Shown here in pieces: positions 1-64,000 of a stretch of 64,000 bases of DNA (positions are counted from its first letter, which is position 1; every line of letters starts with the position of its first letter). The stretch is from an uncultured Microbacterium sp. (GTDB lineage Bacteria; Actinomycetota; Actinomycetes; Actinomycetales; Microbacteriaceae), in NCBI RefSeq assembly GCF_947489255.1, contig NZ_CANLCY010000003.1, positions 601,199-665,198 of the forward strand, written 5' to 3'. The notes beneath the pieces were generated by a model, which had not been told where the DNA came from, made no database searches, and was given only the letters and a program-made list of their open reading frames with translations. The position numbers and the translations under genes are program-made.

Positions 1-135
1 AGGTCGTATTTACGACCACCACCCGGGTGCTAATTACGGGACGCTGTGCTTTTATGGATCAGACCGCGCGCCGGGCGGACGTGGGGGAACCCCTGCGCGC
101 GAGGGATCGGGAGAGGCTTCCCGATCCGCTCGGTG
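1..135. other. Left-edge stretch, no gene recognised
   Basis: I see no credible coding sequence here. It contains two short inverted repeats, GGTCGT/ACGACC near 3-17 and GATCGGGA/TCCCGATC at 105-126, the latter with a 6-nt loop. They may belong to the end of a gene left of the window. Confidence 0.4.
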
Positions 136-170
136 ACGGGCGCGGCGCCATTGGGGGGCGCCGCGTCCGT
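136..170 (-). terminator. Hairpin downstream of the GH13 gene
   Basis: Two 14-nt arms (136-149 and 157-170) pair with one mismatch around a 7-nt loop, 24 bases past the stop codon of the minus-strand GH13 gene. It is GC-rich and lacks a clear U-tract, as is usual for terminators in high-GC actinobacteria. Terminator function is inferred. Confidence 0.55.
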
Positions 171-193
171 TCACTCCTCCGGTGTGCGCGCCC

Positions 194-1846
194 TCAAGCG
201 ATGCGCCGCTCCCCCGGCCGGATCACCCGCCACCACCGGTACCCGTAGCCGTCGAGCGTCACGTCGAACCCGTCGCCGTCCAGCGGCCGGGCCCCGCCCG
301 CATCGTCGAGCAGGTCGACGATGCTCCATCCCCCGGCATCCGTCCCCTCGACGCGCAGCCGGAACGTCCGCCCGTCGGGGGCGAAGTTGTGCGCCGCGAC
401 GAGCATGCCGAGCTCGCTCGACACCGAGTGGGCCAGCACGCACGCGTGCGGCTGATCCAGGATGCCGAGCTCCCCCCATCCGATCTCGGGCGAGGCCCGG
501 TACTGGCGCACGAGGTTCTGCACGAACCGCAGCATCGAGTCAGGATCACGGCGCTGCTGCGCGACGTTCACGTGTTCGGGCGCGAAGCCGCCGGGGACGA
601 CGTCGGCGATGAGCTCCTCGGCGCCGGAGAAACCCGCGTCGGGAGCCCCGGTCCACTGCATGGGCGTGCGCACCGCGGATCGGCTGCCCTCGATGCTCGG
701 GTTCTCCCCCATGCCGATCTCCTCGCCGTAGTACAGCACCGGCGCTCCCGGCAGCGAGAAGGTCAGGCTGTAGACCATGCGGATGCGGCGCGGGTCGCCG
801 TCGAGCATCGCCGGCAGCCGGCGCGTGATTCCGCGTCCGTGGATGCGTTGCCCCTTCTCCGGGGCGAACGCGGCGAAGACCTCCTCGCGCTCGGTGTCCG
901 AGAGCTGATCGAGGGTCAGCTCGTCGTGGTTGCGCACGAAATTGCCCCACTGGTTGCCGCGGGCGATCTCGGGTCGCGACTCCAGCGCCTCCCGCAGCGG
1001 CGTGGCATCCTGACGGGCGAGGGCGAGGTAGAGCCGCTGGTTGGCGACGAAGTCGAACTGCATGGTCAGTTCGTCGCCGTCGGCGTCGCCGAAGAAGCGC
1101 AGCTGCTCGTCGTAGGGGAGGTTGACCTCGCCGAGCATCATGGCGTGACCGCTGCGACGCGAGACATAGCCCCGCAGCGCGCGGAGAAAGTCGTGCTCGG
1201 GCCCCGCATCGCCGTCGATGAGGTGGGGCACGGCATCCACACGGAATCCGTCGATACCGAGTTCCAGCCAGAAACCGATGACCTTGGCGATCTCCTCGCG
1301 CACCTCGGGGTGGTCGGTGGCGAGGTCGGGCTGATGACGGTAGAACGAGTGCTTGTAGTACTGCCCGGCCGTGTCGTCGAAGAACCACACGCCGTCCTCG
1401 ACGTCGGGGAACATGCTCGCGGGGGCGTCGTCGGGCACCTCGTCGCTCCACTGGTAGAAGTGCCGGTAGCGGTTGTCGGGGCTCTGCCGCGCCTGCTGGA
1501 ACCACGGATGCCGGTCGGAGGTGTGGTTGACGACGAGATCGACGATCACCCGCATGCCGCGGTCGTGGGCGGTGCGCAGCACCTCGACCATGTCGCCGAG
1601 CGAGCCGTAGCGCGGATCGACGCCGTAGTAATCCTCGATGTCATATCCGTTGTCGCGCTGCGGAGACGGGTAGAACGGCGCGAGCCACAGGCACGTCACG
1701 CCGAGCTCGGCGAGGTGGTCGAGGCGCTGCGCGAGGCCGCGCAGGTCGCCGACACCGTCGTCGTCGGCATCGAGGTAGGTCTTGACGTCGAGGTTGTAGA
1801 AGACGGCGGTCTTCCACCACAGATCACTGGTGTCGGTGAGCCTCAC
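194..1846 (-). CDS. GH13 family glucosyl enzyme, trehalose-synthase-like
   Basis: A 550-residue cytoplasmic glycoside hydrolase family 13 protein with no signal peptide. The (beta/alpha)8 barrel landmarks appear in order: the N-terminal GVTCLWLAPFYPSP segment, the DLVVNHTSD region, GFRVDAVP with the nucleophile Asp, the GEVN acid/base Glu, and NHDE with the transition-state Asp. A beta-sandwich domain fills the last ~90 residues. Sequence style and length fit the TreS (maltose to trehalose isomerase) group; a related alpha-glucosidase is the alternative. There is no fused maltokinase domain. The GTG start at 1846 follows GGAGGT with a short spacer. It lies downstream of the LacI gene on the same strand, separated by a large hairpin, so it may be a separate transcript. 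Confidence 0.82.
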   Translation of the reverse strand: MRLTDTSDLWWKTAVFYNLDVKTYLDADDDGVGDLRGLAQRLDHLAELGVTCLWLAPFYPSPQRDNGYDIEDYYGVDPRYGSLGDMVEVLRTAHDRGMRVIVDLVVNHTSDRHPWFQQARQSPDNRYRHFYQWSDEVPDDAPASMFPDVEDGVWFFDDTAGQYYKHSFYRHQPDLATDHPEVREEIAKVIGFWLELGIDGFRVDAVPHLIDGDAGPEHDFLRALRGYVSRRSGHAMMLGEVNLPYDEQLRFFGDADGDELTMQFDFVANQRLYLALARQDATPLREALESRPEIARGNQWGNFVRNHDELTLDQLSDTEREEVFAAFAPEKGQRIHGRGITRRLPAMLDGDPRRIRMVYSLTFSLPGAPVLYYGEEIGMGENPSIEGSRSAVRTPMQWTGAPDAGFSGAEELIADVVPGGFAPEHVNVAQQRRDPDSMLRFVQNLVRQYRASPEIGWGELGILDQPHACVLAHSVSSELGMLVAAHNFAPDGRTFRLRVEGTDAGGWSIVDLLDDAGGARPLDGDGFDVTLDGYGYRWWRVIRPGERRIA

Positions 1847-2006
1847 GACGTCACCTCCGTCCGATCGGCGGTGCAGCGGTCGGGGTGCGGGGAGGTCGTC
1901 ATCGGAGCCCTCTTCTCGGGAGCGGTGGCGGTGGACCCTCTTCCTATCGCGCGCGCCCGGCGTCGGGTGAGCGCTTGCGCCGCTCTCCTCCCCGTGCTCG
2001 ACGCGC

Positions 2007-2066
2007 GTGAGGTGCCAGGAATCGTCGCTTCGGCATCGCCGCGAGCGACGATTCCTGGCACCTCAC
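2007..2066. repeat. 23-bp-arm intergenic palindrome
   Basis: Arms at 2007-2029 and 2044-2066 are perfectly complementary over 23 bp around a 14-nt loop. It sits just past the stop of the LacI gene and before the GH13 gene. It could be a terminator, but the arms are far longer than needed. It resembles in design the long hairpins at 39103, 51881 and 52351, though the sequence differs. Confidence 0.8.
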
Positions 2067-2082
2067 ACGGGGGAAACCCGGG

Positions 2083-3063
2083 TCAGAGCGCGCAGGACTC
2101 CCGCTCGACGAGCGAGACGTCGATCACCGTGACCTCGTCGAGGCCGAGACCGGCGTCGGGCTGCAGGCGCGCGAACACGCGCTCGGCGGCGAGCGCGCCG
2201 ATGCGACGCGGATCCTGGTCGATCACCGTGACCGACGGGGTGAGCGTGTCGGCCATGGGGAAGTCGCCGAAGCCGACGAAGGGCAGCGGATCGCCGCGCA
2301 GCACGTGGGCGAGAGCCATCGACGACCGGGCGTTGGCGGAGAAGAGGGCCGTGGGCGGCTCGTCGAGGCTGCGGAGACGCTGGAGGGCGGACGCCGCCGA
2401 GGCGCGGTCGGAGACCTGCGAGGCGACGAGTCGCTCGTCAACGTCGACGCCGGCGTCACGCAGGGCCCGTCGCCAGCCCTCGACGCGGTTGGTCTCGGTC
2501 GAGAGGTGCACCATGTCGCCCACGTAGGCGATGCGGCGGTGCCCGTGCGAGAGCAGGTGAGTGGTGGCCAGGTGCGCGCCGGCCTCGTCGTTCTCGGTGA
2601 ACGTGTCGGTGAGCAGGTCGACCGGGGCGCGGTCGACGAACACGATCGGGGTGTGCCCGCGCCACCTCTCGAGCCACGAGTGATCGGTGCCGACGGGGGC
2701 GATCACCAGCCCCGTGAGCTGACGGCCGAGGAGCGACTCCAGGGCGGGCCGCTCGTCGTCGGGGTTCTCACCCAGACTCGTGACGAGGGTCGACAGTCCG
2801 TGGCGGCGCGCGGTGTCCTCCACCGCGCGCGCGATCGCGGCGAAGAACGGGTCGACGACGTCGGGAACGGCGACCCCGATGACCGAGGCGCGTCCGGCGC
2901 GGAAGGTGGTCGCCAGGGCGTTGGGCACGTAGTTGAGCTCGCGCATGGCGGCCTCGACGAGGGCGCGGGTGTCGGGCAGCACGTGCGGGTCGTCGTTGAA
3001 GACGCGCGACACGGTCTTCGTGCTCACCCCGGCCCGCAGGGCGACATCGCGCATCGTGGTCAC
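2083..3063 (-). CDS. LacI-family transcriptional regulator
   Basis: A 326-residue repressor. The N-terminal LacI helix-turn-helix reads MRDVALRAGVSTKTVSRVFN, followed by the YVPNALA hinge region and a periplasmic-binding-protein-like sensor core (VIGVAVPDVVDPFFAAI, LTGLVIAP, HRRIAYVGD). The reading frame stays open about 60 codons further upstream. The GTG at 3063 is chosen because GGAGGT lies five bases ahead of it and the HTH starts at once. It is downstream of the aldolase and FGGY kinase on the same strand, so it probably controls that sugar cluster in response to a pathway sugar. Confidence 0.88.
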   Translation of the reverse strand: MTTMRDVALRAGVSTKTVSRVFNDDPHVLPDTRALVEAAMRELNYVPNALATTFRAGRASVIGVAVPDVVDPFFAAIARAVEDTARRHGLSTLVTSLGENPDDERPALESLLGRQLTGLVIAPVGTDHSWLERWRGHTPIVFVDRAPVDLLTDTFTENDEAGAHLATTHLLSHGHRRIAYVGDMVHLSTETNRVEGWRRALRDAGVDVDERLVASQVSDRASAASALQRLRSLDEPPTALFSANARSSMALAHVLRGDPLPFVGFGDFPMADTLTPSVTVIDQDPRRIGALAAERVFARLQPDAGLGLDEVTVIDVSLVERESCAL

Positions 3064-3333
3064 GAGGCACCTCCGGGGTGTGGGCGTGTGGGGGCTTCGA
3101 CGTGCAACCCTATCCGCCGGGCCCAATACTCGTTCCGCGCCGCGGCACGGCGGACGGATGCCGTGCCGTCGCCGATCGCGCGAGCGGACGCCGCGCGACC
3201 GGCGTCTCGGAGCGACCCGCCCGCCCGCCCGGCCCGGCGGCATCCGTCTCCCGCGTGCACCCGCGGCGAGCCGGCCCGAGGGGAGTCGGACACGACCGGA
3301 TGACGGAGCCGCCGCCGGGCGGGCGGGGTCACC

Positions 3334-4221
3334 TCAGCGACCGTCGACGGCGTCGGCGAGCTCGCGCAGACGCGGGAGGGCGCGACCCGAGAGCAGCTCC
3401 TCGCGGCGGTCTGCGTCGATCGAGAGGCTGTCCTTCCACAGCGACCGACCGGCCATGGCCCCCGAGGCGCCGTTCGCGACGGCGGTGCGCACCTGCTCGA
3501 TGAAAGTCTCGTGGTCGACGCCGGCCGAGAGCACGGCCCACGGCACGCCCTGCGCGGCCTCGGTCACGCGGGCGCTGGCCTCGGCCGATCCGGGGTACTG
3601 GAGCTTCAGGATCTTCGCACCGCAGGCCACCGCCAGAGCGGCACCGTCCACGACGAGGTCGGCGAACTTCGCCCGGTACTCCTCGTCGCTCTCGTCCTCG
3701 AGCTGGTAGGTGAGCAGCTCGACGATGAGGAGCAGCCCCTCTTCGTCGCACGCCTTCACGAGGTCGCGGATCTCGTGCGCGACGCGGGAGTCGGCATCCT
3801 GCTTGTCGGGGCGGGTGTACCAGAGCATCTTGGCGACGTCGGCGCCCTGCTCGCGGATGGAGTGCGGCGTGGTCCCGGGGACGTACCGCGTGTACTTGAG
3901 GCCGTCGACCGTCTCGGCGCCCGAGGCGTCGAGGCCGACGACGAGGGCGGTGTCGCGGGAGAGCACACCGTCGTCGACGATCTGCGGCAGCGCGACCTCG
4001 GGGTCGAGCAGGATCGCGGGGGCGTGGTTGGCGAGGTGGCGCACGAGGTCGGCCTTCACCTCGGCGAGCTCCTCGCGCGAGATCGCGTCGGAGCCGTTCG
4101 GGGCGTCCTTGATGGCGGCCTTCATGCCGTTGCGCTGGTCGGCGGCGACGATGAGCATGTGGCCGTCGGGGGTGCTGATGGACTGGAGCGCGCGGCGCTC
4201 GAGCGTGGTGAGTGCGTTCAT
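3334..4221 (-). CDS. Class I aldolase, LacD/YihT (DeoC-like) family
   Basis: A 295-residue TIM-barrel aldolase. Family landmarks are the early MLIVAADQRNGM motif, LLIVELLTYQ, and KILKLQYPG, whose lysine is the expected Schiff-base residue, followed by GVPWAVLSAGVDHE. The family includes tagatose-1,6-bisphosphate aldolase (LacD) and 6-deoxy-6-sulfofructose-1-phosphate aldolase (YihT). Length is near YihT (about 290) and shorter than LacD (about 325), so substrate is left open. It starts 59 bases after the FGGY kinase stop on the same strand, giving a kinase-aldolase pair that would cleave a phosphorylated ketose to triose products. Confidence 0.8.
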   Translation of the reverse strand: MNALTTLERRALQSISTPDGHMLIVAADQRNGMKAAIKDAPNGSDAISREELAEVKADLVRHLANHAPAILLDPEVALPQIVDDGVLSRDTALVVGLDASGAETVDGLKYTRYVPGTTPHSIREQGADVAKMLWYTRPDKQDADSRVAHEIRDLVKACDEEGLLLIVELLTYQLEDESDEEYRAKFADLVVDGAALAVACGAKILKLQYPGSAEASARVTEAAQGVPWAVLSAGVDHETFIEQVRTAVANGASGAMAGRSLWKDSLSIDADRREELLSGRALPRLRELADAVDGR

Positions 4222-4280
4222 GATCTCTCTTCTCTGGGGTCATCGCGCAGGTGAGCGCGGAGGTCGGTGCGGGGTCGGGG

Positions 4281-5651
4281 TCAGGAGGGGACGGATGCCG
4301 TGACGAGGCGTCGCGCCCGGTCGGCGGCTCCCCACGCGACGTCCTGCTCGCGGGTGGACAGGGCGACGTTCGGGAGAACCTCGCAGCGGGCGCGGCGGAC
4401 GGAGGCCATGCCCGCCCATCCCCCGGTGAGGGTCGCGTGGGTCGCCGGGGCCACCTCGCGGTCCATCGCGGCGATGAGCGCGGCGATCTCGTCGTTGCTG
4501 TGCCGCAGCACCGCGCCGAAGATCTCGGCCGGGCTCGCCTCGGCGTGCAGCGTCAGCCGGAGCACGCCGTCGTCGTTGCGGGCGCCGGTGACCTCGATTG
4601 CCCCGGGCGGCAGCTCCCCCTCGACGGGGAGCGTCATGACCGCGGCATCCAGCGCGTCGCGACCGGCGCGATCGCCGATACCGGCGGCGTGCAGCACCCG
4701 GCGCAGCAGCAGACCGGTCTTCACCCCGGCGACGAGCACGTGCTTGCCGGGGACGACGTGGCGCACCTCGTTGATGAGCGCATCGGCGAGACGCCGGCGT
4801 GCGGCGAAGCCGAGGGGCTCGTCGAGCACCCGCAGCAGCACCTCGGCCGTGCCGAGCGAGACGTGGTACCCGTCGGCATCCAGGGTGCCGTTGGCTTGAG
4901 CGGCGACGAGGTGGTCGTGTCCGGCGACTGTGAGCGCGGCTCCCGCGACGCGGGGTCCGAACGCGGTGGATGCCGTTCCCCAGGCCGTCCCTCCCCCTCG
5001 CAGCGGAGGGAGCAGGTCGGCGGTGACGCCGAGGGCGTCGAGCATCGCGGGCCAGGCGGCGCCGGAGTCCTGATCGATGAGGCCGGTGCGCGAGGCCAGG
5101 GAGAGCTCGAGCGCCACGTCTCCGCCGAGGGCGGCGACGACGAACTCGGGCAGGTCGAGCCAGCGCAGCCCCGCGAGGTCGGTGCCCTGGTCGCGCAGCC
5201 ACGCGAGCTTGGCGACGCTGACCTGCGCGCCGAGCGGCAGGCCGGTGCGCCCGGCGAACTCCTCGCGCACCTCGGCGGGGAAGGCGGCGATCTGCTCCCA
5301 CCCCCGCGGGTCGAACCACGCGAAGCCGGGCGCTGCCGCCGCGCCGTCGGCATCGATCAAGATTCCGGTCTCACCCATGCCGGCCACCGCGAGCGACGTC
5401 AACGGAGCAGACGACACCGCCGCGAGCTCGGCGTCGACGAGGTCGATGAGCGTGCGCACGGCCGACAGCAGGTCGTCGGCGTCGATGTCGGTCGTGCCGC
5501 CGGCCCCGACCCGCCACGGGGTCGGTACCTGCGCCCCCGCGATCTCGGCGCCGGAGTCGTCGATGACCAGCATCTTGATGCCCGTGCTACCGAGGTCGAT
5601 CCCTCCGTGCAGTCGCGGTTCGGCGGCATCCATGTCACCGGTGTCTTGCAT
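4281..5651 (-). CDS. FGGY-family carbohydrate kinase
   Basis: A 456-residue ATP-dependent sugar kinase with the FGGY fold. The N-terminal phosphate-binding loop reads GGIDLGSTGIKMLVID. Further along are FAWFDPRG, EEFAGRTGLPLGA, SRTGLIDQDSG, VAGHDHLVAA, the adenosine-binding SLGTAEVLLR and the C-terminal LTGGWAGMASV. It shares most of these blocks with the second FGGY kinase at 32075-33466, so the two are close paralogues. The ATG at 5651 is chosen for the GGAGAGGA sequence nine bases upstream; an ATG at 5633 is the alternative. It is the first gene of the kinase-aldolase unit and is divergent from the kinase/phosphatase fusion. Confidence 0.85.
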   Translation of the reverse strand: MQDTGDMDAAEPRLHGGIDLGSTGIKMLVIDDSGAEIAGAQVPTPWRVGAGGTTDIDADDLLSAVRTLIDLVDAELAAVSSAPLTSLAVAGMGETGILIDADGAAAAPGFAWFDPRGWEQIAAFPAEVREEFAGRTGLPLGAQVSVAKLAWLRDQGTDLAGLRWLDLPEFVVAALGGDVALELSLASRTGLIDQDSGAAWPAMLDALGVTADLLPPLRGGGTAWGTASTAFGPRVAGAALTVAGHDHLVAAQANGTLDADGYHVSLGTAEVLLRVLDEPLGFAARRRLADALINEVRHVVPGKHVLVAGVKTGLLLRRVLHAAGIGDRAGRDALDAAVMTLPVEGELPPGAIEVTGARNDDGVLRLTLHAEASPAEIFGAVLRHSNDEIAALIAAMDREVAPATHATLTGGWAGMASVRRARCEVLPNVALSTREQDVAWGAADRARRLVTASVPS

Positions 5652-5712
5652 GAGCGGCCGTCCTCTCCGGAACCTCTTCGAGTCCCGGAATGACGAGCAT
5701 GACACCGGTGAC
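5634..5712. promoter_or_regulatory. Paired CACCGGTG palindromes in divergent control region
   Basis: GTCACCGGTGTC (5634-5645) and its exact reverse complement GACACCGGTGAC (5701-5712) sit 67 bp apart, one in the first codons of the FGGY kinase and one on the promoter of the divergent gene. The shared CACCGGTG core is a perfect palindrome with a central CG, as in LacI-type operators. Binding by the LacI protein at 2083-3063 is inferred. Confidence 0.45.
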
Positions 5713-5728
5713 TTGCTACGTCTATGGT
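5700..5728 (+). promoter_or_regulatory. Promoter giving a leaderless transcript
   Basis: TGACAC (5700-5705) and TATGGT (5723-5728) are spaced by 17 bp. The expected transcription start, about seven bases beyond the -10, falls on the ATG at 5735, so the message would have no leader. The -35 overlaps the GACACCGGTGAC element, which would let a bound repressor block initiation. Confidence 0.45.
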
Positions 5729-5734
5729 GGAGGT

Positions 5735-6955
5735 ATGCCGTCGCCGTGTCAAATACCCGAACCGCTCGCCGTCGTCGTCGCCGGCCCCGCCGGCAGCGGC
5801 AAGAGCACGCTCGGACGCGCCCTCGCCGCCGAACTGCGGGCACCCCTGGTCGACCTCGACAGCGTGACCACGCCGCTGCTCGAAGCCCTCCCCGCCGATG
5901 CCCTCGGCGGGCACTGGCTCACCTCCCGGCACGCGGGCGTCATCCGCGCCGGTCGCTACGCCGCGCTACGTGCGACGGCCGCCGACGCCCTCTCGACCGC
6001 GGGCCGCGTGGTCGTCGTGGCCCCCTTCACCGCCGAGCTCACCGGCGGCGACGACTGGCAGGCGCTGCGCGACGCGCTCTTCCCCACCGAACCGGTCGTC
6101 CTCCACGTCGACGGGGATCCGGAGATCCTGGCTTCACGCCGCGTCGCGCGCGGAGCCGCCCGCGACGCGCACCGCGTGGACGTCCCAGCGGTCGCGCCCG
6201 CCGTGCCCGTGGTCGCCGTCGACGCCGAGCTCACGACCGCGCAGCAGCTCGCCCGCGCGCTGCCCGCCCTCGGCATCCGCCGCCCGCTCGACGCGGGAGC
6301 CGCGATCTTCGCGCGCGAGTTCGACGCCGTGCTGTTCGACCTCGACGGCACCCTTGTCGACTCCACGGCATCCGTCGCCCGCTCCTGGCGGCGCTTCGCG
6401 GAGCACTTCGACGTCTCGATGGAGGCCCTGCACGCCAACCACGGGCAGCCCGCCCGCACGCTCGTGAGCCTGCTGCTGCCCACCGACCGGCACGCCGAGG
6501 CGCTCACCCATGTCACCGACCTCGAGGTGACGGATGCCGTCGGGCTCCTCCCCATCCGCGGAGCCGACTCGTTCTTCGCCTCGGTGCCGGCCGAGCGCCG
6601 GGCAATCGTCACCTCGGGCTCCGTGCCGATCGCGACCGCCCGCCTCGCCGCCTCGGGGTACGAGCGTCCCGCGGTGTTCGTCACCGTGGACGACGTCGTG
6701 CAGGGCAAACCCCACCCGGAGCCGTTTCTACTGGCCGCGTCCCGCTTGGGCGTCGACCCGACCCGCTGCCTCGTCGTCGAGGACGCCCCGGCCGGTATCG
6801 CCGCGGCTCGTGCGGCCGGGTGCGCGGTGATCGCTCTGACCGGGACGACGGTGGAGGAAGAGTTGAGCGCCGACCTCGTGGTCGATGGATTGGATGCCGT
6901 GCGGGTCGAGGTTCTCGCATCGGGGGCGTTGCGCGTGGTGCTTGCCCGGCCCTGA
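5735..6955 (+). CDS. P-loop sugar kinase fused to HAD phosphatase
   Basis: A 406-residue two-domain protein. Residues ~8-185 form a P-loop kinase of gluconate/shikimate-kinase type, with the Walker A motif AGPAGSGKSTLGRA near residue 15. Residues ~190-406 form a HAD-family phosphatase with motif I DAVLFDLDGTLVDST, motif II ITSGS-type IVTSGSVP, the lysine in QGKPHPEPF, and motif IV VVEDAPAGI, matching the beta-phosphoglucomutase/sugar phosphatase group. A kinase and a phosphatase on one chain in a sugar cluster suggests intermediate recycling or damage repair, but this is inference. The ATG at 5735 is chosen because kinase homology begins at once and a promoter fits a leaderless start. A GGAGG lies too close to be a normal ribosome site. 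Confidence 0.8.
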   Translation: MPSPCQIPEPLAVVVAGPAGSGKSTLGRALAAELRAPLVDLDSVTTPLLEALPADALGGHWLTSRHAGVIRAGRYAALRATAADALSTAGRVVVVAPFTAELTGGDDWQALRDALFPTEPVVLHVDGDPEILASRRVARGAARDAHRVDVPAVAPAVPVVAVDAELTTAQQLARALPALGIRRPLDAGAAIFAREFDAVLFDLDGTLVDSTASVARSWRRFAEHFDVSMEALHANHGQPARTLVSLLLPTDRHAEALTHVTDLEVTDAVGLLPIRGADSFFASVPAERRAIVTSGSVPIATARLAASGYERPAVFVTVDDVVQGKPHPEPFLLAASRLGVDPTRCLVVEDAPAGIAAARAAGCAVIALTGTTVEEELSADLVVDGLDAVRVEVLASGALRVVLARP

Positions 6956-7332
6956 CCGCGGAGCCACGGGCGCTGCGAGCGCAGGGCCTTTCGGGACGGG
7001 AGGACGTCCCTGTCCGCGCTCCCTCGGGCTGGAGCCCCGCTTCTCGACACGACGCCGGGGTCTCCCCCGGGGCAACACGCCGCCGAGACGAGAACAACCG
7101 ATGCGAAAGGGTCGGGGCCCGTTTTGCACGGTCCCGGGTTTCGCAACGGGGTTTTGCATCGATCGCGTCCGCGAGTCGACGGGCTTCTCGATGCGCGTCA
7201 CGCGCGCGATCATGAGTGGTGCGAAACCGATCGGTTTCGCACCGCACTTCTCTGGCCCGGAGGGGGCGCTCAGGTCCTCCCGAGCCAGTTGTGAGGGGTG
7301 TCCGCGTGTTGTTTGACCCACCGACACGCGGA
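6956..7332. other. Gene-free gap at left edge of accessory island
   Basis: No coding sequence is convincing here. The gap contains the dispersed palindrome at 7218-7243. Composition changes across it: to the left GGATGCC and its complement are frequent, to the right they are scarce, so it probably marks the island boundary. No integrase or tRNA was seen beside it. Confidence 0.4.
7218..7243. repeat. Dispersed palindrome, copy 1 (GTGCGAAACCGA core)
   Basis: A 26-bp perfect palindrome centred between 7230 and 7231, with half-site GGTGCGAAACCGA. Related copies lie at 10653, 19489 and 21283, all intergenic. Confidence 0.85.
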
Positions 7333-7364
7333 AGGAGGGGCCAGCGTTGGCGCTAGCCCCTCCT
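7333..7364 (-). terminator. Hairpin downstream of the permease gene
   Basis: Fourteen-bp arms (7333-7346 and 7351-7364) with one mismatch and a 4-nt loop, 42 bases past the permease stop codon on the minus strand. GC-rich and without a long U-tract. Confidence 0.6.
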
Positions 7365-7405
7365 CATGTCGTGTCAGCTGAAACGACGACCCTGCTCCTG
7401 CCGTA

Positions 7406-8797
7406 TCAGACGGTCGCCTTGGGGAGAGAAGCGTCCAACTCGGGGTCGGGATTCCCCGTCTGCGTAGGTGCAGCCTGGTTTTTGATTCGCCGCTGGATCA
7501 CGGCCCCAAAGAGCGCACAGACTGCGGCGGCGACGATCGTCAGGATCAGTGGCAGGCGGCTGGCGGGGTCCAAGGCCAGGGCCAGCGCGACCGCCGCGAG
7601 GATCGTAAGAACGACCCAGGCCATCCACTTCCCTGTTTGGGTGTGCGTGCGGGAGCGGAGGTAGGTGAGGGAGATGACCGAGTAGGTCAGGACTCCACCG
7701 GCGCCGGTGACGGAGATGAGGAGAGAGATGACGTCTGCGGCGGGCAGGAGGAAGTTCAGCAGAAGGCACAGTCCGGCGGCGATGGCGATGGCGCCGGCTG
7801 CCCAGCGGGGTGCTCCGGAGCGAGAGACCACCGCGAGGCGAGCCGGCATCTCCTGGCGCACCGCTGCGGCGTACAACAGCCGGGATGTCGTGTAGAGGCT
7901 GCTGTTTGCCAGGGACAGGATGGACGTTGCGACGACGATCTGAATCGCGGCGGCGAGTACGGGCATTTGCAGTGCGTTGAAGACTGCGGGGTATGCCCCA
8001 CCTGTGAGCGACTCGCTCGAGGACGGGATGATTGTGATGACGATGATGGTCGATCCCACGTAGAAGACGACGATGCGGGTCACCACGGAGCGGATAGCGC
8101 GGGCGATGGCCTTGTGCGGGTCGGTGGCCTCGGCCGCGACGGTTGCCACGTTCTCGGTGCCCATGTAGGAGAAGAGCACGGTCACGCCGGTGAGGAGCAC
8201 GGGCAGCCAGCCCGCGGGGGCGAAGTCCGCCCAGTTCGTGAGGCCCGGGGACTGGTACTGGGGGAGCCAGCCGAAGATGGCTGCGGCTCCGATGAGGAGG
8301 AAGACGACCACCGCAATGACCTTGATGATGGCCATCCAGTACTCGATCTCGGCGAACACCCGGACGGGCAGAAGGTTGAGACCACCAAGGGCGATCAGGG
8401 CCAGGAAGCTCCATGCCCACACCGGAACTGCGGGGCCGAAACCGTTCATGATCATGCCGATCGCGGAGCATTCCAGCGCGATGAGGATGACGCCTGAATA
8501 GACGGCGACGTAGCTCGTCATGACGCCGGCCCACGGGCCAAAGCGTCGCGCGGCATAGGTCGTGTAGGAGCCGGGATCGGGCTGCTCGGCGGCAAGTCGA
8601 CCCAGCATCCTCATGATGAGCACGAGAACGAGGCCGATGCCGAGGTAGCTGAGGATGACAGCGGGTCCGGCTTGTTAGACGACCATGCCGCTGCCGAGGA
8701 ATAGTCCGGTGCCGATGGTGCCGCCGATGGCGATCATCGTGACGTGGCGGTTGCCGAGGGTGTTGTGGAGCCGGTGCGGCTCGGCTTTTAGCTGCAT
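7406..8797 (-). pseudogene. Amino-acid permease (APC, GABA-permease type) with internal stop
   Basis: An APC-superfamily amino-acid transporter of about 463 codons. From the ATG at 8797 the first 40 residues contain the family's first-helix motif IAIGGTIGTGLFLGSG. A TAA at 8675-8677 then ends the frame. The same frame continues without any shift into QAGPAV, the LIMRMLGRLAAEQPDPGS block and about ten more hydrophobic helices to 7406. The usual family sequence here is roughly VISQAGP, so the stop most simply replaces a serine codon (TCA to TAA). As written, the product would be a 40-residue fragment unless read through or restarted internally near 8623. The gene follows the SnoaL-like gene on the same strand. 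Confidence 0.78.
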
Positions 8798-8814
8798 GAG
8801 CGGTCCTGTCTTTC

Positions 8815-8841
8815 GGGTTCGGGTTCGGGTTCGGGTGCGGG
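8815..8841 (+). repeat. GGGTTC hexamer array with G-quadruplex pattern
   Basis: Five GGG runs start every six bases (8815, 8821, 8827, 8833, 8839), each separated by exactly three bases, so the plus strand satisfies the canonical G3N3 quadruplex pattern. It lies between the SnoaL-like gene and the permease, on the template strand of both minus-strand genes. Confidence 0.75.
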
Positions 8842-9258
8842 TCAGGCGGAGGTATTGCTGAGTTGCTGCTGGGCTTCCCACGCCTCACGGATCGGGTGGG
8901 TGTCGTAGACGATGTGCAGATGGGTGATGCGGCCGGTGTCGTCTAGCTCGGCGACATCGACTGCGGTGAAGGGGGCGGGTGTCCCATCGGCGAGGGTCCA
9001 GGCGAAGTCGAACCAGAACGCGACGGTCGCGTCCGCCCCGTCGATGTCATGGAGCGTCTTGCGGAGGGTGAGGACGGACTGAGCGGTATCGGCGAACAGC
9101 AGCGGGTAGAACTCGTTCGCGGGCAGGTCTCCGTACAACGGTGAGCTGACAACGCCGTTGTCTGCGAACAGGTCGAGTACTGCTTTGATGTCGGCGGCAG
9201 CGAGAGCGGCGAGGTAGCTGTCGACGAGGTGGCTGACGACAGCGCGGGAAAGAGGCAT
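8842..9258 (-). CDS. SnoaL-like / NTF2-fold protein
   Basis: A 138-residue small cytoplasmic protein of the SnoaL/ketosteroid-isomerase fold. It starts with a helical SHLVDSYLAALAAADIKAVLDLFADNGVV block typical of the family, and ends with a beta-rich part containing TAVDVAELDDTGRI and HLHIVYD. Such proteins are isomerases, hydratases or small-ligand-binding proteins; the activity here cannot be told. The ATG at 9258 follows AAGGA. It precedes the broken permease and lies downstream of a probable TetR operator. Confidence 0.7.
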   Translation of the reverse strand: MPLSRAVVSHLVDSYLAALAAADIKAVLDLFADNGVVSSPLYGDLPANEFYPLLFADTAQSVLTLRKTLHDIDGADATVAFWFDFAWTLADGTPAPFTAVDVAELDDTGRITHLHIVYDTHPIREAWEAQQQLSNTSA

Positions 9259-9325
9259 CGATGTGTTCCTTAGAAGCGTTGGCAGGGTGGGGCAAGGGGC
9301 CGCTAGCCGACCATAAAAGTACGCC

Positions 9326-9343
9326 GTTCATTTTGTAATGAAC
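9326..9343. promoter_or_regulatory. Probable TetR-type operator
   Basis: An inverted repeat GTTCATT-TTGT-AATGAAC with 7-bp arms lies 67 bases upstream of the SnoaL-like gene in an AT-richer stretch. TetR-family operators have this size and symmetry, and the nearest regulator is the TetR at 9842-10549. The pairing is inferred. Confidence 0.5.
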
Positions 9344-9841
9344 CGCGTTCAATTAGGTTTCTCTAGCGTTACGGCCTCGTAACGCAGTGCGCACCCCTGG
9401 CCAGCCGCTCGATGAGCGGCGCCTAAGCGGGTGGGGCAACCCTGATGCCCCTTCGTGAACTGAGACTCAGGAGCTGGTCGGGCAGACCTCCCGTGGCGAG
9501 ATTGGCTCTCGCCCCGGCCTACGTGCTCGGCAGATGATCGGGAGTCACCCGCGATTCGCCGCATACTCCGTCAGCAGCAGCATCAGACCAGCCAGTGATC
9601 CCTGGACATCGCTAACCACATGATTGCGGCGCTGCGGCGCGCAGGCTTTGCCGGGGCACGGCCTTGTGCGTTCATATAGCGCGATCACCGGAGCCGTCTT
9701 CGGATGGATCACCGCTGAGTTCGCTGCGACCCCTGGAGACCGGCGGAAGCGCCCGCTCCGCGATCGAAGGGGCTCACGGCCGACGCCGATCGCTATCCCC
9801 ATATTCGGGATCTCTGTCCGTTGGCGGCAATGCGTCGCGCT
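9344..9841. other. Gap without a recognisable gene
   Basis: Together with the operator region this is nearly 600 bases without a supported gene. It holds an 8-bp-arm hairpin, GCGTTACG/CGTAACGC, at 9366-9385. Short open frames on both strands resemble nothing I know. It may be debris from an earlier insertion. Confidence 0.4.
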
Positions 9842-10549
9842 TCAGCTCAACCGTGCACGTAGCCCCGTGAGTACTGTTTCAAGCACCACTGCAAACGAGG
9901 AATCGAGTGGGTTGGCCCGCCCCGAGGTCCATCGCAACATGAACGCCTGGTCTGCGGCGACCGGCATTACTCGTGCGAGCGTGGGGAAAAGGGTGCTGTC
10001 CACAGCTCTCAGGTCAGCCGCGAGAGTCCCCTGCCAGTCGTCATCCCCCTCGGGAGGGGCGGAGAGTTCCATCGTCACCCAACCGAGGACGACGCCAAAG
10101 AAGACGTTGTAGACCTCGACCAGCTCAGTCGAGGAAAAACCAGCGCGATCGAGGACTCGGAAGATGCGTTCCGCTAAGGGCAGGCCGCGGTCAGTGACGA
10201 GCATCTGTCCTGTCACGATCCCGGCCAAGTGTGGATGCTCATGCATCGCACTGCGCATCTTCCGCGCCAGGTCGGCGAGCCAGAGATCCCATGCTGTTCC
10301 CTGGTCGTCTGCCAGTTCTAGGTCGTCGAAGACCAACGCCGACACTTCGCCGACGAGCTGTTCCTTCGTCCGAAAATGCCAGTACAACGCGCTCGGCCGA
10401 ACCCCCACAGCGGTAGCGAGAGAGCGCATCGTCATTCCCGACAAACCATCTCGATCAACGAGCCCCAGCGCGACCCTGAGCACGTCCTGGCGGTCCAACT
10501 CAGTCCCGCCCACCGGGCGGCCGCGCCGCGGTCGAGGGTCGTCCTTCAT
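9842..10549 (-). CDS. TetR-family transcriptional regulator (TetR C-terminal type)
   Basis: A 235-residue repressor. Residues ~12-70 form the HTH, with MRSLATAVGVRPSALYWHFRTKEQL as the recognition region (the YWHF form is typical of the tetracycline-repressor branch). The rest is helical ligand-binding core of TetR_C type. The ATG at 10549 precedes MKDDPRPRRGRP, which leads into the HTH; open frame continues upstream but is not protein-like. It is the upstream neighbour of the SnoaL-like gene on the same strand and probably controls that gene and the permease through the inverted repeat at 9326-9343. Confidence 0.82.
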   Translation of the reverse strand: MKDDPRPRRGRPVGGTELDRQDVLRVALGLVDRDGLSGMTMRSLATAVGVRPSALYWHFRTKEQLVGEVSALVFDDLELADDQGTAWDLWLADLARKMRSAMHEHPHLAGIVTGQMLVTDRGLPLAERIFRVLDRAGFSSTELVEVYNVFFGVVLGWVTMELSAPPEGDDDWQGTLAADLRAVDSTLFPTLARVMPVAADQAFMLRWTSGRANPLDSSFAVVLETVLTGLRARLS

Positions 10550-10866
10550 CGCACCAGTCTTCCTCACGAGCTCACCGACTCCGAACGCGCCATACGCGAC
10601 GCGGCAGAACCTGATCACTGTCGAGTGGTTGCGGCAGCGAGATACACCCAGACGAGTGGTGCGAAACCGATCGGTTTCGCACCACTCGGCGCGGGTCGAG
10701 CGGGTCGGAGTGGATCCGACGCACTCAGCGGGTTATCACAGGCGCGACGCTGCGATAGCAGACGAGATGACTTCGTCGCATTGCGGGGGTCGGTAGTAGT
10801 CGGACGCACCGCACAAACGATGAGCGATCTAGACCCAGCCTGACCGCGCCCCTGCGATCGGGATTG
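10550..10866. other. Intergenic gap carrying the longest palindrome copy
   Basis: The gap lies between the TetR start and the PucR-like stop. Apart from the palindrome at 10653-10688 I see no gene or other clear element. Confidence 0.4.
10653..10688. repeat. Dispersed palindrome, copy 2 (36 bp, perfect)
   Basis: A perfect 36-bp palindrome with no loop, centred between 10670 and 10671 and sharing the GTGCGAAACCGA half-site with the other copies. It is the longest copy. Confidence 0.9.
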
Positions 10867-11979
10867 TCAGGTCATCGAGCTTCTGAAGACTCTCCATAGC
10901 AACATGGCGACGGCAATCCGCTCGCGGCCTGCCGCTGATGTTAGATCGACGCCGAGGGTCTGACTGATTCGAGTGATCCTGCTCTGCAAGCTGCTGTGGT
11001 GGAAATTTGTGGCTCGCGCCGCTGAACGCAGGGAATCCGCGTGAAGGTAGTGGTCCAAGATCTCGATGCTCTCCGCCCCTTGTGGGCCGGTCGCTAGCCG
11101 CTCGAGGTGCAGGATGTCGGATTGTTCAGCGACGGCCGAGGGGTCCAGTGTGCCGAGCAAGCGCAGAGCGCCGAGTTGATCGGAGTTCAACATGCGGGGC
11201 CAAGACGTCGTCGCGCCGGCGAATCGCAGAGTCTCGCGAGCGATGGCCCAGGATCGTGGCGCGTCGAGGATGTCGACGACGGGGCCGCTGGCCGCTCGGC
11301 CGGTGATGCCATGGGCTGCTGTCCAGTCAACGGGTTCTGCACCTACCGCAATGACTAGTGAAAGGTGGCGAGAGAGCGGCGCGATGTGAACCGGTCTTTG
11401 CCACGCTGTGCGCAGAGGCTGGGTGGCAAGGACTCCCGGCGCCGAGTCTGTCGATTCAACCGCGATGAGCTGAATCGCACTGGCCGCTTGGAGCCCGATG
11501 AGGCGTGCGGCGCGAGACCGTTCCGCCTCAGAGCTATGCGAGTTGATGAGCAGCTGAGCCAGCGCTGGGTCAGACAGACCCGATGCGGCCTCTGCTCCAC
11601 CGTAGGGTCGTTGCCGGGCGAGAACAGCGCTCACGGTCAATGCAAACCGCTCGAGGATGAACTCATCGAGCTCATAGCCGGCATCGCTGCGCTCCAGCCA
11701 CAGCGTTCCGCTTTCATGACGACTCAGCTCAACGGTGACCGTTCGCGGGGTCTGGGTGGGCGGACCGGCCAGCCGGGAACCGTCATTGGAGTATCGAATC
11801 AGCAGGCCCTGGGACGAGAGTTCAGCGCCGGCTGGGCAATCCGCGAGGACCGCAGTCGCTCGAATCACTGCATCGAGGTCGGGTGTATTCGATGCCAGCT
11901 GGTCGAAAAATGCCACGACACGAAGGGCACGCTCCCCGGGAGTGTCGACGTTGAGCAGCTTCACCATGAGGCCCTGCAT
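10867..11979 (-). CDS. PucR/CdaR-type transcriptional regulator
   Basis: A 370-residue protein. The first ~130 residues look like a sensor (GAF-like) domain. The C-terminal ~60 residues carry the PucR-type HTH: IEILDHYLHADSLRSAARA, then FHHSSLQSRITRISQTLGVDL. That layout is typical of actinobacterial regulators of carbohydrate, purine and aromatic catabolism. It is divergent from the first esterase, so it may control that gene and possibly the polyol operon beyond it. ATG 11979 is used; ATG 11967 is the alternative. Confidence 0.75.
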   Translation of the reverse strand: MQGLMVKLLNVDTPGERALRVVAFFDQLASNTPDLDAVIRATAVLADCPAGAELSSQGLLIRYSNDGSRLAGPPTQTPRTVTVELSRHESGTLWLERSDAGYELDEFILERFALTVSAVLARQRPYGGAEAASGLSDPALAQLLINSHSSEAERSRAARLIGLQAASAIQLIAVESTDSAPGVLATQPLRTAWQRPVHIAPLSRHLSLVIAVGAEPVDWTAAHGITGRAASGPVVDILDAPRSWAIARETLRFAGATTSWPRMLNSDQLGALRLLGTLDPSAVAEQSDILHLERLATGPQGAESIEILDHYLHADSLRSAARATNFHHSSLQSRITRISQTLGVDLTSAAGRERIAVAMLLWRVFRSSMT

Positions 11980-12085
11980 GCCCCGATTTTACGGTCACGA
12001 TCGCCGATTGCCAGCCATTCGGCTGATCTTCGAGATCCCCCGTGCCGATTGGCGGTCGAAGCGTCGCGGGGACGAGAGGGATGAT

Positions 12086-13036
12086 GTGGGGGTGACTGTC
12101 GACGGCCTCTCCTCCCCCCTGTATCTCGACCCAGAGCTCGCAGCGATCAGCGTCATGATCCCCAGCTTCGATTTCACCGATGTGGCAGGGTCACGACGTT
12201 TTGAGCAGGAGCTCGTCTCTCAAGGTCGTCGCACAGTTGAGGGGGTTTTGACGGAGGACATCATGATTGCCCGTCGAGACGGCTCTGCCCTCGCTGTTCG
12301 CGTTTACCGACCCGAACTCGTCGAAACGCTACCCGCCATCCTTTACATTCACGGCGGTGGTTTCGTGCTCGGCGGCTTAGACACCGAGGACGACCGGTGC
12401 GCGTACTACGCGCGAGACGCGCACTGCGCTGTCGTCTCCGTCGACTACCGCCTCGCTCCGGAGCATCCCTACCCGGCGGCCTTTCATGATTGCGTAGACG
12501 CCCTGTGGTGGATGCACGATGAGGCGGACGCTCTGGGATTCGACAACCGTCGGCTGAGCATCGGTGGGAACAGCGCCGGAGGGGCCATCGCCGCATCCGT
12601 CGCGCTGGCATCTCGCACGGACGAGGCCCCACCTCTCGTGCATCAGCTCCTCGTGAACCCCGTCTTGGATTGCCGAAGTGAGACGGCATCCATGCAACGG
12701 TTCAGGACCACGCCCGGGTGGAACCTCGCTCAGAACCAGCTCATGTGGGAGCTCTACCTGGGCGGCTCCACTGCGCCAGTTGACCACAGAGCGGCCGCCG
12801 CTCTGGCAGACGACGTCACGGGAGCGCCGCCGACTTCCATTTGGATAGCTGAGTACGACCCACTGCGCGATGAGGGACACGCCTACGCCCAAAAGCTGAT
12901 GGCAGCCAACGTCCCCGTCGGGATGATGCAGTATCCGGGCACCATCCACGGATTCGATGGCTACCGCATGACGGGCCTGGGCCGGCGAGCACTCGACGAT
13001 CAAATCACCGCGTTGCGATGGGCGTTTCGCACCTGA
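12086..13036 (+). CDS. Alpha/beta hydrolase, HSL-type esterase
   Basis: A 316-residue cytoplasmic esterase of the hormone-sensitive-lipase family. The oxyanion-hole motif YIHGGGFVLGG is near residue 90, followed by SVDYRLAPEHPYPAA, the nucleophile elbow GNSAGGAIAAS near residue 160, the acid in EYDPLRDEG and the catalytic His in TIHGFDGY. All three catalytic residues are present, so it should hydrolyse short-chain acyl esters. The GTG at 12086 is chosen for GAGAGGG five bases upstream; a GTG six bases further on is possible. The next gene on the strand is another member of the same family. Confidence 0.83.
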   Translation: MGVTVDGLSSPLYLDPELAAISVMIPSFDFTDVAGSRRFEQELVSQGRRTVEGVLTEDIMIARRDGSALAVRVYRPELVETLPAILYIHGGGFVLGGLDTEDDRCAYYARDAHCAVVSVDYRLAPEHPYPAAFHDCVDALWWMHDEADALGFDNRRLSIGGNSAGGAIAASVALASRTDEAPPLVHQLLVNPVLDCRSETASMQRFRTTPGWNLAQNQLMWELYLGGSTAPVDHRAAAALADDVTGAPPTSIWIAEYDPLRDEGHAYAQKLMAANVPVGMMQYPGTIHGFDGYRMTGLGRRALDDQITALRWAFRT

Positions 13037-13203
13037 CGCGCCGCATGGCGCAATCTTGGTAGTGAATCGAGCCAAATGGCGGTCAACGAGGCGAGGGTGC
13101 CGACGTAGCGTCGGTTATACACCTCAAGTCGCCTCGAATCCCGCGAACGCATAACCGCCCTGTGTCTGCGGTCCGGGATCGTTTCGGCCCCGGAAGGACA
13201 ACG

Positions 13204-14040
13204 ATGACCTCTCGCGCCCCCGTCGATCCCGACGTCGTGACACTGATCGCGAACGCGCCCTCCGTACTGAATCTCGATCCCGCGACCACTGTGGACGAAA
13301 TCAGGGCCAGAGAGGCCCGGCTCCACTCGTGGATGCGGGGCGATGTCGAGCCGGAGCTCGCGCGCGTCCCTGCGCGTGACAGTTCCGTAGCCGGGATACG
13401 CGTTCGCTGGTATGGCGAGGAGCCGCGGGCTGATTCGGACCTCGTCGTGTACATACACGGGGGCGGCTGGCTCGCGGGCGATGTCGATTCCTACGACCCG
13501 GATGTTCGCAGGCTGGCCGCACACCTCAGGCTCCCCGTCGTTGCGATCGACTACCGCCGGACACCGGAACACCCGTTTCCCGCGGCCATCGACGACTGCA
13601 TCGCCGTCCTCCGGGAGCTGCACCAAGGACCTTGTCGATCACTTTCCCTCGCTGGAGACAGCGCCGGCGGAAATCTCGCCCTCGGCGCGACGATCGCTTT
13701 AAAGGCCGAGCACATCGTGTCGTCGATGCTCCTGCTCTACCCAGTGGTCGACCCGACGGCATTCGACAACCGTTCCTACCGGGACAACGGTGCCGATTAT
13801 CTTCTGACTGCGGAAGCCATGCGCGGGTTTTGGGATCTCTATACCCCCTCAGACGATCACCGTCGTCATCCCAGCGCCGCCCCCCGCTTCGCGGAGCTCG
13901 AAGGGCTTCCCCCGACGGTTGTCGTCAGCGCAGATTTCGACCCGCTTCGCGACGAGGACCGCGACCTCGCTTCCCGCCTCATTAGCGCGGAGGTGCCCAC
14001 CACATACCTCCCCAATCCTGGGCTCACCCATGGCTTCTAG
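13204..14040 (+). CDS. Alpha/beta hydrolase, truncated by an in-frame amber codon
   Basis: A 278-residue esterase of the same family as its neighbour, with YIHGGGWLAGD, AIDYRRTPEHPFPAA, GDSAGGNLA and SADFDPLRDED. The TAG at 14038-14040 follows directly after the LTHGF motif that carries the catalytic His. The frame continues past it with QMVPRVPAAAEAL and more family-like residues to a TGA at 14158-14160. Relatives usually read THGFLQMVP, so one base change (TTG to TAG) explains the stop. The product loses about 40 C-terminal residues, including the last helix, and may be unstable. GGAAGGA lies five bases before the ATG. It precedes the polyol dehydrogenase by about 20 bases of the extended frame. 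Confidence 0.8.
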   Translation: MTSRAPVDPDVVTLIANAPSVLNLDPATTVDEIRAREARLHSWMRGDVEPELARVPARDSSVAGIRVRWYGEEPRADSDLVVYIHGGGWLAGDVDSYDPDVRRLAAHLRLPVVAIDYRRTPEHPFPAAIDDCIAVLRELHQGPCRSLSLAGDSAGGNLALGATIALKAEHIVSSMLLLYPVVDPTAFDNRSYRDNGADYLLTAEAMRGFWDLYTPSDDHRRHPSAAPRFAELEGLPPTVVVSADFDPLRDEDRDLASRLISAEVPTTYLPNPGLTHGF

Positions 14041-14160
14041 CAGATGGTTCCACGCGTCCCCGCGGCTGCCGAGGCTCTCCGGTGCGCATACACCGCCTTC
14101 GGCGCGGCAATTGCCGGTGGCGGCACGCCCGCCTGGGCACTGACCGCGCTGGCGCGTTGA
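14041..14160 (+). pseudogene. Separated C-terminal part of the second esterase
   Basis: This stretch is in frame with 13204-14040 and codes the expected C-terminal helix of the hydrolase (QMVPRVPAAAEALRCAYTAF) before a TGA. Without readthrough of the TAG it is not translated. Confidence 0.65.
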
Positions 14161-14180
14161 AAGGAACGAAGGACGCCGAC

Positions 14181-15572
14181 ATGATCACTTCACACATCCT
14201 CCACTTCGGTGTGGGCAACTTTCACCGCTCCCACCAAGCCAAATACCTGCACCAGCTACACAGTGAGGGCCGTGACCTCGAGTGGGCGATCGTGGGAGCG
14301 GGGCTGCTCCCCGGAGACGTCCGCATGCGCGACGCCCTCCGCGATCAGGACTACGCCTACACCCTCGTCGAATGCGCCGCCGACGGCACCAATGCAGTGC
14401 ACCGGATCACGTCCATCATCGGCTACCTCTACGGGCCCGACGACCCGACCGCGCTCATCGAGATGCTCGCGGCTGCGTCTACCCGCATCGTGTCGCTGAC
14501 CATTACCGAGGGCGGTTACAACCTCTCCGACGCGACCGGACGATTCGACACCACGAACACCGCGATGCGCGCCGACACCTGGAACGAAGACCGCCCCACC
14601 ACCGTCTTCGGATACCTTGCTGCCGCCCTTCGCCGCCGTCGTCGTGCGGGGATAGCGCCGTTCACGGTCCTGTCCTGCGACAACATCCAGAACAACGGCG
14701 ACATGGCCCGCGAAGCACTGGTGTCATTCATCGGGATGACCGACGTCGATTTGGCCGACTGGGTCGAGGGGAACACCGCATTTCCCGGAAGCATGGTCGA
14801 TCGCATCACTCCCGTCACCACCGACGCCGACCGCGCGTGGGTTCGCGCCACGACGGGGTACGACGATTCCTGGCCTGTCGTCAGCGAAGACTTCACCCAG
14901 TGGGTGATGGAAGATCACTTCCCGTCAGGTCGCCCGCGTTGGGAGGACGTCGGAGCTCAACTTGTCGACGACGTCGCGCCATTCGAGACGATGAAACTTC
15001 GGATGCTGAACGGGGCCCATCAGGCTCTCGCATACGTCGGTCTTCTCCGCGGTCACACGTTCGTCCACGAGGCGATGACTGATCCTGCCGTGGCTTCCTT
15101 CGTCGACGCCTTCCTCCAAGAGGCAGAGAGCACGGTTCCCCCTCTCCCGGGCATCGATCTTCTCGCCTATCGCATGACGCTGTTGAAGCGTTTCTCCAAC
15201 GCCTCTATTCGAGACACCCTCGAACGCCTCGCCACGGACGCCAGCGACCGCATCCCCAAGTTCGTCGTTCCCATCGCCCGGGACCTCATCCAGCACAGCC
15301 AGCCGGCGCCCGAGGCCGCAGCGGTCATCGCCAGTTGGGTCGCCGTCGCCTCGACGAGACACAACAATTCACGTCCACTGGCAGACCGCCAAGTGGAGGA
15401 CGTGTGGCAGGGACTCCTGGACGAGCGCGTCGTCGCAGGGTCGTTTCTGGATCGCACTGACTGGTTCGGTGCGCTCGGCGAGAACCCCACCTTCCGAACG
15501 ACGTACGTCTCCTCCCTTGAACGTCTTCGCCGAGGCAACGCGTTCGAGTCCGTCGCCTCAAACGCCCTTTGA
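14181..15572 (+). CDS. Mannitol 2-dehydrogenase-like polyol dehydrogenase
   Basis: A 463-residue NAD-dependent long-chain polyol dehydrogenase. The N-terminal Rossmann domain starts LHFGVGNFHRSHQAKY, the family's nucleotide-binding signature, followed by SLTITEGGYN and VLSCDNIQNNG. The C-terminal domain carries KLRMLNGAHQALAYVG, which includes the lysine and histidine used in catalysis, and DRIPKF. It should oxidise mannitol, or a similar polyol such as arabinitol, to the ketose. The ATG follows GAAGGA. The next genes are an ABC sugar importer and a fructokinase-like kinase, forming a polyol uptake and oxidation operon. Confidence 0.87.
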   Translation: MITSHILHFGVGNFHRSHQAKYLHQLHSEGRDLEWAIVGAGLLPGDVRMRDALRDQDYAYTLVECAADGTNAVHRITSIIGYLYGPDDPTALIEMLAAASTRIVSLTITEGGYNLSDATGRFDTTNTAMRADTWNEDRPTTVFGYLAAALRRRRRAGIAPFTVLSCDNIQNNGDMAREALVSFIGMTDVDLADWVEGNTAFPGSMVDRITPVTTDADRAWVRATTGYDDSWPVVSEDFTQWVMEDHFPSGRPRWEDVGAQLVDDVAPFETMKLRMLNGAHQALAYVGLLRGHTFVHEAMTDPAVASFVDAFLQEAESTVPPLPGIDLLAYRMTLLKRFSNASIRDTLERLATDASDRIPKFVVPIARDLIQHSQPAPEAAAVIASWVAVASTRHNNSRPLADRQVEDVWQGLLDERVVAGSFLDRTDWFGALGENPTFRTTYVSSLERLRRGNAFESVASNAL

Positions 15573-15619
15573 CCTCTTCCTGCTCTTCACCTGTCCACCC
15601 GTTTCAGAAAGGCACCATC

Positions 15620-16612
15620 ATGAACCGCACCACCCGAATGATCGCGCTCGTGGGCACCGCCGCCCTCGCTGTGTCGCTCAGCGCATGCAGCGACGGCCCG
15701 CTCGGCGCATCCGACGCCGCCAAGGATGGCGCCAGCGCCGACGCCGTCAGCATCCAATTCGTCAACCCTCTGCCCAACTATCCCGCCTGGCGTGTCATCG
15801 GCGACTGCATGGCCGACCAGGCCAAGGAACGCGGAGTGGACTTTAACGAGACCGGCCCGACCGGGCAGGCCATGGACCCCACCACCATGATCGAGCAGAT
15901 CCAGAGCGCCATCGCGAATAAGAAGTCTGGCATCATCACCCTGCCCGCCAGCGACGCCTTCGGCCCCCTCCTCCAGCAGGCCCGCGACGCAGGAATCGTC
16001 ACGGCCACCATGTACGGCGACGGGGCCGATGGCAGCGGCGCCGACATCAACGTCGGTATCAACTGGACCGAACTCGGCAAGGTCTACATCGATGAAGTCG
16101 AGAAGCTCCCCGGTGACAAGAAGGTGGGAATCATCACGAGCGCCGACACCGGCATCGGCAAATTGTTCATGGACGGCGTCAAGACCGCCGTCGCAGCCAC
16201 CGACGACATCGAGATCGTCGGAGAGGTGTACACCGGCGACGACTCCGCCAAGGCACTAGCGCAGACCAACGCCCTCCTCACCGCTCACCCCGACGTGGAC
16301 GTCATCCTCACCAACATGGGAACCGCTACCCAGGGTGCGATCTCCGCCATCGAAGCGAAGGGCCTCACCGGTGAGATCTCCTTCATCGGCAATGGCCCCG
16401 ACAACGGAGGCAAGGAAGCCATCGAAAGCGGAGCCGAGTACCGCTTCCTGCTCCAAGCGCTGTGCGACGGCGGAAAGGATGCACTCAACGCCGTCGCCGA
16501 TCGTCTGGAAAGCGGCACCGCTGCCGGGGGCGCGGCAACCTTGATCGACATGGGCACTCGCATGGCCACGAAGGACGACTACGCCGAGTACGTCGCGAAG
16601 GGATGGTCGTGA
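15620..16612 (+). CDS. ABC sugar/polyol substrate-binding lipoprotein
   Basis: A 330-residue RbsB-type binding protein. A basic N-terminus and hydrophobic stretch end in a lipobox (SLSAC, cysteine near residue 23), so it should be lipid-anchored outside the membrane. The mature part has the two-lobe periplasmic-binding fold, with VSIQFVNPLPNYPAWRVI, GIITLPASDAF and VDVILTNMG. The ATG follows AAAGG. It lies between the polyol dehydrogenase and its ABC partners and is probably the polyol receptor. Confidence 0.87.
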   Translation: MNRTTRMIALVGTAALAVSLSACSDGPLGASDAAKDGASADAVSIQFVNPLPNYPAWRVIGDCMADQAKERGVDFNETGPTGQAMDPTTMIEQIQSAIANKKSGIITLPASDAFGPLLQQARDAGIVTATMYGDGADGSGADINVGINWTELGKVYIDEVEKLPGDKKVGIITSADTGIGKLFMDGVKTAVAATDDIEIVGEVYTGDDSAKALAQTNALLTAHPDVDVILTNMGTATQGAISAIEAKGLTGEISFIGNGPDNGGKEAIESGAEYRFLLQALCDGGKDALNAVADRLESGTAAGGAATLIDMGTRMATKDDYAEYVAKGWS

Positions 16613-17379
16613 CCGACACCGCCGCCCTCGAACTCCGAGGCATCAAGAAGTTTTTCGGATCCGTCGCCGCCCTCGAGCACGTGGATCTCGCCGCCTTCCC
16701 GGGAGAAATTCACGCCATCGTCGGAGACAACGGCGCCGGAAAATCCACCACCATCAAGATCATCACCGGCATCCACCGAGGCGATGGCGGCGACATCTTG
16801 ATCAACGGCGACGTCGTCGAAAGTCACGGCGCCAGCACCCTCGAGAAGGGCATCGCCGTCGTCTATCAAGATCTCGCTCTCGTGGAATGTCTCGACATCT
16901 CCACCAACATGGCACTCGGGAACCTTCCCAAGCGCTTCGGAATGATCCTTGATCGCAAGCGCATGGACCGAGAAGCCGCAAAGGTCCTCACCGACCTCAA
17001 CGTCCGAGTCGGCGACGTGAAGACACCGGTAGGACTGCTCTCGGGCGGTCAACGGCAGGTCGTCGCCATCGCGCGCGCAGTCCGCATGGACACCCCCACC
17101 ATCCTGCTCGACGAACCCACCGCCGCCCTCGGCGTGCAGGAAACAGCACAGGTCGGACGAATGCTCGACGAGCTCCGCGCCGCAGGCAAGGCCGTCATCG
17201 TCATCAGCCATGATCTCGACTTCGTCTTCCAACACTCCGACCGCATCACCGTCCTCCGGCTCGGGAACAGCGTCGGAACCCGGCGCACCGCCGAAACGAC
17301 ACGTGACGAGATCATCGGCATGATCACCGGCGCGATCCCCCGCGGCGCTGCGGCTACCGCCTTCAAGGAGAAGTCATGA
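16609..17379 (+). CDS. ABC transporter ATPase, ribose type, single domain
   Basis: A 256-residue ATPase with Walker A GDNGAGKSTTIK, Q-loop VVYQDLAL, signature LLSGGQRQ, Walker B TILLDEPTAALG and switch VISHD. Ribose-family importers often carry two fused ATPase domains; this has one and would act as a homodimer. Two starts are possible. The GTG at 16609 is preferred: it shares a GTGA overlap with the receptor's stop, and AAGGG sits six bases before it, whereas the same AAGGG is too close to the ATG at 16603. The overlap implies translational coupling. Confidence 0.86.
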   Translation: MTDTAALELRGIKKFFGSVAALEHVDLAAFPGEIHAIVGDNGAGKSTTIKIITGIHRGDGGDILINGDVVESHGASTLEKGIAVVYQDLALVECLDISTNMALGNLPKRFGMILDRKRMDREAAKVLTDLNVRVGDVKTPVGLLSGGQRQVVAIARAVRMDTPTILLDEPTAALGVQETAQVGRMLDELRAAGKAVIVISHDLDFVFQHSDRITVLRLGNSVGTRRTAETTRDEIIGMITGAIPRGAAATAFKEKS

Positions 17380-18389
17380 CACAGATCACCTCGACAGCCC
17401 CGGCCCCGGCCCCGGTCGTCACTCAGAAGGCCTCACGCCGGATCTCCTCGGTGCTGGTTCGCCAAGAGGCATCCCTCCTCGGCGTCGTCGCCGTCATCGT
17501 CATCGCGGCGACGGTGATCAACCCAGCATTTCTCACCGGCGACAACATCACCGAAATCCTCCGCAGTTCCGTCATCTACTTCGTGATGGCCTGCGGTGCG
17601 GCACTGCTGATCATCGGCGGCGGACTCGACTTCTCCGTCGGCGCGATCTTCACTCTCAGCGCCCTCACCGGCACCTCGCTGATGAAAATGGGGGTGCCCA
17701 TTCCGGTCGCGATCGTCGCTGCACTCGCCATCGCGGCACTCGTCGGCGTGCTCAACCACCTGATCATCACCTTCTGGCACGTCCCCCCGATCATCGCCAC
17801 CCTCGGCGTGTTCTTCGTCGTCCTCGGCGCAAACTCCCTCATCACGGGAGGCCTCGACGTGCTCCCCCTCCCCACGGAGTTCGTCCGTCTCGGTCAGGGA
17901 TATTTCATCGGCGTCCCCAACATCATCTGGATCGCTGTCCTGGTGGGCATCGTCACGTGGTTTGCTCTCGAGCACACCCGCTTCGGCGTCAACGTCCGCG
18001 CTCTCGGCGGCAACCGCGCGGCCGCCGTTGCCAATGGCCTCCACGTGAAGAAGCTCGACCTCGCTCTGTACGCCATCGCCGCCGTCACCGGCGGCATCGC
18101 GGGCCTGCTTTACTCCGCGCGAGTCGGGGCAGGACAGGTTGAAGCGGGCGGCTCGGCGACCACGCTCGTCGTCGTCACAGCCGTCCTCATCGGAGGTGTC
18201 AGCCTGCTCGGAGGGCTCGGGAACATCACGGGCGTCGCCATTGGCGCCGTCCTGCTCTCCCTCATCGACAACGCCCTCATCGTGTCCCGCATCCCACCCC
18301 AGTTCAACAACATCGTCGTCGGCGCCATCCTCGTCTGCGCCGTCGCCGTCGACCACCTCCGCCGCCAGCAGCTCTACAAGCGCCGCTAA
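17376..18389 (+). CDS. ABC transporter permease, ribose type
   Basis: A 337-residue membrane protein with about nine hydrophobic helices. Signatures are ALLIIGGGLDFSVGAIFTLSA near residues 77-98, PPIIATLGVFFVVLGANSLITGG and VVVTAVLIGGVSLLGGLGN, all characteristic of RbsC/XylH permeases. It overlaps the ATPase stop by ATGA and so completes the polyol importer with the two genes before it. Confidence 0.88.
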   Translation: MTQITSTAPAPAPVVTQKASRRISSVLVRQEASLLGVVAVIVIAATVINPAFLTGDNITEILRSSVIYFVMACGAALLIIGGGLDFSVGAIFTLSALTGTSLMKMGVPIPVAIVAALAIAALVGVLNHLIITFWHVPPIIATLGVFFVVLGANSLITGGLDVLPLPTEFVRLGQGYFIGVPNIIWIAVLVGIVTWFALEHTRFGVNVRALGGNRAAAVANGLHVKKLDLALYAIAAVTGGIAGLLYSARVGAGQVEAGGSATTLVVVTAVLIGGVSLLGGLGNITGVAIGAVLLSLIDNALIVSRIPPQFNNIVVGAILVCAVAVDHLRRQQLYKRR

Positions 18390-18405
18390 CAACAACGCGT
18401 TTGTA

Positions 18406-18454
18406 GTGCCTGCGCCACAGAGGCGCCTGTTGGGCGGCTCAGTGGCGCAGGCAC
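18406..18454 (+). terminator. Hairpin after the polyol ABC permease
   Basis: Perfect 13-bp arms at 18406-18418 and 18442-18454 with a 23-nt loop, 17 bases past the permease stop. It may terminate part of the transcript before the kinase gene. Confidence 0.6.
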
Positions 18455-18527
18455 CATGACGGCTGAGGGCTGCGGGGCCCGGACCTCGCGCATCCGTCGC
18501 GTAGTGTCACCACAGAAGGAGAAGCGG

Positions 18528-19469
18528 ATGCCCGCCAGCGGAAAGACGCAACCCGCCAACGCTCAGCATTATGGCAGTAGCGCGGCGGCCCGCATCCTGG
18601 TCGTCGGCGAGGCACTGATCGACGTCATCGAGAAGGACGGCTCTGTCACGGAGCACGTGGGCGGGTCCCCCGCAAACGTCGCCCTTACGCTCGCGCGGCT
18701 CGGCCGCGAGGCGACGCTCGTGACCGACATCGCCGACGACGACCGCGGCCAGCGCATCACCGAACACCTCAGCGCCTCCGGCGTGAGAGTTGTCCACGGC
18801 GATGCTTCGCGCACCTCGACCGCCCGTGCGACGCTGCGCGAGGATGGCTCGGCCCAGTACGTCTTCGACCTCTCCTGGAACCCGCCGACCGCCGACCTGA
18901 GTGACGTCACCCACGTGCACACGGGCTCCATCGCCATCTACCTCGAGCCGGGCGGCTCTGCCGTGCTCGAGTTACTCGAGGCCTTGCCGGCGGGAGTTAC
19001 CGCGAGCGTAGACGCGAACATCCGCCCGGCTCTCGTGGGCGGGCAGAGAGACGCGCTCGCGCGTTTCGAGCGGGTCGCGGCGTCCTGCGAGATCGTCAAG
19101 CTCAGTGACGAGGACGCCGAATGGCTGTACCCGACAATGCACGTCGACGGCGTGCTAGCCCGACTGCTTGAGCTCGGCGCGCAGCTCGCAGTGGTTACGC
19201 GCGGAGGCGAAGGGCTGCTGCTCGCCTCCTCCGTCGCGCGCGTCACCGTGCCCGCCGAAAGCATCGTGGTCGCCGACACGATCGGCGCGGGCGATTCCGC
19301 GATGGGCGCGATCCTCGACGAGGCTCACCGGCAGGGGCTGGGTGCGTCAAACGGGATGCTCGTCGACGAACCATCGCTCCACGCAATTGGGCAGTGGGCG
19401 GCGCGGGTCGCGGGAGTTACAACATCCCGCTCAGGCGCGAATCCTCCAACCAGCGCTGAACTCCGTTAA
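18528..19469 (+). CDS. PfkB-family sugar kinase, probably fructokinase
   Basis: A 313-residue ribokinase-fold kinase. It has the N-terminal VVGEALIDVIE, the substrate-binding GGSPANVALTLARLG, ASVDANIRPAL, VVTRGGEG and the catalytic anion-hole DTIGAGDSAMGA near residue 250. Blocks such as GGSPANVA are typical of fructokinases. It would convert the ketose from the polyol dehydrogenase to fructose 6-phosphate. AGAAGGAG lies six bases before the ATG. It ends the polyol operon, beyond a hairpin. Confidence 0.83.
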   Translation: MPASGKTQPANAQHYGSSAAARILVVGEALIDVIEKDGSVTEHVGGSPANVALTLARLGREATLVTDIADDDRGQRITEHLSASGVRVVHGDASRTSTARATLREDGSAQYVFDLSWNPPTADLSDVTHVHTGSIAIYLEPGGSAVLELLEALPAGVTASVDANIRPALVGGQRDALARFERVAASCEIVKLSDEDAEWLYPTMHVDGVLARLLELGAQLAVVTRGGEGLLLASSVARVTVPAESIVVADTIGAGDSAMGAILDEAHRQGLGASNGMLVDEPSLHAIGQWAARVAGVTTSRSGANPPTSAELR

Positions 19470-19488
19470 CCAAAAGTCAGCAGATGAA

Positions 19489-19516
19489 CGGTGCAAAACC
19501 GATCGGGTTCGCACCG
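19489..19516. repeat. Dispersed palindrome, copy 3 (imperfect)
   Basis: A 28-bp inverted repeat centred between 19502 and 19503 with two mismatched pairs, related to the GTGCGAAACCGA palindromes. It sits between the convergent fructokinase and sigma-factor genes. Confidence 0.75.
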
Positions 19517-19595
19517 GCAGGCCTTCGCGACCGGCGGAAGCATTACCGCGCTCGCTTGGACCGCCGAGGCTACGAGACCGCCACTCAGGACATTG

Positions 19596-20815
19596 CTAGC
19601 CGTCAGGAGAGACTGCTGCGACTTTGCCTTCGAGATGGGCGCGTTCCGCGGTGTTCTCGGTCTGTGCGGAGGCTCGGGTGAGTGCTTCAAGCGCTTCGGC
19701 GTGGCGTCCGAGCTGAGTAAGAAGGTCCGCGCGGATCGCGAGAACGTAGTGATCCTCGGGCAAGCCGTCGAGGGCATCGAGGCCTTCGGCTGGTCCGTGG
19801 ACTTTCGAGAGAGCAACTACGCGTGCGGTTCGTGCGCTTTCGGCGGGGTGGATGGTCAACAGGTCGTCGTAAAGGCGAAGAATCTGCGTCCAATCCGTGT
19901 CAGCGTCGGTCGCTGCGTCGGAGTGCACCGCTTGATTGCGGCTTGGAGTTGGTAGGGCCCGGGCCGATGGTGGCGGAGACACTGGCGTAGGAGGCCTTGG
20001 CCTTCGGTGATTAGCTGACGGTCCCATCTTGTGCGGTCTTGCTGGGGTAGAGGGATCAGGGAGCCATCACCATCGACGCGGGCTGCGAAGCGTGCATCGA
20101 TGAGAAGGAGGAGTGCGACGAGCCCGCGAGCTTCGTTGTGCTGGGGAGCGAGTTTGAGGAGTCGTCGGGCGAGGCGGATGCCCTCGCGTGTCAGTTCGGA
20201 TCGAACGAGCGCGCCGGTGGTGGGGAGATATCCCTCGTTGTAGATGCCGTAGACGACTGCGAGGGCCGCGTCGATCCTGTCGGCCCAGTGGTCGGGTTCC
20301 GGTAGGCGCATTGTGATGGTGGCCTCGCGGATCTTCGTCTTCGCACGAGCGAGCCGCTGACTGATCGTCGCGGGGCGGGCGCGGAACAGACGGGCGATCT
20401 CCAACACCGTCAGACCTCCCACGAATCGCAGGGTGAGGGCGATCTGCTGCTCGGTCGACAGGCTCGGGTGAGCGTACAGAAGGATGAGGCGCAGCTCGTC
20501 ATCGAGGAGGCTGTCACCGGGCGCGGCAGCGAGTAGTGGTTCAAGGCACGAGGCATGCCGGCGAGAGGTGGCAGCGCGTCGGAGGCGGTCAATCGCGGAT
20601 CGTTTGGCGGCGGTCACGATCCACGCATGCGGACTCGGCGGCACACCGCCGGAAGGCCAGGTGGCTGCTGCACTCGCGAACGCGTCCTGTACCGCCTCCT
20701 CCACGAGATCGAAGTCGTGAAAGGTTCGCATCAAGATCGCGACCGTGCGACCGTGCTCGGCCCGGAACGCCCGAGCGACGGCAGCACGCGCGGCCCCGTC
20801 GAGGGAATCAGCCAC
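19596..20815 (-). pseudogene. ECF sigma factor with C-terminal extension (ECF42 type), frameshifted
   Basis: About 407 codons in total. The first part, from GTG 20815, contains sigma region 2 (HDFDLVEEAVQDAFASA), the region 2.4 to linker block WIVTAAKRSAIDRLRR, region 4 (SLSTEQQIALTLRFVGGLTVLEIARLF) and the extension starting EPDHWADRIDAALAVVYGIYNEGY. After YQLQAAI the frame breaks near 19932-19935. The expected continuation, QAVHSDAATDADTDW and then the TPR-like end (LYDDLLTIHP, AIRADLLTQLGRHAEA), is in another frame down to 19596. Loss of one C (ATCCAA to ATCAA) accounts for it. As written, the sigma core is followed by about 25 unrelated residues. The partner YCII gene overlaps its start. 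Confidence 0.82.
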
Positions 20816-21158
20816 CGAAGGTCATAGCCGGGCGGACCTCCACGTAGAGCCCGGTCGCTTCCGAGGTCAGTCGCGCCCAGTGGAGAGCGGCGTCGAGGTC
20901 AGAGACGTCGATGACGGTGAAACCGCCGACGTACTCCTTCGTTTCCGCGAACGGCCCGTCCGCGAGAACAACGCCGGAGGGTCCACGTCGCACGACCGTT
21001 GCAGAGGTCGGCTGGGTCAACGGCATCGCGAACACCCACACGCCCTCCGACTGCATCTGCTGCGTGAGCGCGGTGACATCCGCGATCACCGTCTGCAGCT
21101 GCCCCGGCTCCAGCCGGCGACCGGAAGGGGTGACATTGCTAAGGAGGTACTGAGGCAT
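20808..21158 (-). CDS. YCII-domain (DGPF) protein
   Basis: A 116-residue YCII-related protein with the hallmark VVLADGPFAETKEYVGGFTVIDV block and a ferredoxin-like alpha/beta make-up. Genes of this family (PhnB/DGPF proteins) are regularly found beside ECF42-type sigma factors, as here, where its stop overlaps the sigma start by eight bases. The molecular role is unknown; an association with oxidative or chemical stress is often suggested. AGGA lies upstream of the ATG. Confidence 0.83.
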   Translation of the reverse strand: MPQYLLSNVTPSGRRLEPGQLQTVIADVTALTQQMQSEGVWVFAMPLTQPTSATVVRRGPSGVVLADGPFAETKEYVGGFTVIDVSDLDAALHWARLTSEATGLYVEVRPAMTFGG

Positions 21159-21455
21159 GGTCGATCCTGTCTGCGGCCCCTGGTGGTCCGCTCACCCTAT
21201 AGACGTCTACCTCACCTTGATTTCGACACCTGGACAAAAAGCGACCGCCAGGATCGAAAGGGGTGATACGTGCCCGCCACTGGTGGTGCGAAACCGATCG
21301 GTTTCGCCCCACGTCCGACCGCGACGTGTCCGCGCTGATCCGCCAAACGGTCCCTACGACTATCCGGTGAGGACCCACGGATTCCACGGCCTGTCTGTCT
21401 CGCCGAGAAGGTCAACACACGGTGGGGCGCCACTACCCGGCGCCGCGTGAGGAGG
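21159..21455. other. Intergenic gap with palindrome copy 4
   Basis: It holds the palindrome at 21283-21312 and a small GGCGCC-repeat hairpin near 21426-21442, just past the stop of the lipoprotein gene. No gene is seen. Confidence 0.4.
21283..21312. repeat. Dispersed palindrome, copy 4
   Basis: A 30-bp inverted repeat centred between 21297 and 21298 with one mismatched pair, sharing the GCGAAACCGA half-site with copies 1 and 2. Confidence 0.85.
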
Positions 21456-22049
21456 TCAGGCGAGCGGCGGGCCGATGACGGCGTCCGTCGCGGCTTTGGT
21501 CGGTGCGAGGATCACCGCGTCGCCCGTGAAGAGGAATGTCTGGCGGTAGCGGCCGTCGATCTTGTACGTCAGATAGGTTCCACGCGGGCCGTCCTCTGTG
21601 AACCAGGCGCCGTCGGCGGTGAACTCAGCGACCAAGGCGTCCCAGTCCGCCCGTGAAGCTGGCGACCAGTCGTAGAAGTTGTCGGAATCTTGTCCGGCAA
21701 TGCAATTCGCCCCCTGTGCCAGGACGGGCATCGGCGGGAGCTGGACTGCCCCTTCGGGCAGCACCAGCGGAGCCACCGTCACATTCGACGACGGGTCCAT
21801 GATGTTCTCGCACGTCGCCGATACGCGGGCAGAAGCGGGAGCGGTCAGGCGATCGTCAGCACTGGCAGAGGTTGAGGGGCTGAGCGAAGGGGAGTTGGCC
21901 GGGGACGGCGCGGCCGACACCTCCGTCTCTTCTGTCGGGCTGGATACGGGCACACATGCTGTCACCCCCAGCGTGGTTGTGGCCATGAGAGCGAGTGCAG
22001 CCGCCGACTGTGCGACGCGAGAGAAAGAAGAGCTCACGAATGTCACCAT
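21456..22049 (-). CDS. Hypothetical lipoprotein
   Basis: A 197-residue predicted lipoprotein. A signal peptide with hydrophobic AAALALMATTTLGV ends in the lipobox VTAC (cysteine near residue 32). A Ser/Pro/Ala-rich linker follows (SPANSPSLSPSTSAS), then a compact domain of about 120 residues with two cysteines (ATCEN and GANCIAG) that could form a disulfide, and DNFYDWSPASRADWDALVAEF. I do not recognise the domain. The ATG at 22049 lacks a strong ribosome site; the frame is open further upstream. Confidence 0.65.
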   Translation of the reverse strand: MVTFVSSSFSRVAQSAAALALMATTTLGVTACVPVSSPTEETEVSAAPSPANSPSLSPSTSASADDRLTAPASARVSATCENIMDPSSNVTVAPLVLPEGAVQLPPMPVLAQGANCIAGQDSDNFYDWSPASRADWDALVAEFTADGAWFTEDGPRGTYLTYKIDGRYRQTFLFTGDAVILAPTKAATDAVIGPPLA

Positions 22050-22200
22050 ATCCGCGTCGATATCCACCCCTCGACCGCCGCAGATAAGGACACACGAACG
22101 CGCGACGCGAGTAATGACCGGTACACCCGACCTTTGTCTCGCAGCCAGTTCCACAGCACGTGGCCGTCGACGACATCGCCCCCCTAGGGTCAAAACCGAT

Positions 22201-22217
22201 GGGAGCACCGTGCTCCC
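22201..22217. repeat. Short hairpin before the small secreted ORF
   Basis: GGGAGCA and TGCTCCC form perfect 7-bp arms around a 3-nt loop, 14 bases ahead of the next start codon. It could affect translation of that small ORF. Confidence 0.45.
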
Positions 22218-22231
22218 GCTGGGGGATCGTC

Positions 22232-22384
22232 ATGTCGTTGTTTTCACGCGCTAACGTCCGAAATTCGATCGTCGCTGCGGCGGCCGTCCTGATCGCGGGT
22301 TCCGGGGTTGCTGTCCCCGCCCACGCCGCCCGGTCGCGAATGATACCGGCATCCCTCGAAAACACCAGGGGCCGTCTCTCGTGA
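22232..22384 (+). CDS. Small predicted secreted peptide
   Basis: A 50-residue ORF that is mostly signal peptide: basic start, hydrophobic SIVAAAAVLIAGSGVAV and a likely cleavage site after AHA, leaving about 18 residues. A GGGGGAT lies six bases before the ATG. It could be a genuine secreted peptide or the remnant of a larger secreted protein whose body is lost. I do not recognise the mature part. Confidence 0.4.
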   Translation: MSLFSRANVRNSIVAAAAVLIAGSGVAVPAHAARSRMIPASLENTRGRLS

Positions 22385-22435
22385 GGAGCCTTTCCTACCG
22401 TTCTGGGACGCACTCGTCCTGACTTGAGGAAGACC

Positions 22436-23536
22436 ATGTCCCGCAACATCGGCTACGCCACCCCCGACAAGAACACCCCCCTCGCGCCCTTCGCCTTCGA
22501 CCGCCGCGAGGTGGGCCCTGAAGACGTGCGCATCGACATCGCCTACTGCGGCGTCTGCCACTCCGACGTGCACCAGGCCCGCGACGAGTTCGGCGGCGCC
22601 CTGGCGACGCTGTGGCCCTGCCTCCCGGGCCACGAGATCGCCGGCACCGTGGCCGAGGTGGGTTCTGAGGTGACCCGCTACGCCGTCGGTGACCGCGTGG
22701 GCGTCGGCTGCCTCGTGTACTGGGGCGACGAGTCGCAGCGCGGCGTGAGCGAGGAGCAGTACCAGAACCCGCCCGCGATCTTCACCTACAACGGTCAGGA
22801 TCCCGACACCGGAGACGTCACCCTCGGGGGATACTCCGACGAGATCGTCGTCAACGAGCACTTCGTGCTGCGCATCCCCGACGCCATCCCGCTCGAGCAG
22901 GCGGCTCCGCTGCTGTGTGCGGGGGTCACGACGTGGTCGCCGCTGGCGCACTGGAACATCGGTCCCGGCAGCGTCGTCGCCGTCGCCGGTCTCGGCGGAC
23001 TCGGCCACCTCGCCGTGCAGTTGGCGAAGGCCCGCGGCGCTGACCGCGTGATCGCGCTGACCACCAGTCCCGACAAGGCCGATGCCGTCCGGGCCCTCGG
23101 GGCCGACGAGGTGCTCGACATGACCGACGAGGATGCCGTAGAGGCGCACGCTTCGAGCATCGATTTCGTGCTGTCCACCATCCCGACGCCGTTCGACATG
23201 AAGCCCTACCTCTCGCTCATCCGCCACGACGGTGCGCTGGTGACGGTCGGCATGCTCGAGCCGATCCACGAGGAGGGCATCGACTTCGGCTTCGTGTCGA
23301 TGAACCGCATCACGATCGCCGGTTCGCTCATCGGCAGCATCGCCGAGACGCAGGAGGTGCTCGACTTCGCCGCCGAGCACGGAATCGCCGCCGAGGTGAA
23401 GGTCATCTCCGTGCAGCAGGTCAACGAGGCCTTCGACGAGATGGTCGCCAACGACATCCGCTTCCGCTTCGTGATCGACAACAGCACCCTGGATGCCGAC
23501 CGCGACGGCGCCGCGGACCTGCCCGCCTCGCAGTGA
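22436..23536 (+). CDS. Zinc-type alcohol dehydrogenase (YahK/CAD-like) lacking structural Zn site
   Basis: A 366-residue MDR-family NADP-dependent aldehyde/alcohol reductase. Catalytic-zinc elements are intact: YCGVCHSDVH near residue 40, PGHEIAGTV, and LLCAGVTTWSPL. The nucleotide-binding motif AGLGGLGHLAVQ is near residue 185. Relatives have four cysteines binding a structural zinc after VGVG; here the region reads GCLVYWGDESQRGVSEEQYQ and none of the four is present. Such variants exist in the wider family, but the fold of that lobe must be stabilised differently. GAGGAAG precedes the ATG. It is followed by a strong hairpin. Confidence 0.85.
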   Translation: MSRNIGYATPDKNTPLAPFAFDRREVGPEDVRIDIAYCGVCHSDVHQARDEFGGALATLWPCLPGHEIAGTVAEVGSEVTRYAVGDRVGVGCLVYWGDESQRGVSEEQYQNPPAIFTYNGQDPDTGDVTLGGYSDEIVVNEHFVLRIPDAIPLEQAAPLLCAGVTTWSPLAHWNIGPGSVVAVAGLGGLGHLAVQLAKARGADRVIALTTSPDKADAVRALGADEVLDMTDEDAVEAHASSIDFVLSTIPTPFDMKPYLSLIRHDGALVTVGMLEPIHEEGIDFGFVSMNRITIAGSLIGSIAETQEVLDFAAEHGIAAEVKVISVQQVNEAFDEMVANDIRFRFVIDNSTLDADRDGAADLPASQ

Positions 23537-23543
23537 GCGATGA

Positions 23544-23575
23544 GAGGGGACGCGTCCGCTCAGGCGCGTCCCCTC
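23544..23575 (+). terminator. Hairpin after the alcohol dehydrogenase
   Basis: Perfect 11-bp arms (23544-23554 and 23565-23575) with a 10-nt loop, 8 bases past the stop codon. Confidence 0.75.
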
Positions 23576-23663
23576 AGCGGGTCGCCTTCACCAACGCCTC
23601 CACCGGGTGCAGGTCCCGATTGGCCGAGCCATCCACCGGTGGAACAGCGCTACACCGGCAGCG

Positions 23664-24100
23664 TCAGGAGAAGAGCTGACGGAGCGCGTCGAGATCGCCG
23701 GAGTCGACGACCTTCTGGACCGCGTCGATGGTGTTCTCATTCACGAACATGCCTCTGAGGGTGTCGTTCCAGACGGCTTGCACGGTGTCCACGTCACCGG
23801 CATCCACTGCCTTTCCCGCTGACTCGATCGCCTGCTGGTACGGAATCTGTTCGAATCCGGCGGGCGCGTCATCGGGTCCGAAGTACGGCACCCAAGGAGC
23901 GCCGGGGTCGGGGGTAAGCCAGAGCACCTGCTCCGGCTGGATCGTGCGCACTCGCCGATTGCGGCGCCGTTGTCGCTCCCGTCACCGGCTCGGCGACAGC
24001 CGTGGGAGCGGATGCCGTGGACGTCTGAACCGCCGTCGGCGCTGCCGCCGTGCAGCCGGCCAACCCCTGATGGCGATGGTGCTCGTCTTCGTTTCCCGGT
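23664..24100 (-). pseudogene. Decaying hypothetical lipoprotein gene
   Basis: A 95-residue frame from GTG 23951 to 23664 codes a soluble segment (PEQVLWLTPDPGAPWVPYFGPDD, then VDAGDVDTVQAVWNDTLRGMFVNE) that I cannot assign. Upstream, in a different frame, comes a lipobox-like GLAGC followed by an Ala/Thr/Pro linker that runs to the junction near 23952. Further upstream, frame and signal sequence are again lost. The simplest reading is a lipoprotein gene broken by at least one frameshift and a lost signal peptide; a functional 95-residue cytosolic product is less likely. Confidence 0.5.
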
Positions 24101-24123
24101 GACCGGCGACGCCGACGCGCGAC

Positions 24124-24151
24124 GGGGACGCGCCCGTGAGGACGCATCCCC
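24124..24151 (-). terminator. Hairpin after the FAD/Fe-S dehydrogenase gene
   Basis: GGGGACGCG and CGCATCCCC pair with one mismatch around a 10-nt loop, immediately past the stop codon on the minus strand. Confidence 0.5.
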
Positions 24152-26962
24152 TCACCGCGTCGCCCGCTCCAACAACTCCAGCACGTGCACGTACGACTCC
24201 CCCGTCGCCTTCGTCATCCCGAGCTCGCACGTGCGGTTGCAGGATGCGAAGGCATCGGCGCCGAGCCCGGCGACCTCGGCCGCCTCGGGCGCGGTCGCGG
24301 CCGCGGTCAGCTCGGGGTGCAGCATCCCGCGGTCACCCGCGTAGGCGCAGCAGCCCCACGCGTCGGGGACGCGCACCTCGGTCGCAACGGCCTCCCCCAC
24401 CGCGCGAAGCGCCGGGTCGATGCCCAGCTGCTTCGACGAACAGGTCGGGTGAAGGGCCAGCAGCTCCGCCACCGTCGTCGGGCTCAGGGCCGGAAGCAGA
24501 ATGGATGCCGCGAAGGCCACGGCATCCACGACCTCCACTCCCTCCTCCCGCAGCGTCGCCGCGAACCCCTCGGTGCAGCTCGACGCGTCGCAGACGACCG
24601 GCAACGCACCATCACGCGAAGCCGAGCGCACGGCCGCGCGCACGCGGGCGGTCATCGTGGCGTGGCCCTTCGCGTACCCCTTCGACGACCACGGGGTGCC
24701 GCAGCACAGCGCGTCGATGCCGTCGGGCACCACCGCCGCCACCCCGGCGCGCTCGAGCAGTCGCACGAACGCCACGGTCGCGCCGATTCCGTCGGCGGGG
24801 CCGAACATGCTGCCCACGCACGCGGGCAGGAACACCGCCACCGGCTCGACGCCCGGCGCGCCGACCCGCGATCCGAGCGAGCGACGAGACGCCCCACCCG
24901 ACGGCAGCTCCGCCGAGTACTGCGGCACCGTGTCGGTGCCGAGAACCGCGCGGGCGGCATCCGTCACCGTCCGCACGACGGGCATCGGAACGGCCGAGGC
25001 CGCGGAGAGAGCCGCCGACCCCGCCCGCGTCACCGCACCCCACCCGGTCGCCGCGGCCGACCAGCCGGCGGCCAGCACCGGGTGGGCGTCCTCCCGACGG
25101 AAGCGCTTCATCAGCGTCCCGGTGTTGATGAGCACGGGGCACGCCGTCTGGCACATGCCATCGACGGCGCAGGTCTGCACGCCGTCGTAGTCGTAGTCCT
25201 TCTCCAGCTCGGCGACGAGGGCTCCGTCGCCGCGCTCGCGCGCCGCCGTCGACGCCCGGCGCACGACGATGCGCTGCCGCGGGGTGAGGGTGAGCGACCT
25301 GCTCGGGCACACCGGCTCGCAGTATCCGCACTCCACGCACCGGTCGGCCTCGGGCTCGATCGACACGGGCGCCTTCAGGTGGCGCATGTGCGCCCCGGGG
25401 TCGTCGTCGATGATCACCCCGGGATTCAGGATGCCGCTCGGGTCGAGCAGACGCTTGAGCCGCACCATCACGTCGTACAGCTCGTCGCCGTACTGCCGTC
25501 GCACGTAGGGAGCCATCGCGCGTCCGGTGCCGTGCTCGGCCTTGAGGTTGCCGCCCGCGTCGAGCACGAGGTCGACCATCGCGTCGGTGAAGCCCTCGAA
25601 CCGGCCCAGGGCCCTCGCCCCCTCGAACCGGTCGGTGAGCATGAAGTGGATGTTGCCGTCCTTGGCGTGGCCGAAGATCACGCTGTCGGCGTAGCCGAAC
25701 CGTGCGAACAGCTCCTGCAACCCCTCGCACGTGTCGGCGAGGCGCTCCACCGGAACGACGACGTCTTCGAGCAGCGCCGTCGTGCCGCTCGGCCGGACAC
25801 CGGCGACCGAGGCGTAGAGGCCCTTGCGGAAGGTCCACGCGGCGGCACGCTGGGCGGGGTCGCTCGAGAACGCGGCGGTCTCGCGGAGGTTCTGTTCCGC
25901 GAGCACCCGCGCGCCCGCCGCGGCGAGCTCGCCCAGCGTCGGAGCGTCGTCCGCGTGATACTCCACGAGCAGCGCCGCCTGCGTCGTGGCCTCGAAGCCG
26001 TGGATGGCGGCGGGAGTGCCGGCCAGACGCTGGCCGACGCGCAAGGACGTGGCATCCATCAACTCCAGCGTCGCGGCGCCCGTGGACACCAGAGCCGGCA
26101 GGGAGCGCGTCGCTGCGTCGAGCGTCGGGAACACCGCGAGCGTCGTCGCGATCGCGGGGCGGATGGGCACCGTGCGGAACGTCGCCTCGGCGACGAAGGC
26201 GAGCGTCCCCTCCGATCCCACGACGAGGTGGGCGAGCAGGGCTGCGGGGGTGTCGAAGTCGAGGAACGCGTTGAGGGCGTACCCCATCGTGTTCTTCATC
26301 GCGAACTGCCGCTCGATGAGCGCGACGCTCGCGGGATCGCCGACAACGCGGGAGCGCAGGCGCATCAGCTCGTCGACGAGCGCGGGCTCGCGCTGGGCGA
26401 GCAGCCGATCGGCGTCGGGGTCCGCGGTGTCGACGACGGTCCCGGATGCCAGCACCAGCACGAGCGACTCGAGCGTGCGGTACGAGTTCTCCGCCGTGCC
26501 GCACGCCATGCCGCTGGAATTGTTCGCGACGACCCCGCCGATCGTGCACGCGGCCTCGCTCGCGGGATCGGGGCCGAGGCGGTGGCCGTGCCGGGCGAGT
26601 CGCGCGTTGACCTGCCGCACGGTCGCCCCCGGCTGCGAACGCACGCGCCGGCCGCCGTCGAGCACGTCGATGCGTCCGAAGCCCTGGCGCACATCGACGA
26701 GCAGCCCCGCCCCCGACGACTGCCCCGACAGGCTCGTCCCACCCGAGCGGAAGGTGACGGGGGTTCCGGATGCCGTGGCCCCCCGCAAGACGCGGGCGAC
26801 CTCGACGGCGTCGGCGGCGATCACCACGGCCTCCGGAGTGAGGAGATAGTGCGAGGCGTCGTTGGCGTAGGCGACGCGGTCGATCGCGCGCGTGCGGATG
26901 CGCGAGACGTCGGAGACGGCGGCGGCGATCTCGGGAGCGATCTCGGTCGCGGTGAGGGTCAT
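24152..26962 (-). CDS. FAD-linked D-lactate/glycolate-type dehydrogenase with Fe-S domain
   Basis: A 936-residue fusion of GlcD-like and GlcF-like parts. Residues ~35-270 are the FAD-binding PCMH domain (PVTFRSGGTSLSGQSSGAG, CTIGGVVANNSSGM). Residues ~290-540 are the FAD-oxidase C-terminal domain (VIFGHAKDGNIHF, KAEHGTGRAMAP). Two 4Fe-4S motifs follow, CVECGYCEPVCP near 541 and CAVDGMCQTACP near 600, then two cysteine-rich CCG-type regions (CCGTPW near 752 and CCAYAG near 872). Such proteins oxidise D-lactate or related 2-hydroxyacids and pass electrons to the quinone pool at the membrane. It lies just downstream of the PfkB kinase on the same strand. Confidence 0.88.
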   Translation of the reverse strand: MTLTATEIAPEIAAAVSDVSRIRTRAIDRVAYANDASHYLLTPEAVVIAADAVEVARVLRGATASGTPVTFRSGGTSLSGQSSGAGLLVDVRQGFGRIDVLDGGRRVRSQPGATVRQVNARLARHGHRLGPDPASEAACTIGGVVANNSSGMACGTAENSYRTLESLVLVLASGTVVDTADPDADRLLAQREPALVDELMRLRSRVVGDPASVALIERQFAMKNTMGYALNAFLDFDTPAALLAHLVVGSEGTLAFVAEATFRTVPIRPAIATTLAVFPTLDAATRSLPALVSTGAATLELMDATSLRVGQRLAGTPAAIHGFEATTQAALLVEYHADDAPTLGELAAAGARVLAEQNLRETAAFSSDPAQRAAAWTFRKGLYASVAGVRPSGTTALLEDVVVPVERLADTCEGLQELFARFGYADSVIFGHAKDGNIHFMLTDRFEGARALGRFEGFTDAMVDLVLDAGGNLKAEHGTGRAMAPYVRRQYGDELYDVMVRLKRLLDPSGILNPGVIIDDDPGAHMRHLKAPVSIEPEADRCVECGYCEPVCPSRSLTLTPRQRIVVRRASTAARERGDGALVAELEKDYDYDGVQTCAVDGMCQTACPVLINTGTLMKRFRREDAHPVLAAGWSAAATGWGAVTRAGSAALSAASAVPMPVVRTVTDAARAVLGTDTVPQYSAELPSGGASRRSLGSRVGAPGVEPVAVFLPACVGSMFGPADGIGATVAFVRLLERAGVAAVVPDGIDALCCGTPWSSKGYAKGHATMTARVRAAVRSASRDGALPVVCDASSCTEGFAATLREEGVEVVDAVAFAASILLPALSPTTVAELLALHPTCSSKQLGIDPALRAVGEAVATEVRVPDAWGCCAYAGDRGMLHPELTAAATAPEAAEVAGLGADAFASCNRTCELGMTKATGESYVHVLELLERATR

Positions 26963-26993
26963 GCGTCGTCCTTCGATCGAGGCGGGCGAGGGG

Positions 26994-27983
26994 TCACGCC
27001 TCGCCCTCCGGCGTGAGAACCCGCGTCAGGTCGGGCTCGGCGTCGACCAGCGCCCGGATGCCGTGCGGCCGCCCCGAGACGAGGGTCGAGGCGTGCGCGA
27101 CCGCGTGCGCTCCCCACACGGCGGCCGATGCCGCGGCGGCGGCGAGCGGGTCGGCGCCCGCGGCGGAATCGCGCGTGAAGCCGAGGAGGAACCCCGCGAG
27201 GGCGGCATCCCCGGCCCCGGCGGTGTTGGCGACGACGGGGGCGTCGGCGCGGGCGAAGACCGCTCGGTCGGCCGTCACCGTGACGAGGCCGTCGGCGCCG
27301 AGGCTCGCGACGACCGTGCCGACCCCGCGTGCGATGAGCTCCCGCGCGGCGGCGACGACGTCACCCAGGGTGCCGAGGGGGCGTCCCACCGCCGCCGAGA
27401 GCTCCTCCGCGTTGGGGGTGAGCAGGTCGACGCCGGCCGGGTCGGCGAGCACCGCGTCGAGGGCCGCTCCGCTGGTGTCGACCGCGACACGCGCGCCGCT
27501 TTCACGCGCCACCGCGCCCACCGCGTCGAGGTCGACGAGCCTGCCCGCGCCGGCGAGTTCCGGAAAGCTGCCCGAGATGACCAGCCAGGGCGCGGTGCGG
27601 GCGGCGAGTTCCGCGCGCAGCGCCGCGATCGTGGCATCCCACGCCTCCGCCGACAGGGGCGGAGTGGGGGCGTTGACCTTCGTCGTGGCGCCTTCCGCGT
27701 CGATGATCGAGGTGTTCACTCGCGTCGCGCCGGGCACCTCGACGATGCGCAGCAGCGGAGCGGTGAGACCGCACCGCGCGAAGCGCACGTCATCGGCGCC
27801 GAGGACGACGACCGCGGCGGTATCGGCCCCGCCCGCGGAGAGGGCGGCCGAGACGTTCACCCCCTTGCCGCTCACCTCGCGCGTGTAGCTGTCGGCGCGG
27901 GTGAAGGTGCCGCGACGCAGGGCACCGACGCGGTAGGTGGCGTCGATCGCGCCGGCCGCGGTGAGGGTGACGAAGCCCGTCAT
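26994..27983 (-). CDS. PfkB-family kinase, 1-phosphofructokinase/tagatose-6-phosphate kinase type
   Basis: A 329-residue kinase of the PfkB family, sugar-phosphate kinase branch. It starts FVTLTAAGAIDATYRVGAL, then has the GKGVNVSAALSAGG substrate motif, LVISGSFPEL, LTPNAEELSAAVG and the catalytic NTAGAGDAALAGFLLG near residue 260. These blocks are typical of FruK/LacC. Its ATG overlaps the stop of the class II aldolase by ATGA, so kinase and aldolase are translationally coupled: the kinase would make a ketose bisphosphate that the aldolase splits. Confidence 0.85.
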   Translation of the reverse strand: MTGFVTLTAAGAIDATYRVGALRRGTFTRADSYTREVSGKGVNVSAALSAGGADTAAVVVLGADDVRFARCGLTAPLLRIVEVPGATRVNTSIIDAEGATTKVNAPTPPLSAEAWDATIAALRAELAARTAPWLVISGSFPELAGAGRLVDLDAVGAVARESGARVAVDTSGAALDAVLADPAGVDLLTPNAEELSAAVGRPLGTLGDVVAAARELIARGVGTVVASLGADGLVTVTADRAVFARADAPVVANTAGAGDAALAGFLLGFTRDSAAGADPLAAAAASAAVWGAHAVAHASTLVSGRPHGIRALVDAEPDLTRVLTPEGEA

Positions 27984-28828
27984 GCGTGGGTCCCGATCCC
28001 GGCGGCGCTGCGCCCCGAGATGACGTCCAGCAAGCGGCGCACCTCGTCGGCGACCGCGGCGCGGCCGGGGGTGAGCCAGCGGCGGGGGTCGATGGCATCC
28101 GGGTCCCGGTCGAGCTCGGTGCGCACGGCCGTCGTCAGCACGGTGTTCAGATGCGTGCCGATGTTGATCTTGCGCATCCCGGCGCGTACGGCGCCGTCGA
28201 TCCCGGCGTCGGCGACCCCGCTCGACCCGTGCAGCACGAGCGGCACGGGGACGGCGGCGGCGAGCTCCGCGATGAGGCGATCGTCGAGCCTCGCGCTGCG
28301 CTCCCGCATGGCGTGCTCGCTGCCGACCGCCACGGCCAGGGCGTCGACGCCCGTCTCGCGCACGAAATGCACGGCCTCGGCGACGTCGGTGCGCACGCCC
28401 GGGGCATGGGCGCCCTTGCCGCCGATCTCGCCGAGCTCGGCCTCGATCCAGGCTCCGGCGGCGTGAACGCGGGTGGCGACGGCGGCGGTGCGCTCGATGT
28501 TCTCGGCATCGGTCAGGTGAGCGGCGTCGAACATCACCGAGCGGATGCCGACGGCGAGCGCCTCGTCGACGAGCGGCTCGTCGGTCGCGTGGTCGAGGTG
28601 CACCGCGACGTCGACGCGGGCTCCCTCGGCGAGCCGGAGGGCGGCGGACGCCGCGGGCGCGATACCGCCGTGGAAGGCGATGGCGTTCTGCGACAGCTGC
28701 AGGATCACGCCCGTCTCGGCGGCCTCGGCCCCGGCGACGATGGCCTCGGCGACCTCGAGGGTGATGAAATTGAAGGCCCCGACCGCGCGATGCGCGGCGA
28801 GGATCGTGGGCATGTCGGCCAGCGGCAC
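27980..28828 (-). CDS. Class II ketose-bisphosphate aldolase
   Basis: A 282-residue zinc aldolase of the FbaA/GatY/KbaY family. It has AFNFITLEVAEAIVAGA, the zinc-site region VAVHLDHATDE, SVMFDAAHL, WIEAELGEIGGKG, the glycine-rich VLHGSSGVAD and KINIGTHLN. All metal and phosphate motifs are present. It shares an ATGA overlap with the PfkB kinase and probably acts on fructose or tagatose bisphosphate. A GTG at 28828 is used; the ATG at 28813 has no ribosome site. Confidence 0.86.
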   Translation of the reverse strand: MPLADMPTILAAHRAVGAFNFITLEVAEAIVAGAEAAETGVILQLSQNAIAFHGGIAPAASAALRLAEGARVDVAVHLDHATDEPLVDEALAVGIRSVMFDAAHLTDAENIERTAAVATRVHAAGAWIEAELGEIGGKGAHAPGVRTDVAEAVHFVRETGVDALAVAVGSEHAMRERSARLDDRLIAELAAAVPVPLVLHGSSGVADAGIDGAVRAGMRKINIGTHLNTVLTTAVRTELDRDPDAIDPRRWLTPGRAAVADEVRRLLDVISGRSAAGIGTHA

Positions 28829-28856
28829 GGTGGTGTCTTTCTCTATGTCGGGGGAA
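28829..28856. other. Start of intergenic repeat region
   Basis: The aldolase leader, followed to the right by the 87-bp tandem array and a terminator. Together 28829-29181 holds no gene. Confidence 0.4.
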
Positions 28857-29132
28857 GCCTCCGGGCGGGAGGGGGTCTCCCGGTCCCTTCGACAGGATCA
28901 GGAACCTCGCGATTGCGCGAGCCCGGCGGCTGAGCCTGTCGAAGCCTCCGGGCGGGAGGATGTGTCCCGGTCCCTTCGACAAGCTCAGGAACCTCGCGTT
29001 CGCGCGAGCCCGGCGGCTGAGCCCGTCGAAGCCTCCGGGCGGGAGGGTGTCTCCCGGTCCCTTCGACAGGCTCAGGGACCTTGCGTTGGCGCGAGCCCGG
29101 TGGCTGAGCCTGTCGAAGCCTCCGGGCGGGGG
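28857..29132. repeat. Three tandem copies of an 87-bp palindromic unit
   Basis: Units begin at 28857, 28944 and 29031 with a partial fourth at 29118; the spacing is exactly 87 bp each time. Every unit contains an inverted repeat, TTCGACAGGCTCA and its complement, separated by a 25-30-bp centre. Arms are perfect in unit three and carry one or two changes in units one and two. The core motif is the CTTCGACAGGCTCAGG repeat common in Microbacteriaceae genomes (known from the family, not from a search). Confidence 0.9.
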
Positions 29133-29133
29133 T

Positions 29134-29174
29134 GGATGCCGGGACCCAGGCATCACGCGAGGGTCCCGGCATCC
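29134..29174 (-). terminator. Terminator of the sugar ABC operon
   Basis: Perfect 14-bp arms at 29134-29147 and 29161-29174 with a 13-nt loop, starting 8 bases past the stop of the substrate-binding protein gene. Confidence 0.75.
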
Positions 29175-29181
29175 GGAGTCA

Positions 29182-30171
29182 TCAGCAGGAGGACTTGTAG
29201 ACCGCGTCCTTGCCGTCGCCGTCGATGTTGTCCTTGGTGAGGATGGTGAAGCCGGTCTGGATCTTGGCTTCCGTGGCCTCGCCCTTGAGGGCGGCGATGG
29301 CCTGCTTCACGCCGTCGGAGCCGATGCTGGCGGGCTCCTGGGCGACGAGGGCCTGGACGGTGCCGGCCTCGAGGGCCTTCACCTGGGCGGGGCCGGCGTC
29401 GAAGCCGACGATGGTGACCTGGCCCTGCTTGCCGGCCTGCTGGACGCCGGTGGCGGAACCTTCGGCGGCGAAGAGGTTGGCGGCGAAGATGCCGACGATG
29501 TCGGGGTCCTTCTGCAGGGCGGCCGTGACGATCTCGGCGGCGGTGGAGGGCTCGTTGTGCGAGTACTGCACCCCGACGGATTCGAACTTGCTGTCCTTGG
29601 CGACGGCGTCCTCGAAGCCCTGGGCGCGCGCGTCGGTGGTGGAGACGCCGGGGTCGGTGGAGACGACGAGGACCTTGCCGCCGTTGGGGTTGGCCTTCTG
29701 AATGGCCTCGAACGCGGCCGCTCCGCCGCCTTCGTTGTCGGAGGAGATCTGCGACACCGCACCGGAGGGGTCTTCCAGGGTGGTGTCGACGAGCACGACC
29801 TTGATACCGGCGGCTTCGGCGGCCGCGATCGGCGCCTGCATGGCCGAGACGTCGGTCGGGGCGATCAGCAGCGCGTCGGGCTGGGAGGCGACGACGGCAT
29901 CGACGATCGGCTTCTGAAGCGTGGGGTCGAACTTCTCGGGGCCCTGGGTGGTGACGGTGGCGCCCTGGGCCTCGGCTTCGGCTTCGATGCCGCACTGCAT
30001 GGAGATGTAGAACTCATCTCCGGCGACGCCCTGCACGAACGCGATCTTGTAGCCGCCGTCGGCGCCGCCCGAGGCGGATCCCGACGACGAGCCGCCGGAG
30101 CACCCGGCGAGGACGAGGGTGGCTGCGGCGCCGAGGGTGGCGAACGCGAGAACCTTCTTGTTCCACTGCAT
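29182..30171 (-). CDS. ABC sugar substrate-binding lipoprotein
   Basis: A 329-residue RbsB-type receptor. The signal sequence VLAFATLGAAATLVLAGC contains the lipobox LAGC (cysteine near residue 23), followed by a Ser/Gly linker. The mature protein has the sugar-binding fold (YKIAFVQGVAGDEFYISMQCG, DALLIAPTDVSAMQ, VGFDAGPAQVKALEAG). It is the last gene of the LacI-ManA-FGGY-ABC operon and would deliver the regulon's sugar to the permease. Confidence 0.89.
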   Translation of the reverse strand: MQWNKKVLAFATLGAAATLVLAGCSGGSSSGSASGGADGGYKIAFVQGVAGDEFYISMQCGIEAEAEAQGATVTTQGPEKFDPTLQKPIVDAVVASQPDALLIAPTDVSAMQAPIAAAEAAGIKVVLVDTTLEDPSGAVSQISSDNEGGGAAAFEAIQKANPNGGKVLVVSTDPGVSTTDARAQGFEDAVAKDSKFESVGVQYSHNEPSTAAEIVTAALQKDPDIVGIFAANLFAAEGSATGVQQAGKQGQVTIVGFDAGPAQVKALEAGTVQALVAQEPASIGSDGVKQAIAALKGEATEAKIQTGFTILTKDNIDGDGKDAVYKSSC

Positions 30172-30213
30172 TGTGATTGACCGTTCTCTCTTGGGGGTGT
30201 CGGATGCCGGGCC

Positions 30214-31296
30214 TCAGCCGCGGCGTCCTCCGCTGACGAACTTGCGCCAGAGGCTCTGGTTGTTGCCGCGGGTCGCGGCGGTGCGGCGCACCTGGTCGAC
30301 GTAGACGGCGGTGATGAGGACCGCGCCGACGGCGACCTGCTGCCAGAAGGGCTGCACGCCGGTGATGACGAAGCCGTTCTGCAGCACCGCGGGGATGAAG
30401 AGGCCGACCACCGTGCCGAAGATCGTTCCCACGCCGCCGAACAGCGACGTTCCGCCGATCACCACGGCCGCGATGACGTTCAGGTTCGTCTGCGACTGCC
30501 CCGCGATCGCCGTGGTCGAGAACTGCGACAGGGCCAGGATGCCGGCGAGCCCCGCGAGCGCTCCCGACAGCGTGTACACGGCGATGAGGTGGCGATCGAC
30601 CTTGACACCCACGCGACGGGCGGCGAGCTCACTCGACCCCACCGCGTAGGTGTACAGCCCGAAGCGGGTGAAGTGCAGCACCACCGCGCCGATCACGACG
30701 ACGACCAGCGCGATGACACTGATGATGGGCAGCGACCCGAAGACGTTGCCGTAGCCGATCGACACGGTCAGCACCGTGGGCACGTCGCGGATGTCGACGC
30801 CGCCGGTCAGGATCTGCGCGAGGCCCAGTGCCATGCCGAGCGAGCCGAGCGTGACGATGAGCGGCGGGATCTTCGCCTTGGCGATGAGGAAGCCGTTCAG
30901 CAGCCCCCAGCAGACGCCGCTCAGGATCGAGACGAGGATGCCGATGGTCGCCACGCCCCAGCCCTCCCCGCCGAGCGCGCGCATCGTCATGGCGGCCACG
31001 ACGCCCGAGAACACCAGGACCGACCCGATCGAGAGGTCGATGCCCGAGGTGATGATGATGTAGGTCATCCCCACACCGAGGACGGCGAGGATCGACGCGT
31101 TCTGGATGATGAGGCGGAAGTTCGACCACTGGGCGAACGACTCCGGCGCCAGCGCGCTGAAGATCAGCACGATGACGATGAGGATGATGAGGATCTGGAA
31201 GGCCTGCGCCTTGAGCAGCCCGACGAAGAAGTTCGGCTTGTTCTCCTCGAGAGTGCCGATCGCGACGGTCTCGGTGGGAGGGGTCTTGAGGCTCAC
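30214..31296 (-). CDS. ABC sugar transporter permease, ribose type
   Basis: A 360-residue membrane protein with about nine or ten helices and the RbsC signatures GMTYIIITSGIDLSIGSVLVFSG, PPLIVTLGSLGMALGLAQILTGG and VIAAVVIGGTSLFGGVG. Its GTG start overlaps the ATPase stop by GTGA. It is a distant paralogue of the permease at 17376-18389. Confidence 0.89.
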   Translation of the reverse strand: MSLKTPPTETVAIGTLEENKPNFFVGLLKAQAFQILIILIVIVLIFSALAPESFAQWSNFRLIIQNASILAVLGVGMTYIIITSGIDLSIGSVLVFSGVVAAMTMRALGGEGWGVATIGILVSILSGVCWGLLNGFLIAKAKIPPLIVTLGSLGMALGLAQILTGGVDIRDVPTVLTVSIGYGNVFGSLPIISVIALVVVVIGAVVLHFTRFGLYTYAVGSSELAARRVGVKVDRHLIAVYTLSGALAGLAGILALSQFSTTAIAGQSQTNLNVIAAVVIGGTSLFGGVGTIFGTVVGLFIPAVLQNGFVITGVQPFWQQVAVGAVLITAVYVDQVRRTAATRGNNQSLWRKFVSGGRRG

Positions 31297-32072
31297 TTCT
31301 GGTCGTCCTTCGTGACGGCGCCGGTCATGAGTCCGACGAGTTCTTCCATGGAGGTGTCCTTCGCGGGGACGTTGGCGACGCGCGTGCCCAGACGCAGCAC
31401 CTGGACGCGGTCGCAGACCTCCATCACGTGCGGCATGGAGTGCGAGATCAGCACGACCGCGATGCCCTTGTCGCGCACGCGACGGATGGTCTCGAGCACG
31501 TTCTTCGTCTGGCGCACGCCGAGCGCCGCGGTCGGTTCGTCGAGGAACACCAGGCGCCCGGCCCAGTGCACCGCGCGGGCGATGGCGATGGCCTGGCGCT
31601 GACCGCCCGACATCTCCCCCACCGGTGAGGTGAGCGAGCGGACGGTCGCGCCGAGCTCGTCGAACGCGGCTCGGGAGGCGACGGCCATCTCCTTGGTCTT
31701 CATGAACCCGAGCGCCCCCGCCAGTCCCGGGCGGCGGATCTCGCGACCCAGGTACATGTTCTGCACCGGGTCGAGGTGCGGTGCCAGCGCGAGGTCCTGG
31801 TACACCGTCTCGATGCCGAGCGATGACGCGACCTGGGGGTTCGACATCTCGATCGGCTTGCCGTCGAAGAGGATCTCGCCCTCGTCGACCGCGAGGTTGC
31901 CCGAGAGGGCCTTCACGAGGGTCGACTTGCCGGCGCCGTTGTCACCGATGAGAGCCGTGACCTCTCCGGGATAGACCTCGAAATCGACGTTGCTGAGGGC
32001 GCGGACATGACCGAACTGACGCGACAGGCCGCGTGCTTGGAGCACCGGGACCGCCGTGGTGACTGACGACAT
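31293..32072 (-). CDS. ABC sugar transporter ATPase, single domain
   Basis: A 259-residue ATPase with Walker A GDNGAGKSTLVK, Q-loop TVYQDLALAP, signature MSGGQRQAIAIARA, Walker B LVFLDEPTAALGVRQ and VLISHS. As in the island importer it has one ATPase domain rather than the fused pair of RbsA. AAAGGAG lies seven bases before the ATG at 32072, which follows the FGGY kinase stop by two bases. Confidence 0.88.
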   Translation of the reverse strand: MSSVTTAVPVLQARGLSRQFGHVRALSNVDFEVYPGEVTALIGDNGAGKSTLVKALSGNLAVDEGEILFDGKPIEMSNPQVASSLGIETVYQDLALAPHLDPVQNMYLGREIRRPGLAGALGFMKTKEMAVASRAAFDELGATVRSLTSPVGEMSGGQRQAIAIARAVHWAGRLVFLDEPTAALGVRQTKNVLETIRRVRDKGIAVVLISHSMPHVMEVCDRVQVLRLGTRVANVPAKDTSMEELVGLMTGAVTKDDQK

Positions 32073-32074
32073 CG

Positions 32075-33466
32075 TCAGCTCCTTTCCGTGGTGAGAAGAG
32101 GGGAGGACAGGAACGTCTCGGCGACGTCCTCGAAAGAACGGGAGTCCACCGCGAAGGCGGCGAAGAGGGCGGCACCGTACGCGGTGCCCTCGTCGTGAGT
32201 GGAGACCGTGACCGCGGGCAGCAGCGCGGAGCGGGAGCGCACCACGGATGCCATCGACGACCAGCCGCCGGTGAGCACGGTCGAGGTGGGCGGGGGCACC
32301 TCGCGGTCCATCACGGCCATGCATTCGGCGAGCATGTCGTTCCCGTGACGGAGCGAGGCCGCGAATAGCTCGGCGGGGCTGAGCCCGTCGCTCTGCGCGA
32401 CGATCTTCAGCACGCCGTCGTCGTTGCGGGCGCCCGAGACGGCGAGTCCCGCATCCGACACGTTCCCCTCGACGGGGAACGCCATGGTCTCCTCGTCGAT
32501 GCGCGCACGCCCCACGGCATCCGCGATCCCGAGAAGCTGCAGCACGCGGCGCATGAGCAATCCGGACTTGGTGCCGGCCAGCAGCACGAACTTGCCCGGG
32601 ATGACGTGGCGCACGCAGTTGATGCCCGCCAGCGCGAGACGCTCGCGGGCGTCGAAGGGGAGGGTGTCGTCGAGCACGCGCACGAGGGCTTCGGCGGTGC
32701 CCATCGAGTCGTAGAGCTGCCCCGTGTGGGTGGCGCCGACGGCGACGGCGGAGACGAGGTGGTCGTGGCCCGCGACGGTGAGCGCCGCGCCCTGGAAGCC
32801 CGCGGGCAGCAGCGGATCGGCGATCGTCCCGACCGCCTCGCCCGCGCTCACAAGCGTTCCGAGGATCGACTCGTCGACGCCCAGCACGTCCAGGGCCGCC
32901 TGCCACGGCGTGCTGTCGTCCTGGTCGATGAGACCGGTGCGCGAGACGAGCGAATACTCCGCCACCCGCGGCCCGCCGAGAGCGTGCACGACGTACTCGG
33001 GCACGTTCAGGAACGTCGTGCCCCCGAGCGCGATCCCCTGGTCGCGCAGGTACAGGAGCTTCGAGACGGATGCCAACGGCCCCACCGGCAACCCGGTACG
33101 GCCGAGGAACTCGGCGCGGAACGCGTCGGGCGTCGCCCCGATCTGCGCGCCTCCACGCGGGTCGAACCAGGCCATGATCGGTGCGAGCGCGGTGCCCTCG
33201 GCATCCAGCAGCACGCCCGCCTCGGCCATGCCCGACACCCCCAGGGCGACGATGCGGTACCCCGCGTCGAGGCGCCGGTCGGCCTCGGCCGCGAGCTCGC
33301 GCACCACGGCGATCGCCTGGGCGGCGGTCATCTCGGCCTGCCCGTGGTCGAGGTTCGTCCACGGCGACCGGCGGCTCAGCACGAGCACCTGACGTCCGTC
33401 TGGGGTGGCGACCAGCAGCTTGGTGCTGGTCGAGCCCATGTCGACGCCGACGACGTACTCGCTCAT
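32075..33466 (-). CDS. FGGY-family carbohydrate kinase, second copy
   Basis: A 463-residue sugar kinase. The phosphate loop is VVGVDMGSTSTKLLVATPDG; later blocks are MAWFDPRGGAQ, EFLGRTGLPVGP, SRTGLIDQDDS, VAGHDHLVSAVAVG, SMGTAEALVRVLD, GARNDDGVL and LTGGWSSMASV. These match the FGGY kinase at 4281-5651 block for block, so both belong to one subfamily. The substrate is unknown (xylulokinase-like and YgcE-like groups share such motifs). The ATG overlaps the ManA-like stop by ATGA. Confidence 0.86.
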   Translation of the reverse strand: MSEYVVGVDMGSTSTKLLVATPDGRQVLVLSRRSPWTNLDHGQAEMTAAQAIAVVRELAAEADRRLDAGYRIVALGVSGMAEAGVLLDAEGTALAPIMAWFDPRGGAQIGATPDAFRAEFLGRTGLPVGPLASVSKLLYLRDQGIALGGTTFLNVPEYVVHALGGPRVAEYSLVSRTGLIDQDDSTPWQAALDVLGVDESILGTLVSAGEAVGTIADPLLPAGFQGAALTVAGHDHLVSAVAVGATHTGQLYDSMGTAEALVRVLDDTLPFDARERLALAGINCVRHVIPGKFVLLAGTKSGLLMRRVLQLLGIADAVGRARIDEETMAFPVEGNVSDAGLAVSGARNDDGVLKIVAQSDGLSPAELFAASLRHGNDMLAECMAVMDREVPPPTSTVLTGGWSSMASVVRSRSALLPAVTVSTHDEGTAYGAALFAAFAVDSRSFEDVAETFLSSPLLTTERS

Positions 33467-34500
33467 CGCACTCCACCCCCGCGCAGGGTTCCGGGCCAGC
33501 CGGCGCCGGGCGCGGCCACGAGCACCTCGGCGGACCCGGCGAGACGCCAGGCACCGAAGGCGTGCGGAACGGCGTAGACCTGACCGCGCTCGACGTCGAT
33601 CGACCCCGCGTCAGACACCAGCGCCCCGGACCCCTCCCGCACCAGCACGACCGCGAACCCGGCCTCGCGCGCCGCGGTCTCGCCCGCGGCGTCGAACAGG
33701 CGGAAGTACGGATCGGCGGCGGCCGGGAGCAGCGAGCGGAAGTCCGCCCCCGCCGGGGTCGTCCCGGCCGTGCTGATCAGGGCGGCGAGGGCCTCGGCAT
33801 CCAGCTTCGCGGTCGAGACCGCGGGCATGACGGCGTCGAATCCGAGGTCGAGGTGCGACTCCTCGCGGGTGGAGGTGGTCACCGACCACTCCAGCAGGAT
33901 CGAGAAGTCGGTGGGCTCCTGCACCTCGGCGACGAAGATGCCGCCGTCGATGGCGTGCACGGTCCCGGCGGGAACGAGAACTCCCATGCCGGGGCGCACG
34001 ACCACGCGGTTCATGCGCGACAGCATCCAATCGCTGTCCTGCGCGTCGCGGCGGCGGTCGAGCTCGTCGCGGTCGACGTCCTCGTTCCAGCCGACGTGCA
34101 CGGCGCAGTCGTCCTCGGTCTCGAGCACGTACCAGGCCTCGGTCTTGCCGTACGGGCAGTCGAGGTGCGCGCCGGCGAAGCCGCGGTCGGGGTGCACGTG
34201 CACGGGAAGGCGCTGACGCGCATCGAGGAGCTTGACCAGGATGCCGAGATCCCCGGCATCCCGTCCCCCGCGCGCCCCCACCCACGCGGCGCGATCGCCC
34301 GTGACGAGGTCGCGCAGGAAATCGCCCTCGTCGGTCACGGCGAGACCGATCTCGTCGGAGCCGAAGCGCGACACGGTCGATGCGAGCCACTCCTCGGGCT
34401 GTCGATCGGTCTCGGGCACGATGCCGCGGAGGGCGGCGATGCGATCGCCGCCGCGGTAGAAGTGCTGCACGGGGTTGGGCGGCAGGAGGACGGGCTTCAT
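33463..34500 (-). CDS. Mannose-6-phosphate isomerase-like protein, class I
   Basis: A 345-residue cupin-fold, zinc-dependent isomerase. The metal-site blocks are present: RLPVHVHPDRGFA, YGKTEAWYVLE and PAGTVHAIDGGIFVAEVQEPTD. It would interconvert an aldose phosphate and ketose phosphate. Among an importer and ketose kinases it may act on the regulon's sugar rather than on mannose 6-phosphate. Its ATG shares one base with the LacI stop (TGATG) and its own stop overlaps the FGGY start, so the genes are translated as one unit. Confidence 0.82.
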   Translation of the reverse strand: MKPVLLPPNPVQHFYRGGDRIAALRGIVPETDRQPEEWLASTVSRFGSDEIGLAVTDEGDFLRDLVTGDRAAWVGARGGRDAGDLGILVKLLDARQRLPVHVHPDRGFAGAHLDCPYGKTEAWYVLETEDDCAVHVGWNEDVDRDELDRRRDAQDSDWMLSRMNRVVVRPGMGVLVPAGTVHAIDGGIFVAEVQEPTDFSILLEWSVTTSTREESHLDLGFDAVMPAVSTAKLDAEALAALISTAGTTPAGADFRSLLPAAADPYFRLFDAAGETAAREAGFAVVLVREGSGALVSDAGSIDVERGQVYAVPHAFGAWRLAGSAEVLVAAPGAGWPGTLRGGGVR

Positions 34501-35807
34501 CACGGGGCTCCGATCGGTTCGGAGGCCGCAGCGGCGGCGTCGCCGCTGGGCTCGGGGCGGGTGCGGGAGAGGACGGTGGCCGACACCTCGGCGGCGTCGG
34601 TGGGCGGGGTGTGGACGAGGGCGAGGGCGGTCGCAGCGAGGGCGGCGACGGGTTCGACCAGGGCGGGAGCGGCTCCGACAGCGCCGCCCCCCGTACCCGC
34701 CGACCCCACCACGGCGCCAGCGGCGGCCCCTGAGCCTGTCGAAGGGTCCACCGCGGCCCCGGCCGCCGGTGCGACCTCGCCCGATCCCCGCGGCACGAGC
34801 CGCGTCGGGACGACGATCCGCACGGGACCCTCGCCGGGCCGCTCCGCCCGCTCGCGCAGACGCCGGAAGGCGGCCGCCCCGAGCAGGCGCGGGTCGTGGT
34901 CGACGTAGGTGATGCCGGGCTCGAGCACCTCGGCGAGGGTGAAGTCGCCGAACGAGACGAGCGCCGGCATGCGCAGGCCTCGCGCGCGGATCGCGCGCAC
35001 CGTGCCGATGGCCGCGAGGCTCGTCGCGCACAGCAGCGCGGTCGGGGCGTCGTCGCGCTCGAGAAGCAGCGGGGCGGCGACGGCTTCACCGGCGCCGAAG
35101 CGCTCGTGCGTCACCACGAGCGAGGGGTCGAAGGCGACACCCGCGGTCTCCAGCGCCGCGCGATAGCCGGCGAGCCGGTCGCTCACCGTGGGGTAGGGCA
35201 CGTCCTCCCCCATGAAGGCCACGCGACGGTGTCCGTGCGCGAGGAGGGCGGCGGTAGCGTCCACGGCCGCTCCGAAGTCGTCGATGACGACCGCGTCGAT
35301 GCCCTCTCTCGCGCGGTCTATCGTCACGACGGGGAAGCGCGCGCCGAGCCCCGCGAGCGTCGAGGCCTCCACCGCCACCGGGGCGACGATGAGACCCGCC
35401 AGGCGATGACCGGTCAGACGGTCCAGCTGCGTGCGCTCGCGCGCCGCGTCGTACCCGGTGCTGGCGAAGATGACGCTCAGGCCCTCGGCGACCGCGAGCT
35501 CCTCGACGACGCTGACGAAGGCGGCGAAGAACGGGTCGGAGATCGCATCGATCAGGATGCCGATGGTGTCGGCCGCGCGCCGCTTGAGCTCCCGGGCGCT
35601 GCGGTCGGGGACGAACCCGAGCGCGCGCACCGTCTGCAGCACGCGGTCGCGGGTCTGCGGCAGGACGCCCGGCTCGTCGTTGATGACGCGCGACACGGTC
35701 TTGGGGCTCACCCCCGCGGCGGTGGCGACGTCGATGAGGCGAGCGCGCGGGCGGGCCGCGGCGACCTCGCCGACCGCGCGGGCGGTCATCGTCTCGTCGT
35801 GCGTCAT
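34500..35807 (-). CDS. LacI-family regulator of the sugar regulon, C-terminal extension
   Basis: A 435-residue repressor. The HTH LIDVATAAGVSPKTVSRVINDEPGV starts near residue 24; the sensor core runs to about residue 340 (TIGILIDAISDPFFAAF, LAGLIVAPVAV, GHRRVAFMGED, SFGDFTLAEVLEP). LacI proteins usually end there. This one has about 90 more residues, rich in Ala, Gly and Pro, and part of that tail (DPSTGSGAA) is encoded by a CTTCGACAGGCTCAGG-type repeat. GGAG lies five bases before the ATG at 35807. It is the first gene of its operon and has GACAACGTTGTC sites on its own and the divergent promoter, so autoregulation is likely. Confidence 0.87.
   Translation of the reverse strand: MTHDETMTARAVGEVAAARPRARLIDVATAAGVSPKTVSRVINDEPGVLPQTRDRVLQTVRALGFVPDRSARELKRRAADTIGILIDAISDPFFAAFVSVVEELAVAEGLSVIFASTGYDAARERTQLDRLTGHRLAGLIVAPVAVEASTLAGLGARFPVVTIDRAREGIDAVVIDDFGAAVDATAALLAHGHRRVAFMGEDVPYPTVSDRLAGYRAALETAGVAFDPSLVVTHERFGAGEAVAAPLLLERDDAPTALLCATSLAAIGTVRAIRARGLRMPALVSFGDFTLAEVLEPGITYVDHDPRLLGAAAFRRLRERAERPGEGPVRIVVPTRLVPRGSGEVAPAAGAAVDPSTGSGAAAGAVVGSAGTGGGAVGAAPALVEPVAALAATALALVHTPPTDAAEVSATVLSRTRPEPSGDAAAAASEPIGAP
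34729..34745. repeat. CTTCGACAGGCTCAGG-type repeat inside a coding region
   Basis: The 17-bp CCTGAGCCTGTCGAAGG matches one arm of the 87-bp tandem units at 28857-29132. It lies within the extra C-terminal tail of the LacI gene and is translated in frame. Confidence 0.8.
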
Positions 35808-35816
35808 CGCGTCTCC

Positions 35817-35828
35817 GACATCGTTGTC
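35817..35828. promoter_or_regulatory. Imperfect LacI-type operator
   Basis: GACATCGTTGTC differs by one base from the perfect operator copies at 35883 and 36938. It lies 10 bases upstream of the LacI start codon, where a bound repressor could block transcription. Confidence 0.5.
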
Positions 35829-35867
35829 ATCTGGCGGTGAAGCCCGGGCTCGGGCTTCGATGGAGTC

Positions 35868-35896
35868 ATCCTGCGACCCGCGGACAACGTTGTCAA
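35868..35896 (-). promoter_or_regulatory. Promoter of the LacI-ManA-FGGY-ABC operon with operator
   Basis: Reading the minus strand, TTGACA (35896-35891), a 17-bp spacer and CAGGAT (35873-35868) form a strong promoter. A perfect 12-bp palindrome, GACAACGTTGTC, at 35883-35894 overlaps the -35 and spacer. This is an ideal place for steric repression by the LacI protein whose gene follows. Confidence 0.75.
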
Positions 35897-35904
35897 GTAT
35901 CGGA

Positions 35905-36891
35905 TCAATCACGGATGACATCGATGTCGAGCCCGAGCTCCCATGAGGCCCCGGGAGCCAGCGCCCGCAGCAGCCCCGCGTCGCGCGCGTCGGCACGACC
36001 GAGGATCGTCGCGGCCGTCGCCGGCTCCACCCCCAGCACCAGACCGTCGTCCTGCGCCACCCGCCACTGGAACATCGCGGGCAGCACCGCGGTGTCGAAC
36101 GAGAGGCGGATGCCGAGGCCCGACGTCGCGACGACCTCCGCGCTCACGCGCCGATCCGTCGGCAGCTCGTGCCGGAACACCTGCTCGGGGTAGTCGGCCA
36201 CCGGCGCGGGGAACTCCGCCCAGGTCGCCGCCCCGGCCTCGGCGGCGGCGTCGCGCGGCTGCGCGCGGACCGCCGGCGAGTGCAGCGTCGTGCCGGAGTC
36301 GACCAGCGGCCACCCGAGGTTCACGTGATACAGCACCATGGGCTCCACGGGACGCGGGCCACGGTTGACGATCTCGTCGCGCACCTCGATGCGCGCGTCA
36401 CCGAGGGGCACGCGAACCCGCCGCCGCAGCTCGAGGTGCGCTCCGAGCACGGTCGCCTCCACCACCGTCGCCTCGACGACGACGGCGTCATCCTCGACCT
36501 CCGCCCGACGGACGGATGCCGCGAGCCCGCTGTAACGGCCGTGCTGCGGGTGGTCGCCCTCGGCGTCCGACGACGGCGGACCGAACGAGAGCAGGCCGCA
36601 CGTGGTGACAAGCCCTCCCCCGAACGCCGCCCCGAATCCGCTCACCCCGGGCCGGGGCCACCCCGTGGGCGACACCCACGCGAGAGGGACGCCGCGATGG
36701 CGCACCTGGCCGAAATCGAGCCCGCGGTCGGGCAGCAGCTCGACGTCGAGGTCTCCGGCGACGATCCGCAGTCGTCGAGTGCCGGCATCCGGTCCGTCGG
36801 TGCGCAGCGATTGCTCCACCGTCGCGATCTGCGCCATCGAGCCCGCGCGTCGGCGCGCTTCGTCGATCGATCGTCCGTACAGCTCGCCCAT
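35905..36891 (-). CDS. DUF4432 family protein (aldose-epimerase-like fold)
   Basis: A 328-residue protein of the DUF4432 family, related in fold to aldose 1-epimerases (galactose-mutarotase-like sandwich). Visible blocks are VELLPDRGLDFGQVRHRGVPLAW, GGGLVTTCGLLSFG, HGRYSGL, EPMVLYHVNLGWPLVD and EPATAAT. Family members sit in sugar catabolic clusters and bind sugars; an isomerase or mutarotase role is suggested but not shown. GAGGAAGG precedes the ATG at 36891. It is divergent from the DhnA-type aldolase, and the shared region carries a perfect operator. Confidence 0.78.
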   Translation of the reverse strand: MGELYGRSIDEARRRAGSMAQIATVEQSLRTDGPDAGTRRLRIVAGDLDVELLPDRGLDFGQVRHRGVPLAWVSPTGWPRPGVSGFGAAFGGGLVTTCGLLSFGPPSSDAEGDHPQHGRYSGLAASVRRAEVEDDAVVVEATVVEATVLGAHLELRRRVRVPLGDARIEVRDEIVNRGPRPVEPMVLYHVNLGWPLVDSGTTLHSPAVRAQPRDAAAEAGAATWAEFPAPVADYPEQVFRHELPTDRRVSAEVVATSGLGIRLSFDTAVLPAMFQWRVAQDDGLVLGVEPATAATILGRADARDAGLLRALAPGASWELGLDIDVIRD

Positions 36892-36935
36892 GAGCCCCGC
36901 CTTCCTCGCCGTGGTGTGCCTCACGGTAGCAGCGA

Positions 36936-36964
36936 TTGACAACGTTGTCTTGCGCCCGCATACT
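36936..36964 (+). promoter_or_regulatory. Consensus promoter and LacI-type operator before the aldolase
   Basis: TTGACA (36936-36941), 17-bp spacer, CATACT (36959-36964). The perfect palindrome GACAACGTTGTC at 36938-36949 overlaps the -35. It is the second exact copy of the operator, so the aldolase-dehydrogenase genes and probably the divergent DUF4432 gene belong to the same regulon as the ABC operon. Confidence 0.78.
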
Positions 36965-37018
36965 GACCGTCGAGCGCAGAGCCGCGCCCCGACACGACGC
37001 TTCGGAGACCCACACCCC

Positions 37019-37858
37019 ATGTCGAAACCCCGCCTCAACCGCCTCTTCAACGCGCGCTCCGGTCGCGCGTTCGACGTCGCCGTCGACCACGGCGCGTTCC
37101 ACGAGCCCTCGTTCCTCACCGGCATCGAAGACATGGCGAAGACCGTCGCCACCCTCGTCGACGCCGGCCCCGACGCCGTTCAGCTCACGCTCGGCCAGGC
37201 CCCGCTACTGCAGTCCGTCCCGGGCAAGCAGAAGCCCGGCCTGGTGCTGCGCACCGACATCGCGAACGTCTACAACGACCCGCTCGAGTCGCACCTGCAC
37301 AGCATCCACGTCCCGGATGCCATCGAGGTCGCCGTCCGCCTCGACGCGGTGGCGGTGTGCGTGAACCTCCTCGACCTCCCCGGCGAGTCGCAGGTGCGCG
37401 AGCAGTGCATCCGCTCGATCCTGGCGCTGCGCACCGACGCCGAGAAGTACGGGATGCCGCTCATGATCGAGCCCCTCGTCATGCAGACCAAGCCCGGCAG
37501 CGGCGGCTACGGCGTCGACGGCGACACCGCCAAGGTCGTGACCCTCGTGCGGCAGGCGCGCGAGCTCGGCGCCGACCTCATCAAGGCCGACCCCACCGAC
37601 GACATCGGCGACTACCACCGCGTCATCCAGGCCGCCGGCGACACCCCGGTGCTCGTTCGCGGGGGCGGACGCGTCGACGACCGCACGCTCCTGGAGCGCA
37701 CCCAGGCGGTGCTCGAGCAGGGCGCCCGCGGCATCGTCTACGGCCGCAACGTCATCCAGCACCGCGACCCGGCCGGTATCACCGCCGCCCTCATGGCCGT
37801 CGTGCACGAGAACGCGTCGGTCGACGAGGCCCTCGCCCTGATCGGCGGTGCGGAATGA
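37019..37858 (+). CDS. DhnA-type class I aldolase
   Basis: A 279-residue TIM-barrel aldolase of the DeoC/DhnA (LsrF-like) group. It has FDVAVDHGAFHEP, VDAGPDAVQLTLGQAP, PLMIEPLVMQTKPG, ELGADLIKADPTDD, with the expected Schiff-base lysine in LIKAD, PVLVRGGGRVDDR and ARGIVYGRNVIQH. It is a different family branch from the aldolase at 3334-4221. It would cleave a phosphorylated sugar or act as a thiolase-like variant, as LsrF does. The next start overlaps its stop by ATGA. Confidence 0.83.
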   Translation: MSKPRLNRLFNARSGRAFDVAVDHGAFHEPSFLTGIEDMAKTVATLVDAGPDAVQLTLGQAPLLQSVPGKQKPGLVLRTDIANVYNDPLESHLHSIHVPDAIEVAVRLDAVAVCVNLLDLPGESQVREQCIRSILALRTDAEKYGMPLMIEPLVMQTKPGSGGYGVDGDTAKVVTLVRQARELGADLIKADPTDDIGDYHRVIQAAGDTPVLVRGGGRVDDRTLLERTQAVLEQGARGIVYGRNVIQHRDPAGITAALMAVVHENASVDEALALIGGAE

Positions 37859-37944
37859 CCGCGCTCGCGGCCGCGGAACCCCGCAGCGTCCTCGCCGACG
37901 CGCCCACCACGACCCCCGCCTCCCGCGAAGGAGACCAGGCATGA
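37855..37944 (+). CDS. 29-residue bridging ORF
   Basis: A tiny ORF whose ATG overlaps the aldolase stop (ATGA at 37855-37858) and whose stop overlaps the dehydrogenase start (ATGA at 37941-37944). It reads MTALAAAEPRS and continues as a low-complexity Ala/Thr/Pro peptide with no recognisable domain. A GAAGGAG lies near its end, serving the next gene. It may exist mainly to couple translation across the gap. Confidence 0.4.
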   Translation: MTALAAAEPRSVLADAPTTTPASREGDQA

Positions 37945-39095
37945 CCGGCAAGAAGATCGGCGTCGGCATCATCGGCGGCGGCCTCATGGGTCGCGAGATC
38001 GCGGCGGCCCTGCGCCGCTGGCCCGCGCTCATCGACCACCCCGCCGAGCCCGAGCTCGTCGCCGTGTGCGACATCAACCCGGCGGCTCTGGAATTCTTCG
38101 AGCGCATCGACACGGTGCAGCTGACCACGACCGACCACCACGAGCTTCTCGCCGATCCGCGCGTCGACGTCGTCTACATCGCCGTGCGCCACGACCTGCA
38201 CGAGCGCCTGTACGTCGACACCATCCGCGCCGGAAAGGCCCTCCTGGCCGAGAAGCCGTTCGGCATCGACCGCGCCGCCGCCGACGCGGTCGTCGCCGCC
38301 ATCGACGAGACGACCGGGTCGTTCGTGCGCGTCTCGAGCGAGATGCCGTTCTTCCCCGGCGCGCAGTGGGCCGTCGACTACGTGCGATCCGGCGCCCTCG
38401 GCCGCATCGTCGAGGCGAAATGCACCTTCCTGCACTCCAGTGACATCGACGTGCACAAGCCGCTGAACTGGAAGCGGCAGAAGCAGTTCTGCGGCGACGC
38501 GGGAGTCCTCAACGACCTCGGTATGCACACCTGGCACGTGCCGCTGCGCCTGGGCTGGACGCCGGAGAAGGTCGTCGGCATCCTGCAGGACATCGTCACC
38601 GAGCGCCCCGGCCCCGACGGCTCGCCTCAGCCGTGCGACACGTGGGACAATGCCGTGATCCACTCCTGGGCGCGGCACGACGGCGCGCCCTTCCCTCTCA
38701 CGACCGAGACCAAGCGGATCGCGCCGGGGCAGAAGAACACGTGGGAGTTCGAGGCCGTGGGCATGTCGGGCGGCGTCCGCTTCAGCACGAAGAACCCCAA
38801 GCAGGTCGAGGTGTTCGCCGTCATCGACGTTCCCGGGGTGGGCCGCGAGCAGAGCTGGCAGAGCATCGATGCGGGCAGCCAGTCGGTCTGGCCGACGGTG
38901 ACCGGCCCCAACTTCGAGTCGGGATTCTCGGATGCCATCCTCCAGATGTGGGCGGCCTTCCTCGCCGAGTACCTGGGCGAGCTCGGTGACGGGTTCGGCT
39001 GCGTGCGCCCCGAGGAGGCGGCTCTGACCCACCGCCTGTTCGCCGCGGCCATCGCCTCGCACGAGACGGGCACGCTGGTCGCCCCCGCCGTCTGA
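37941..39095 (+). CDS. Gfo/Idh/MocA-family oxidoreductase
   Basis: A 384-residue NAD(P)-dependent sugar dehydrogenase. The N-terminal Rossmann domain starts VGIIGGGLMGREIAAAL, then VAVCDIN and the family motif AEKPFGID near residue 110. The substrate domain includes CTFLHSSDID, NDLGMHTWHVPL, with the catalytic His, and ETKRIAPGQKNTWEFE. The family oxidises hydroxyls of cyclic sugars and inositols; which sugar is not evident. It ends the operator-controlled aldolase operon and is preceded by GAAGGAG. Confidence 0.85.
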   Translation: MTGKKIGVGIIGGGLMGREIAAALRRWPALIDHPAEPELVAVCDINPAALEFFERIDTVQLTTTDHHELLADPRVDVVYIAVRHDLHERLYVDTIRAGKALLAEKPFGIDRAAADAVVAAIDETTGSFVRVSSEMPFFPGAQWAVDYVRSGALGRIVEAKCTFLHSSDIDVHKPLNWKRQKQFCGDAGVLNDLGMHTWHVPLRLGWTPEKVVGILQDIVTERPGPDGSPQPCDTWDNAVIHSWARHDGAPFPLTTETKRIAPGQKNTWEFEAVGMSGGVRFSTKNPKQVEVFAVIDVPGVGREQSWQSIDAGSQSVWPTVTGPNFESGFSDAILQMWAAFLAEYLGELGDGFGCVRPEEAALTHRLFAAAIASHETGTLVAPAV

Positions 39096-39102
39096 CCCCT
39101 CT

Positions 39103-39160
39103 CGAGTGTCCACGACACGCCGCCTCCTCTTCGCGGGACGCGGGGTGTCGTGGACACTCG
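39103..39160. repeat. Long hairpin, GTGTCCACGACA family, copy A
   Basis: Sixteen-bp perfect arms, CGAGTGTCCACGACAC at 39103-39118 and its complement at 39145-39160, with a 26-nt centre, just after the dehydrogenase stop. The same 14-bp arm core occurs at 51881-51936. It may terminate transcription. Confidence 0.8.
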
Positions 39161-39297
39161 TCGTTCCGGGAGCCGGCCGGGACGCAGCGATCGACGCGCG
39201 GGCCGCCGCGCGCGTCCCGTGCCCGGATGGCACCGCGTCCCCGCCGATCCCTATGCTCGAAGGATGCCGCCCCCGACGGCATCACCCGAGGAGACGC

Positions 39298-40293
39298 ATG
39301 CGCAAGTCCGGCCGACCGACGATGGTCGACGTCGCCGCCGAGGCGGGCGTCAGCTTCAAGACCGTCTCGCGCGTCATCAACGGCCAGCCGAACGTCGACC
39401 CCGCGATGGCGGAGCGCGTCCTCGCGGCGGTCGATCGCCTCGGCTATCACCGCAACGCCCTTGCCGCGAGCTTGCGCTCCGGCGATCGCGACACGATCGG
39501 ATTCATCGCCGCCGACCTGTCGAACACGTTCTACATGGCCATCGCCGCCGCCGTGTCGTCGGCGGTCTCCCGCGAGCGCATGCACCTGGTCATGGCATCC
39601 AGCGAGGAGGATGCCGCGACCGAACGCGCCCTCACCCTCGACCTGTGCCAGCGCCAGGTCGGCGGACTCGTCGTGGTCCCGACCGCCGACGACCACTCCT
39701 ACCTGCAGCGCGAGGTCGAGCTCGGCACTCCCGTGGTGTTCCTCGACCGCCCCGGCAGCGGCATCCCCGCCGATGCGATCCTCCTCGACAACCGCGGCGG
39801 CGCCCGAGCGGCGGTCGCCGAGCTGCTCGAGGCGGGGCACCGTCGCATCGCGGTGCTTCTCGACGCGCGGAGCATCTACACGATGGCCGAGCGCTGGGCC
39901 GGCGTCGAAGAGGCCTTCGCCGCCGCCGGGCGCGAACCCGATCCCGCCCTGGTGGTCGACGGACTCCACACCCCGGCCGTGGCCCGCGACGCCATGCTGC
40001 GCCTGCTCGAGTCCGACGCCCCGCCGACCGCCGTGTTCTGCGCCAACAACCGCGTCACCATCGGCGTTCTCGAGGCCATCCTCCCGCGTGGCGCCGACAT
40101 CGCCCTCGCGGGGTTCGACGACTTCGAGCTGTCCCACCTGCTTCCGCGGCGCATCCGTATCGTCGACTACGACATCGCCGGCCTCGGCCGCCTCGCCGCC
40201 GAAACACTGCTCGCGCGCCGGAACGCCCCCGCGACCGGCTCGCACACTCATCTCGTGCCGACGCACCTGGTCGACCGCGGCGGCGTGCGCTGA
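39298..40293 (+). CDS. LacI-family regulator, third in window
   Basis: A 331-residue repressor with the HTH MVDVAAEAGVSFKTVSRVINGQPNVD, hinge YHRNALAASLRSG, and sensor core TIGFIAADLSNTFYMAIAAAV, GGLVVVPT, HRRIAVLLD and LAGFDDFELS. It has no C-terminal extension. GAGGAG lies four bases before the ATG at 39298. It stands alone between the sugar regulon and the polysaccharide genes; its target is not evident. Confidence 0.87.
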   Translation: MRKSGRPTMVDVAAEAGVSFKTVSRVINGQPNVDPAMAERVLAAVDRLGYHRNALAASLRSGDRDTIGFIAADLSNTFYMAIAAAVSSAVSRERMHLVMASSEEDAATERALTLDLCQRQVGGLVVVPTADDHSYLQREVELGTPVVFLDRPGSGIPADAILLDNRGGARAAVAELLEAGHRRIAVLLDARSIYTMAERWAGVEEAFAAAGREPDPALVVDGLHTPAVARDAMLRLLESDAPPTAVFCANNRVTIGVLEAILPRGADIALAGFDDFELSHLLPRRIRIVDYDIAGLGRLAAETLLARRNAPATGSHTHLVPTHLVDRGGVR

Positions 40294-40326
40294 GAACCGC
40301 CGAGGGTCGGCTCGGCGCGAGTCCGC

Positions 40327-41577
40327 TCAGCGGGTGCGCTGCCGGAGCGCCGCGCGGGTCAGCGGGACGACCGGTGCATCATTCGCCGTGGCCCGTGCGA
40401 ACATCTCTTCCTCCCGTTCGATCCACGGCCGACCGGCCAGAGCCACGAGCGGGATCATCACCGACGCAGACAACGGAGACCACCCGACCAGGGAGATCGG
40501 CGTCTCCGTCGCGCCGATCACCAGAAGCCCGATGACGAAGGCGATGCCGACCGCACGCTCCCGAGCCGATGGATGCCGCAGGGCCGAGACGAAGCCGGCG
40601 ACGACCAGCGCTCCCACGGCGGCGAGCACCACGGCACCGCCCTGCACCAGGGTCGTCAGCGCGAGATTGTGGGCGTGGCTGGCGGCGCTCGAGAGCGCGT
40701 CGCGCAACAACGCGTAGTTGTCGGCGAACCAGTGCGCACCGAGACCGAACATCCAGTGCCCGCCGAGCTGCTCGCGGTCGAAGATCCAGATCGCGCCACG
40801 GAACGTGTAGGCCTCGGGGTCGGTCTCCGTGAGAGGGAGCCAGAAGAGCGCGACGATCGACGCGATGAAGCCGGCCACGGCCACGGAGAGGAACGCCGGT
40901 CGGGGGAGCAGCCGCGCCAAGATCATGACGGCCAGCACCGCAGCCGCCCCGGCGAGCGCGGTCCGCGACGACGAGAGAACGAGCGCCGCACACAGCACCG
41001 CCACGAGGAGCAACCGGACGAACCACCGACGGACGAGGAACGCGCAGGGCAGCGAGAGCGCCAGGAACATACCGAAGGTGTTCGAGTGCGAGAAGATCCC
41101 GGCCAGCAGGGGGGCGCCGGTGAGGGACTTGTCGAACGTTCCGATTCCGCCGGAGACGAGCACCTTCGACGGTTCGAAGAAGAACGCGAGCAGGGACGCA
41201 CCGGCCACGGCTGCGCCGAGGTAGGCGAGGATGGTCAATTCCGACATCTTCACCCGCACGCTCACCAGCAGTGCCCCTACCGCCGAGGTGAGGAGGAGGC
41301 CGAGCGTCGGCGGACGGCCGTGTGCGAACTCGTTCGCCGCGAGCACTATCCCCGGCAGCACCGCGATCATCACGCTCGGCCCCGGAACTCTCCAGTACAG
41401 CATGACGAAGAAGGTCGCCGCGATGGCGACCGCGGGCACGACGACGGCGCCCAGATCATTGAGGGCCTCCGCCAACGGAACCGTCGTGGTCTTTCCCTCC
41501 ATGTAGTGCCGTCGGTCGCTCAGGAGCGTCTCGACGATGGGCGAGGCGATGGAGTAGATCCACACCACGATCACCAT
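40327..41577 (-). CDS. O-antigen ligase / Wzy-like membrane protein
   Basis: A 416-residue membrane protein with ten or more predicted helices. The central GIFSHSNTFGMFLALSLPCAFLV block followed by LVLSSSRTALAGAAAVL, and the later long loop FGLGAHWFADNY with SSAASHAHNLALTTLVQGG, match the WaaL/Wzy O-antigen ligase/polymerase family: the SRT motif and a histidine-rich periplasmic loop. It probably polymerises or ligates cell-surface polysaccharide. The start is uncertain; ATG 41577 is used, GTG 41667 would add 30 residues. It is divergent from the flippase. Confidence 0.75.
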   Translation of the reverse strand: MVIVVWIYSIASPIVETLLSDRRHYMEGKTTTVPLAEALNDLGAVVVPAVAIAATFFVMLYWRVPGPSVMIAVLPGIVLAANEFAHGRPPTLGLLLTSAVGALLVSVRVKMSELTILAYLGAAVAGASLLAFFFEPSKVLVSGGIGTFDKSLTGAPLLAGIFSHSNTFGMFLALSLPCAFLVRRWFVRLLLVAVLCAALVLSSSRTALAGAAAVLAVMILARLLPRPAFLSVAVAGFIASIVALFWLPLTETDPEAYTFRGAIWIFDREQLGGHWMFGLGAHWFADNYALLRDALSSAASHAHNLALTTLVQGGAVVLAAVGALVVAGFVSALRHPSARERAVGIAFVIGLLVIGATETPISLVGWSPLSASVMIPLVALAGRPWIEREEEMFARATANDAPVVPLTRAALRQRTR

Positions 41578-41698
41578 CGTCCGGCGCACCCCGGTGGAGC
41601 CGGCTAACCCGCGCGGCGGAGAATCAGTGCCCCGCGAAGATGTCCGCGGCGTGTCTAGCGTGCTCACAGCCGTCACCGTACTGCGCAAGGAGACCCCC

Positions 41699-43153
41699 GT
41701 GACCACCACCGACGTCGTCGCCCCCCGAAGGAAAGGGGCCCTTCTGCTGCTCGGGGCGCAGTGGGGCCGGTACGTCTCCCAGGTGCTCGGCATCGTCATC
41801 CTGGCCCGGCTCGTCGGCCCCGCCGACTTCGGCATCGTCGCGCTGGGCGCATCGGTCGCCGGACTGGCGGCGGTGCTGGGGGATTTCGGTCTCAGCATGG
41901 CCGCGCTGCGCGCGCCCTCGCTGACCGATCAGCAGCAGACGAATCTGTTCTGGATCAACACCGGCGTGGGGACGGCGGCCGCGGGGATCGTCGCGGGCAT
42001 CGCCCCGGCTATGGCCACCGCGTTCGACGACGCGCGGCTGATCGTGGTCTTGCTGCTGCTGGCGCCCGCTTTCCTCCTGCGCTCAGCGAGCGCGCAGTTG
42101 CGAGTCGAGCTCAACCGGTCGGGACGCCTGGGACGACTGGCGGGGTCGGAGCTCGCCGGCGACGTGTCGGGGCTCATCGGCGCCATCGTGCTGGCAGCGC
42201 TGGGGGGCGGCTATCTCGCGCTCGCGATCCAGGGCACGCTGTCCGCCGCTGTCACACTGGTCATCGCTTTCGCGTGCGCCTCCTGGCGCCCCGGACTCCC
42301 CCGCCGCGGCTCGCACCTGCGCAGCCTGCTGACCTTCGGCGGGAACACCTTCGTCGTCCACGCCTTGAATTACGCCTCCACCAACGTCGGCACCCTCATG
42401 ATCGCCCGAGCCGCCTCGGATCAGGTGGTCGGTCTTTACAACAGGGCGACCCAGCTCGTGAATCTTCCCATCGATCAGCTCATCACCCCTCTCACGCGCG
42501 TCGTCATCCCCCACCTGGCGGTCGCCGCGTCGGCGTCCGACCTGAGCGCGCGCTTGTCTCGATTCCAGGTCGTGCTCTGCTACCCCGCGTTCGCCTACCT
42601 CAGCCTCTTCGTCGCCGCCGCGCGCCCGGCTCTCGAGGTGGTGTTGGGGGAAGCCTGGGCCCCGGCGGCCGCCTTCGTCCCGGTCCTGGCCCTGGGCGCG
42701 CTCTTCCAGACACTCGGCTACCCCCAGTACTGGGCCTTCGTATCCACCGGACGCTCCGCGATGCTTCTGGCCTCCGAGGCGGTGGGACGCGTCGCGATGA
42801 TCGCGCTCGCGATCGGACTCGCACCGCTCGGCCCTCTCGCGGTGGCCGCCGCTGTCGCGGTGGGGCAGTTCCTGCTGTGGCTCGCCGCCGCCGTCGTCTT
42901 CCTGCCGCGCACGGGGGTCCCGTCGTGGCCGCTCGTTCGCGCCGGGCTCCGCCCCGTCGCGATCTTCGCCGCCGCGTTGGGGGTCGCGGTTACCGCCGAC
43001 GCCGCGTTCTTCGCCCCACTGATCCCCGTCCTCCGGCTGGTGGCGATCACCGCCCTCTGGTCGATCGTCGTGACATCACTGGCGCTGCTCACCGCACGAC
43101 ACGATCTCCGCACCATCACCGAAGGGCTCCGACGCCGCGAGAGGCGCAGCTGA
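41699..43153 (+). CDS. Polysaccharide flippase (MOP/Wzx-like)
   Basis: A 484-residue protein with about 12-14 hydrophobic helices. It has GAQWGRYVSQVLGIVILARLVGPADFGIVAL at the start, typical of Wzx/RfbX flippases, then LTFGGNTFVVHALNYASTNVGTLMIARAAS and VGLYNRATQLVNLPIDQLITPL. It would move lipid-linked repeat units across the membrane for the neighbouring polymerase-like protein. The GTG start has AAGGAG six bases upstream. Confidence 0.84.
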   Translation: MTTTDVVAPRRKGALLLLGAQWGRYVSQVLGIVILARLVGPADFGIVALGASVAGLAAVLGDFGLSMAALRAPSLTDQQQTNLFWINTGVGTAAAGIVAGIAPAMATAFDDARLIVVLLLLAPAFLLRSASAQLRVELNRSGRLGRLAGSELAGDVSGLIGAIVLAALGGGYLALAIQGTLSAAVTLVIAFACASWRPGLPRRGSHLRSLLTFGGNTFVVHALNYASTNVGTLMIARAASDQVVGLYNRATQLVNLPIDQLITPLTRVVIPHLAVAASASDLSARLSRFQVVLCYPAFAYLSLFVAAARPALEVVLGEAWAPAAAFVPVLALGALFQTLGYPQYWAFVSTGRSAMLLASEAVGRVAMIALAIGLAPLGPLAVAAAVAVGQFLLWLAAAVVFLPRTGVPSWPLVRAGLRPVAIFAAALGVAVTADAAFFAPLIPVLRLVAITALWSIVVTSLALLTARHDLRTITEGLRRRERRS

Positions 43154-43283
43154 TCGTCGTCGAGCGCCGGGCCACATGACGGGTGAAGTTGCTCCCGTAT
43201 GACGCCTGCCCCGCCGCCTCCGCGCGTCGGACGACGCGTCGACGACGCCACAGTGGTGTTTCCCGTCCCTTCCCCGGAGCAGC

Positions 43284-44474
43284 ATGCCGTCCGTCGCCCC
43301 ACCCGCCATCACCTGGACGGCGATCGCCGCCGGGGTGCTCGACGTCCACGGTCTGCCGTTCTTCGAGCCCGCGGCCGAAATCATGGTCCTACCCGCGCGG
43401 CCCGCGGAGGCGTTGTGCCTCACGTCGATCGGCGCCTCGTTGTGGCGACGCCTCGTAAGGGATGGACCTCTCGAAGACCACCGAGTGACCCCGGCGGAGC
43501 GAGAGCTGCTGACAGAGATGGAGCAGAGCGCGATCGTCGCCCGCGATGCGGGTCATCGTGCCCGCGTCCATCGGATCGAACGGCCGACGCTCTCGTCTCC
43601 CTTTCATGAGCTGGTCTACGCGCTGGTCGCCCACGTAGCCGCGCAGAACGACATCGCGTGCGTGTTCATCAAGGGTCCGACGCTCTTCCAGCAGGGCCTG
43701 CGGAATCGCGAGCATTCCGGCGACGTGGACCTGTGGTGCGCACCCGATCGATGGGAGCATCTCGCAGAGGCGCTGCGCGAGTGGGGATGGAGTCGTGAAC
43801 CTCATCCGTGGCAGGGCGCGCAAGCTCACCACACCATCACGATGAAACCGACGGGTTGGGGCTGCGAGATCGACGTCCACCGTCGCATGCCCGGGCTGAC
43901 CTTCGACGATGCCGCCGCCTTCGCCTCCCTGTACGAACACGCCGCGCCCGCGCGGTTCGCCGGCTTCGATGCGCTCGTGCCGCGCGCCGATGCACATGCC
44001 GTTCTGGCGGCACTGCACGCCGTCCGCCCCGAGATCGGACGGCCGCCGCTCACGGATGCCGGGCGGGCCGCAGCCGTCGATCTCCTCTCCCGCGCGGCGG
44101 GATCGGTCGACATGGCCCGCGAGATGGGTGCCGTGCCCGCCCTGCTCGAGGTGCTGCAGGAAGTCGATCCTCATGCGGACTTCTCCGAAGACGCCCTCGG
44201 CACGCCGAGGGACTGGGAGTGGCGGAGTCAGCCGACTCGGGCTCGCGCGTACTGGGTCGCTCTGCGCGACGAACCTCCGCTCGTGCTGCTGCGCTGCGCG
44301 ATGCGCTCCATCTGGGCACCCGACGACGTCGCGCTCGCCTCTGCGCGGCGATGGGGAGACCCGACGACGAACGCCCTCCGCGCCCGTTTCCGACGCCTGA
44401 AAAGGGGGTTCCGCGACGTCGCGCGGAGCTTACCTTCCCGCGCCGGTGTCGAACGCGACGAAGCGGGATCGTGA
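43284..44474 (+). CDS. PqqD-like domain fused to NTP_transf_5 nucleotidyltransferase
   Basis: A 396-residue protein. Residues ~10-90 look like a PqqD-type winged-helix peptide-chaperone domain (EALCLTSIGASLWRRLVRDGPLED, AERELLTEMEQSAIVA). Residues ~110-250 are a nucleotidyltransferase of the NTP_transf_5 group, with FIKGPTLFQQGL near 129, GDVDLWC near 150 carrying the metal aspartates, and EIDVHRRM. Such nucleotidyltransferases occur with PqqD-like and HprK-related genes in bacterial exopolysaccharide loci; here the two domains are on one chain. The ATG follows GGAG. Its place between flippase and glycosyltransferase supports a polysaccharide role. Confidence 0.7.
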   Translation: MPSVAPPAITWTAIAAGVLDVHGLPFFEPAAEIMVLPARPAEALCLTSIGASLWRRLVRDGPLEDHRVTPAERELLTEMEQSAIVARDAGHRARVHRIERPTLSSPFHELVYALVAHVAAQNDIACVFIKGPTLFQQGLRNREHSGDVDLWCAPDRWEHLAEALREWGWSREPHPWQGAQAHHTITMKPTGWGCEIDVHRRMPGLTFDDAAAFASLYEHAAPARFAGFDALVPRADAHAVLAALHAVRPEIGRPPLTDAGRAAAVDLLSRAAGSVDMAREMGAVPALLEVLQEVDPHADFSEDALGTPRDWEWRSQPTRARAYWVALRDEPPLVLLRCAMRSIWAPDDVALASARRWGDPTTNALRARFRRLKRGFRDVARSLPSRAGVERDEAGS

Positions 44475-44590
44475 ACCCGAACGCCGCCGTCGGCGATCTC
44501 GTGACTCCCTCTCGACCGCCCGTGCACAGCCGCTCGACCCCGCCGATCACCCGCCGGTCGGCTCGGTTCGATCCAGAGGAAGAAGACATC

Positions 44591-45655
44591 ATGAACGCGA
44601 ACCGCGCCGTCGTCGTCAACGGGCGATTCCTGACGCACACGCCCACGGGAGTCCAACGCTTCGCGCGAGAGATCACGCGAGCGCTCGCGCAGATCCGGCC
44701 CCTCACGGTCGTCGCACCACCCGGAGACCTCATCGACACCGACATCGGCGCCGACATCGTGCAAGTAGGTCGGCTGGGCGGCCACGCCTGGGAACAGGTC
44801 AGCCTCCCCCGCCACCTGCGTCGTTCGGGTTCTCCCCTGCTGTTGGGGTGGGCGAACACCGGTCCCGTCTCCTACGGACCTCAACTCGTGACGTGTCACG
44901 ACATCATCTGGGTGCGTCACCCGGAGAGCTTCGCCCGATCGTTCCGTCTGCTCTACGCGGCGATGACGCCGATCCTGCTACGGCGCAGCGTCGGCGTGCT
45001 CACGGTGAGCAGCTTCTCCGCTCGCGAGATCGCCCACGAGTTCGGAGTGGACCCCGCACGCATCACCGTGGTCTCCAACGCCGTCTCATCCGCTTTCGCG
45101 GCCGACGGCCCTGCTCACGACGAGGGCGTTCCCTATGCGCTGGCCGTTTCCTCTCCCAATCGCCACAAGAACTTCGACGCCCTCGTCGCCGCGTTCGAGG
45201 CCGCCGACCTCAACCACATCCAGCGGCTGCTCATCGTGGGCCATCAAGCCCGGGCGTTCCATTCCCGATCGACGACGGCGTCCCCTCGTACGCGCGCGCT
45301 CGGGCGCGTCGACGACGACGAGCTGATGCGGCTCTACCGTGGGGCCACGGCATTCGTCTTCCCTTCGCTGTACGAGGGATTCGGCATCCCCCCGCTCGAA
45401 GCCCAACGCATGGGCGCACCGGTCCTGGCGGCCCGATCGAGCGCACTTCCCGAAGTCCTGGGCGACAGCGCACACTGGATCGACCCGGCCGACGTCGACG
45501 ACATCCGCCGCGGCCTCGAGGAACTCGACCGCGATCCCGCCCTCCGCGCCGACCTCACCCGCCGTGGACGCGAGAACGAGGCCCGATTCTCCTGGCAGAC
45601 ATCCGCTGAGCGGATCTCCGATCTCATCGATCGGGTCTCGGCGGCCCCGAGCTGA
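44591..45655 (+). CDS. Glycosyltransferase family 4
   Basis: A 354-residue GT-B glycosyltransferase. It starts AVVVNGRFLTHTPTGVQRFAREI, typical of mannosyltransferase-like GT4 enzymes, and has LVTCHDIIWVRHPESF, VLTVSSFSAREIAHEFGV, ALAVSSPNRHKNFDALV and the donor-binding VFPSLYEGFGIPPLEAQRMGAPV. It would add a sugar to a lipid-linked acceptor on the cytoplasmic side. The ATG at 44591 follows GAGGAAGAAG. It follows the nucleotidyltransferase gene on the same strand. Confidence 0.85.
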   Translation: MNANRAVVVNGRFLTHTPTGVQRFAREITRALAQIRPLTVVAPPGDLIDTDIGADIVQVGRLGGHAWEQVSLPRHLRRSGSPLLLGWANTGPVSYGPQLVTCHDIIWVRHPESFARSFRLLYAAMTPILLRRSVGVLTVSSFSAREIAHEFGVDPARITVVSNAVSSAFAADGPAHDEGVPYALAVSSPNRHKNFDALVAAFEAADLNHIQRLLIVGHQARAFHSRSTTASPRTRALGRVDDDELMRLYRGATAFVFPSLYEGFGIPPLEAQRMGAPVLAARSSALPEVLGDSAHWIDPADVDDIRRGLEELDRDPALRADLTRRGRENEARFSWQTSAERISDLIDRVSAAPS

Positions 45656-45665
45656 GATCCCCACC

Positions 45666-46751
45666 TCACCCCCACACGCGGCCCAGGGCGGTGCGCTGCG
45701 ACTGCGGGGTGAACCGCCCGTCCAGGTAGCCGCCCCATCGCGCCCGGTTGTCGTCGGCCCAGTCCTGCAGACGACCCGAGCGCACGGCCTCGACGAGTCC
45801 GCTCAGCCCATCGTCCACGCCGACCATCGGCGGCAGCCCGGGCATCGCCGGAATGGGGCGCGCGAGGATGGGGATGCCGCATTCCCACGCGTCGAGGATG
45901 GCGATCGCCACCGCCGCTTCCCACGCCGCCGTGTGCAGGTAGACGTCAAGGCTCGCGAGTTCGGTGGCGACGCCATCCGGCGTCTGCCATCCGGTGACGT
46001 CGATGTCGTCCGGCGCCCCCTCGGCGCCATCGCCCCCACCGATCCACTTAGCCCGCACGGTCACCCCCGGGAGCTCGCTGCGCAGTCGCCGGACCAGGGA
46101 GATGAACGCGGCCGGATCCTTCTGAGGGGCCCAACGCCCCAGCATCCCCACGGTCAGGGTTCTCGTGGGGCGCACGGCGGGGCGTCGAGCGGACGCCGGT
46201 CGATGCACCGACGGCACGTTGGGGATGACGCGGAGCCGGTCTTCCGGGTACCCCAGCCCGCGAGCGGCGACCGCTTCGCCCGGCCCGCCCGACGCCAGCA
46301 CATCGGCACGACCTCGAAGGGCCCGCTCGATCGCCCGATAGACCGCCCGGGGCGCCGCACCGATATCCCGTCGCTCGAACGCGAAGCAGTGGGGCGTGTA
46401 CACCAGACGCGCGTCTCCCGCGCCGAGGAGCCGAGCATAGGCGCCGGGGAAGCTCGAGTGAGCGTGCACGACATCGGGGTCCACCTGTCGAAGAATCCCG
46501 CGCAGCGACCGCACGGCGCGCAGCGGAGTCGAGACCTCCCAGGCGACATGATGGATCTCCGCCTTTCCGTCGCCCTCCCGCCAGACGGGAGCGGGAGTGC
46601 CGCCGACGTGCGGCGAAGCGACGACGTGCGAGAACCCCGGCGGCGTGTTCGCGATGTATCCCCGGACGGCGACGGGGACGCCGCCGGTACTGCGGTCGAC
46701 GAGGTGGAGCACGACACGAGGAGGGCGAGAGGAACCGTTCGATGCAGACAC
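45666..46751 (-). CDS. Glycosyltransferase family 4, second
   Basis: A 361-residue GT-B enzyme, convergent with the previous one (10 bases apart). It has VVLHLVDRSTGGVPVAVRGY, DVVHAHSSFPGAYARLLG, LRVIPNVPSVHRP, TVGMLGRWAPQKDPAAF and a C-terminal region (DVYLHTAAWEAAVAIAILDAWECGIPIL) where the usual donor-site EGFP motif is weakly preserved as AWEAAVAIAILDA. GTG 46751 is used; the ribosome site is weak. It probably adds a sugar to the same surface polysaccharide. Confidence 0.8.
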   Translation of the reverse strand: MSASNGSSRPPRVVLHLVDRSTGGVPVAVRGYIANTPPGFSHVVASPHVGGTPAPVWREGDGKAEIHHVAWEVSTPLRAVRSLRGILRQVDPDVVHAHSSFPGAYARLLGAGDARLVYTPHCFAFERRDIGAAPRAVYRAIERALRGRADVLASGGPGEAVAARGLGYPEDRLRVIPNVPSVHRPASARRPAVRPTRTLTVGMLGRWAPQKDPAAFISLVRRLRSELPGVTVRAKWIGGGDGAEGAPDDIDVTGWQTPDGVATELASLDVYLHTAAWEAAVAIAILDAWECGIPILARPIPAMPGLPPMVGVDDGLSGLVEAVRSGRLQDWADDNRARWGGYLDGRFTPQSQRTALGRVWG

Positions 46752-46888
46752 CCCGAGAAGGTAGAGCCGAGCGGAGAGGTCGTCATGTCCGATCCGCTCG
46801 GCGAAACGGCGGGTGACGCACCCTGCGGGACGATGGCCTCGCCGTCAAGGCTCGGTCGTCCGGCGACGCGCGTGTCTACCGTCGCTGC

Positions 46889-47791
46889 ATGAGCCACGAT
46901 CGCGACCAGTTCACTTTCGACAACCCGGTCACGCGCTACGCCCGCGTCGAACCGCCCCTCCAGCACCAGCCCGAGCCGGGCGTGCAGGCCGACATGACCC
47001 CCGTGCCCGACCTCGGCGAGAAGACGTACCGCGGTCTCGGACGCCTCACGGGCCGCAAGGCCCTCATCACCGGCGGCGACTCGGGGATCGGCGGGGCCGT
47101 CGCGATCGCCTTCGCGCGCGAGGGCGCCGACGTCGCGATCGTGCACCTCCCCGACGAGCAGCGCGACGCCGACCACATCCTCGACCAGATCCGGGATGCC
47201 GGCCGCACCGGCGTCTCGATCGCGACCGACATCACCGACCCGGGCGCGTGCCGCGACCTCGTCGCCCACGCGGCCGAGGCCCTCGGCGGCCTGGACATCG
47301 TCGTGAACAACGCCGGGAAGCAGGTCATGGTCGAAAAGGTCGACGACCTGTCCGACGAGCAGTTCGAGCAGACGTTCCGCACCAACGTCTTCGCGCCGTT
47401 CTGGATCACCAAAGCCGCGCTGGCCCACCTTCCGGAGGGCGGCACGATCATCAACACCGCCTCCCTCGAGGCCTACGTGCCGGCGCCCGACCGTCTCGAC
47501 TACGCCGCGACGAAGGCGGCCATCAACAACCTGTCGAAGGGCCTCGCCCAGCAGCTCGCCTCCCGTGGCATCCGCGTCAACGTCGTGGCGCCCGGACCCA
47601 CCTGGTCGGCTCTGCAGGTGAGCCAGGGGGTCTCCGACGACCAGATGGAGCACTTCGACGACGAGAGCACCTATCAGCGCGCGGGGCAGCCCGCCGAGAT
47701 CGCGCCGGCGTTCGTCTTCCTGGCCTCCGCCGAATCCAGCTACGTCTCGGGCGAGACGCTCAACGTCAACGGCGGCATGGTCACCCCCTGA
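46889..47791 (+). CDS. Short-chain dehydrogenase, GsiB/YghA-like stress oxidoreductase
   Basis: A 300-residue SDR-family NAD(P)-dependent oxidoreductase. The N-terminal ~45 residues are an extended arm seen in the general-stress SDR group (YdaD/YhdF/YghA). The Rossmann motif is ALITGGDSGIGGAVAIA, then DIVVNNAGKQ, the catalytic serine in IINTASLEAY, the YAATK active site, and VNVVAPGPTWS. A strong hairpin follows the stop. Confidence 0.86.
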   Translation: MSHDRDQFTFDNPVTRYARVEPPLQHQPEPGVQADMTPVPDLGEKTYRGLGRLTGRKALITGGDSGIGGAVAIAFAREGADVAIVHLPDEQRDADHILDQIRDAGRTGVSIATDITDPGACRDLVAHAAEALGGLDIVVNNAGKQVMVEKVDDLSDEQFEQTFRTNVFAPFWITKAALAHLPEGGTIINTASLEAYVPAPDRLDYAATKAAINNLSKGLAQQLASRGIRVNVVAPGPTWSALQVSQGVSDDQMEHFDDESTYQRAGQPAEIAPAFVFLASAESSYVSGETLNVNGGMVTP

Positions 47792-47802
47792 CCCCTGCTC
47801 CG

Positions 47803-47834
47803 CGAACGCCCCGTCCCTCGGGTCGGGGCGTTCG
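47803..47834 (+). terminator. Hairpin after the SDR gene
   Basis: Perfect 11-bp arms, CGAACGCCCCG at 47803-47813 and its complement at 47824-47834, with a 10-nt loop, 12 bases past the stop codon. Confidence 0.75.
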
Positions 47835-47943
47835 TCGCGCACGCCCCCTGCGTCGTGTTCACCGCGCGCCGTGCTCGCTTGCGTAAATCGCCCCGATCCG
47901 CAACCGACCCTCTCTCGAGCGCGCGGTGCGAAACGGTGAGGAC

Positions 47944-49338
47944 ATGTCCGAAGACACCGCCTCCGTTCCCGACGAGGCGCCCCTCACCCTATACCTGCTG
48001 CACGCGCTCGGCGCGAGCGCCCGGTCGTTCGACCGCCTGGCGGATCGGCTGGCCGGACGCGTCCGTGTCGTGGGCATCGACCTCCCCGGGTTCGGGTCCG
48101 AGGCCGACGCCACCGAGACCGACCTGACCCGCACCGTCGCGCATGTCGAGCGCGTCCTCGCCGCGCACGACGGCGGACCGTGGCTGCTCGGCGGTCACAG
48201 CATGGGCGGCAAGGTCACCGCGCTCGTGGCATCCCGTGTCCTCCGTGGCGAGGCAGCCCTGTTCGGTCTGGCAGGGGTCGTGCTCATGGCGCCCTCGCCG
48301 CCGAGACCCGAGCCGATGGACGAAGAGCGCCGCGAGCGCATGCTGTCGTGGGTGGCCGATGGTCCGCTCTCCGACGAGGATGCCGAGACCTTCGTCGCCC
48401 AGAACGTGGCGGAGCCGCTCGACGCCGAGGCGCATGCGGTGGCGCTCGACGGCCTGCGCCGCACGTCGCCCGCGGTCTGGCGCGCCTGGCTCGAGACGGG
48501 CAGCACGGTCGACGCCACGGCCGAGGTGGGCCTGCTCGATCTGCCCGCGCTCGTGCTGGCCGGCGAAGACGATGCCGACCTCGGCGCGGCGGCTCAGCCG
48601 GGCCTGCTGGCCGCGGTGTACCCGCGCGCCCGCTTCGTCGCCCTGCCCGACACGGGGCACCTCATTCCGCTCGAGCGCGACGCGGAGGCCGCGGAGGCGA
48701 TCGCCCGCTTCGTCGACGAGGAGGTGCGGGTGGGACCCGTCGTCCCCGACGAGTGGGCGCGCCTCATCGCGGGCGATCGCGTCGACGACCGGGTGCGCGG
48801 CATCCTGGCCCGTCGTGCGCTGCCCGACGACCGCGGCTATGCGCCCGCGGCGCTCGACCTGGCCCAGCTGACCCTGCTGCGCGAGATCGCGGACCTGGTG
48901 GTTCCGCAGGAGGGACGCGCGATCGACATCGCCGCCCGCGTCGACGCGCAGTTGGCCCGCGGCGAGGGCGACGGATGGCGAAACGCCGATCTTCCGCCCG
49001 ATCCCGAGGCCTATCGCGCCGGGCTCGACACCCTCGCCGGCGTCTGGGCGACCGATCCCGCTGATCGCGACCGCATCCTGCGCGCGGCGATCGAGGGTGA
49101 GAGCACCGCCGAGGGGGCGTTCGACGCCGAGCGGATGAAGGCCTGGCTGGAAGACGTCCGCAACGACCTCGTTCGCCAGTGGCTCGCGCACCCCGCGAGC
49201 ATGGCGCGCGTCGGCTACGACGGGTTCGCCACCGGCGGATCGCCCATGCGGGGCTACGTGGAACTGCGGCTGGGGCGCCGAGAAGACTGGGAGCCGTCCG
49301 GAGTCGGCGGCACAATCGCGACGGGAGACGCCGCATGA
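47944..49338 (+). CDS. Alpha/beta hydrolase fused to gluconate-dehydrogenase subunit-3-like domain
   Basis: A 464-residue two-domain protein. Residues ~10-260 are an alpha/beta hydrolase with LLHALGASARSFDRLA, GIDLPGFG, nucleophile elbow GGHSMGGKV near residue 85, LVLAGEDD and the catalytic His in DTGHLIPLE. Residues ~270-464 resemble the small (gamma) subunit of gluconate 2-dehydrogenase-type GMC enzymes (LTLLREIADLVVPQEGRAIDIAARVD, then a helical end). That subunit normally has a Tat signal; none is present here, so the protein should be cytoplasmic. Its stop overlaps the GMC start by ATGA. The fusion suggests an ester or lactone hydrolysis step coupled to oxidation. Confidence 0.75.
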   Translation: MSEDTASVPDEAPLTLYLLHALGASARSFDRLADRLAGRVRVVGIDLPGFGSEADATETDLTRTVAHVERVLAAHDGGPWLLGGHSMGGKVTALVASRVLRGEAALFGLAGVVLMAPSPPRPEPMDEERRERMLSWVADGPLSDEDAETFVAQNVAEPLDAEAHAVALDGLRRTSPAVWRAWLETGSTVDATAEVGLLDLPALVLAGEDDADLGAAAQPGLLAAVYPRARFVALPDTGHLIPLERDAEAAEAIARFVDEEVRVGPVVPDEWARLIAGDRVDDRVRGILARRALPDDRGYAPAALDLAQLTLLREIADLVVPQEGRAIDIAARVDAQLARGEGDGWRNADLPPDPEAYRAGLDTLAGVWATDPADRDRILRAAIEGESTAEGAFDAERMKAWLEDVRNDLVRQWLAHPASMARVGYDGFATGGSPMRGYVELRLGRREDWEPSGVGGTIATGDAA

Positions 49339-50888
49339 ACCTCGAAGCCATGCGCACCTTCGCCGACGACGAGACGGTCGACGTCGTCGTCGTCGGAACC
49401 GGAGCCGGAGGGGCGCCGCTGACGGCCGAACTCGCCCGCAAGGGTCTCAGCGTCGTCGCCCTCGAGGCCGGGCGCCACTTCGCCCTCGACGACCTGACCC
49501 CCGACGAGACCGAGGCGGTCGAGATCAACTGGATGTCGGAGCGCCTGAGCGGCGGCGACGACCCCACGGCGTTCGGGCCGAACAACAGCGGACGCGGCGT
49601 CGGCGGTTCGATGCTGCACTGGGGCGCCTTCACGCCGCGCCCCGATCGCCGCGACCTCGCCATCCGCACGGAGTCGGGCGTGGGCCGCGACTGGCCGGTC
49701 GATCCCGACGAACTGCTGTCGTACGTCGAGCGCGTCGAGGGCGACATCGGCGTCTCGGGCCCGACCCCCTACCCGTGGGATCCCACCCGCACCTACGCCT
49801 ACGCCCCGGCGAAGCGCAACGCTCCGGCGAACCTCGTGGCCAAGGGCTGCGACGCCCTCGGCGTGCGCTGGGCCGACGCCCCGGCCGCGGTGCTTACGCG
49901 TGCCCGCCTGCAGGATCACCACGGCGAGCGCGGCGCGTGCGTCAACTGCGGCGAATGCCACCAGGGGTGCCGAGTGGATGCCAAGGCCTCCACCGCCAAC
50001 ACCTATCTGCCGGCGGCGGTCGCGGCCGGTGCCGAGATCCGCAGCGAGTCGATGGTGCACGGCATCGAGCTCGACGATCGCGGCCACGTCGCCGCCGTCG
50101 TCTACCGCAAGGACGGCGTGGACCGCCGACAGCGCTGCCGCGCTCTCGTGCTCGCCGGCGGGGGCGTCGAGACGCCCCGCCTGCTCCTGCACACGGGTCT
50201 GGCGAACGACAGCGGCCAGGTGGGTCGCAACTTCCTCGCTCACGGGGCGACGCAGGTATGGGGTCGCTTCGACGAGCCGGTGCGCGGGCACCGCGGCTAC
50301 CCCTCGTCGCTGATCTCCGAAGACATGATGCGCCCCGCCGACGCGGACTTCGCCGGCGGATACCTCCTCCAGAGCCTCGGCGTCATGCCCCTCACCTACT
50401 CGACGACGCTCGTGCGCGGCGGAGGCCTCTGGGGCCCCGAGCTCATGCAGCGCCTCGATCAGGCGCGGTTCATGGCGGGAATCGGCATCAACGCCGACTG
50501 CCTCCCCTCCGACGACAACCGGCTCGTGCTGAGCGACGAGACCGACGAGTTCGGCATCGCCCGGGCGCGCGTCACCTTCACCGCCGGCGAGAACGAGAAG
50601 GCGATCGACAAGCACGCGACGGCGTTCATGCTGCGGGTGATGGAGGCGGCCGGTGCGCGGGAGACGATCGTCTTGGCCCGCACGGCCCACACGATCGGAA
50701 CCTGCCGCATGTCGACCGACCCCTCGGACGGCGTGGTGGACGCCGACGGCCGCTCCCACGAGATCCCCAACCTGTGGATCTGCGACAACTCCGTCTTCCC
50801 CTCGGCGATCGCCGCGAACCCGGCGCTGACGATCATGGCGCTCTCGCTCCGCACCGCCGACCGCTTCCTGGCCTCCGCCGCCGCCTGA
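49335..50888 (+). CDS. GMC oxidoreductase with cysteine-rich Fe-S-like motif
   Basis: A 517-residue FAD enzyme of the glucose-methanol-choline family. The FAD motif DVVVVGTGAGGAPLTAELARKG is near residue 15, NSGRGVGGSMLHWGAFTPR near 80, and the C-terminal active site near TAHTIGTCRMSTDPSDGVVD and NPALTIMALSLRTADRFL. Residues ~202-212 read CVNCGECHQGC, a cysteine cluster matching the Fe-S-binding insertion of gluconate/glucose dehydrogenase large subunits. The partner small-subunit-like domain is encoded just upstream with an ATGA overlap. The substrate is probably a sugar or sugar acid. Confidence 0.85.
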   Translation: MNLEAMRTFADDETVDVVVVGTGAGGAPLTAELARKGLSVVALEAGRHFALDDLTPDETEAVEINWMSERLSGGDDPTAFGPNNSGRGVGGSMLHWGAFTPRPDRRDLAIRTESGVGRDWPVDPDELLSYVERVEGDIGVSGPTPYPWDPTRTYAYAPAKRNAPANLVAKGCDALGVRWADAPAAVLTRARLQDHHGERGACVNCGECHQGCRVDAKASTANTYLPAAVAAGAEIRSESMVHGIELDDRGHVAAVVYRKDGVDRRQRCRALVLAGGGVETPRLLLHTGLANDSGQVGRNFLAHGATQVWGRFDEPVRGHRGYPSSLISEDMMRPADADFAGGYLLQSLGVMPLTYSTTLVRGGGLWGPELMQRLDQARFMAGIGINADCLPSDDNRLVLSDETDEFGIARARVTFTAGENEKAIDKHATAFMLRVMEAAGARETIVLARTAHTIGTCRMSTDPSDGVVDADGRSHEIPNLWICDNSVFPSAIAANPALTIMALSLRTADRFLASAAA

Positions 50889-50973
50889 CCGCGCCGCTCG
50901 GCCGCGCTCTCCCGCCCGGCCGAGCGCGGGCCTCGCCACGTCAGCATCCCGGGAGGGCGAGACCGTGTCGTAG

Positions 50974-51001
50974 TTCGACCTGGCCGCCTCCGCTGTACCA
51001 T
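50974..51001 (+). promoter_or_regulatory. Promoter giving a leaderless transcript
   Basis: TTCGAC (50974-50979), a 16-bp spacer and TACCAT (50996-51001) place the transcription start on the GTG at 51008. No ribosome-binding site precedes that codon, which fits a leaderless message. Confidence 0.45.
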
Positions 51002-51007
51002 CGCGAG

Positions 51008-51838
51008 GTGTCCTATGAATCTCCTGAAAGTCCGACGATGGATTCTCCACCCCTTGGAGAGCGCTCCACCGCTCGCCGCGGGACGCCGATCGGTGTCCTC
51101 GGCTGGGTGGCGTTGGGGGTCGGCTGCATCGCCTTCCTCCTCGGGCTTGTTCCTTTCCTCGGGGTCGCGCTGGGCGTCGCCGCGGTCGTCCTCGGCATTG
51201 TCGCCCTGGTTCGCAAGAGGCCGGCATGGGTGGGAATCGTGGCCATCGTCGCGGGATCGCTCGCCCTGCTCGCCGGGCTGATCTCCTCCATCGGTCTCAT
51301 CGCGTTCCTCAACTCGCCGACGAGCGCACGGCCGGTTCCGGTCGTCAGCACGACGGCCGAGGGGCCTGCGGCCGACACCGCGGAAGCACTTCCGTCCCCC
51401 GTGTCGCCGTCGCCGCAGGCCGCGGTGACCGCAACGCCTGAGCCGCCCACGGCCCCCGATCTGTCGAGCTTCGGGACGGTCGACGAGCGAACTCTCGCGC
51501 TGATCGCAAAAGAACCCGACAACAACGTCGGACAGAACCTCATCGTGTTCGGCAGCATCTCGCAGCTCGACTCCGCAACGGGGCCGTGCAACGCGCTCAT
51601 CTCGATCGCGAACGACCAGAAGGAGAATTCGTACGACTACGAGCAGAACTCCTTCGCCACGTCAGGGGATGCGGCATCGACCTGTCCCGTGTTCGACCCG
51701 CTCGTCCAGGGCGATCACGTGAAGCTCTGGGTCACCGTGCTCGGCAGCTTCTCCTACGACACGCAGATCGGTGGGAACACGACCGTGCCCGCTTTCCAGG
51801 TGTGGCAGGCCGAGTTGCTCCCCGCTCAGGAGTACTGA
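51008..51838 (+). CDS. Membrane protein with two-helix N-terminus and extracellular domain
   Basis: A 276-residue predicted membrane protein. After a ~35-residue polar start come hydrophobic segments (VLGWVALGVGCIAFLLGLVPFLGVALGVAAVVLGIVAL and a second from VGIVAIVAG to LIAFL) in DUF4190-like layout, then a Pro/Ala/Thr linker and a ~130-residue external domain with two cysteines (GPCNALI and STCPVFD). The domain is not recognised. GTG 51008 fits the leaderless promoter; ATG 51038 is the alternative. Confidence 0.7.
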   Translation: MSYESPESPTMDSPPLGERSTARRGTPIGVLGWVALGVGCIAFLLGLVPFLGVALGVAAVVLGIVALVRKRPAWVGIVAIVAGSLALLAGLISSIGLIAFLNSPTSARPVPVVSTTAEGPAADTAEALPSPVSPSPQAAVTATPEPPTAPDLSSFGTVDERTLALIAKEPDNNVGQNLIVFGSISQLDSATGPCNALISIANDQKENSYDYEQNSFATSGDAASTCPVFDPLVQGDHVKLWVTVLGSFSYDTQIGGNTTVPAFQVWQAELLPAQEY

Positions 51839-51880
51839 CCTTCCGGGCGAGGCGACCTCACCGCGGTCCCCCTCTCCGTC

Positions 51881-51936
51881 GAGTGTCCACGACATACCGT
51901 TCGCACCCCGCGCGCGGCGGCGTGTCGTGGACACTC
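51881..51936. repeat. Long hairpin, GTGTCCACGACA family, copy B
   Basis: Arms GAGTGTCCACGACA (51881-51894) and its complement (51923-51936) with a 28-nt centre. It shares the whole 14-bp arm with copy A at 39103, while the centres differ. It lies between the membrane protein and the LysR-like gene. Confidence 0.8.
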
Positions 51937-51971
51937 AACCGGATGCCGCTCGACACGGGAGAATGGATGCC

Positions 51972-52316
51972 ATGAAGCTCGAGCATCTCCGCCGGTTCGC
52001 CGTCCTCGCCGAGGAGCTGCATTTCCCGCGCTCGGCCGAGAAGCTGCGCATCCCCCTCGCGTCGTTGTACACCACCGTCGACAAGCTCGAGGAGGAGGTG
52101 GGGCAGTCGCTGATCTCGCGGACCCCGCCGACGCACCTCACCCCGGCAGGTCGCCTGCTGCTCGAAGAGGCGCACCACCGCATCGCGGACGCGCCCCCGC
52201 CCGCACCCCGGCAGAAGGCCCCCGGCGGCGGCAAGGCGAAGGCCAACAAGGGCAAGGGGCGCGCCCCGATCGTGAAGGGCGAGCCGAAGCCCTACAAGAA
52301 GCGCCAGGGGCGCTGA
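51972..52316 (+). CDS. Stand-alone LysR-type HTH protein with basic tail
   Basis: A 114-residue protein. Residues 1-65 are a LysR-type winged HTH (MKLEHLRRFAVLAEELHFPRSAEKLRIPLASLYTTVDKLEEEVG, then HLTPAGRLLLEEA). The normal 200-residue effector domain is absent; instead about 45 residues rich in Lys, Pro and Gly end in KKRQGR. It could be a truncated regulator or a small DNA-binding protein of its own. ATG 51972 has GGAG ten bases upstream; ATG 51963 is the alternative. Confidence 0.7.
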   Translation: MKLEHLRRFAVLAEELHFPRSAEKLRIPLASLYTTVDKLEEEVGQSLISRTPPTHLTPAGRLLLEEAHHRIADAPPPAPRQKAPGGGKAKANKGKGRAPIVKGEPKPYKKRQGR

Positions 52317-52350
52317 CCCGTACCCCGATGCGGTCTCCCTGCCCCGCGAT

Positions 52351-52409
52351 AAACGCTCATCGTGCCGAAACTCGCTGCACCGGAGCGAGTCTCGGCAGGA
52401 TCAGCGTTT
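52351..52409. terminator. Long imperfect hairpin between convergent genes
   Basis: Arms of 26 bp (52351-52376 and 52384-52409) pair with three mismatches around a 7-nt loop. It lies between the convergent LysR-like and ABC-F genes and could terminate both. Confidence 0.7.
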
Positions 52410-52468
52410 CTCGCACCTGAGCGCGTCCGCGCGGCGCGCCCTCGAGCGCTGCGGCTACAGCGCTGCGG

Positions 52469-54109
52469 CTACAGCTCGGTCACGACCCCGGCCTCGACCT
52501 GCCAGCGCCGGTCGGTCTCCACGGCCGCGAGCATGCGCCGGTCGTGGGTGACCAGCAGCAGCGTCCCGGTGTACGAGCCCAGCGCCTGCTCGAGCTGCTC
52601 GATCGCGGGAAGATCGAGGTGGTTCGTCGGCTCGTCGAGCACGAGCACGTTGACCCCGCGCGCCTGCAGCAATGCGAGCCCCGCGCGCGTCCGCTCCCCC
52701 GGCGACAGCGCGTCCACCGCGCGCGTGACGTGGTCGGCCTTGAGACCGAACTTGGCCAGCAGCGTGCGCACCTCGCCCGCGTTCATCTCCGGCACGAAGC
52801 CCTCGAACGTCTCGGCCAGCGGGCGCTCCCCCACCAACAGCGACCGGGCCTGATCGATCTCGCCGATCGCGACGCTCGTCCCGAGCGAAGCGGTGCCCTC
52901 GTCCGGCGCCTGACGGCCCAGGATGCCGCGCAGCAGCGTCGACTTCCCGGCACCGTTCGGACCCGTGATGCCGATGCGCTCGCCCGCATTGACCTGCAGC
53001 GAGACCGGACCCAGCGCGAAACCGCCCTGCCGGAACACGGCGCCGGACAGAGTCGACACGACGGAGCTCGACCGCGGCGCCGAGCCGATCGTGAATTCGA
53101 GCTGCCACTCCTTGCGGGGCTCCTCGACCTCCTCGAGGCGCGCGATGCGGCTCTCCATCTGCCGGACCTTCTGCGCCTGCTTCTCGCTCGACTCGGTGGC
53201 GGCCTTGCGGCGGATCTTGTCGTTGTCGGGCGACTTCTTCATCGCGTTGCGCACGCCCTGGCTCGACCACTCGCGCTGGGTCCGCGCGCGCGACACGAGA
53301 TCGGCCTTGGTGTCCGCGTATTCCTCGTACTTCTCCCGCGCCTGACGCCGCAGCGTCGCGCGCTCCTCGAGGTAGGCGTCGTACCCGCCGCCGTAGACGC
53401 GATGCGTGTTCTGCGCCAGGTCGAGCTCGAGCACCCGGGTCACCGCGCGCGCGAGGAACTCGCGATCGTGGCTGACCAGCACCACCCCACCGCGAAGACC
53501 CCGCACGAAGGTCTCGAGCCGCTCGAGACCGTCCAGATCCAGATCGTTCGTCGGCTCGTCCAGCAGGGCGATGTCGAACCGCGACAGCAGCAGCGCCGCG
53601 AGCCCCACGCGGGCCGCCTGGCCCCCCGAGAGTCCGGTCATCTCGGCATCCGGTCCCACCTCGAGCCCGAGGTCGGCCAGCACCTGCGGCATCCGCTCGT
53701 CGAGGTCGGCTGCGCCGCTCGCGAGCCACCGTTCTAGGGCCGTGGCATAGGCGTCGTCGGCGCCCACGGCCGTGGGGTCGCCGAGGGCCGCGGCCGTGGC
53801 ATCCATCTCGCGGGTCGCGTCGGCGCACCCCGTCCGCCGCGCGATGTACTGCGCGACGGTCTCTCCCGCCACGCGCTCGTGCTCCTGCGGCAGCCACCCC
53901 ACGAACGCGTCCGCGGGCGCCAGGTTGACGGTCCCGGACAGGGGCTCGTCGGCCCCGGCGAGCAGTCGCAGCAGGGTCGACTTCCCGGCGCCGTTGGCGC
54001 CGACGAGCCCGACGACGTCGCCCGGCGCGACCGTGAGGTCGACGCCCTCGAAGAGCGTGCGGTGGCCGTAGCCCCCGGCGAGGTTCTGAGCGACGAGGGT
54101 GGCGGTCAT
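52469..54109 (-). CDS. ABC-F family ATPase
   Basis: A 546-residue soluble protein with two ABC ATPase domains and no membrane segments, so an ABC-F ribosome-associated factor. Domain 1 has GANGAGKSTLLRLL, LSGGQAARVGLAALLL and DIALLDEPTNDLD. An interdomain helical linker rich in charged residues (YEEYADTKADLVSRARTQREWSS) leads to domain 2 with GPNGAGKSTLLRGIL, LSPGERTRAGLALL and VLVLDEPTNHLD. ABC-F proteins regulate translation or protect ribosomes from antibiotics; which applies is not readable here. It is convergent with the LysR-like gene. Confidence 0.87.
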   Translation of the reverse strand: MTATLVAQNLAGGYGHRTLFEGVDLTVAPGDVVGLVGANGAGKSTLLRLLAGADEPLSGTVNLAPADAFVGWLPQEHERVAGETVAQYIARRTGCADATREMDATAAALGDPTAVGADDAYATALERWLASGAADLDERMPQVLADLGLEVGPDAEMTGLSGGQAARVGLAALLLSRFDIALLDEPTNDLDLDGLERLETFVRGLRGGVVLVSHDREFLARAVTRVLELDLAQNTHRVYGGGYDAYLEERATLRRQAREKYEEYADTKADLVSRARTQREWSSQGVRNAMKKSPDNDKIRRKAATESSEKQAQKVRQMESRIARLEEVEEPRKEWQLEFTIGSAPRSSSVVSTLSGAVFRQGGFALGPVSLQVNAGERIGITGPNGAGKSTLLRGILGRQAPDEGTASLGTSVAIGEIDQARSLLVGERPLAETFEGFVPEMNAGEVRTLLAKFGLKADHVTRAVDALSPGERTRAGLALLQARGVNVLVLDEPTNHLDLPAIEQLEQALGSYTGTLLLVTHDRRMLAAVETDRRWQVEAGVVTEL

Positions 54110-54165
54110 CCCCCTAGTTTCTCAGGCCGATCGCCGGACGATCGTCCGTTCTGTCGCTCCGCGCC

Positions 54166-55095
54166 TCACCGCGCGCGCGGATGAGAGGTCGCGTAGACGT
54201 CGCGCAAGGCGTCGACCGAGACGTGCGTATAGATCTGGGTCGTCGCGACCGAGGCGTGGCCCAGGAGTTCCTGCACGACGCGCACGTCGGCACCGCCCTG
54301 CAGCAGATGCGTCGCGAACGAGTGCCGCAGGGTGTGCGGCGAGACGTGGGCGGTGAGCCCCGCACCCTCGGCCGCGGCCTGGATGATGAGCCAGGTGCTC
54401 TGCCGCGAAAGCGGGGCACCGCGCACGCCGAGGAAGAGCCGCGGCGTGGCGCGTCCCTTCGCCGCGAGGGCCGGGCGCACGCGCGTCAGGTACGCATCGA
54501 GGGCGGCTCGGGCGTACGAGCCCACGGGCACGACGCGTTCCTTGTCGCCCTTGCCGCGGACCCGCAGCAGATCGCCCTGCGCGACGTCGTCGACGTCGAG
54601 CTGCACGATCTCCGATACGCGTGCCCCCGTGGCGTAGAGCAGCTCGAGCAGCGCCCGATCGCGAACGGATGCCGGTTCCGCCGCCGACGCGTCTTCGGAC
54701 CCCGGCGCCGGCCCCGCGGCATCGAGGAGGTCGTCGACCTGGGCGATCGTCAGTGCCTTCGGCAGACGGCGGGGCGTCTTCGGCGGACGCAGGCGCCCGC
54801 TCGGGTCGGTCTCGGCCCGCCCTTCACGCACGAGGAAGCGGTGGAGCCCCCGCACGGACGACTGCATCCGCGCCAGGGACGACGCCGCGGGAGGAGGCTC
54901 GGCCGAGGCGCGCTCCGCCCCGAAGTCGGCGACCAGTTCGGGCGTCACCGCCTCGGCATCCACGATCCCCCGCGCGCGCAGCCACTCGACGTACACGTCG
55001 AGATCGCGGCGGTACGCGGCGACGGTGTGCTCCGAGAGGCCCCGCTCGAGCGCGACGTGGCGCAGATACGTCTCGACGGCGCGCTCGAGCTCCAC
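54166..55095 (-). CDS. xerD: Site-specific tyrosine recombinase XerD
   Basis: A 309-residue tyrosine recombinase. The N-terminal SAM-like domain covers residues 1-100 (YLRHVALERGLSEHTVAAYRRDLDVY). The catalytic domain has ATGARVSEIVQLDVDDV with the first Arg, KGDKERVVPVG with Lys, HVSPHTLRHSFATHLLQGGADVRVVQELLGHASVATTQIYTHV with His-x-x-Arg, His and the nucleophile Tyr. Its position after the pyrG and NUDIX genes is the usual actinobacterial xerD place. It resolves chromosome dimers. The GTG start lies one base past the NUDIX stop. Confidence 0.93.
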   Translation of the reverse strand: MELERAVETYLRHVALERGLSEHTVAAYRRDLDVYVEWLRARGIVDAEAVTPELVADFGAERASAEPPPAASSLARMQSSVRGLHRFLVREGRAETDPSGRLRPPKTPRRLPKALTIAQVDDLLDAAGPAPGSEDASAAEPASVRDRALLELLYATGARVSEIVQLDVDDVAQGDLLRVRGKGDKERVVPVGSYARAALDAYLTRVRPALAAKGRATPRLFLGVRGAPLSRQSTWLIIQAAAEGAGLTAHVSPHTLRHSFATHLLQGGADVRVVQELLGHASVATTQIYTHVSVDALRDVYATSHPRAR

Positions 55096-55096
55096 G

Positions 55097-55675
55097 TCAG
55101 GCCGACGCGGCCTCGCGGCGCAGCACCTCGGCGGCGGCGAGCGCTCCCACTGCCAGGATGCCGTTGCGCAGGCGCCCGGCGATGACCCCGTCGATCACCT
55201 CGGCGAGCGCGACGCGCTCCACCCGCATGTCGGACTCCTCGTGCTCGCGCTCGTAGTCGGTCTCGACCGCGCGCAGACCGCGCGCGAGGAAGAGGTGCAC
55301 GATCTCGTCGTTGCCCCCCGGCGTGGTGCGCATCGACAGGAGGTGCTGCCAGCGGTCGGCTTCGAGGTCGACCTCCTCGGTCAGCTCGCGCTTCGCAGTC
55401 TCCAGCGGTGGCTCGCCCGCGACGTCGAGCAGCCCCGCCGGGATCTCCCAGTCGCGCTCCTTGATGGGGTGGCGGTACTGCTGGATGAGCACCACCCGCT
55501 CGTCGTCGTCGATCGCCACGACGGCCGCCGCCCCCGGGTGCTCGACGTACTGGCGCGTCATCTCACCGTCGCCGTAGCGGACGGTGTCGCTGCGGACGTC
55601 CCAGACGGCGCCCTCGTAGACCACCTCGGTGGAGACGACCTCGAGGTCGACCGGCTCGTCGCGCAGCTGCTCCAC
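55097..55675 (-). CDS. NUDIX hydrolase, ADP-ribose pyrophosphatase type
   Basis: A 192-residue NUDIX enzyme. The NUDIX box is GLLDVAGEPPLETAKRELTEEVDLEA, with the REx2EE core as RELTEEV. The preceding QQYRHPIKERDWEIPAG block is typical of ADP-ribose pyrophosphatases. It probably hydrolyses ADP-ribose or related nucleotide sugars. Start GTG 55675 is one base past the CTP synthase stop, so both are in the pyrG operon. Confidence 0.9.
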   Translation of the reverse strand: MEQLRDEPVDLEVVSTEVVYEGAVWDVRSDTVRYGDGEMTRQYVEHPGAAAVVAIDDDERVVLIQQYRHPIKERDWEIPAGLLDVAGEPPLETAKRELTEEVDLEADRWQHLLSMRTTPGGNDEIVHLFLARGLRAVETDYEREHEESDMRVERVALAEVIDGVIAGRLRNGILAVGALAAAEVLRREAASA

Positions 55676-55676
55676 C

Positions 55677-57446
<1,770 letters not shown>

Positions 57447-57483
57447 TCACGCCCGCGTGTCGAACAGGGTCCGAGCGGTCGCG

Positions 57484-59178
57484 TCAGCGCGCCCGGCCGG
57501 TCTCGAGCAGCTCTCGCGCGTGCGTGAGAGCGGCATCCGAATCGCTCAGTCCCGACAGCAGCCGCGCCATCTCCGCCTCGCGCTCCGCTCCGTCGAGCCG
57601 GCGGACGCTGGATGCCGTGACCGAGCCGTCGTTGCCCTTGACGACCGTGAGATGGTTCCCCGCGAAAGCGGCGACCTGCGCGAGGTGCGTGACCGCGATC
57701 ACCTGCGACGACTCGGCGAGGCGTGCCAGGCGTCGGCCGACCTCGATGGCCGCGGCGCCGCCGATCCCGGCATCCACCTCGTCGAAGACGAACGTCGGCA
57801 CCGGGTCGACGCCGGCGATGACCACCTCGATGGCGAGCATCACGCGGCTGAGCTCTCCGCCCGACGCACCGCGCGAGACCGGCCGCGGGTCGGCCCCGGG
57901 GTGGGGGGCGAGCAGGATCGACACGTCGTCGCGCCCGTGCGCGGCGGCAGGGGCGGGGGCCACGTCGACCGTCAGCCGCGCGTCGAGGAGGGCGAGGGCG
58001 TGCAGCTCCTCGGTGACCGCGGCTCCGAGCCGCTCCGCCGCATCGCGACGGGCCGCGGTCAGGGCGTCGGCGGCCGCGTCGAGCGCGCGCGCCGCGTCGT
58101 CGCGTTCAGCGGTGAGGCGTTCGACGCGATCGTCGTCGTCGTCCAGCTCGACGAGGCGCGCCGATCCGGTCGCCAGCAGGTCGAGGGCGGCGTCCACCGA
58201 GCCGTGCGTGCGGGCCAGGGCGGCGAGGACGCCCCGACGCTCGTCGACGGCGGCCAGCTCGTGGGGGCCGGACTCGTCGAGGTCGGCCAGGTAGCCCGAG
58301 AGCGCGACAGAGACGTCGGTCGCGCGGTAGCCCAGGTCGGCGACCTGCTCGCCGATGGCGGCGAGGGCGGCGTCGCTGCCCGAGATGCGTTCCAGGGCGC
58401 GCCGGGCCTCGGCCAGGAGCGACACGACATCGGGGCCCCCGTCCTCGTCCGACAGGGCCGCGTGCGCGGTCACCGCGGCGACGCGCAGTTCCTCGGCGTT
58501 CGCCAGACGCTCCGCGCGCCGCGCGAGCTCGTCCTCCTCGCCGGCGAGGGGTGCGGCCGCCTCGATCTCGGCGATCGCTGCGCGCAGCTGCTCGGCTTCG
58601 CGGGCCCGTTCGTCGCGGTCACCGGTGAGTGTCGACAGCTCGCCGTCGAGGGCGCGCCAGGCGTCCCACGCGGCGCGATACGTCGTCCGGGCCGTGGACA
58701 CCGCGTCGCCGCCGAAGCGGTCGAGCGCATCGCGCTGCGCCGACGCCGAACGCAGACGCAACTGGTCGGACTGCCCGTGAACGACCACGAGATCGTCGGC
58801 GAGATCGGCGAGGACTCCCGCGGGAGCGGTGCGGCCGCCCACCGTGGCGCGACCGCGTCCCTCGCTCGACACGGTGCGGGCGAGGTACAACTCCGCCGCC
58901 CCCTCGCCGACGGGCTCGACGTCGCCGCCCGCCTCGCGCACGCGCGCGGCGACGGGTCCGTCCTCCGGCACGAGCCACACGCCCTCGACCGCCGCCTGCG
59001 CGGCTCCCGAGCGCACGGCGCCCGAGTCCGCCCGCTGCCCGAGGAGCAGTCCCAGACCGGTCACGACCATCGTCTTGCCGGCGCCGGTCTCGCCGGTGAT
59101 CGCGGTGAATCCCCGCCCGATGGGCAGGGTCGCGTCGGCGATCACGCCGAGGTCCTTGAGCCGCATCTCCTCGATCAC
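57484..59178 (-). CDS. recN: DNA repair ATPase RecN
   Basis: A 564-residue SMC-like protein of double-strand-break repair. The N-terminal MRLKDLGVIADATLPIGRGFTAITGETGAGKTMVV contains Walker A. A long, charged coiled-coil middle follows (AREAEQLRAAIAEIEAAAPLAGEEDELARR). The C-terminal end has ASGGELSRVMLAIEVVI, the ABC signature, TFVFDEVDAGIGG, Walker B, and AVTHLAQVAAFAGNHL. GTG 59178 follows GGAGGT and overlaps the NAD kinase stop by GTGA. Confidence 0.94.
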   Translation of the reverse strand: MIEEMRLKDLGVIADATLPIGRGFTAITGETGAGKTMVVTGLGLLLGQRADSGAVRSGAAQAAVEGVWLVPEDGPVAARVREAGGDVEPVGEGAAELYLARTVSSEGRGRATVGGRTAPAGVLADLADDLVVVHGQSDQLRLRSASAQRDALDRFGGDAVSTARTTYRAAWDAWRALDGELSTLTGDRDERAREAEQLRAAIAEIEAAAPLAGEEDELARRAERLANAEELRVAAVTAHAALSDEDGGPDVVSLLAEARRALERISGSDAALAAIGEQVADLGYRATDVSVALSGYLADLDESGPHELAAVDERRGVLAALARTHGSVDAALDLLATGSARLVELDDDDDRVERLTAERDDAARALDAAADALTAARRDAAERLGAAVTEELHALALLDARLTVDVAPAPAAAHGRDDVSILLAPHPGADPRPVSRGASGGELSRVMLAIEVVIAGVDPVPTFVFDEVDAGIGGAAAIEVGRRLARLAESSQVIAVTHLAQVAAFAGNHLTVVKGNDGSVTASSVRRLDGAEREAEMARLLSGLSDSDAALTHARELLETGRAR

Positions 59179-60095
59179 ACGGCACCTCCCGTCGCCCCGC
59201 GCCATCCGGTCACGGGGAGGCGGAACTTGCGCACCAGCCGATCCGTGAACGCCGCCGGGTGCAGGCGGGCGAGGCGCACCGGCCGCGACGAACGGCGCAC
59301 CACGACCCTCGCTCCGGGCGGCAGCTCGTGCGAACGGCGACCGTCGCACCACAGGATGCCGCTCCCGCTCGTGCGCTCGAGCACCTCGACGGCGACCGTG
59401 GCGTCGGGGCTCACCACGAGGGGGCGCGCGAAGAGGGCGTGCGCCGACAGCGGCACCACCGCGATCGCCTCGACGGTGGGCCAGATCACCGGCCCGCCGG
59501 CCGAGAAGTTGTACGCCGTCGAGCCGGTGGGCGAGGCGACGACGACGCCGTCGCATCCGAACGACGACAGCGGGCGTCCGTCGACCTCCATGACCACCTC
59601 GAGCATGCGCTCGCGACTGGCCTTCTCGACGGTCGCCTCGTTCAGGGCCCAGGTCTCGAAGATGACGCTGTCATCGGCGTCCAAGACCCGCACGGCGAGG
59701 GCGAGACGCTCCTCGACGGTGTAGTCGCGGGCGATCACGCGGCGCACCGCGTCGTCCATGTCGTCGCGTTCGATCTCCGCGAGGAAGCCGACGTGGCCCA
59801 TGTTGATGCCGAGGATGGGCGCCGTCCCCCCGCGCACGGTCTCGGCCGCGCGCAGGATCGTCCCGTCGCCACCGAGGACGATCGCGAGCTCGACGTCGGC
59901 GACGTCGACGTCGACGCCCAAGGTCCCAACCCCCTCGAGCGACAGCCGCTCGGCGAGCTCCGGACGATCCTCGGCCGACACCACGGGCGTCGCTCCCGCC
60001 GCGCGGACCGCGGTGAGGATGCGTTCGGCGGCGTGGACGGTGTCGTCACGGCGTGCGTGCACGACGAGGAGGATTCGGCGATCGCTGGGGGTCAT
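59175..60095 (-). CDS. nadK: NAD kinase
   Basis: A 306-residue enzyme that phosphorylates NAD to NADP. The family motif LGGDGTILRAAE lies near residue 75, then LGINMGHVGFLAE, the NE block ALNEATVEKAS, and the glycine-rich DGVVVASPTGSTAYNFSAGGP. Start ATG 60095 overlaps the tlyA stop by ATGA. The order tlyA, nadK, recN is conserved in actinobacteria. Confidence 0.95.
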   Translation of the reverse strand: MTPSDRRILLVVHARRDDTVHAAERILTAVRAAGATPVVSAEDRPELAERLSLEGVGTLGVDVDVADVELAIVLGGDGTILRAAETVRGGTAPILGINMGHVGFLAEIERDDMDDAVRRVIARDYTVEERLALAVRVLDADDSVIFETWALNEATVEKASRERMLEVVMEVDGRPLSSFGCDGVVVASPTGSTAYNFSAGGPVIWPTVEAIAVVPLSAHALFARPLVVSPDATVAVEVLERTSGSGILWCDGRRSHELPPGARVVVRRSSRPVRLARLHPAAFTDRLVRKFRLPVTGWRGATGGAV

Positions 60096-60892
60096 CGGCT
60101 TCCGGTCAATTCGGTCACGGTGCTCTCCCATTCTGAGGGGTCACCGCCCCGGACGGCCGAGAACCACGCGACATACTCCTGGTTGCCGTGCGTTCCGACG
60201 AGGGGCGAGGCGATGAGTCCGGCCGTGCGCAGCCCCGTGTCCCACGCCGCCCAGAGGACACCGTGCACGGCGTCCGAGCGCAGCGCGGGATCGGTCACCA
60301 GACCACCCTTCACCGCGGTACGACCCACCTCGAACTGCGGTTTGATCAGCAGAACGACGTCGGCGTCGGCTGCCGCGGTCTCGGCGATAGCCGGGATCAC
60401 GTGGTGCAGCGAGATGAACGACAGATCACCGGTCACCACGCGCGGGCGCTCGTCGACACCCGTCGCGGCGGCGAGGGAGTCGGCGGTCATGAACCGCACG
60501 TTATACCCCTCGACCGACACCACGCCGGGGTCGGTCGCCACAACGGTGGACAACTGACCGTGCCCCACGTCGACCGCCATGACGGGTCGGGCACCGCGTT
60601 CGCGCAGCACCTGCGTGAATCCTCCCGTCGACGCCCCGAGGTCGAGGGCGGTGCGCCCCTCCACCCCGATCTGGAAGGCGTCGAGGCCCGCGATCAGCTT
60701 GTGCGCCGCCCGGCTGACGTAGTGGTCGGCGCCGGCCACCGAGATCTCGCTCTCCGCTGCGACCGGCGTCGACGGTTTGACCACCGGCCGGCCGTCGACG
60801 CTCACGACGCCCGAGGCGATCAGCTGCGAGGCGTGCGAGCGGGAGCGGGCGAGTCCGCGGGCGGCGAGCTCGGCATCGAGGCGGGTCGTCAC
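60092..60892 (-). CDS. tlyA: TlyA-family rRNA 2'-O-methyltransferase
   Basis: A 266-residue protein with an N-terminal S4 RNA-binding domain (TRLDAELAARGLARSRSHASQLIASGVVSVDG) and an FtsJ-like methyltransferase domain (ALDLGASTGGFTQVLRERGA, AVDVGHGQL, DLSFISL, LIKPQFE with the catalytic Lys). TlyA methylates 16S and 23S rRNA and, in mycobacteria, its loss gives capreomycin resistance. GTG 60892 overlaps the preceding small gene by GTGA. Confidence 0.93.
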   Translation of the reverse strand: MTTRLDAELAARGLARSRSHASQLIASGVVSVDGRPVVKPSTPVAAESEISVAGADHYVSRAAHKLIAGLDAFQIGVEGRTALDLGASTGGFTQVLRERGARPVMAVDVGHGQLSTVVATDPGVVSVEGYNVRFMTADSLAAATGVDERPRVVTGDLSFISLHHVIPAIAETAAADADVVLLIKPQFEVGRTAVKGGLVTDPALRSDAVHGVLWAAWDTGLRTAGLIASPLVGTHGNQEYVAWFSAVRGGDPSEWESTVTELTGSR

Positions 60893-61068
60893 GGGCGCGA
60901 GGTCGGCGACGGATCGGTCGGGGCCGACGCGAGGCGCTGCGCCAGTTCTTCGTGCACGGCGGCGTAGGCATCCGCGCGCGCGTCGAGGGGCTGCTCCTCG
61001 ATGAGGCGCAGCCGATCGATCAGATCGGTCGGGGCATCCGGGGCGGCACTGTCCGACATGGATGCCAT
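60889..61068 (-). CDS. Conserved small protein of the tlyA operon
   Basis: A 59-residue protein rich in acidic and Leu residues: TDLIDRLRLIEEQPLDARADAYAAVHEELAQRLA, probably helical. Small proteins with this pattern are commonly found before tlyA in actinobacteria; the function is unknown. The GTGA overlap with tlyA supports its translation. ATG 61059 is an alternative start. Confidence 0.75.
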   Translation of the reverse strand: MASMSDSAAPDAPTDLIDRLRLIEEQPLDARADAYAAVHEELAQRLASAPTDPSPTSRP

Positions 61069-61078
61069 GCTACCGACG

Positions 61079-62116
61079 TCAGCGCACTCGGAACGGGTCC
61101 GCGTACAGACGCTCCGGCACGCGGAAGCCGAAGATGGCGCGGCCCGAGTTCCAGATCGCGGCGGCGCCGGCACGCAAGAGGTCGATCTGCCGGTCGCCGG
61201 CGGCCACGATGCGCAGGTCGACACCGTCGATCTCGACGATCGCGTCGCCGACCCGCGTGCGGTCGCCCTTGACGACGGTCGCGGGGTACGGCTCGAACAG
61301 CTGACGCAGATCCTCGACGATGTAGTCGGGACGCTGCGACGGCGGCGCCGCGAGCACCTGCTTCGGCCGGTCGATGCCGGTGAGCACGAGCACCGACGGC
61401 ATCTCGGCGGTGCGCGCACCCTGGATGTCGGTGTCGAGCCGATCGCCGATGAACAACGGCGAGCTCGCACCCGTGCGCGTCACAGCCTCGTCGAAGATGG
61501 GCCGCTCCGGCTTCCCGGCGATGGTCGCGAGGCGCCCCACCGCCGTGTGGACGGCCGAGACGAGCGTGCCGTTGCCCGGGGCGATGCCCCGCGCCTGGGG
61601 AATGGTCCAGTCGGTGTTCGTGGCGACCCAGGGGATGCCACCCTCCTCGATCGGGGTCGCCAGAGCGTAGGCGGCCTCAGCGAGATGCTTCCAACCCACG
61701 TCCGGTGCGAAACCCTGCACGACCGCGGCCGGGGAGTCGTCGGCACTGCGGGTGACGACGAAGCCGGCCTTCTCGACCTCGACGACGAGGCCCTCGCCAC
61801 CGATCACGAGGAGCTTGGAGCCCGCCGGGACGAGATCCTTCATCAACCGCATCGCGGCTTGCGGACTCGTGGTCACGTCGTCCGCCGCCACCGTCAGTCC
61901 GAGCGAGCTCAGGTGTTCGGCCACCGATGCGTCGGTGCGAGAGGCGTTGTTGGTGATGTACCCGAGGCGCCGGCCCTCGGACTGCGCCCGGTTGAGGCTG
62001 TCGACCGCGTGCGGAAGCGCCCCCGGACCCGCGTAGACCACCCCGTCGAGGTCGGAGAGCACGACGTCCACCCCGTCCAGCGGCGTCGGCTGCGCCGCCG
62101 TCCGACGGAAGATCAT
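61079..62116 (-). CDS. HAD-IIA family hydrolase (NagD-like)
   Basis: A 345-residue phosphatase. It has DVVLSDLDGVVYAGPGALPHA with the nucleophile aspartates, the YITNNASRT motif with the Thr/Asn residues, the IIA cap with KAGFVVTRSADDSP, GKPERPIFDEAV with the motif-III Lys and FIGDRLDTDIQGARTAEMPSVLVLTG with motif IV. Members dephosphorylate nucleotides and sugar phosphates. The ATG overlaps the stop of the upstream TPR gene by ATGA. Confidence 0.9.
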   Translation of the reverse strand: MIFRRTAAQPTPLDGVDVVLSDLDGVVYAGPGALPHAVDSLNRAQSEGRRLGYITNNASRTDASVAEHLSSLGLTVAADDVTTSPQAAMRLMKDLVPAGSKLLVIGGEGLVVEVEKAGFVVTRSADDSPAAVVQGFAPDVGWKHLAEAAYALATPIEEGGIPWVATNTDWTIPQARGIAPGNGTLVSAVHTAVGRLATIAGKPERPIFDEAVTRTGASSPLFIGDRLDTDIQGARTAEMPSVLVLTGIDRPKQVLAAPPSQRPDYIVEDLRQLFEPYPATVVKGDRTRVGDAIVEIDGVDLRIVAAGDRQIDLLRAGAAAIWNSGRAIFGFRVPERLYADPFRVR

Positions 62117-63894
62117 CGCGACCCCTCGACTTCGTCGTCCGACGCCGTCTCACGTGCGTCCGGGTCAGCCGCGTCCTCGTCCGAGACGGAGGCCTCTTCG
62201 TCCGAGAGATCCGCGCCCGCGTCCGGCTCCGCCGGATCGACATCCCCATCGCCCGCGTCGTCGACCGGTTCGTCGGATTCGTCCGCGACGTCGTCCTCGT
62301 CGACGTCGTCGACGGGAATGACACCGGATGCCACATCCACCCCGCCCTCGTCGTCGATCAGGTCGATCTCCTCGACGACGATCACCTCCCGGTCGGCGAC
62401 ACCTGCGGCAGCGTCGAGCGCCTCCGCGGCGATGTCCGCGCGGCGCTGCCATTCGGCGGCCTCCGCGTCGCGTCCCAGCTCCTCCAGCACAGCCGCGCGC
62501 GCCGAGAAGAGCGCCGGGCTCCACTCGAACGCACGGTCGGGATCCGCCTCGGGGATCTCCAGCTCCTGCAGGGCACGGTCGGTCTGACCGAGGTCGAGAC
62601 GCGCGCCCGACATGGCGATGGCGAGCTGGACGCGCACGGGCACCGACAGGGTCGAGCGGTCGACCGCACGGCCTTCCTCGAGGGCGCGGTCGGGGCGACC
62701 AACCCCGCGCTCGCTGTCGACGATCAACGGCAGCTGCTCGTCGGATCCCGTGATGCGGCGATGCGTGCGCAGCTCGCGCAGCGCGAGCGCGAAATCACCG
62801 ACCGCATAGGCGGTGATCGCGACGGTCTCGCGCACGACGCCGACGCGGCCAGCGCTGCGTGAGGCGGCCAGAGCGTGCTGGTGGGCGAGGGCGGGGTCCT
62901 CATCGATCACGCGAGCCGCCATGGCCAGGTGCCGGGCGACGTTGTCGGCGTTGTCCTTGCTCAGGGTCTTGAGCTCGTTACGTGCCGCGCCGGGCAGGTC
63001 GAAGGCGGTGACGTCTTCGGGCAACTCCGGTCCCCGCTCGCGCCGATCCTGCGGCGGACGCGTCGCACGCGCGTCGTCCCGGTCGAAGCGGCGCGGAGCG
63101 CCGGCGCCGGGACGACTGTCCCGCGAGGGACGCCGATCGCTGCCGGTGAAACCACGTTCTCCGCCGTCGCGACGCTCCGGGCGGCTATCGCCACCCCGGT
63201 ACGACGGACGGTCGCCGTCGCGACGGAACGGGCGGTCCCCGTCCTGACGGTAGGGACGCGATTCCCCGTCCCGACGCACGGGGCGCTCACCATCACGACG
63301 CGCCGGGCGGTCACCGCCCTTACGGTACGGACGCGACTCCCCGTCCCGACGCACGGGGCGGTCTCCGTCCCGACGGAACGGGCGATCGCCATCCTGACGG
63401 TACGGACGCGACTCCCCATCCCGACGCACGGGACGGTCCCCATCCCGACGAACCGGACGGTCACCATCGCGACGGAACGGACGATCACCATCCTGACGGT
63501 ACGGACGCGAATCCCCATCCCGACGCACGGGACGGTCCCCGTCCCGACGAACCGGGCGCTCACCATCGCGACGAACCGGGCGGTCACCATCGCGGCGGAA
63601 CGGACGATCACCATCCTGACGGAAGGGACGCGAATCCCCATCCCGACGAACCGGGCGGTCCCCGTCCCGACGAACCGGGCGATCCCCATCGCGACGAACC
63701 GGGCGGTCACCATCGCGGCGGAACGGACGATCCCCATCGCGCCGAGGACGTCCGGCGTTCTCGCCGTCGCGGCGGGCAGGCCGATCTGCGCGCGACGAAG
63801 AACCATCACCGCGCGACGGCCGGCCACGGTCGAACGCACGGTCGCCCGAACGCCCCTCGTTGCTCCTGCGCTCGTTGGAATCGTCCGTCGACAT
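62113..63894 (-). CDS. TPR-like protein with Arg/Asp-repeat N-terminus and acidic tail
   Basis: A 593-residue protein in three parts. Residues ~40-240 are about two dozen 8-9-residue repeats of the form RRDGDRPV/F, basic and acidic residues alternating with no aromatic-rich core: a zwitterionic low-complexity region. Residues ~280-510 are helical and tetratricopeptide-like (NADNVARHLAMAARVIDEDPALAHQHALAASRSAGRVGVVRE, ALRELRTHRRITG). The last ~80 residues are almost all Asp, Glu and Ala. The conserved TPR part is found at this place in actinobacterial genomes. GGAGG lies seven bases before ATG 63894. It heads the tlyA-nadK-recN operon. Confidence 0.82.
   Translation of the reverse strand: MSTDDSNERRSNEGRSGDRAFDRGRPSRGDGSSSRADRPARRDGENAGRPRRDGDRPFRRDGDRPVRRDGDRPVRRDGDRPVRRDGDSRPFRQDGDRPFRRDGDRPVRRDGERPVRRDGDRPVRRDGDSRPYRQDGDRPFRRDGDRPVRRDGDRPVRRDGESRPYRQDGDRPFRRDGDRPVRRDGESRPYRKGGDRPARRDGERPVRRDGESRPYRQDGDRPFRRDGDRPSYRGGDSRPERRDGGERGFTGSDRRPSRDSRPGAGAPRRFDRDDARATRPPQDRRERGPELPEDVTAFDLPGAARNELKTLSKDNADNVARHLAMAARVIDEDPALAHQHALAASRSAGRVGVVRETVAITAYAVGDFALALRELRTHRRITGSDEQLPLIVDSERGVGRPDRALEEGRAVDRSTLSVPVRVQLAIAMSGARLDLGQTDRALQELEIPEADPDRAFEWSPALFSARAAVLEELGRDAEAAEWQRRADIAAEALDAAAGVADREVIVVEEIDLIDDEGGVDVASGVIPVDDVDEDDVADESDEPVDDAGDGDVDPAEPDAGADLSDEEASVSDEDAADPDARETASDDEVEGSR
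63180..63770 (-). repeat. 24/27-bp coding repeat array (RRDGDRPV units)
   Basis: The DNA encoding the Arg/Asp repeats consists of 24-bp units, with occasional 27-bp units where an extra Ser is inserted (GDSRPF/Y). The units are very alike at DNA level, so recent expansion and variation in copy number are likely. Confidence 0.85.
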
Positions 63895-63928
63895 GATCGT
63901 CCTCCCCGGAAAAACTGCCCATAAATGC

Positions 63929-63960
63929 GAAATGGCCACCCAGCGTTGGGTGGCCATTTC
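63929..63960 (-). terminator. rRNA operon terminator
   Basis: Fourteen-bp perfect arms, GAAATGGCCACCCA (63929-63942) and its complement (63947-63960), with a 4-nt loop. It lies directly past the 3' end of the 5S gene on the minus strand. The short loop and strong stem are typical of intrinsic terminators. Confidence 0.88.
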
Positions 63961-63970
63961 GTTAAAGGAA

Positions 63971-64000
63971 GTCCGGCGGTGTCCTACTCTCCCACAGGGT
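63971..64000 (-). rRNA. rrf: 5S ribosomal RNA, 3' end (partial)
   Basis: The complement of the last 30 bases reads ACCCTGTGGGAGAGTAGG followed by ACACCGCCGGAC, the conserved 3' part of actinobacterial 5S rRNA. The 5' part lies outside the window, where the 23S and 16S genes are expected further on. The exact 3' end may lie a few bases to the left. Confidence 0.92.

Follow-up and report, generated by a model that had tools for sequence, protein, structure and literature searches.

The window analysed here is a stretch of 64,000 nucleotides from an uncultured Microbacterium sp., and the genes and sites of the locus described below lie on its + strand. The reading frame at 47944..49338, with an ATG at 47944 and a stop at 49338, encodes a protein of 464 amino acids (plus stop), in which an alpha/beta hydrolase is fused to a small subunit of the Gluconate_2-dh3 type. 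The frame is open for 483 codons in all, only 19 of which precede the ATG, and an alternative, earlier start at an in-frame GTG (47926) is possible. The next gene (49335..50888; 517 amino acids plus stop) encodes a GMC-family FAD dehydrogenase and begins within the stop of the fusion gene, giving an ATGA overlap (49335..49338). At 152 bp before the fusion there is a gene for an SDR-family NAD(P)-dependent oxidoreductase of 300 amino acids (46889..47791; adh_short_C2, 191 bits), which the original prediction for this DNA had overlooked.

Both the fusion and the overlap had been predicted, and both were borne out, with Pfam matches to each half of the fusion. A search for the same fusion elsewhere, which had been proposed as a check, found it intact in 98 of the 132 small-subunit loci analysed, in 18 genera of the family (Microbacterium and 17 others). 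Since the arrangement recurs in so many genomes, a chance fusion, a frameshift, or an assembly error can be ruled out. Such a fusion was not found among the matches (titles and starts of abstracts) listed in our literature searches. In all 132 loci a GMC match adjoins the small subunit (partial in four), and the junction is ATGA or GTGA in 127 of them and CTGA in the other 5. Gene starts in the neighbourhood and N-terminus analyses were assigned with our own codon-usage script, rather than a published gene finder.

The two halves of the fusion protein

The hydrolase half spans amino acids 15–261 (47986..48726), based upon its Abhydrolase_6 match in Pfam (68.9 bits, aa 17–251), an AlphaFold2 model, and Foldseek. 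The model of the entire fusion has a mean pLDDT of 87.3 and a pTM of 0.85, with values mostly >90 in the hydrolase half. As predicted, the catalytic triad is intact: the nucleophile Ser86 (GHSMGGK; 48199..48201), the acid Asp210 (GEDD; 48571..48573), and the base His239 (DTGHLIP; 48658..48660) lie within the fold, as in a serine alpha/beta hydrolase, and are invariant in all 98 intact fusions. The same is true (98/98) of Lys90, Ser118, and Glu123-Pro124-Met125, of which all but Lys90 belong to an SPPxPEPM motif that the hydrolase half has in common with standalone relatives. These relatives (47–53% identical) were detected in 5 of 198 genomes of the order (E ≤ 1e-15), where they have no close GMC partner.

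By sequence and fold, the nearest solved structures are an esterase (4uhc), a feruloyl esterase (7dq9), and a phospholipase (6i8w), and the Foldseek fold matches include the enol-lactonase 2xua and the aryl esterase 1va4; judged from the model, the fold does not discriminate ester from lactone substrates. The two best NCBIfam matches are enol-lactonase fusions, PcaDC (88.5 versus a cut-off of 390) and PcaCD (64.9 versus 430). We rejected an assignment to PcaD itself (3-oxoadipate enol-lactonase, TIGR02427; 46.7 bits versus an equivalog cut-off of 255.85), and likewise to any other named lactonase, as the hydrolase does not reach the threshold of any of the NCBIfam families listed.

The C-terminal half matches Gluconate_2-dh3 (PF13618) at amino acids 308–421 (48865..49206). 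The original prediction was to stand or fall by this identity in a profile search, and it stood by a small margin (26.2 bits for the full fusion, 29.0 when only the C-terminal half is scored; curated cut-off 23.4). Counting against it, no match emerged when the organism's genome was scanned in six frames with PF13618 (E ≤ 0.001). Membership of the family is marginal, with four of the six further proteins of the fusion lineage that were scanned short of the cut-off: L075 (31.5) and L101 (26.9) exceed it, L068 (22.1), L008 (18.5), and L133 (17.0) fall under it, and L110 has no match at all. The assignment is strengthened by the unfused sibling group, because two scanned members score 71.7 and 66.5 bits and the group aligns with the C-terminal half of the fusion (22–27% identity, motifs in common). 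Against solved structures, the small-subunit profile found no relative (one chance match, E 1.2). Nor is there a fold match of this half to a solved small subunit, since the titles of the best 50 Foldseek matches listed for the fusion model all denote proteins with the hydrolase fold or designed cages containing one.

The absence of an export signal, which had been seen as a peculiarity of the fusion, was confirmed as such but is not special to it. There is no room for a Tat signal in the 19 codons before the ATG, which also dismisses export through an upstream start, and the open frame is too short for the signal carried by the small subunit of FAD glucose and fructose dehydrogenases. An RRx[FLIVM] string occurs in 2 of 80 fusion-lineage N-termini, both times inside the hydrolase fold, and in 4 of 98 open frames within the 45 codons that precede the hydrolase match, irrespective of start codons. 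However, none of the 32 assessable small subunits from the unfused sister group (the 33rd is too short) has an export signal either, and its lack is therefore not caused by the fusion. We infer that the fusion and the GMC protein are soluble, and cytoplasmic.

The GMC dehydrogenase and neighbouring genes

Pfam recognises the partner protein through GMC_oxred_C (82.3 bits) and GMC_oxred_N (65.7 bits). It is a GMC catalytic subunit nearest to those of the FAD glucose and fructose dehydrogenase complexes, its best PDB match being the catalytic subunit of an FAD glucose dehydrogenase (E 1.9e-41); its structure model (mean pLDDT 47.2) was too poor for use. His452 (50688..50690) and Asn495 (50817..50819), which we take to be the active-site residues from general knowledge of GMC enzymes, are well kept: the histidine in 94 of 96 intact rows (2 gaps), 11/11 degenerate, and 23/23 unfused rows, and the asparagine in 71 of 96 (25 gaps), 10 of 11 (1 gap), and 23 of 23, respectively. 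The CVNCGECHQGC loop (aa 202–212; 49938..49970) had been put forward as an Fe-S cluster site; by its cysteines the GMC partner would indeed be of the Fe-S type, but one of the four has no counterpart among the known ligands. Cys202, Cys208, and Cys212 align with Cys212, Cys218, and Cys222 of the Burkholderia FAD glucose dehydrogenase, given as [3Fe-4S] ligands in the relevant passages of PMC6719666, and because only these three match, a [3Fe-4S] cluster is to be expected, probably at the surface of the protein. All three are present in 23/23 unfused loci and were lost in two clades (read off the drawn tree, with the state of L118 assigned by hand from its printed loop). Among the 48 window genes called by our script we found none for a cytochrome c subunit with CXXCH heme-binding motifs; CXXCH is confined there to the iron-sulfur loop of the GMC protein and to the protein at 22436–23533, by eye an alcohol dehydrogenase.

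The upstream SDR reaches 394.8 bits with NCBIfam PRK06128 (cut-off 481). It is the commonest conserved neighbour among those looked for, with a gene of the same type in the fetched flanks of 51/79 intact and 9/10 degenerate fusions; the flanks of the other 28 intact loci have none. GH15 genes are scarcer (14/79 intact fusions, leaving 65/79 without; 5/23 unfused loci; 3/11 unfused loci outside the family), in genomes that contain few of them (only 1–5 PF00723 matches each in the 22 checked). Two scanned GH15 neighbours have a trehalase-like N-domain, and such neighbours may indicate a sugar context in the relatives, judging by their domains. From the unfused group, one protein of the enolase superfamily was scanned, and its resemblance to sugar-acid dehydratases stays under the cut-off. 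The organism's own two GH15 genes are both away from the fusion locus, and none of the neighbours in the window names a substrate. We also considered whether the fusion compensates for a missing gluconolactonase. A gluconolactonase-type PF08450 gene (E ≤ 0.001) is present in 6/9 Microbacterium genomes with the fusion, among them the present one, so that there is no general lack of a lactonase, and with 15/26 in genomes of the same genus without the fusion there is no anti-correlation.

Degeneration of the hydrolase half

All of the fusion-lineage GMC proteins (106 rows) fall on the same side of a branch whose support is 100. Within this lineage 11 loci have a degenerate hydrolase half, and the tree implies at least four separate degenerations. 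The degenerate loci remain 43–71% (small subunit) and 59–81% (GMC) identical to the window, and those inspected retain, before the small-subunit half, a short remnant that resembles the FGLAGVV strand region, with the exception of L148, in which none was seen. The hydrolase half is also the fastest-evolving part in each of four identity bins; in the 90–96% bin (21 rows), identities are 75.9% for the hydrolase, 83.0% for the small subunit, and 92.8% for the GMC protein.

Replacement of the degenerate half in trans explains one loss at most. L097–L099 have a separate alpha/beta hydrolase gene ~150–180 bp downstream of the GMC gene, but none was evident by eye in L100–L102, L104, L105, L120, L148, or L234, and, as a control, hydrolase-like genes also occur near the intact fusions L103, L108, L144, and L146. 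The two activities thus seem able to live apart, as degenerate hydrolases sit beside well-kept GMC proteins and the standalone relatives lack a close GMC partner; together with the loss of Fe-S cysteines in two clades, this disfavours an obligatory coupling.

Function and comparison with known systems

Most likely, the pair forms a dehydrogenase of the cytoplasm that acts on a sugar or polyol and has a lactonase or esterase tethered to it. The version that we favour, at a probability of roughly 0.45, is that the small-subunit half docks on the GMC protein and tethers a hydrolase that opens lactones, with the SDR encoded upstream. The GMC protein would use FAD to oxidise a sugar or polyol and pass the electrons out through its surface [3Fe-4S] cluster. 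The Gluconate_2-dh3 half would dock on it, like the small subunit of FAD glucose dehydrogenase, and serve as a tether for an active serine hydrolase, with no role in export. The hydrolase would most likely open the lactone made by the dehydrogenase, thereby pulling oxidation forward and clearing a reactive product, and in many genomes the SDR would handle a related alcohol or carbonyl step. Docking is presumed from the relatives, whilst the lactone, and which sugar is oxidised, are guesses. We counted in its favour the recurrence of the fusion, the single well-supported branch, the invariant triad and further invariant residues, the near-constant gene junction, the quality of the fusion model, the kinship and cysteine spacing of the GMC protein, the enol-lactonases among the NCBIfam and fold matches, and the GH15 genes and sugar-acid-dehydratase-like protein of relatives; against it, the degenerate loci, the standalone hydrolase relatives, the flanks lacking SDR or GH15, the GH15 genes of this genome that lie away from the locus, neighbours that name no substrate, the gluconolactonase-type genes already present, and the marginal PF13618 membership.

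An alternative, to which we give less than one chance in four, is that the hydrolase acts first on, for instance, an acylated sugar or polyol and exposes a hydroxyl, and that the GMC protein then oxidises the resulting alcohol. The esterases and lipase-like enzyme closest to it (4uhc, 7dq9, and 6i8w) would suit this order, but the GH15 and sugar-acid-dehydratase-like neighbours in relatives point to free, rather than acylated, sugars and acids. It is also unlikely, at about one chance in five, that the hydrolase is unrelated to the GMC reaction and that the fusion aids folding, solubility, or co-expression of a small subunit that had abandoned export. Repeated degeneration that leaves a short remnant in the inspected loci other than L148, the rapid evolution of the hydrolase half, and siblings that manage without it are what such a history would leave behind; the triad and SPPxPEPM residues, kept in 98/98 full-length halves, would be needless in a mere folding aid. 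Glucoside 3-dehydrogenase belongs to the same subunit type as these dehydrogenases. That the GMC protein resembles this enzyme and makes 3-keto sugars, with the SDR helping to invert or recycle the hydroxyl and the hydrolase performing another step, is improbable, for although some loci have a GH15 gene nearby, an oxidising GMC beside a reducing SDR would suit an epimerising pair, and glucoside 3-dehydrogenase uses FAD and delivers its electrons to a cytochrome c (as stated in part of PMC9915066), the best solved match is a C1-oxidising glucose dehydrogenase and a 3-keto sugar offers a lactonase nothing to act on.

Returning to the tethered lactonase, recurrence of the fusion may reflect the placing of oxidation and cutting side by side on one complex. 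More tentatively, at perhaps one chance in three, in Microbacteriaceae a subunit of the Tat-hitchhiker type became a docking module in the cytoplasm, through which an Fe-S GMC enzyme acquires a dedicated lactonase, so that oxidation and ring opening occur on one two-protein machine with the SDR as a third member, and with modules traded or lost by lineage (the hydrolase at least four times, the Fe-S cysteines twice, and once with a separate downstream hydrolase gene). In the part of PMC6719666 concerned, the small subunit of such dehydrogenases appears mainly in the role of an escort for export; if our reading is true, a large family in which it stays in the cytoplasm and tethers another enzyme would imply that docking on the flavoprotein and stabilising it are its fundamental tasks. 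Nature would then also offer a soluble FAD-Fe-S dehydrogenase equipped with its own lactonase, which might serve in sugar sensors and biocatalysis, along with variants lacking the hydrolase or the Fe-S cysteines that would separate the parts for experiment.

With esterases and enol-lactonases (4uhc, 7dq9, 1va4, 2xua, and PcaD), the hydrolase half shares the fold, the GHSxGG elbow, and the Asp and His, but it has its own SPPxPEPM motif and misses the listed NCBIfam cut-offs. The FAD glucose dehydrogenase of Burkholderia cepacia comprises a catalytic alpha, a small gamma, and a cytochrome c beta subunit (PDB 6a2u and 8hdd; passages of PMC6719666). It resembles the present pair in its GMC catalytic subunit, three-cysteine spacing, and small subunit encoded alongside; here, in contrast, the Tat signal is absent, the small subunit is fused to a hydrolase and its profile found no relative among solved structures, and the called window genes include no cytochrome c. 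The unfused actinobacterial pairs of the sister group (type B) have the same gene order and stop/start overlap (23/23), the three ligand cysteines, and no export signal found. These differ in lacking the hydrolase, in having an SDR in only 2/23 loci, and in their neighbours (a small predicted membrane protein in 22/23, a thiamine-diphosphate enzyme in 21/23, and an enolase-superfamily gene in 17/23). A dehydrogenase–lactonase fusion is already known in glucose-6-phosphate dehydrogenase joined to 6-phosphogluconolactonase. There too, a dehydrogenase and a lactonase are held together, but as an NADP enzyme and an unrelated lactonase in one chain, whereas here the tether would be the small subunit.

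The fusion and its small-subunit half

The fusion gene (47944-49338) is a single frame of 464 residues, in which Pfam places an alpha/beta hydrolase (Abhydrolase_6, 68.9 bits) at residues 17-251 and Gluconate_2-dh3 at residues 308-421 (26.2 bits, cut-off 23.4). The original prediction had assigned the C-terminal half to the latter family and named a profile search as the check that could refute it; the half passes, although the match is marginal. Scanned alone, it scored 29.0 bits, while a six-frame scan of its own genome at E≤0.001 did not recover the match, and six other proteins of the fusion lineage were split between two above the cut-off, three below and one with no match. The assignment to the small subunit is made because its unfused siblings, the Gluconate_2-dh3 proteins of actinobacterial GMC/small-subunit pairs, score high (71.7 and 66.5 bits in the two scanned) and align with that half at 22-27% identity, with common motifs. 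A profile of the half found no relative among solved structures.

The gene for the FAD-dependent GMC dehydrogenase (49335-50888) starts inside the stop of the fusion gene (ATGA), and a gene for an NAD(P)-dependent oxidoreductase (SDR; 46889-47791) lies 152 bp upstream of the fusion on the same strand. Elsewhere in the window, 24155-26962 (minus strand) encodes a 936-residue protein with a beginning that, by eye, resembles FAD-linked dehydrogenases such as glycolate/lactate oxidases.

Distribution, losses and neighbors

The fusion exists and is conserved. Close named relatives of the window's genome are Microbacterium. Within the genus, 64 of 295 genomes carry the C-terminal half, as do 70 of 299 in the family set, the window's genome being counted in both. 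We analyzed 132 loci: 62 from the genus (omitting G078, truncated at a contig end, and G144, which gave no profile match), 69 from the family (omitting G374) and one, G056, from outside the family but within the order. The proposed search for the same fusion elsewhere gave a positive answer: the hydrolase in front of the small subunit is full-length at 98 of these loci (49 in the window's genus and 49 across 17 other genera of the family, by database codes), degenerate at 11 and absent at 23. One fusion was met outside the family (L216, in G752); no hydrolase was found in the small-subunit frame at five other order-level matches, or at the 9 of 24 other phylum-level matches whose regions were inspected. 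Among the titles and opening lines of abstracts listed in literature searches, no paper describing such a fusion was seen.

In a FastTree phylogeny built from 140 GMC proteins after omission of seven short rows, a branch with support of 100 separates the fusion lineage (95 intact and 11 degenerate) from 34 unfused rows. Degeneration of the hydrolase requires five changes on this tree, at least four of them forced by well-supported branches, and the cluster cysteines of the GMC protein are absent from 34 of the 95 intact and 6 of the 11 degenerate rows (L118 assigned by hand), which, as read from the drawn tree, fall into two clades with 37 and 3 members. The cassette therefore persists without its hydrolase, and also without the cysteines. 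In each of four identity bins, hydrolase halves diverged faster than small subunits, and these faster than GMC proteins. Six degenerate fusions (L100-L102, L104, L105 and L120) retain, before the small-subunit half, a few residues similar to the region of the FGLAGVV strand in the lost hydrolase. At L097-L099, where the hydrolase half is degenerate and the nucleophile is gone, a separate alpha/beta hydrolase gene that looks intact follows GMC on the same strand after ~150-180 bp, possibly as a replacement; none was seen by eye in the other degenerate lineages, and hydrolase-like genes also occur near some intact loci.

Wide flanks were scored for 79 of the 98 intact and 10 of the 11 degenerate loci. 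At phmmer E≤1e-60, an SDR matching the window's type is present in 51 and 9 of these, respectively; at the intact loci it lies ≤350 bp upstream on the same strand in 41, touches the fusion in 28 and is on the opposite strand in 5. A GH15 gene, in several different arrangements, is near 14 of the 79 intact fusions; the two such proteins scanned carry GH15 plus TREH_N, although PF00723 matches are few in the 22 genomes checked, at one to five per genome. The window genome's own two GH15 genes are elsewhere, away from the fusion. The 23 unfused loci are accompanied by a small predicted membrane protein (22), a thiamine-diphosphate enzyme (21), an enolase-superfamily gene (17) and an SDR (2), and the one enolase-superfamily protein scanned was closest to sugar-acid dehydratases, below the cut-off. 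From these neighbors we infer a sugar-oxidation setting. Together with Gluconate_2-dh3 and GMC, the genes for the small membrane protein, the thiamine-diphosphate enzyme and the enolase-superfamily protein form a cluster that recurs across actinobacteria (L124-L127, L150-L168 and L217-L226); at times it also includes GH15 and a gene like those of pyridine-nucleotide-disulfide oxidoreductases.

The GMC enzyme, its cysteines and probable cellular location

The best solved match of the GMC protein is the catalytic subunit of the Burkholderia FAD glucose dehydrogenase (E 1.9e-41), followed by fructose dehydrogenase. Its Cys202, Cys208 and Cys212 align with Burkholderia Cys212, Cys218 and Cys222, which the published description (PMC6719666) gives as the three [3Fe-4S] ligands, Cys213 bonding the small subunit instead. 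The fourth cysteine of the loop, Cys205, varies among relatives that retain the other three, being replaced by Ser or Ala in a few fusions and by Arg in the unfused group. The Fe-S enzyme originally proposed thus stands as to its three predicted ligand cysteines, with a [3Fe-4S] cluster being a fair prediction. All cluster cysteines are substituted (e.g., HQGDR, HQGER) in an otherwise retained loop in L111-L113, L116-L119, L121, L122, L169 and relatives, so the electron route must differ there. Two loci (L037, L039) have a GMC gene split across two frames in their assemblies, being either broken or misassembled, and two others (L034, L049), from a metagenome-assembled genome, lack ~40 residues including the cluster loop.

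The same paper describes the Burkholderia small subunit as a Tat hitchhiker (PMC6719666). Lack of an export signal had been noted for the fusion; the signal is indeed absent, but the unfused siblings show none either. Among 33 of these with script-called starts (one N-terminus too short for scoring), none of the 32 scorable has a hydrophobic N-terminal stretch (highest 15-residue Kyte-Doolittle mean, 1.03), and an RR string occurs in two (L160, L226). A cytoplasmic location would thus belong to the wider group rather than to the fusion. Docking, cluster and location are all expected from homology.

The hydrolase half and its likely role

Ser86, Asp210, His239, Lys90, Ser118 and Glu123-Pro124-Met125 are invariant in all 98 intact fusions. 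An AlphaFold2 model from 28 sequences gave a mean pLDDT of 87.3 and pTM of 0.85, with residues 1-10 and 429-464 below pLDDT 50, and the best 50 Foldseek matches, judged by their titles, were either alpha/beta-hydrolase folds or designed cages containing one; esterases, an aryl esterase and an enol-lactonase are among them. Unfused relatives of the hydrolase, 47-53% identical and with the same SPPxPEPM motif, occur in 5 of 198 genomes of the order. No small-subunit or GMC gene was found within ~6 kb on either side of them, nor a close GMC protein in their genomes (one without a match, four with weak ones, best 3.7e-13). It therefore appears that the hydrolase exists independently of these partners and was recruited. 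In one of the unfused relatives (L215) the nucleophile serine is a glycine.

The reading we hold most likely, at a probability of roughly 0.45, is that the hydrolase serves as a lactonase for the product of the dehydrogenase, chiefly because of the likeness of the GMC partner to sugar dehydrogenases and because every full-length half keeps the triad. Among same-genus relatives, genes of the gluconolactonase type (PF08450) are equally common with the fusion (6 of 9) and without it (15 of 26).

Small subunit and GMC are joined in one 845-residue protein (L226:4175-6709, minus strand; Gluconate_2-dh3, 53.6 bits in Pfam) in a distant phylum member, and L227, cut by a contig end, looks the same; this is a second kind of fusion in the enzyme group. 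The hydrolase fusion with its GMC partner is a variant of the GMC/small-subunit dehydrogenases.
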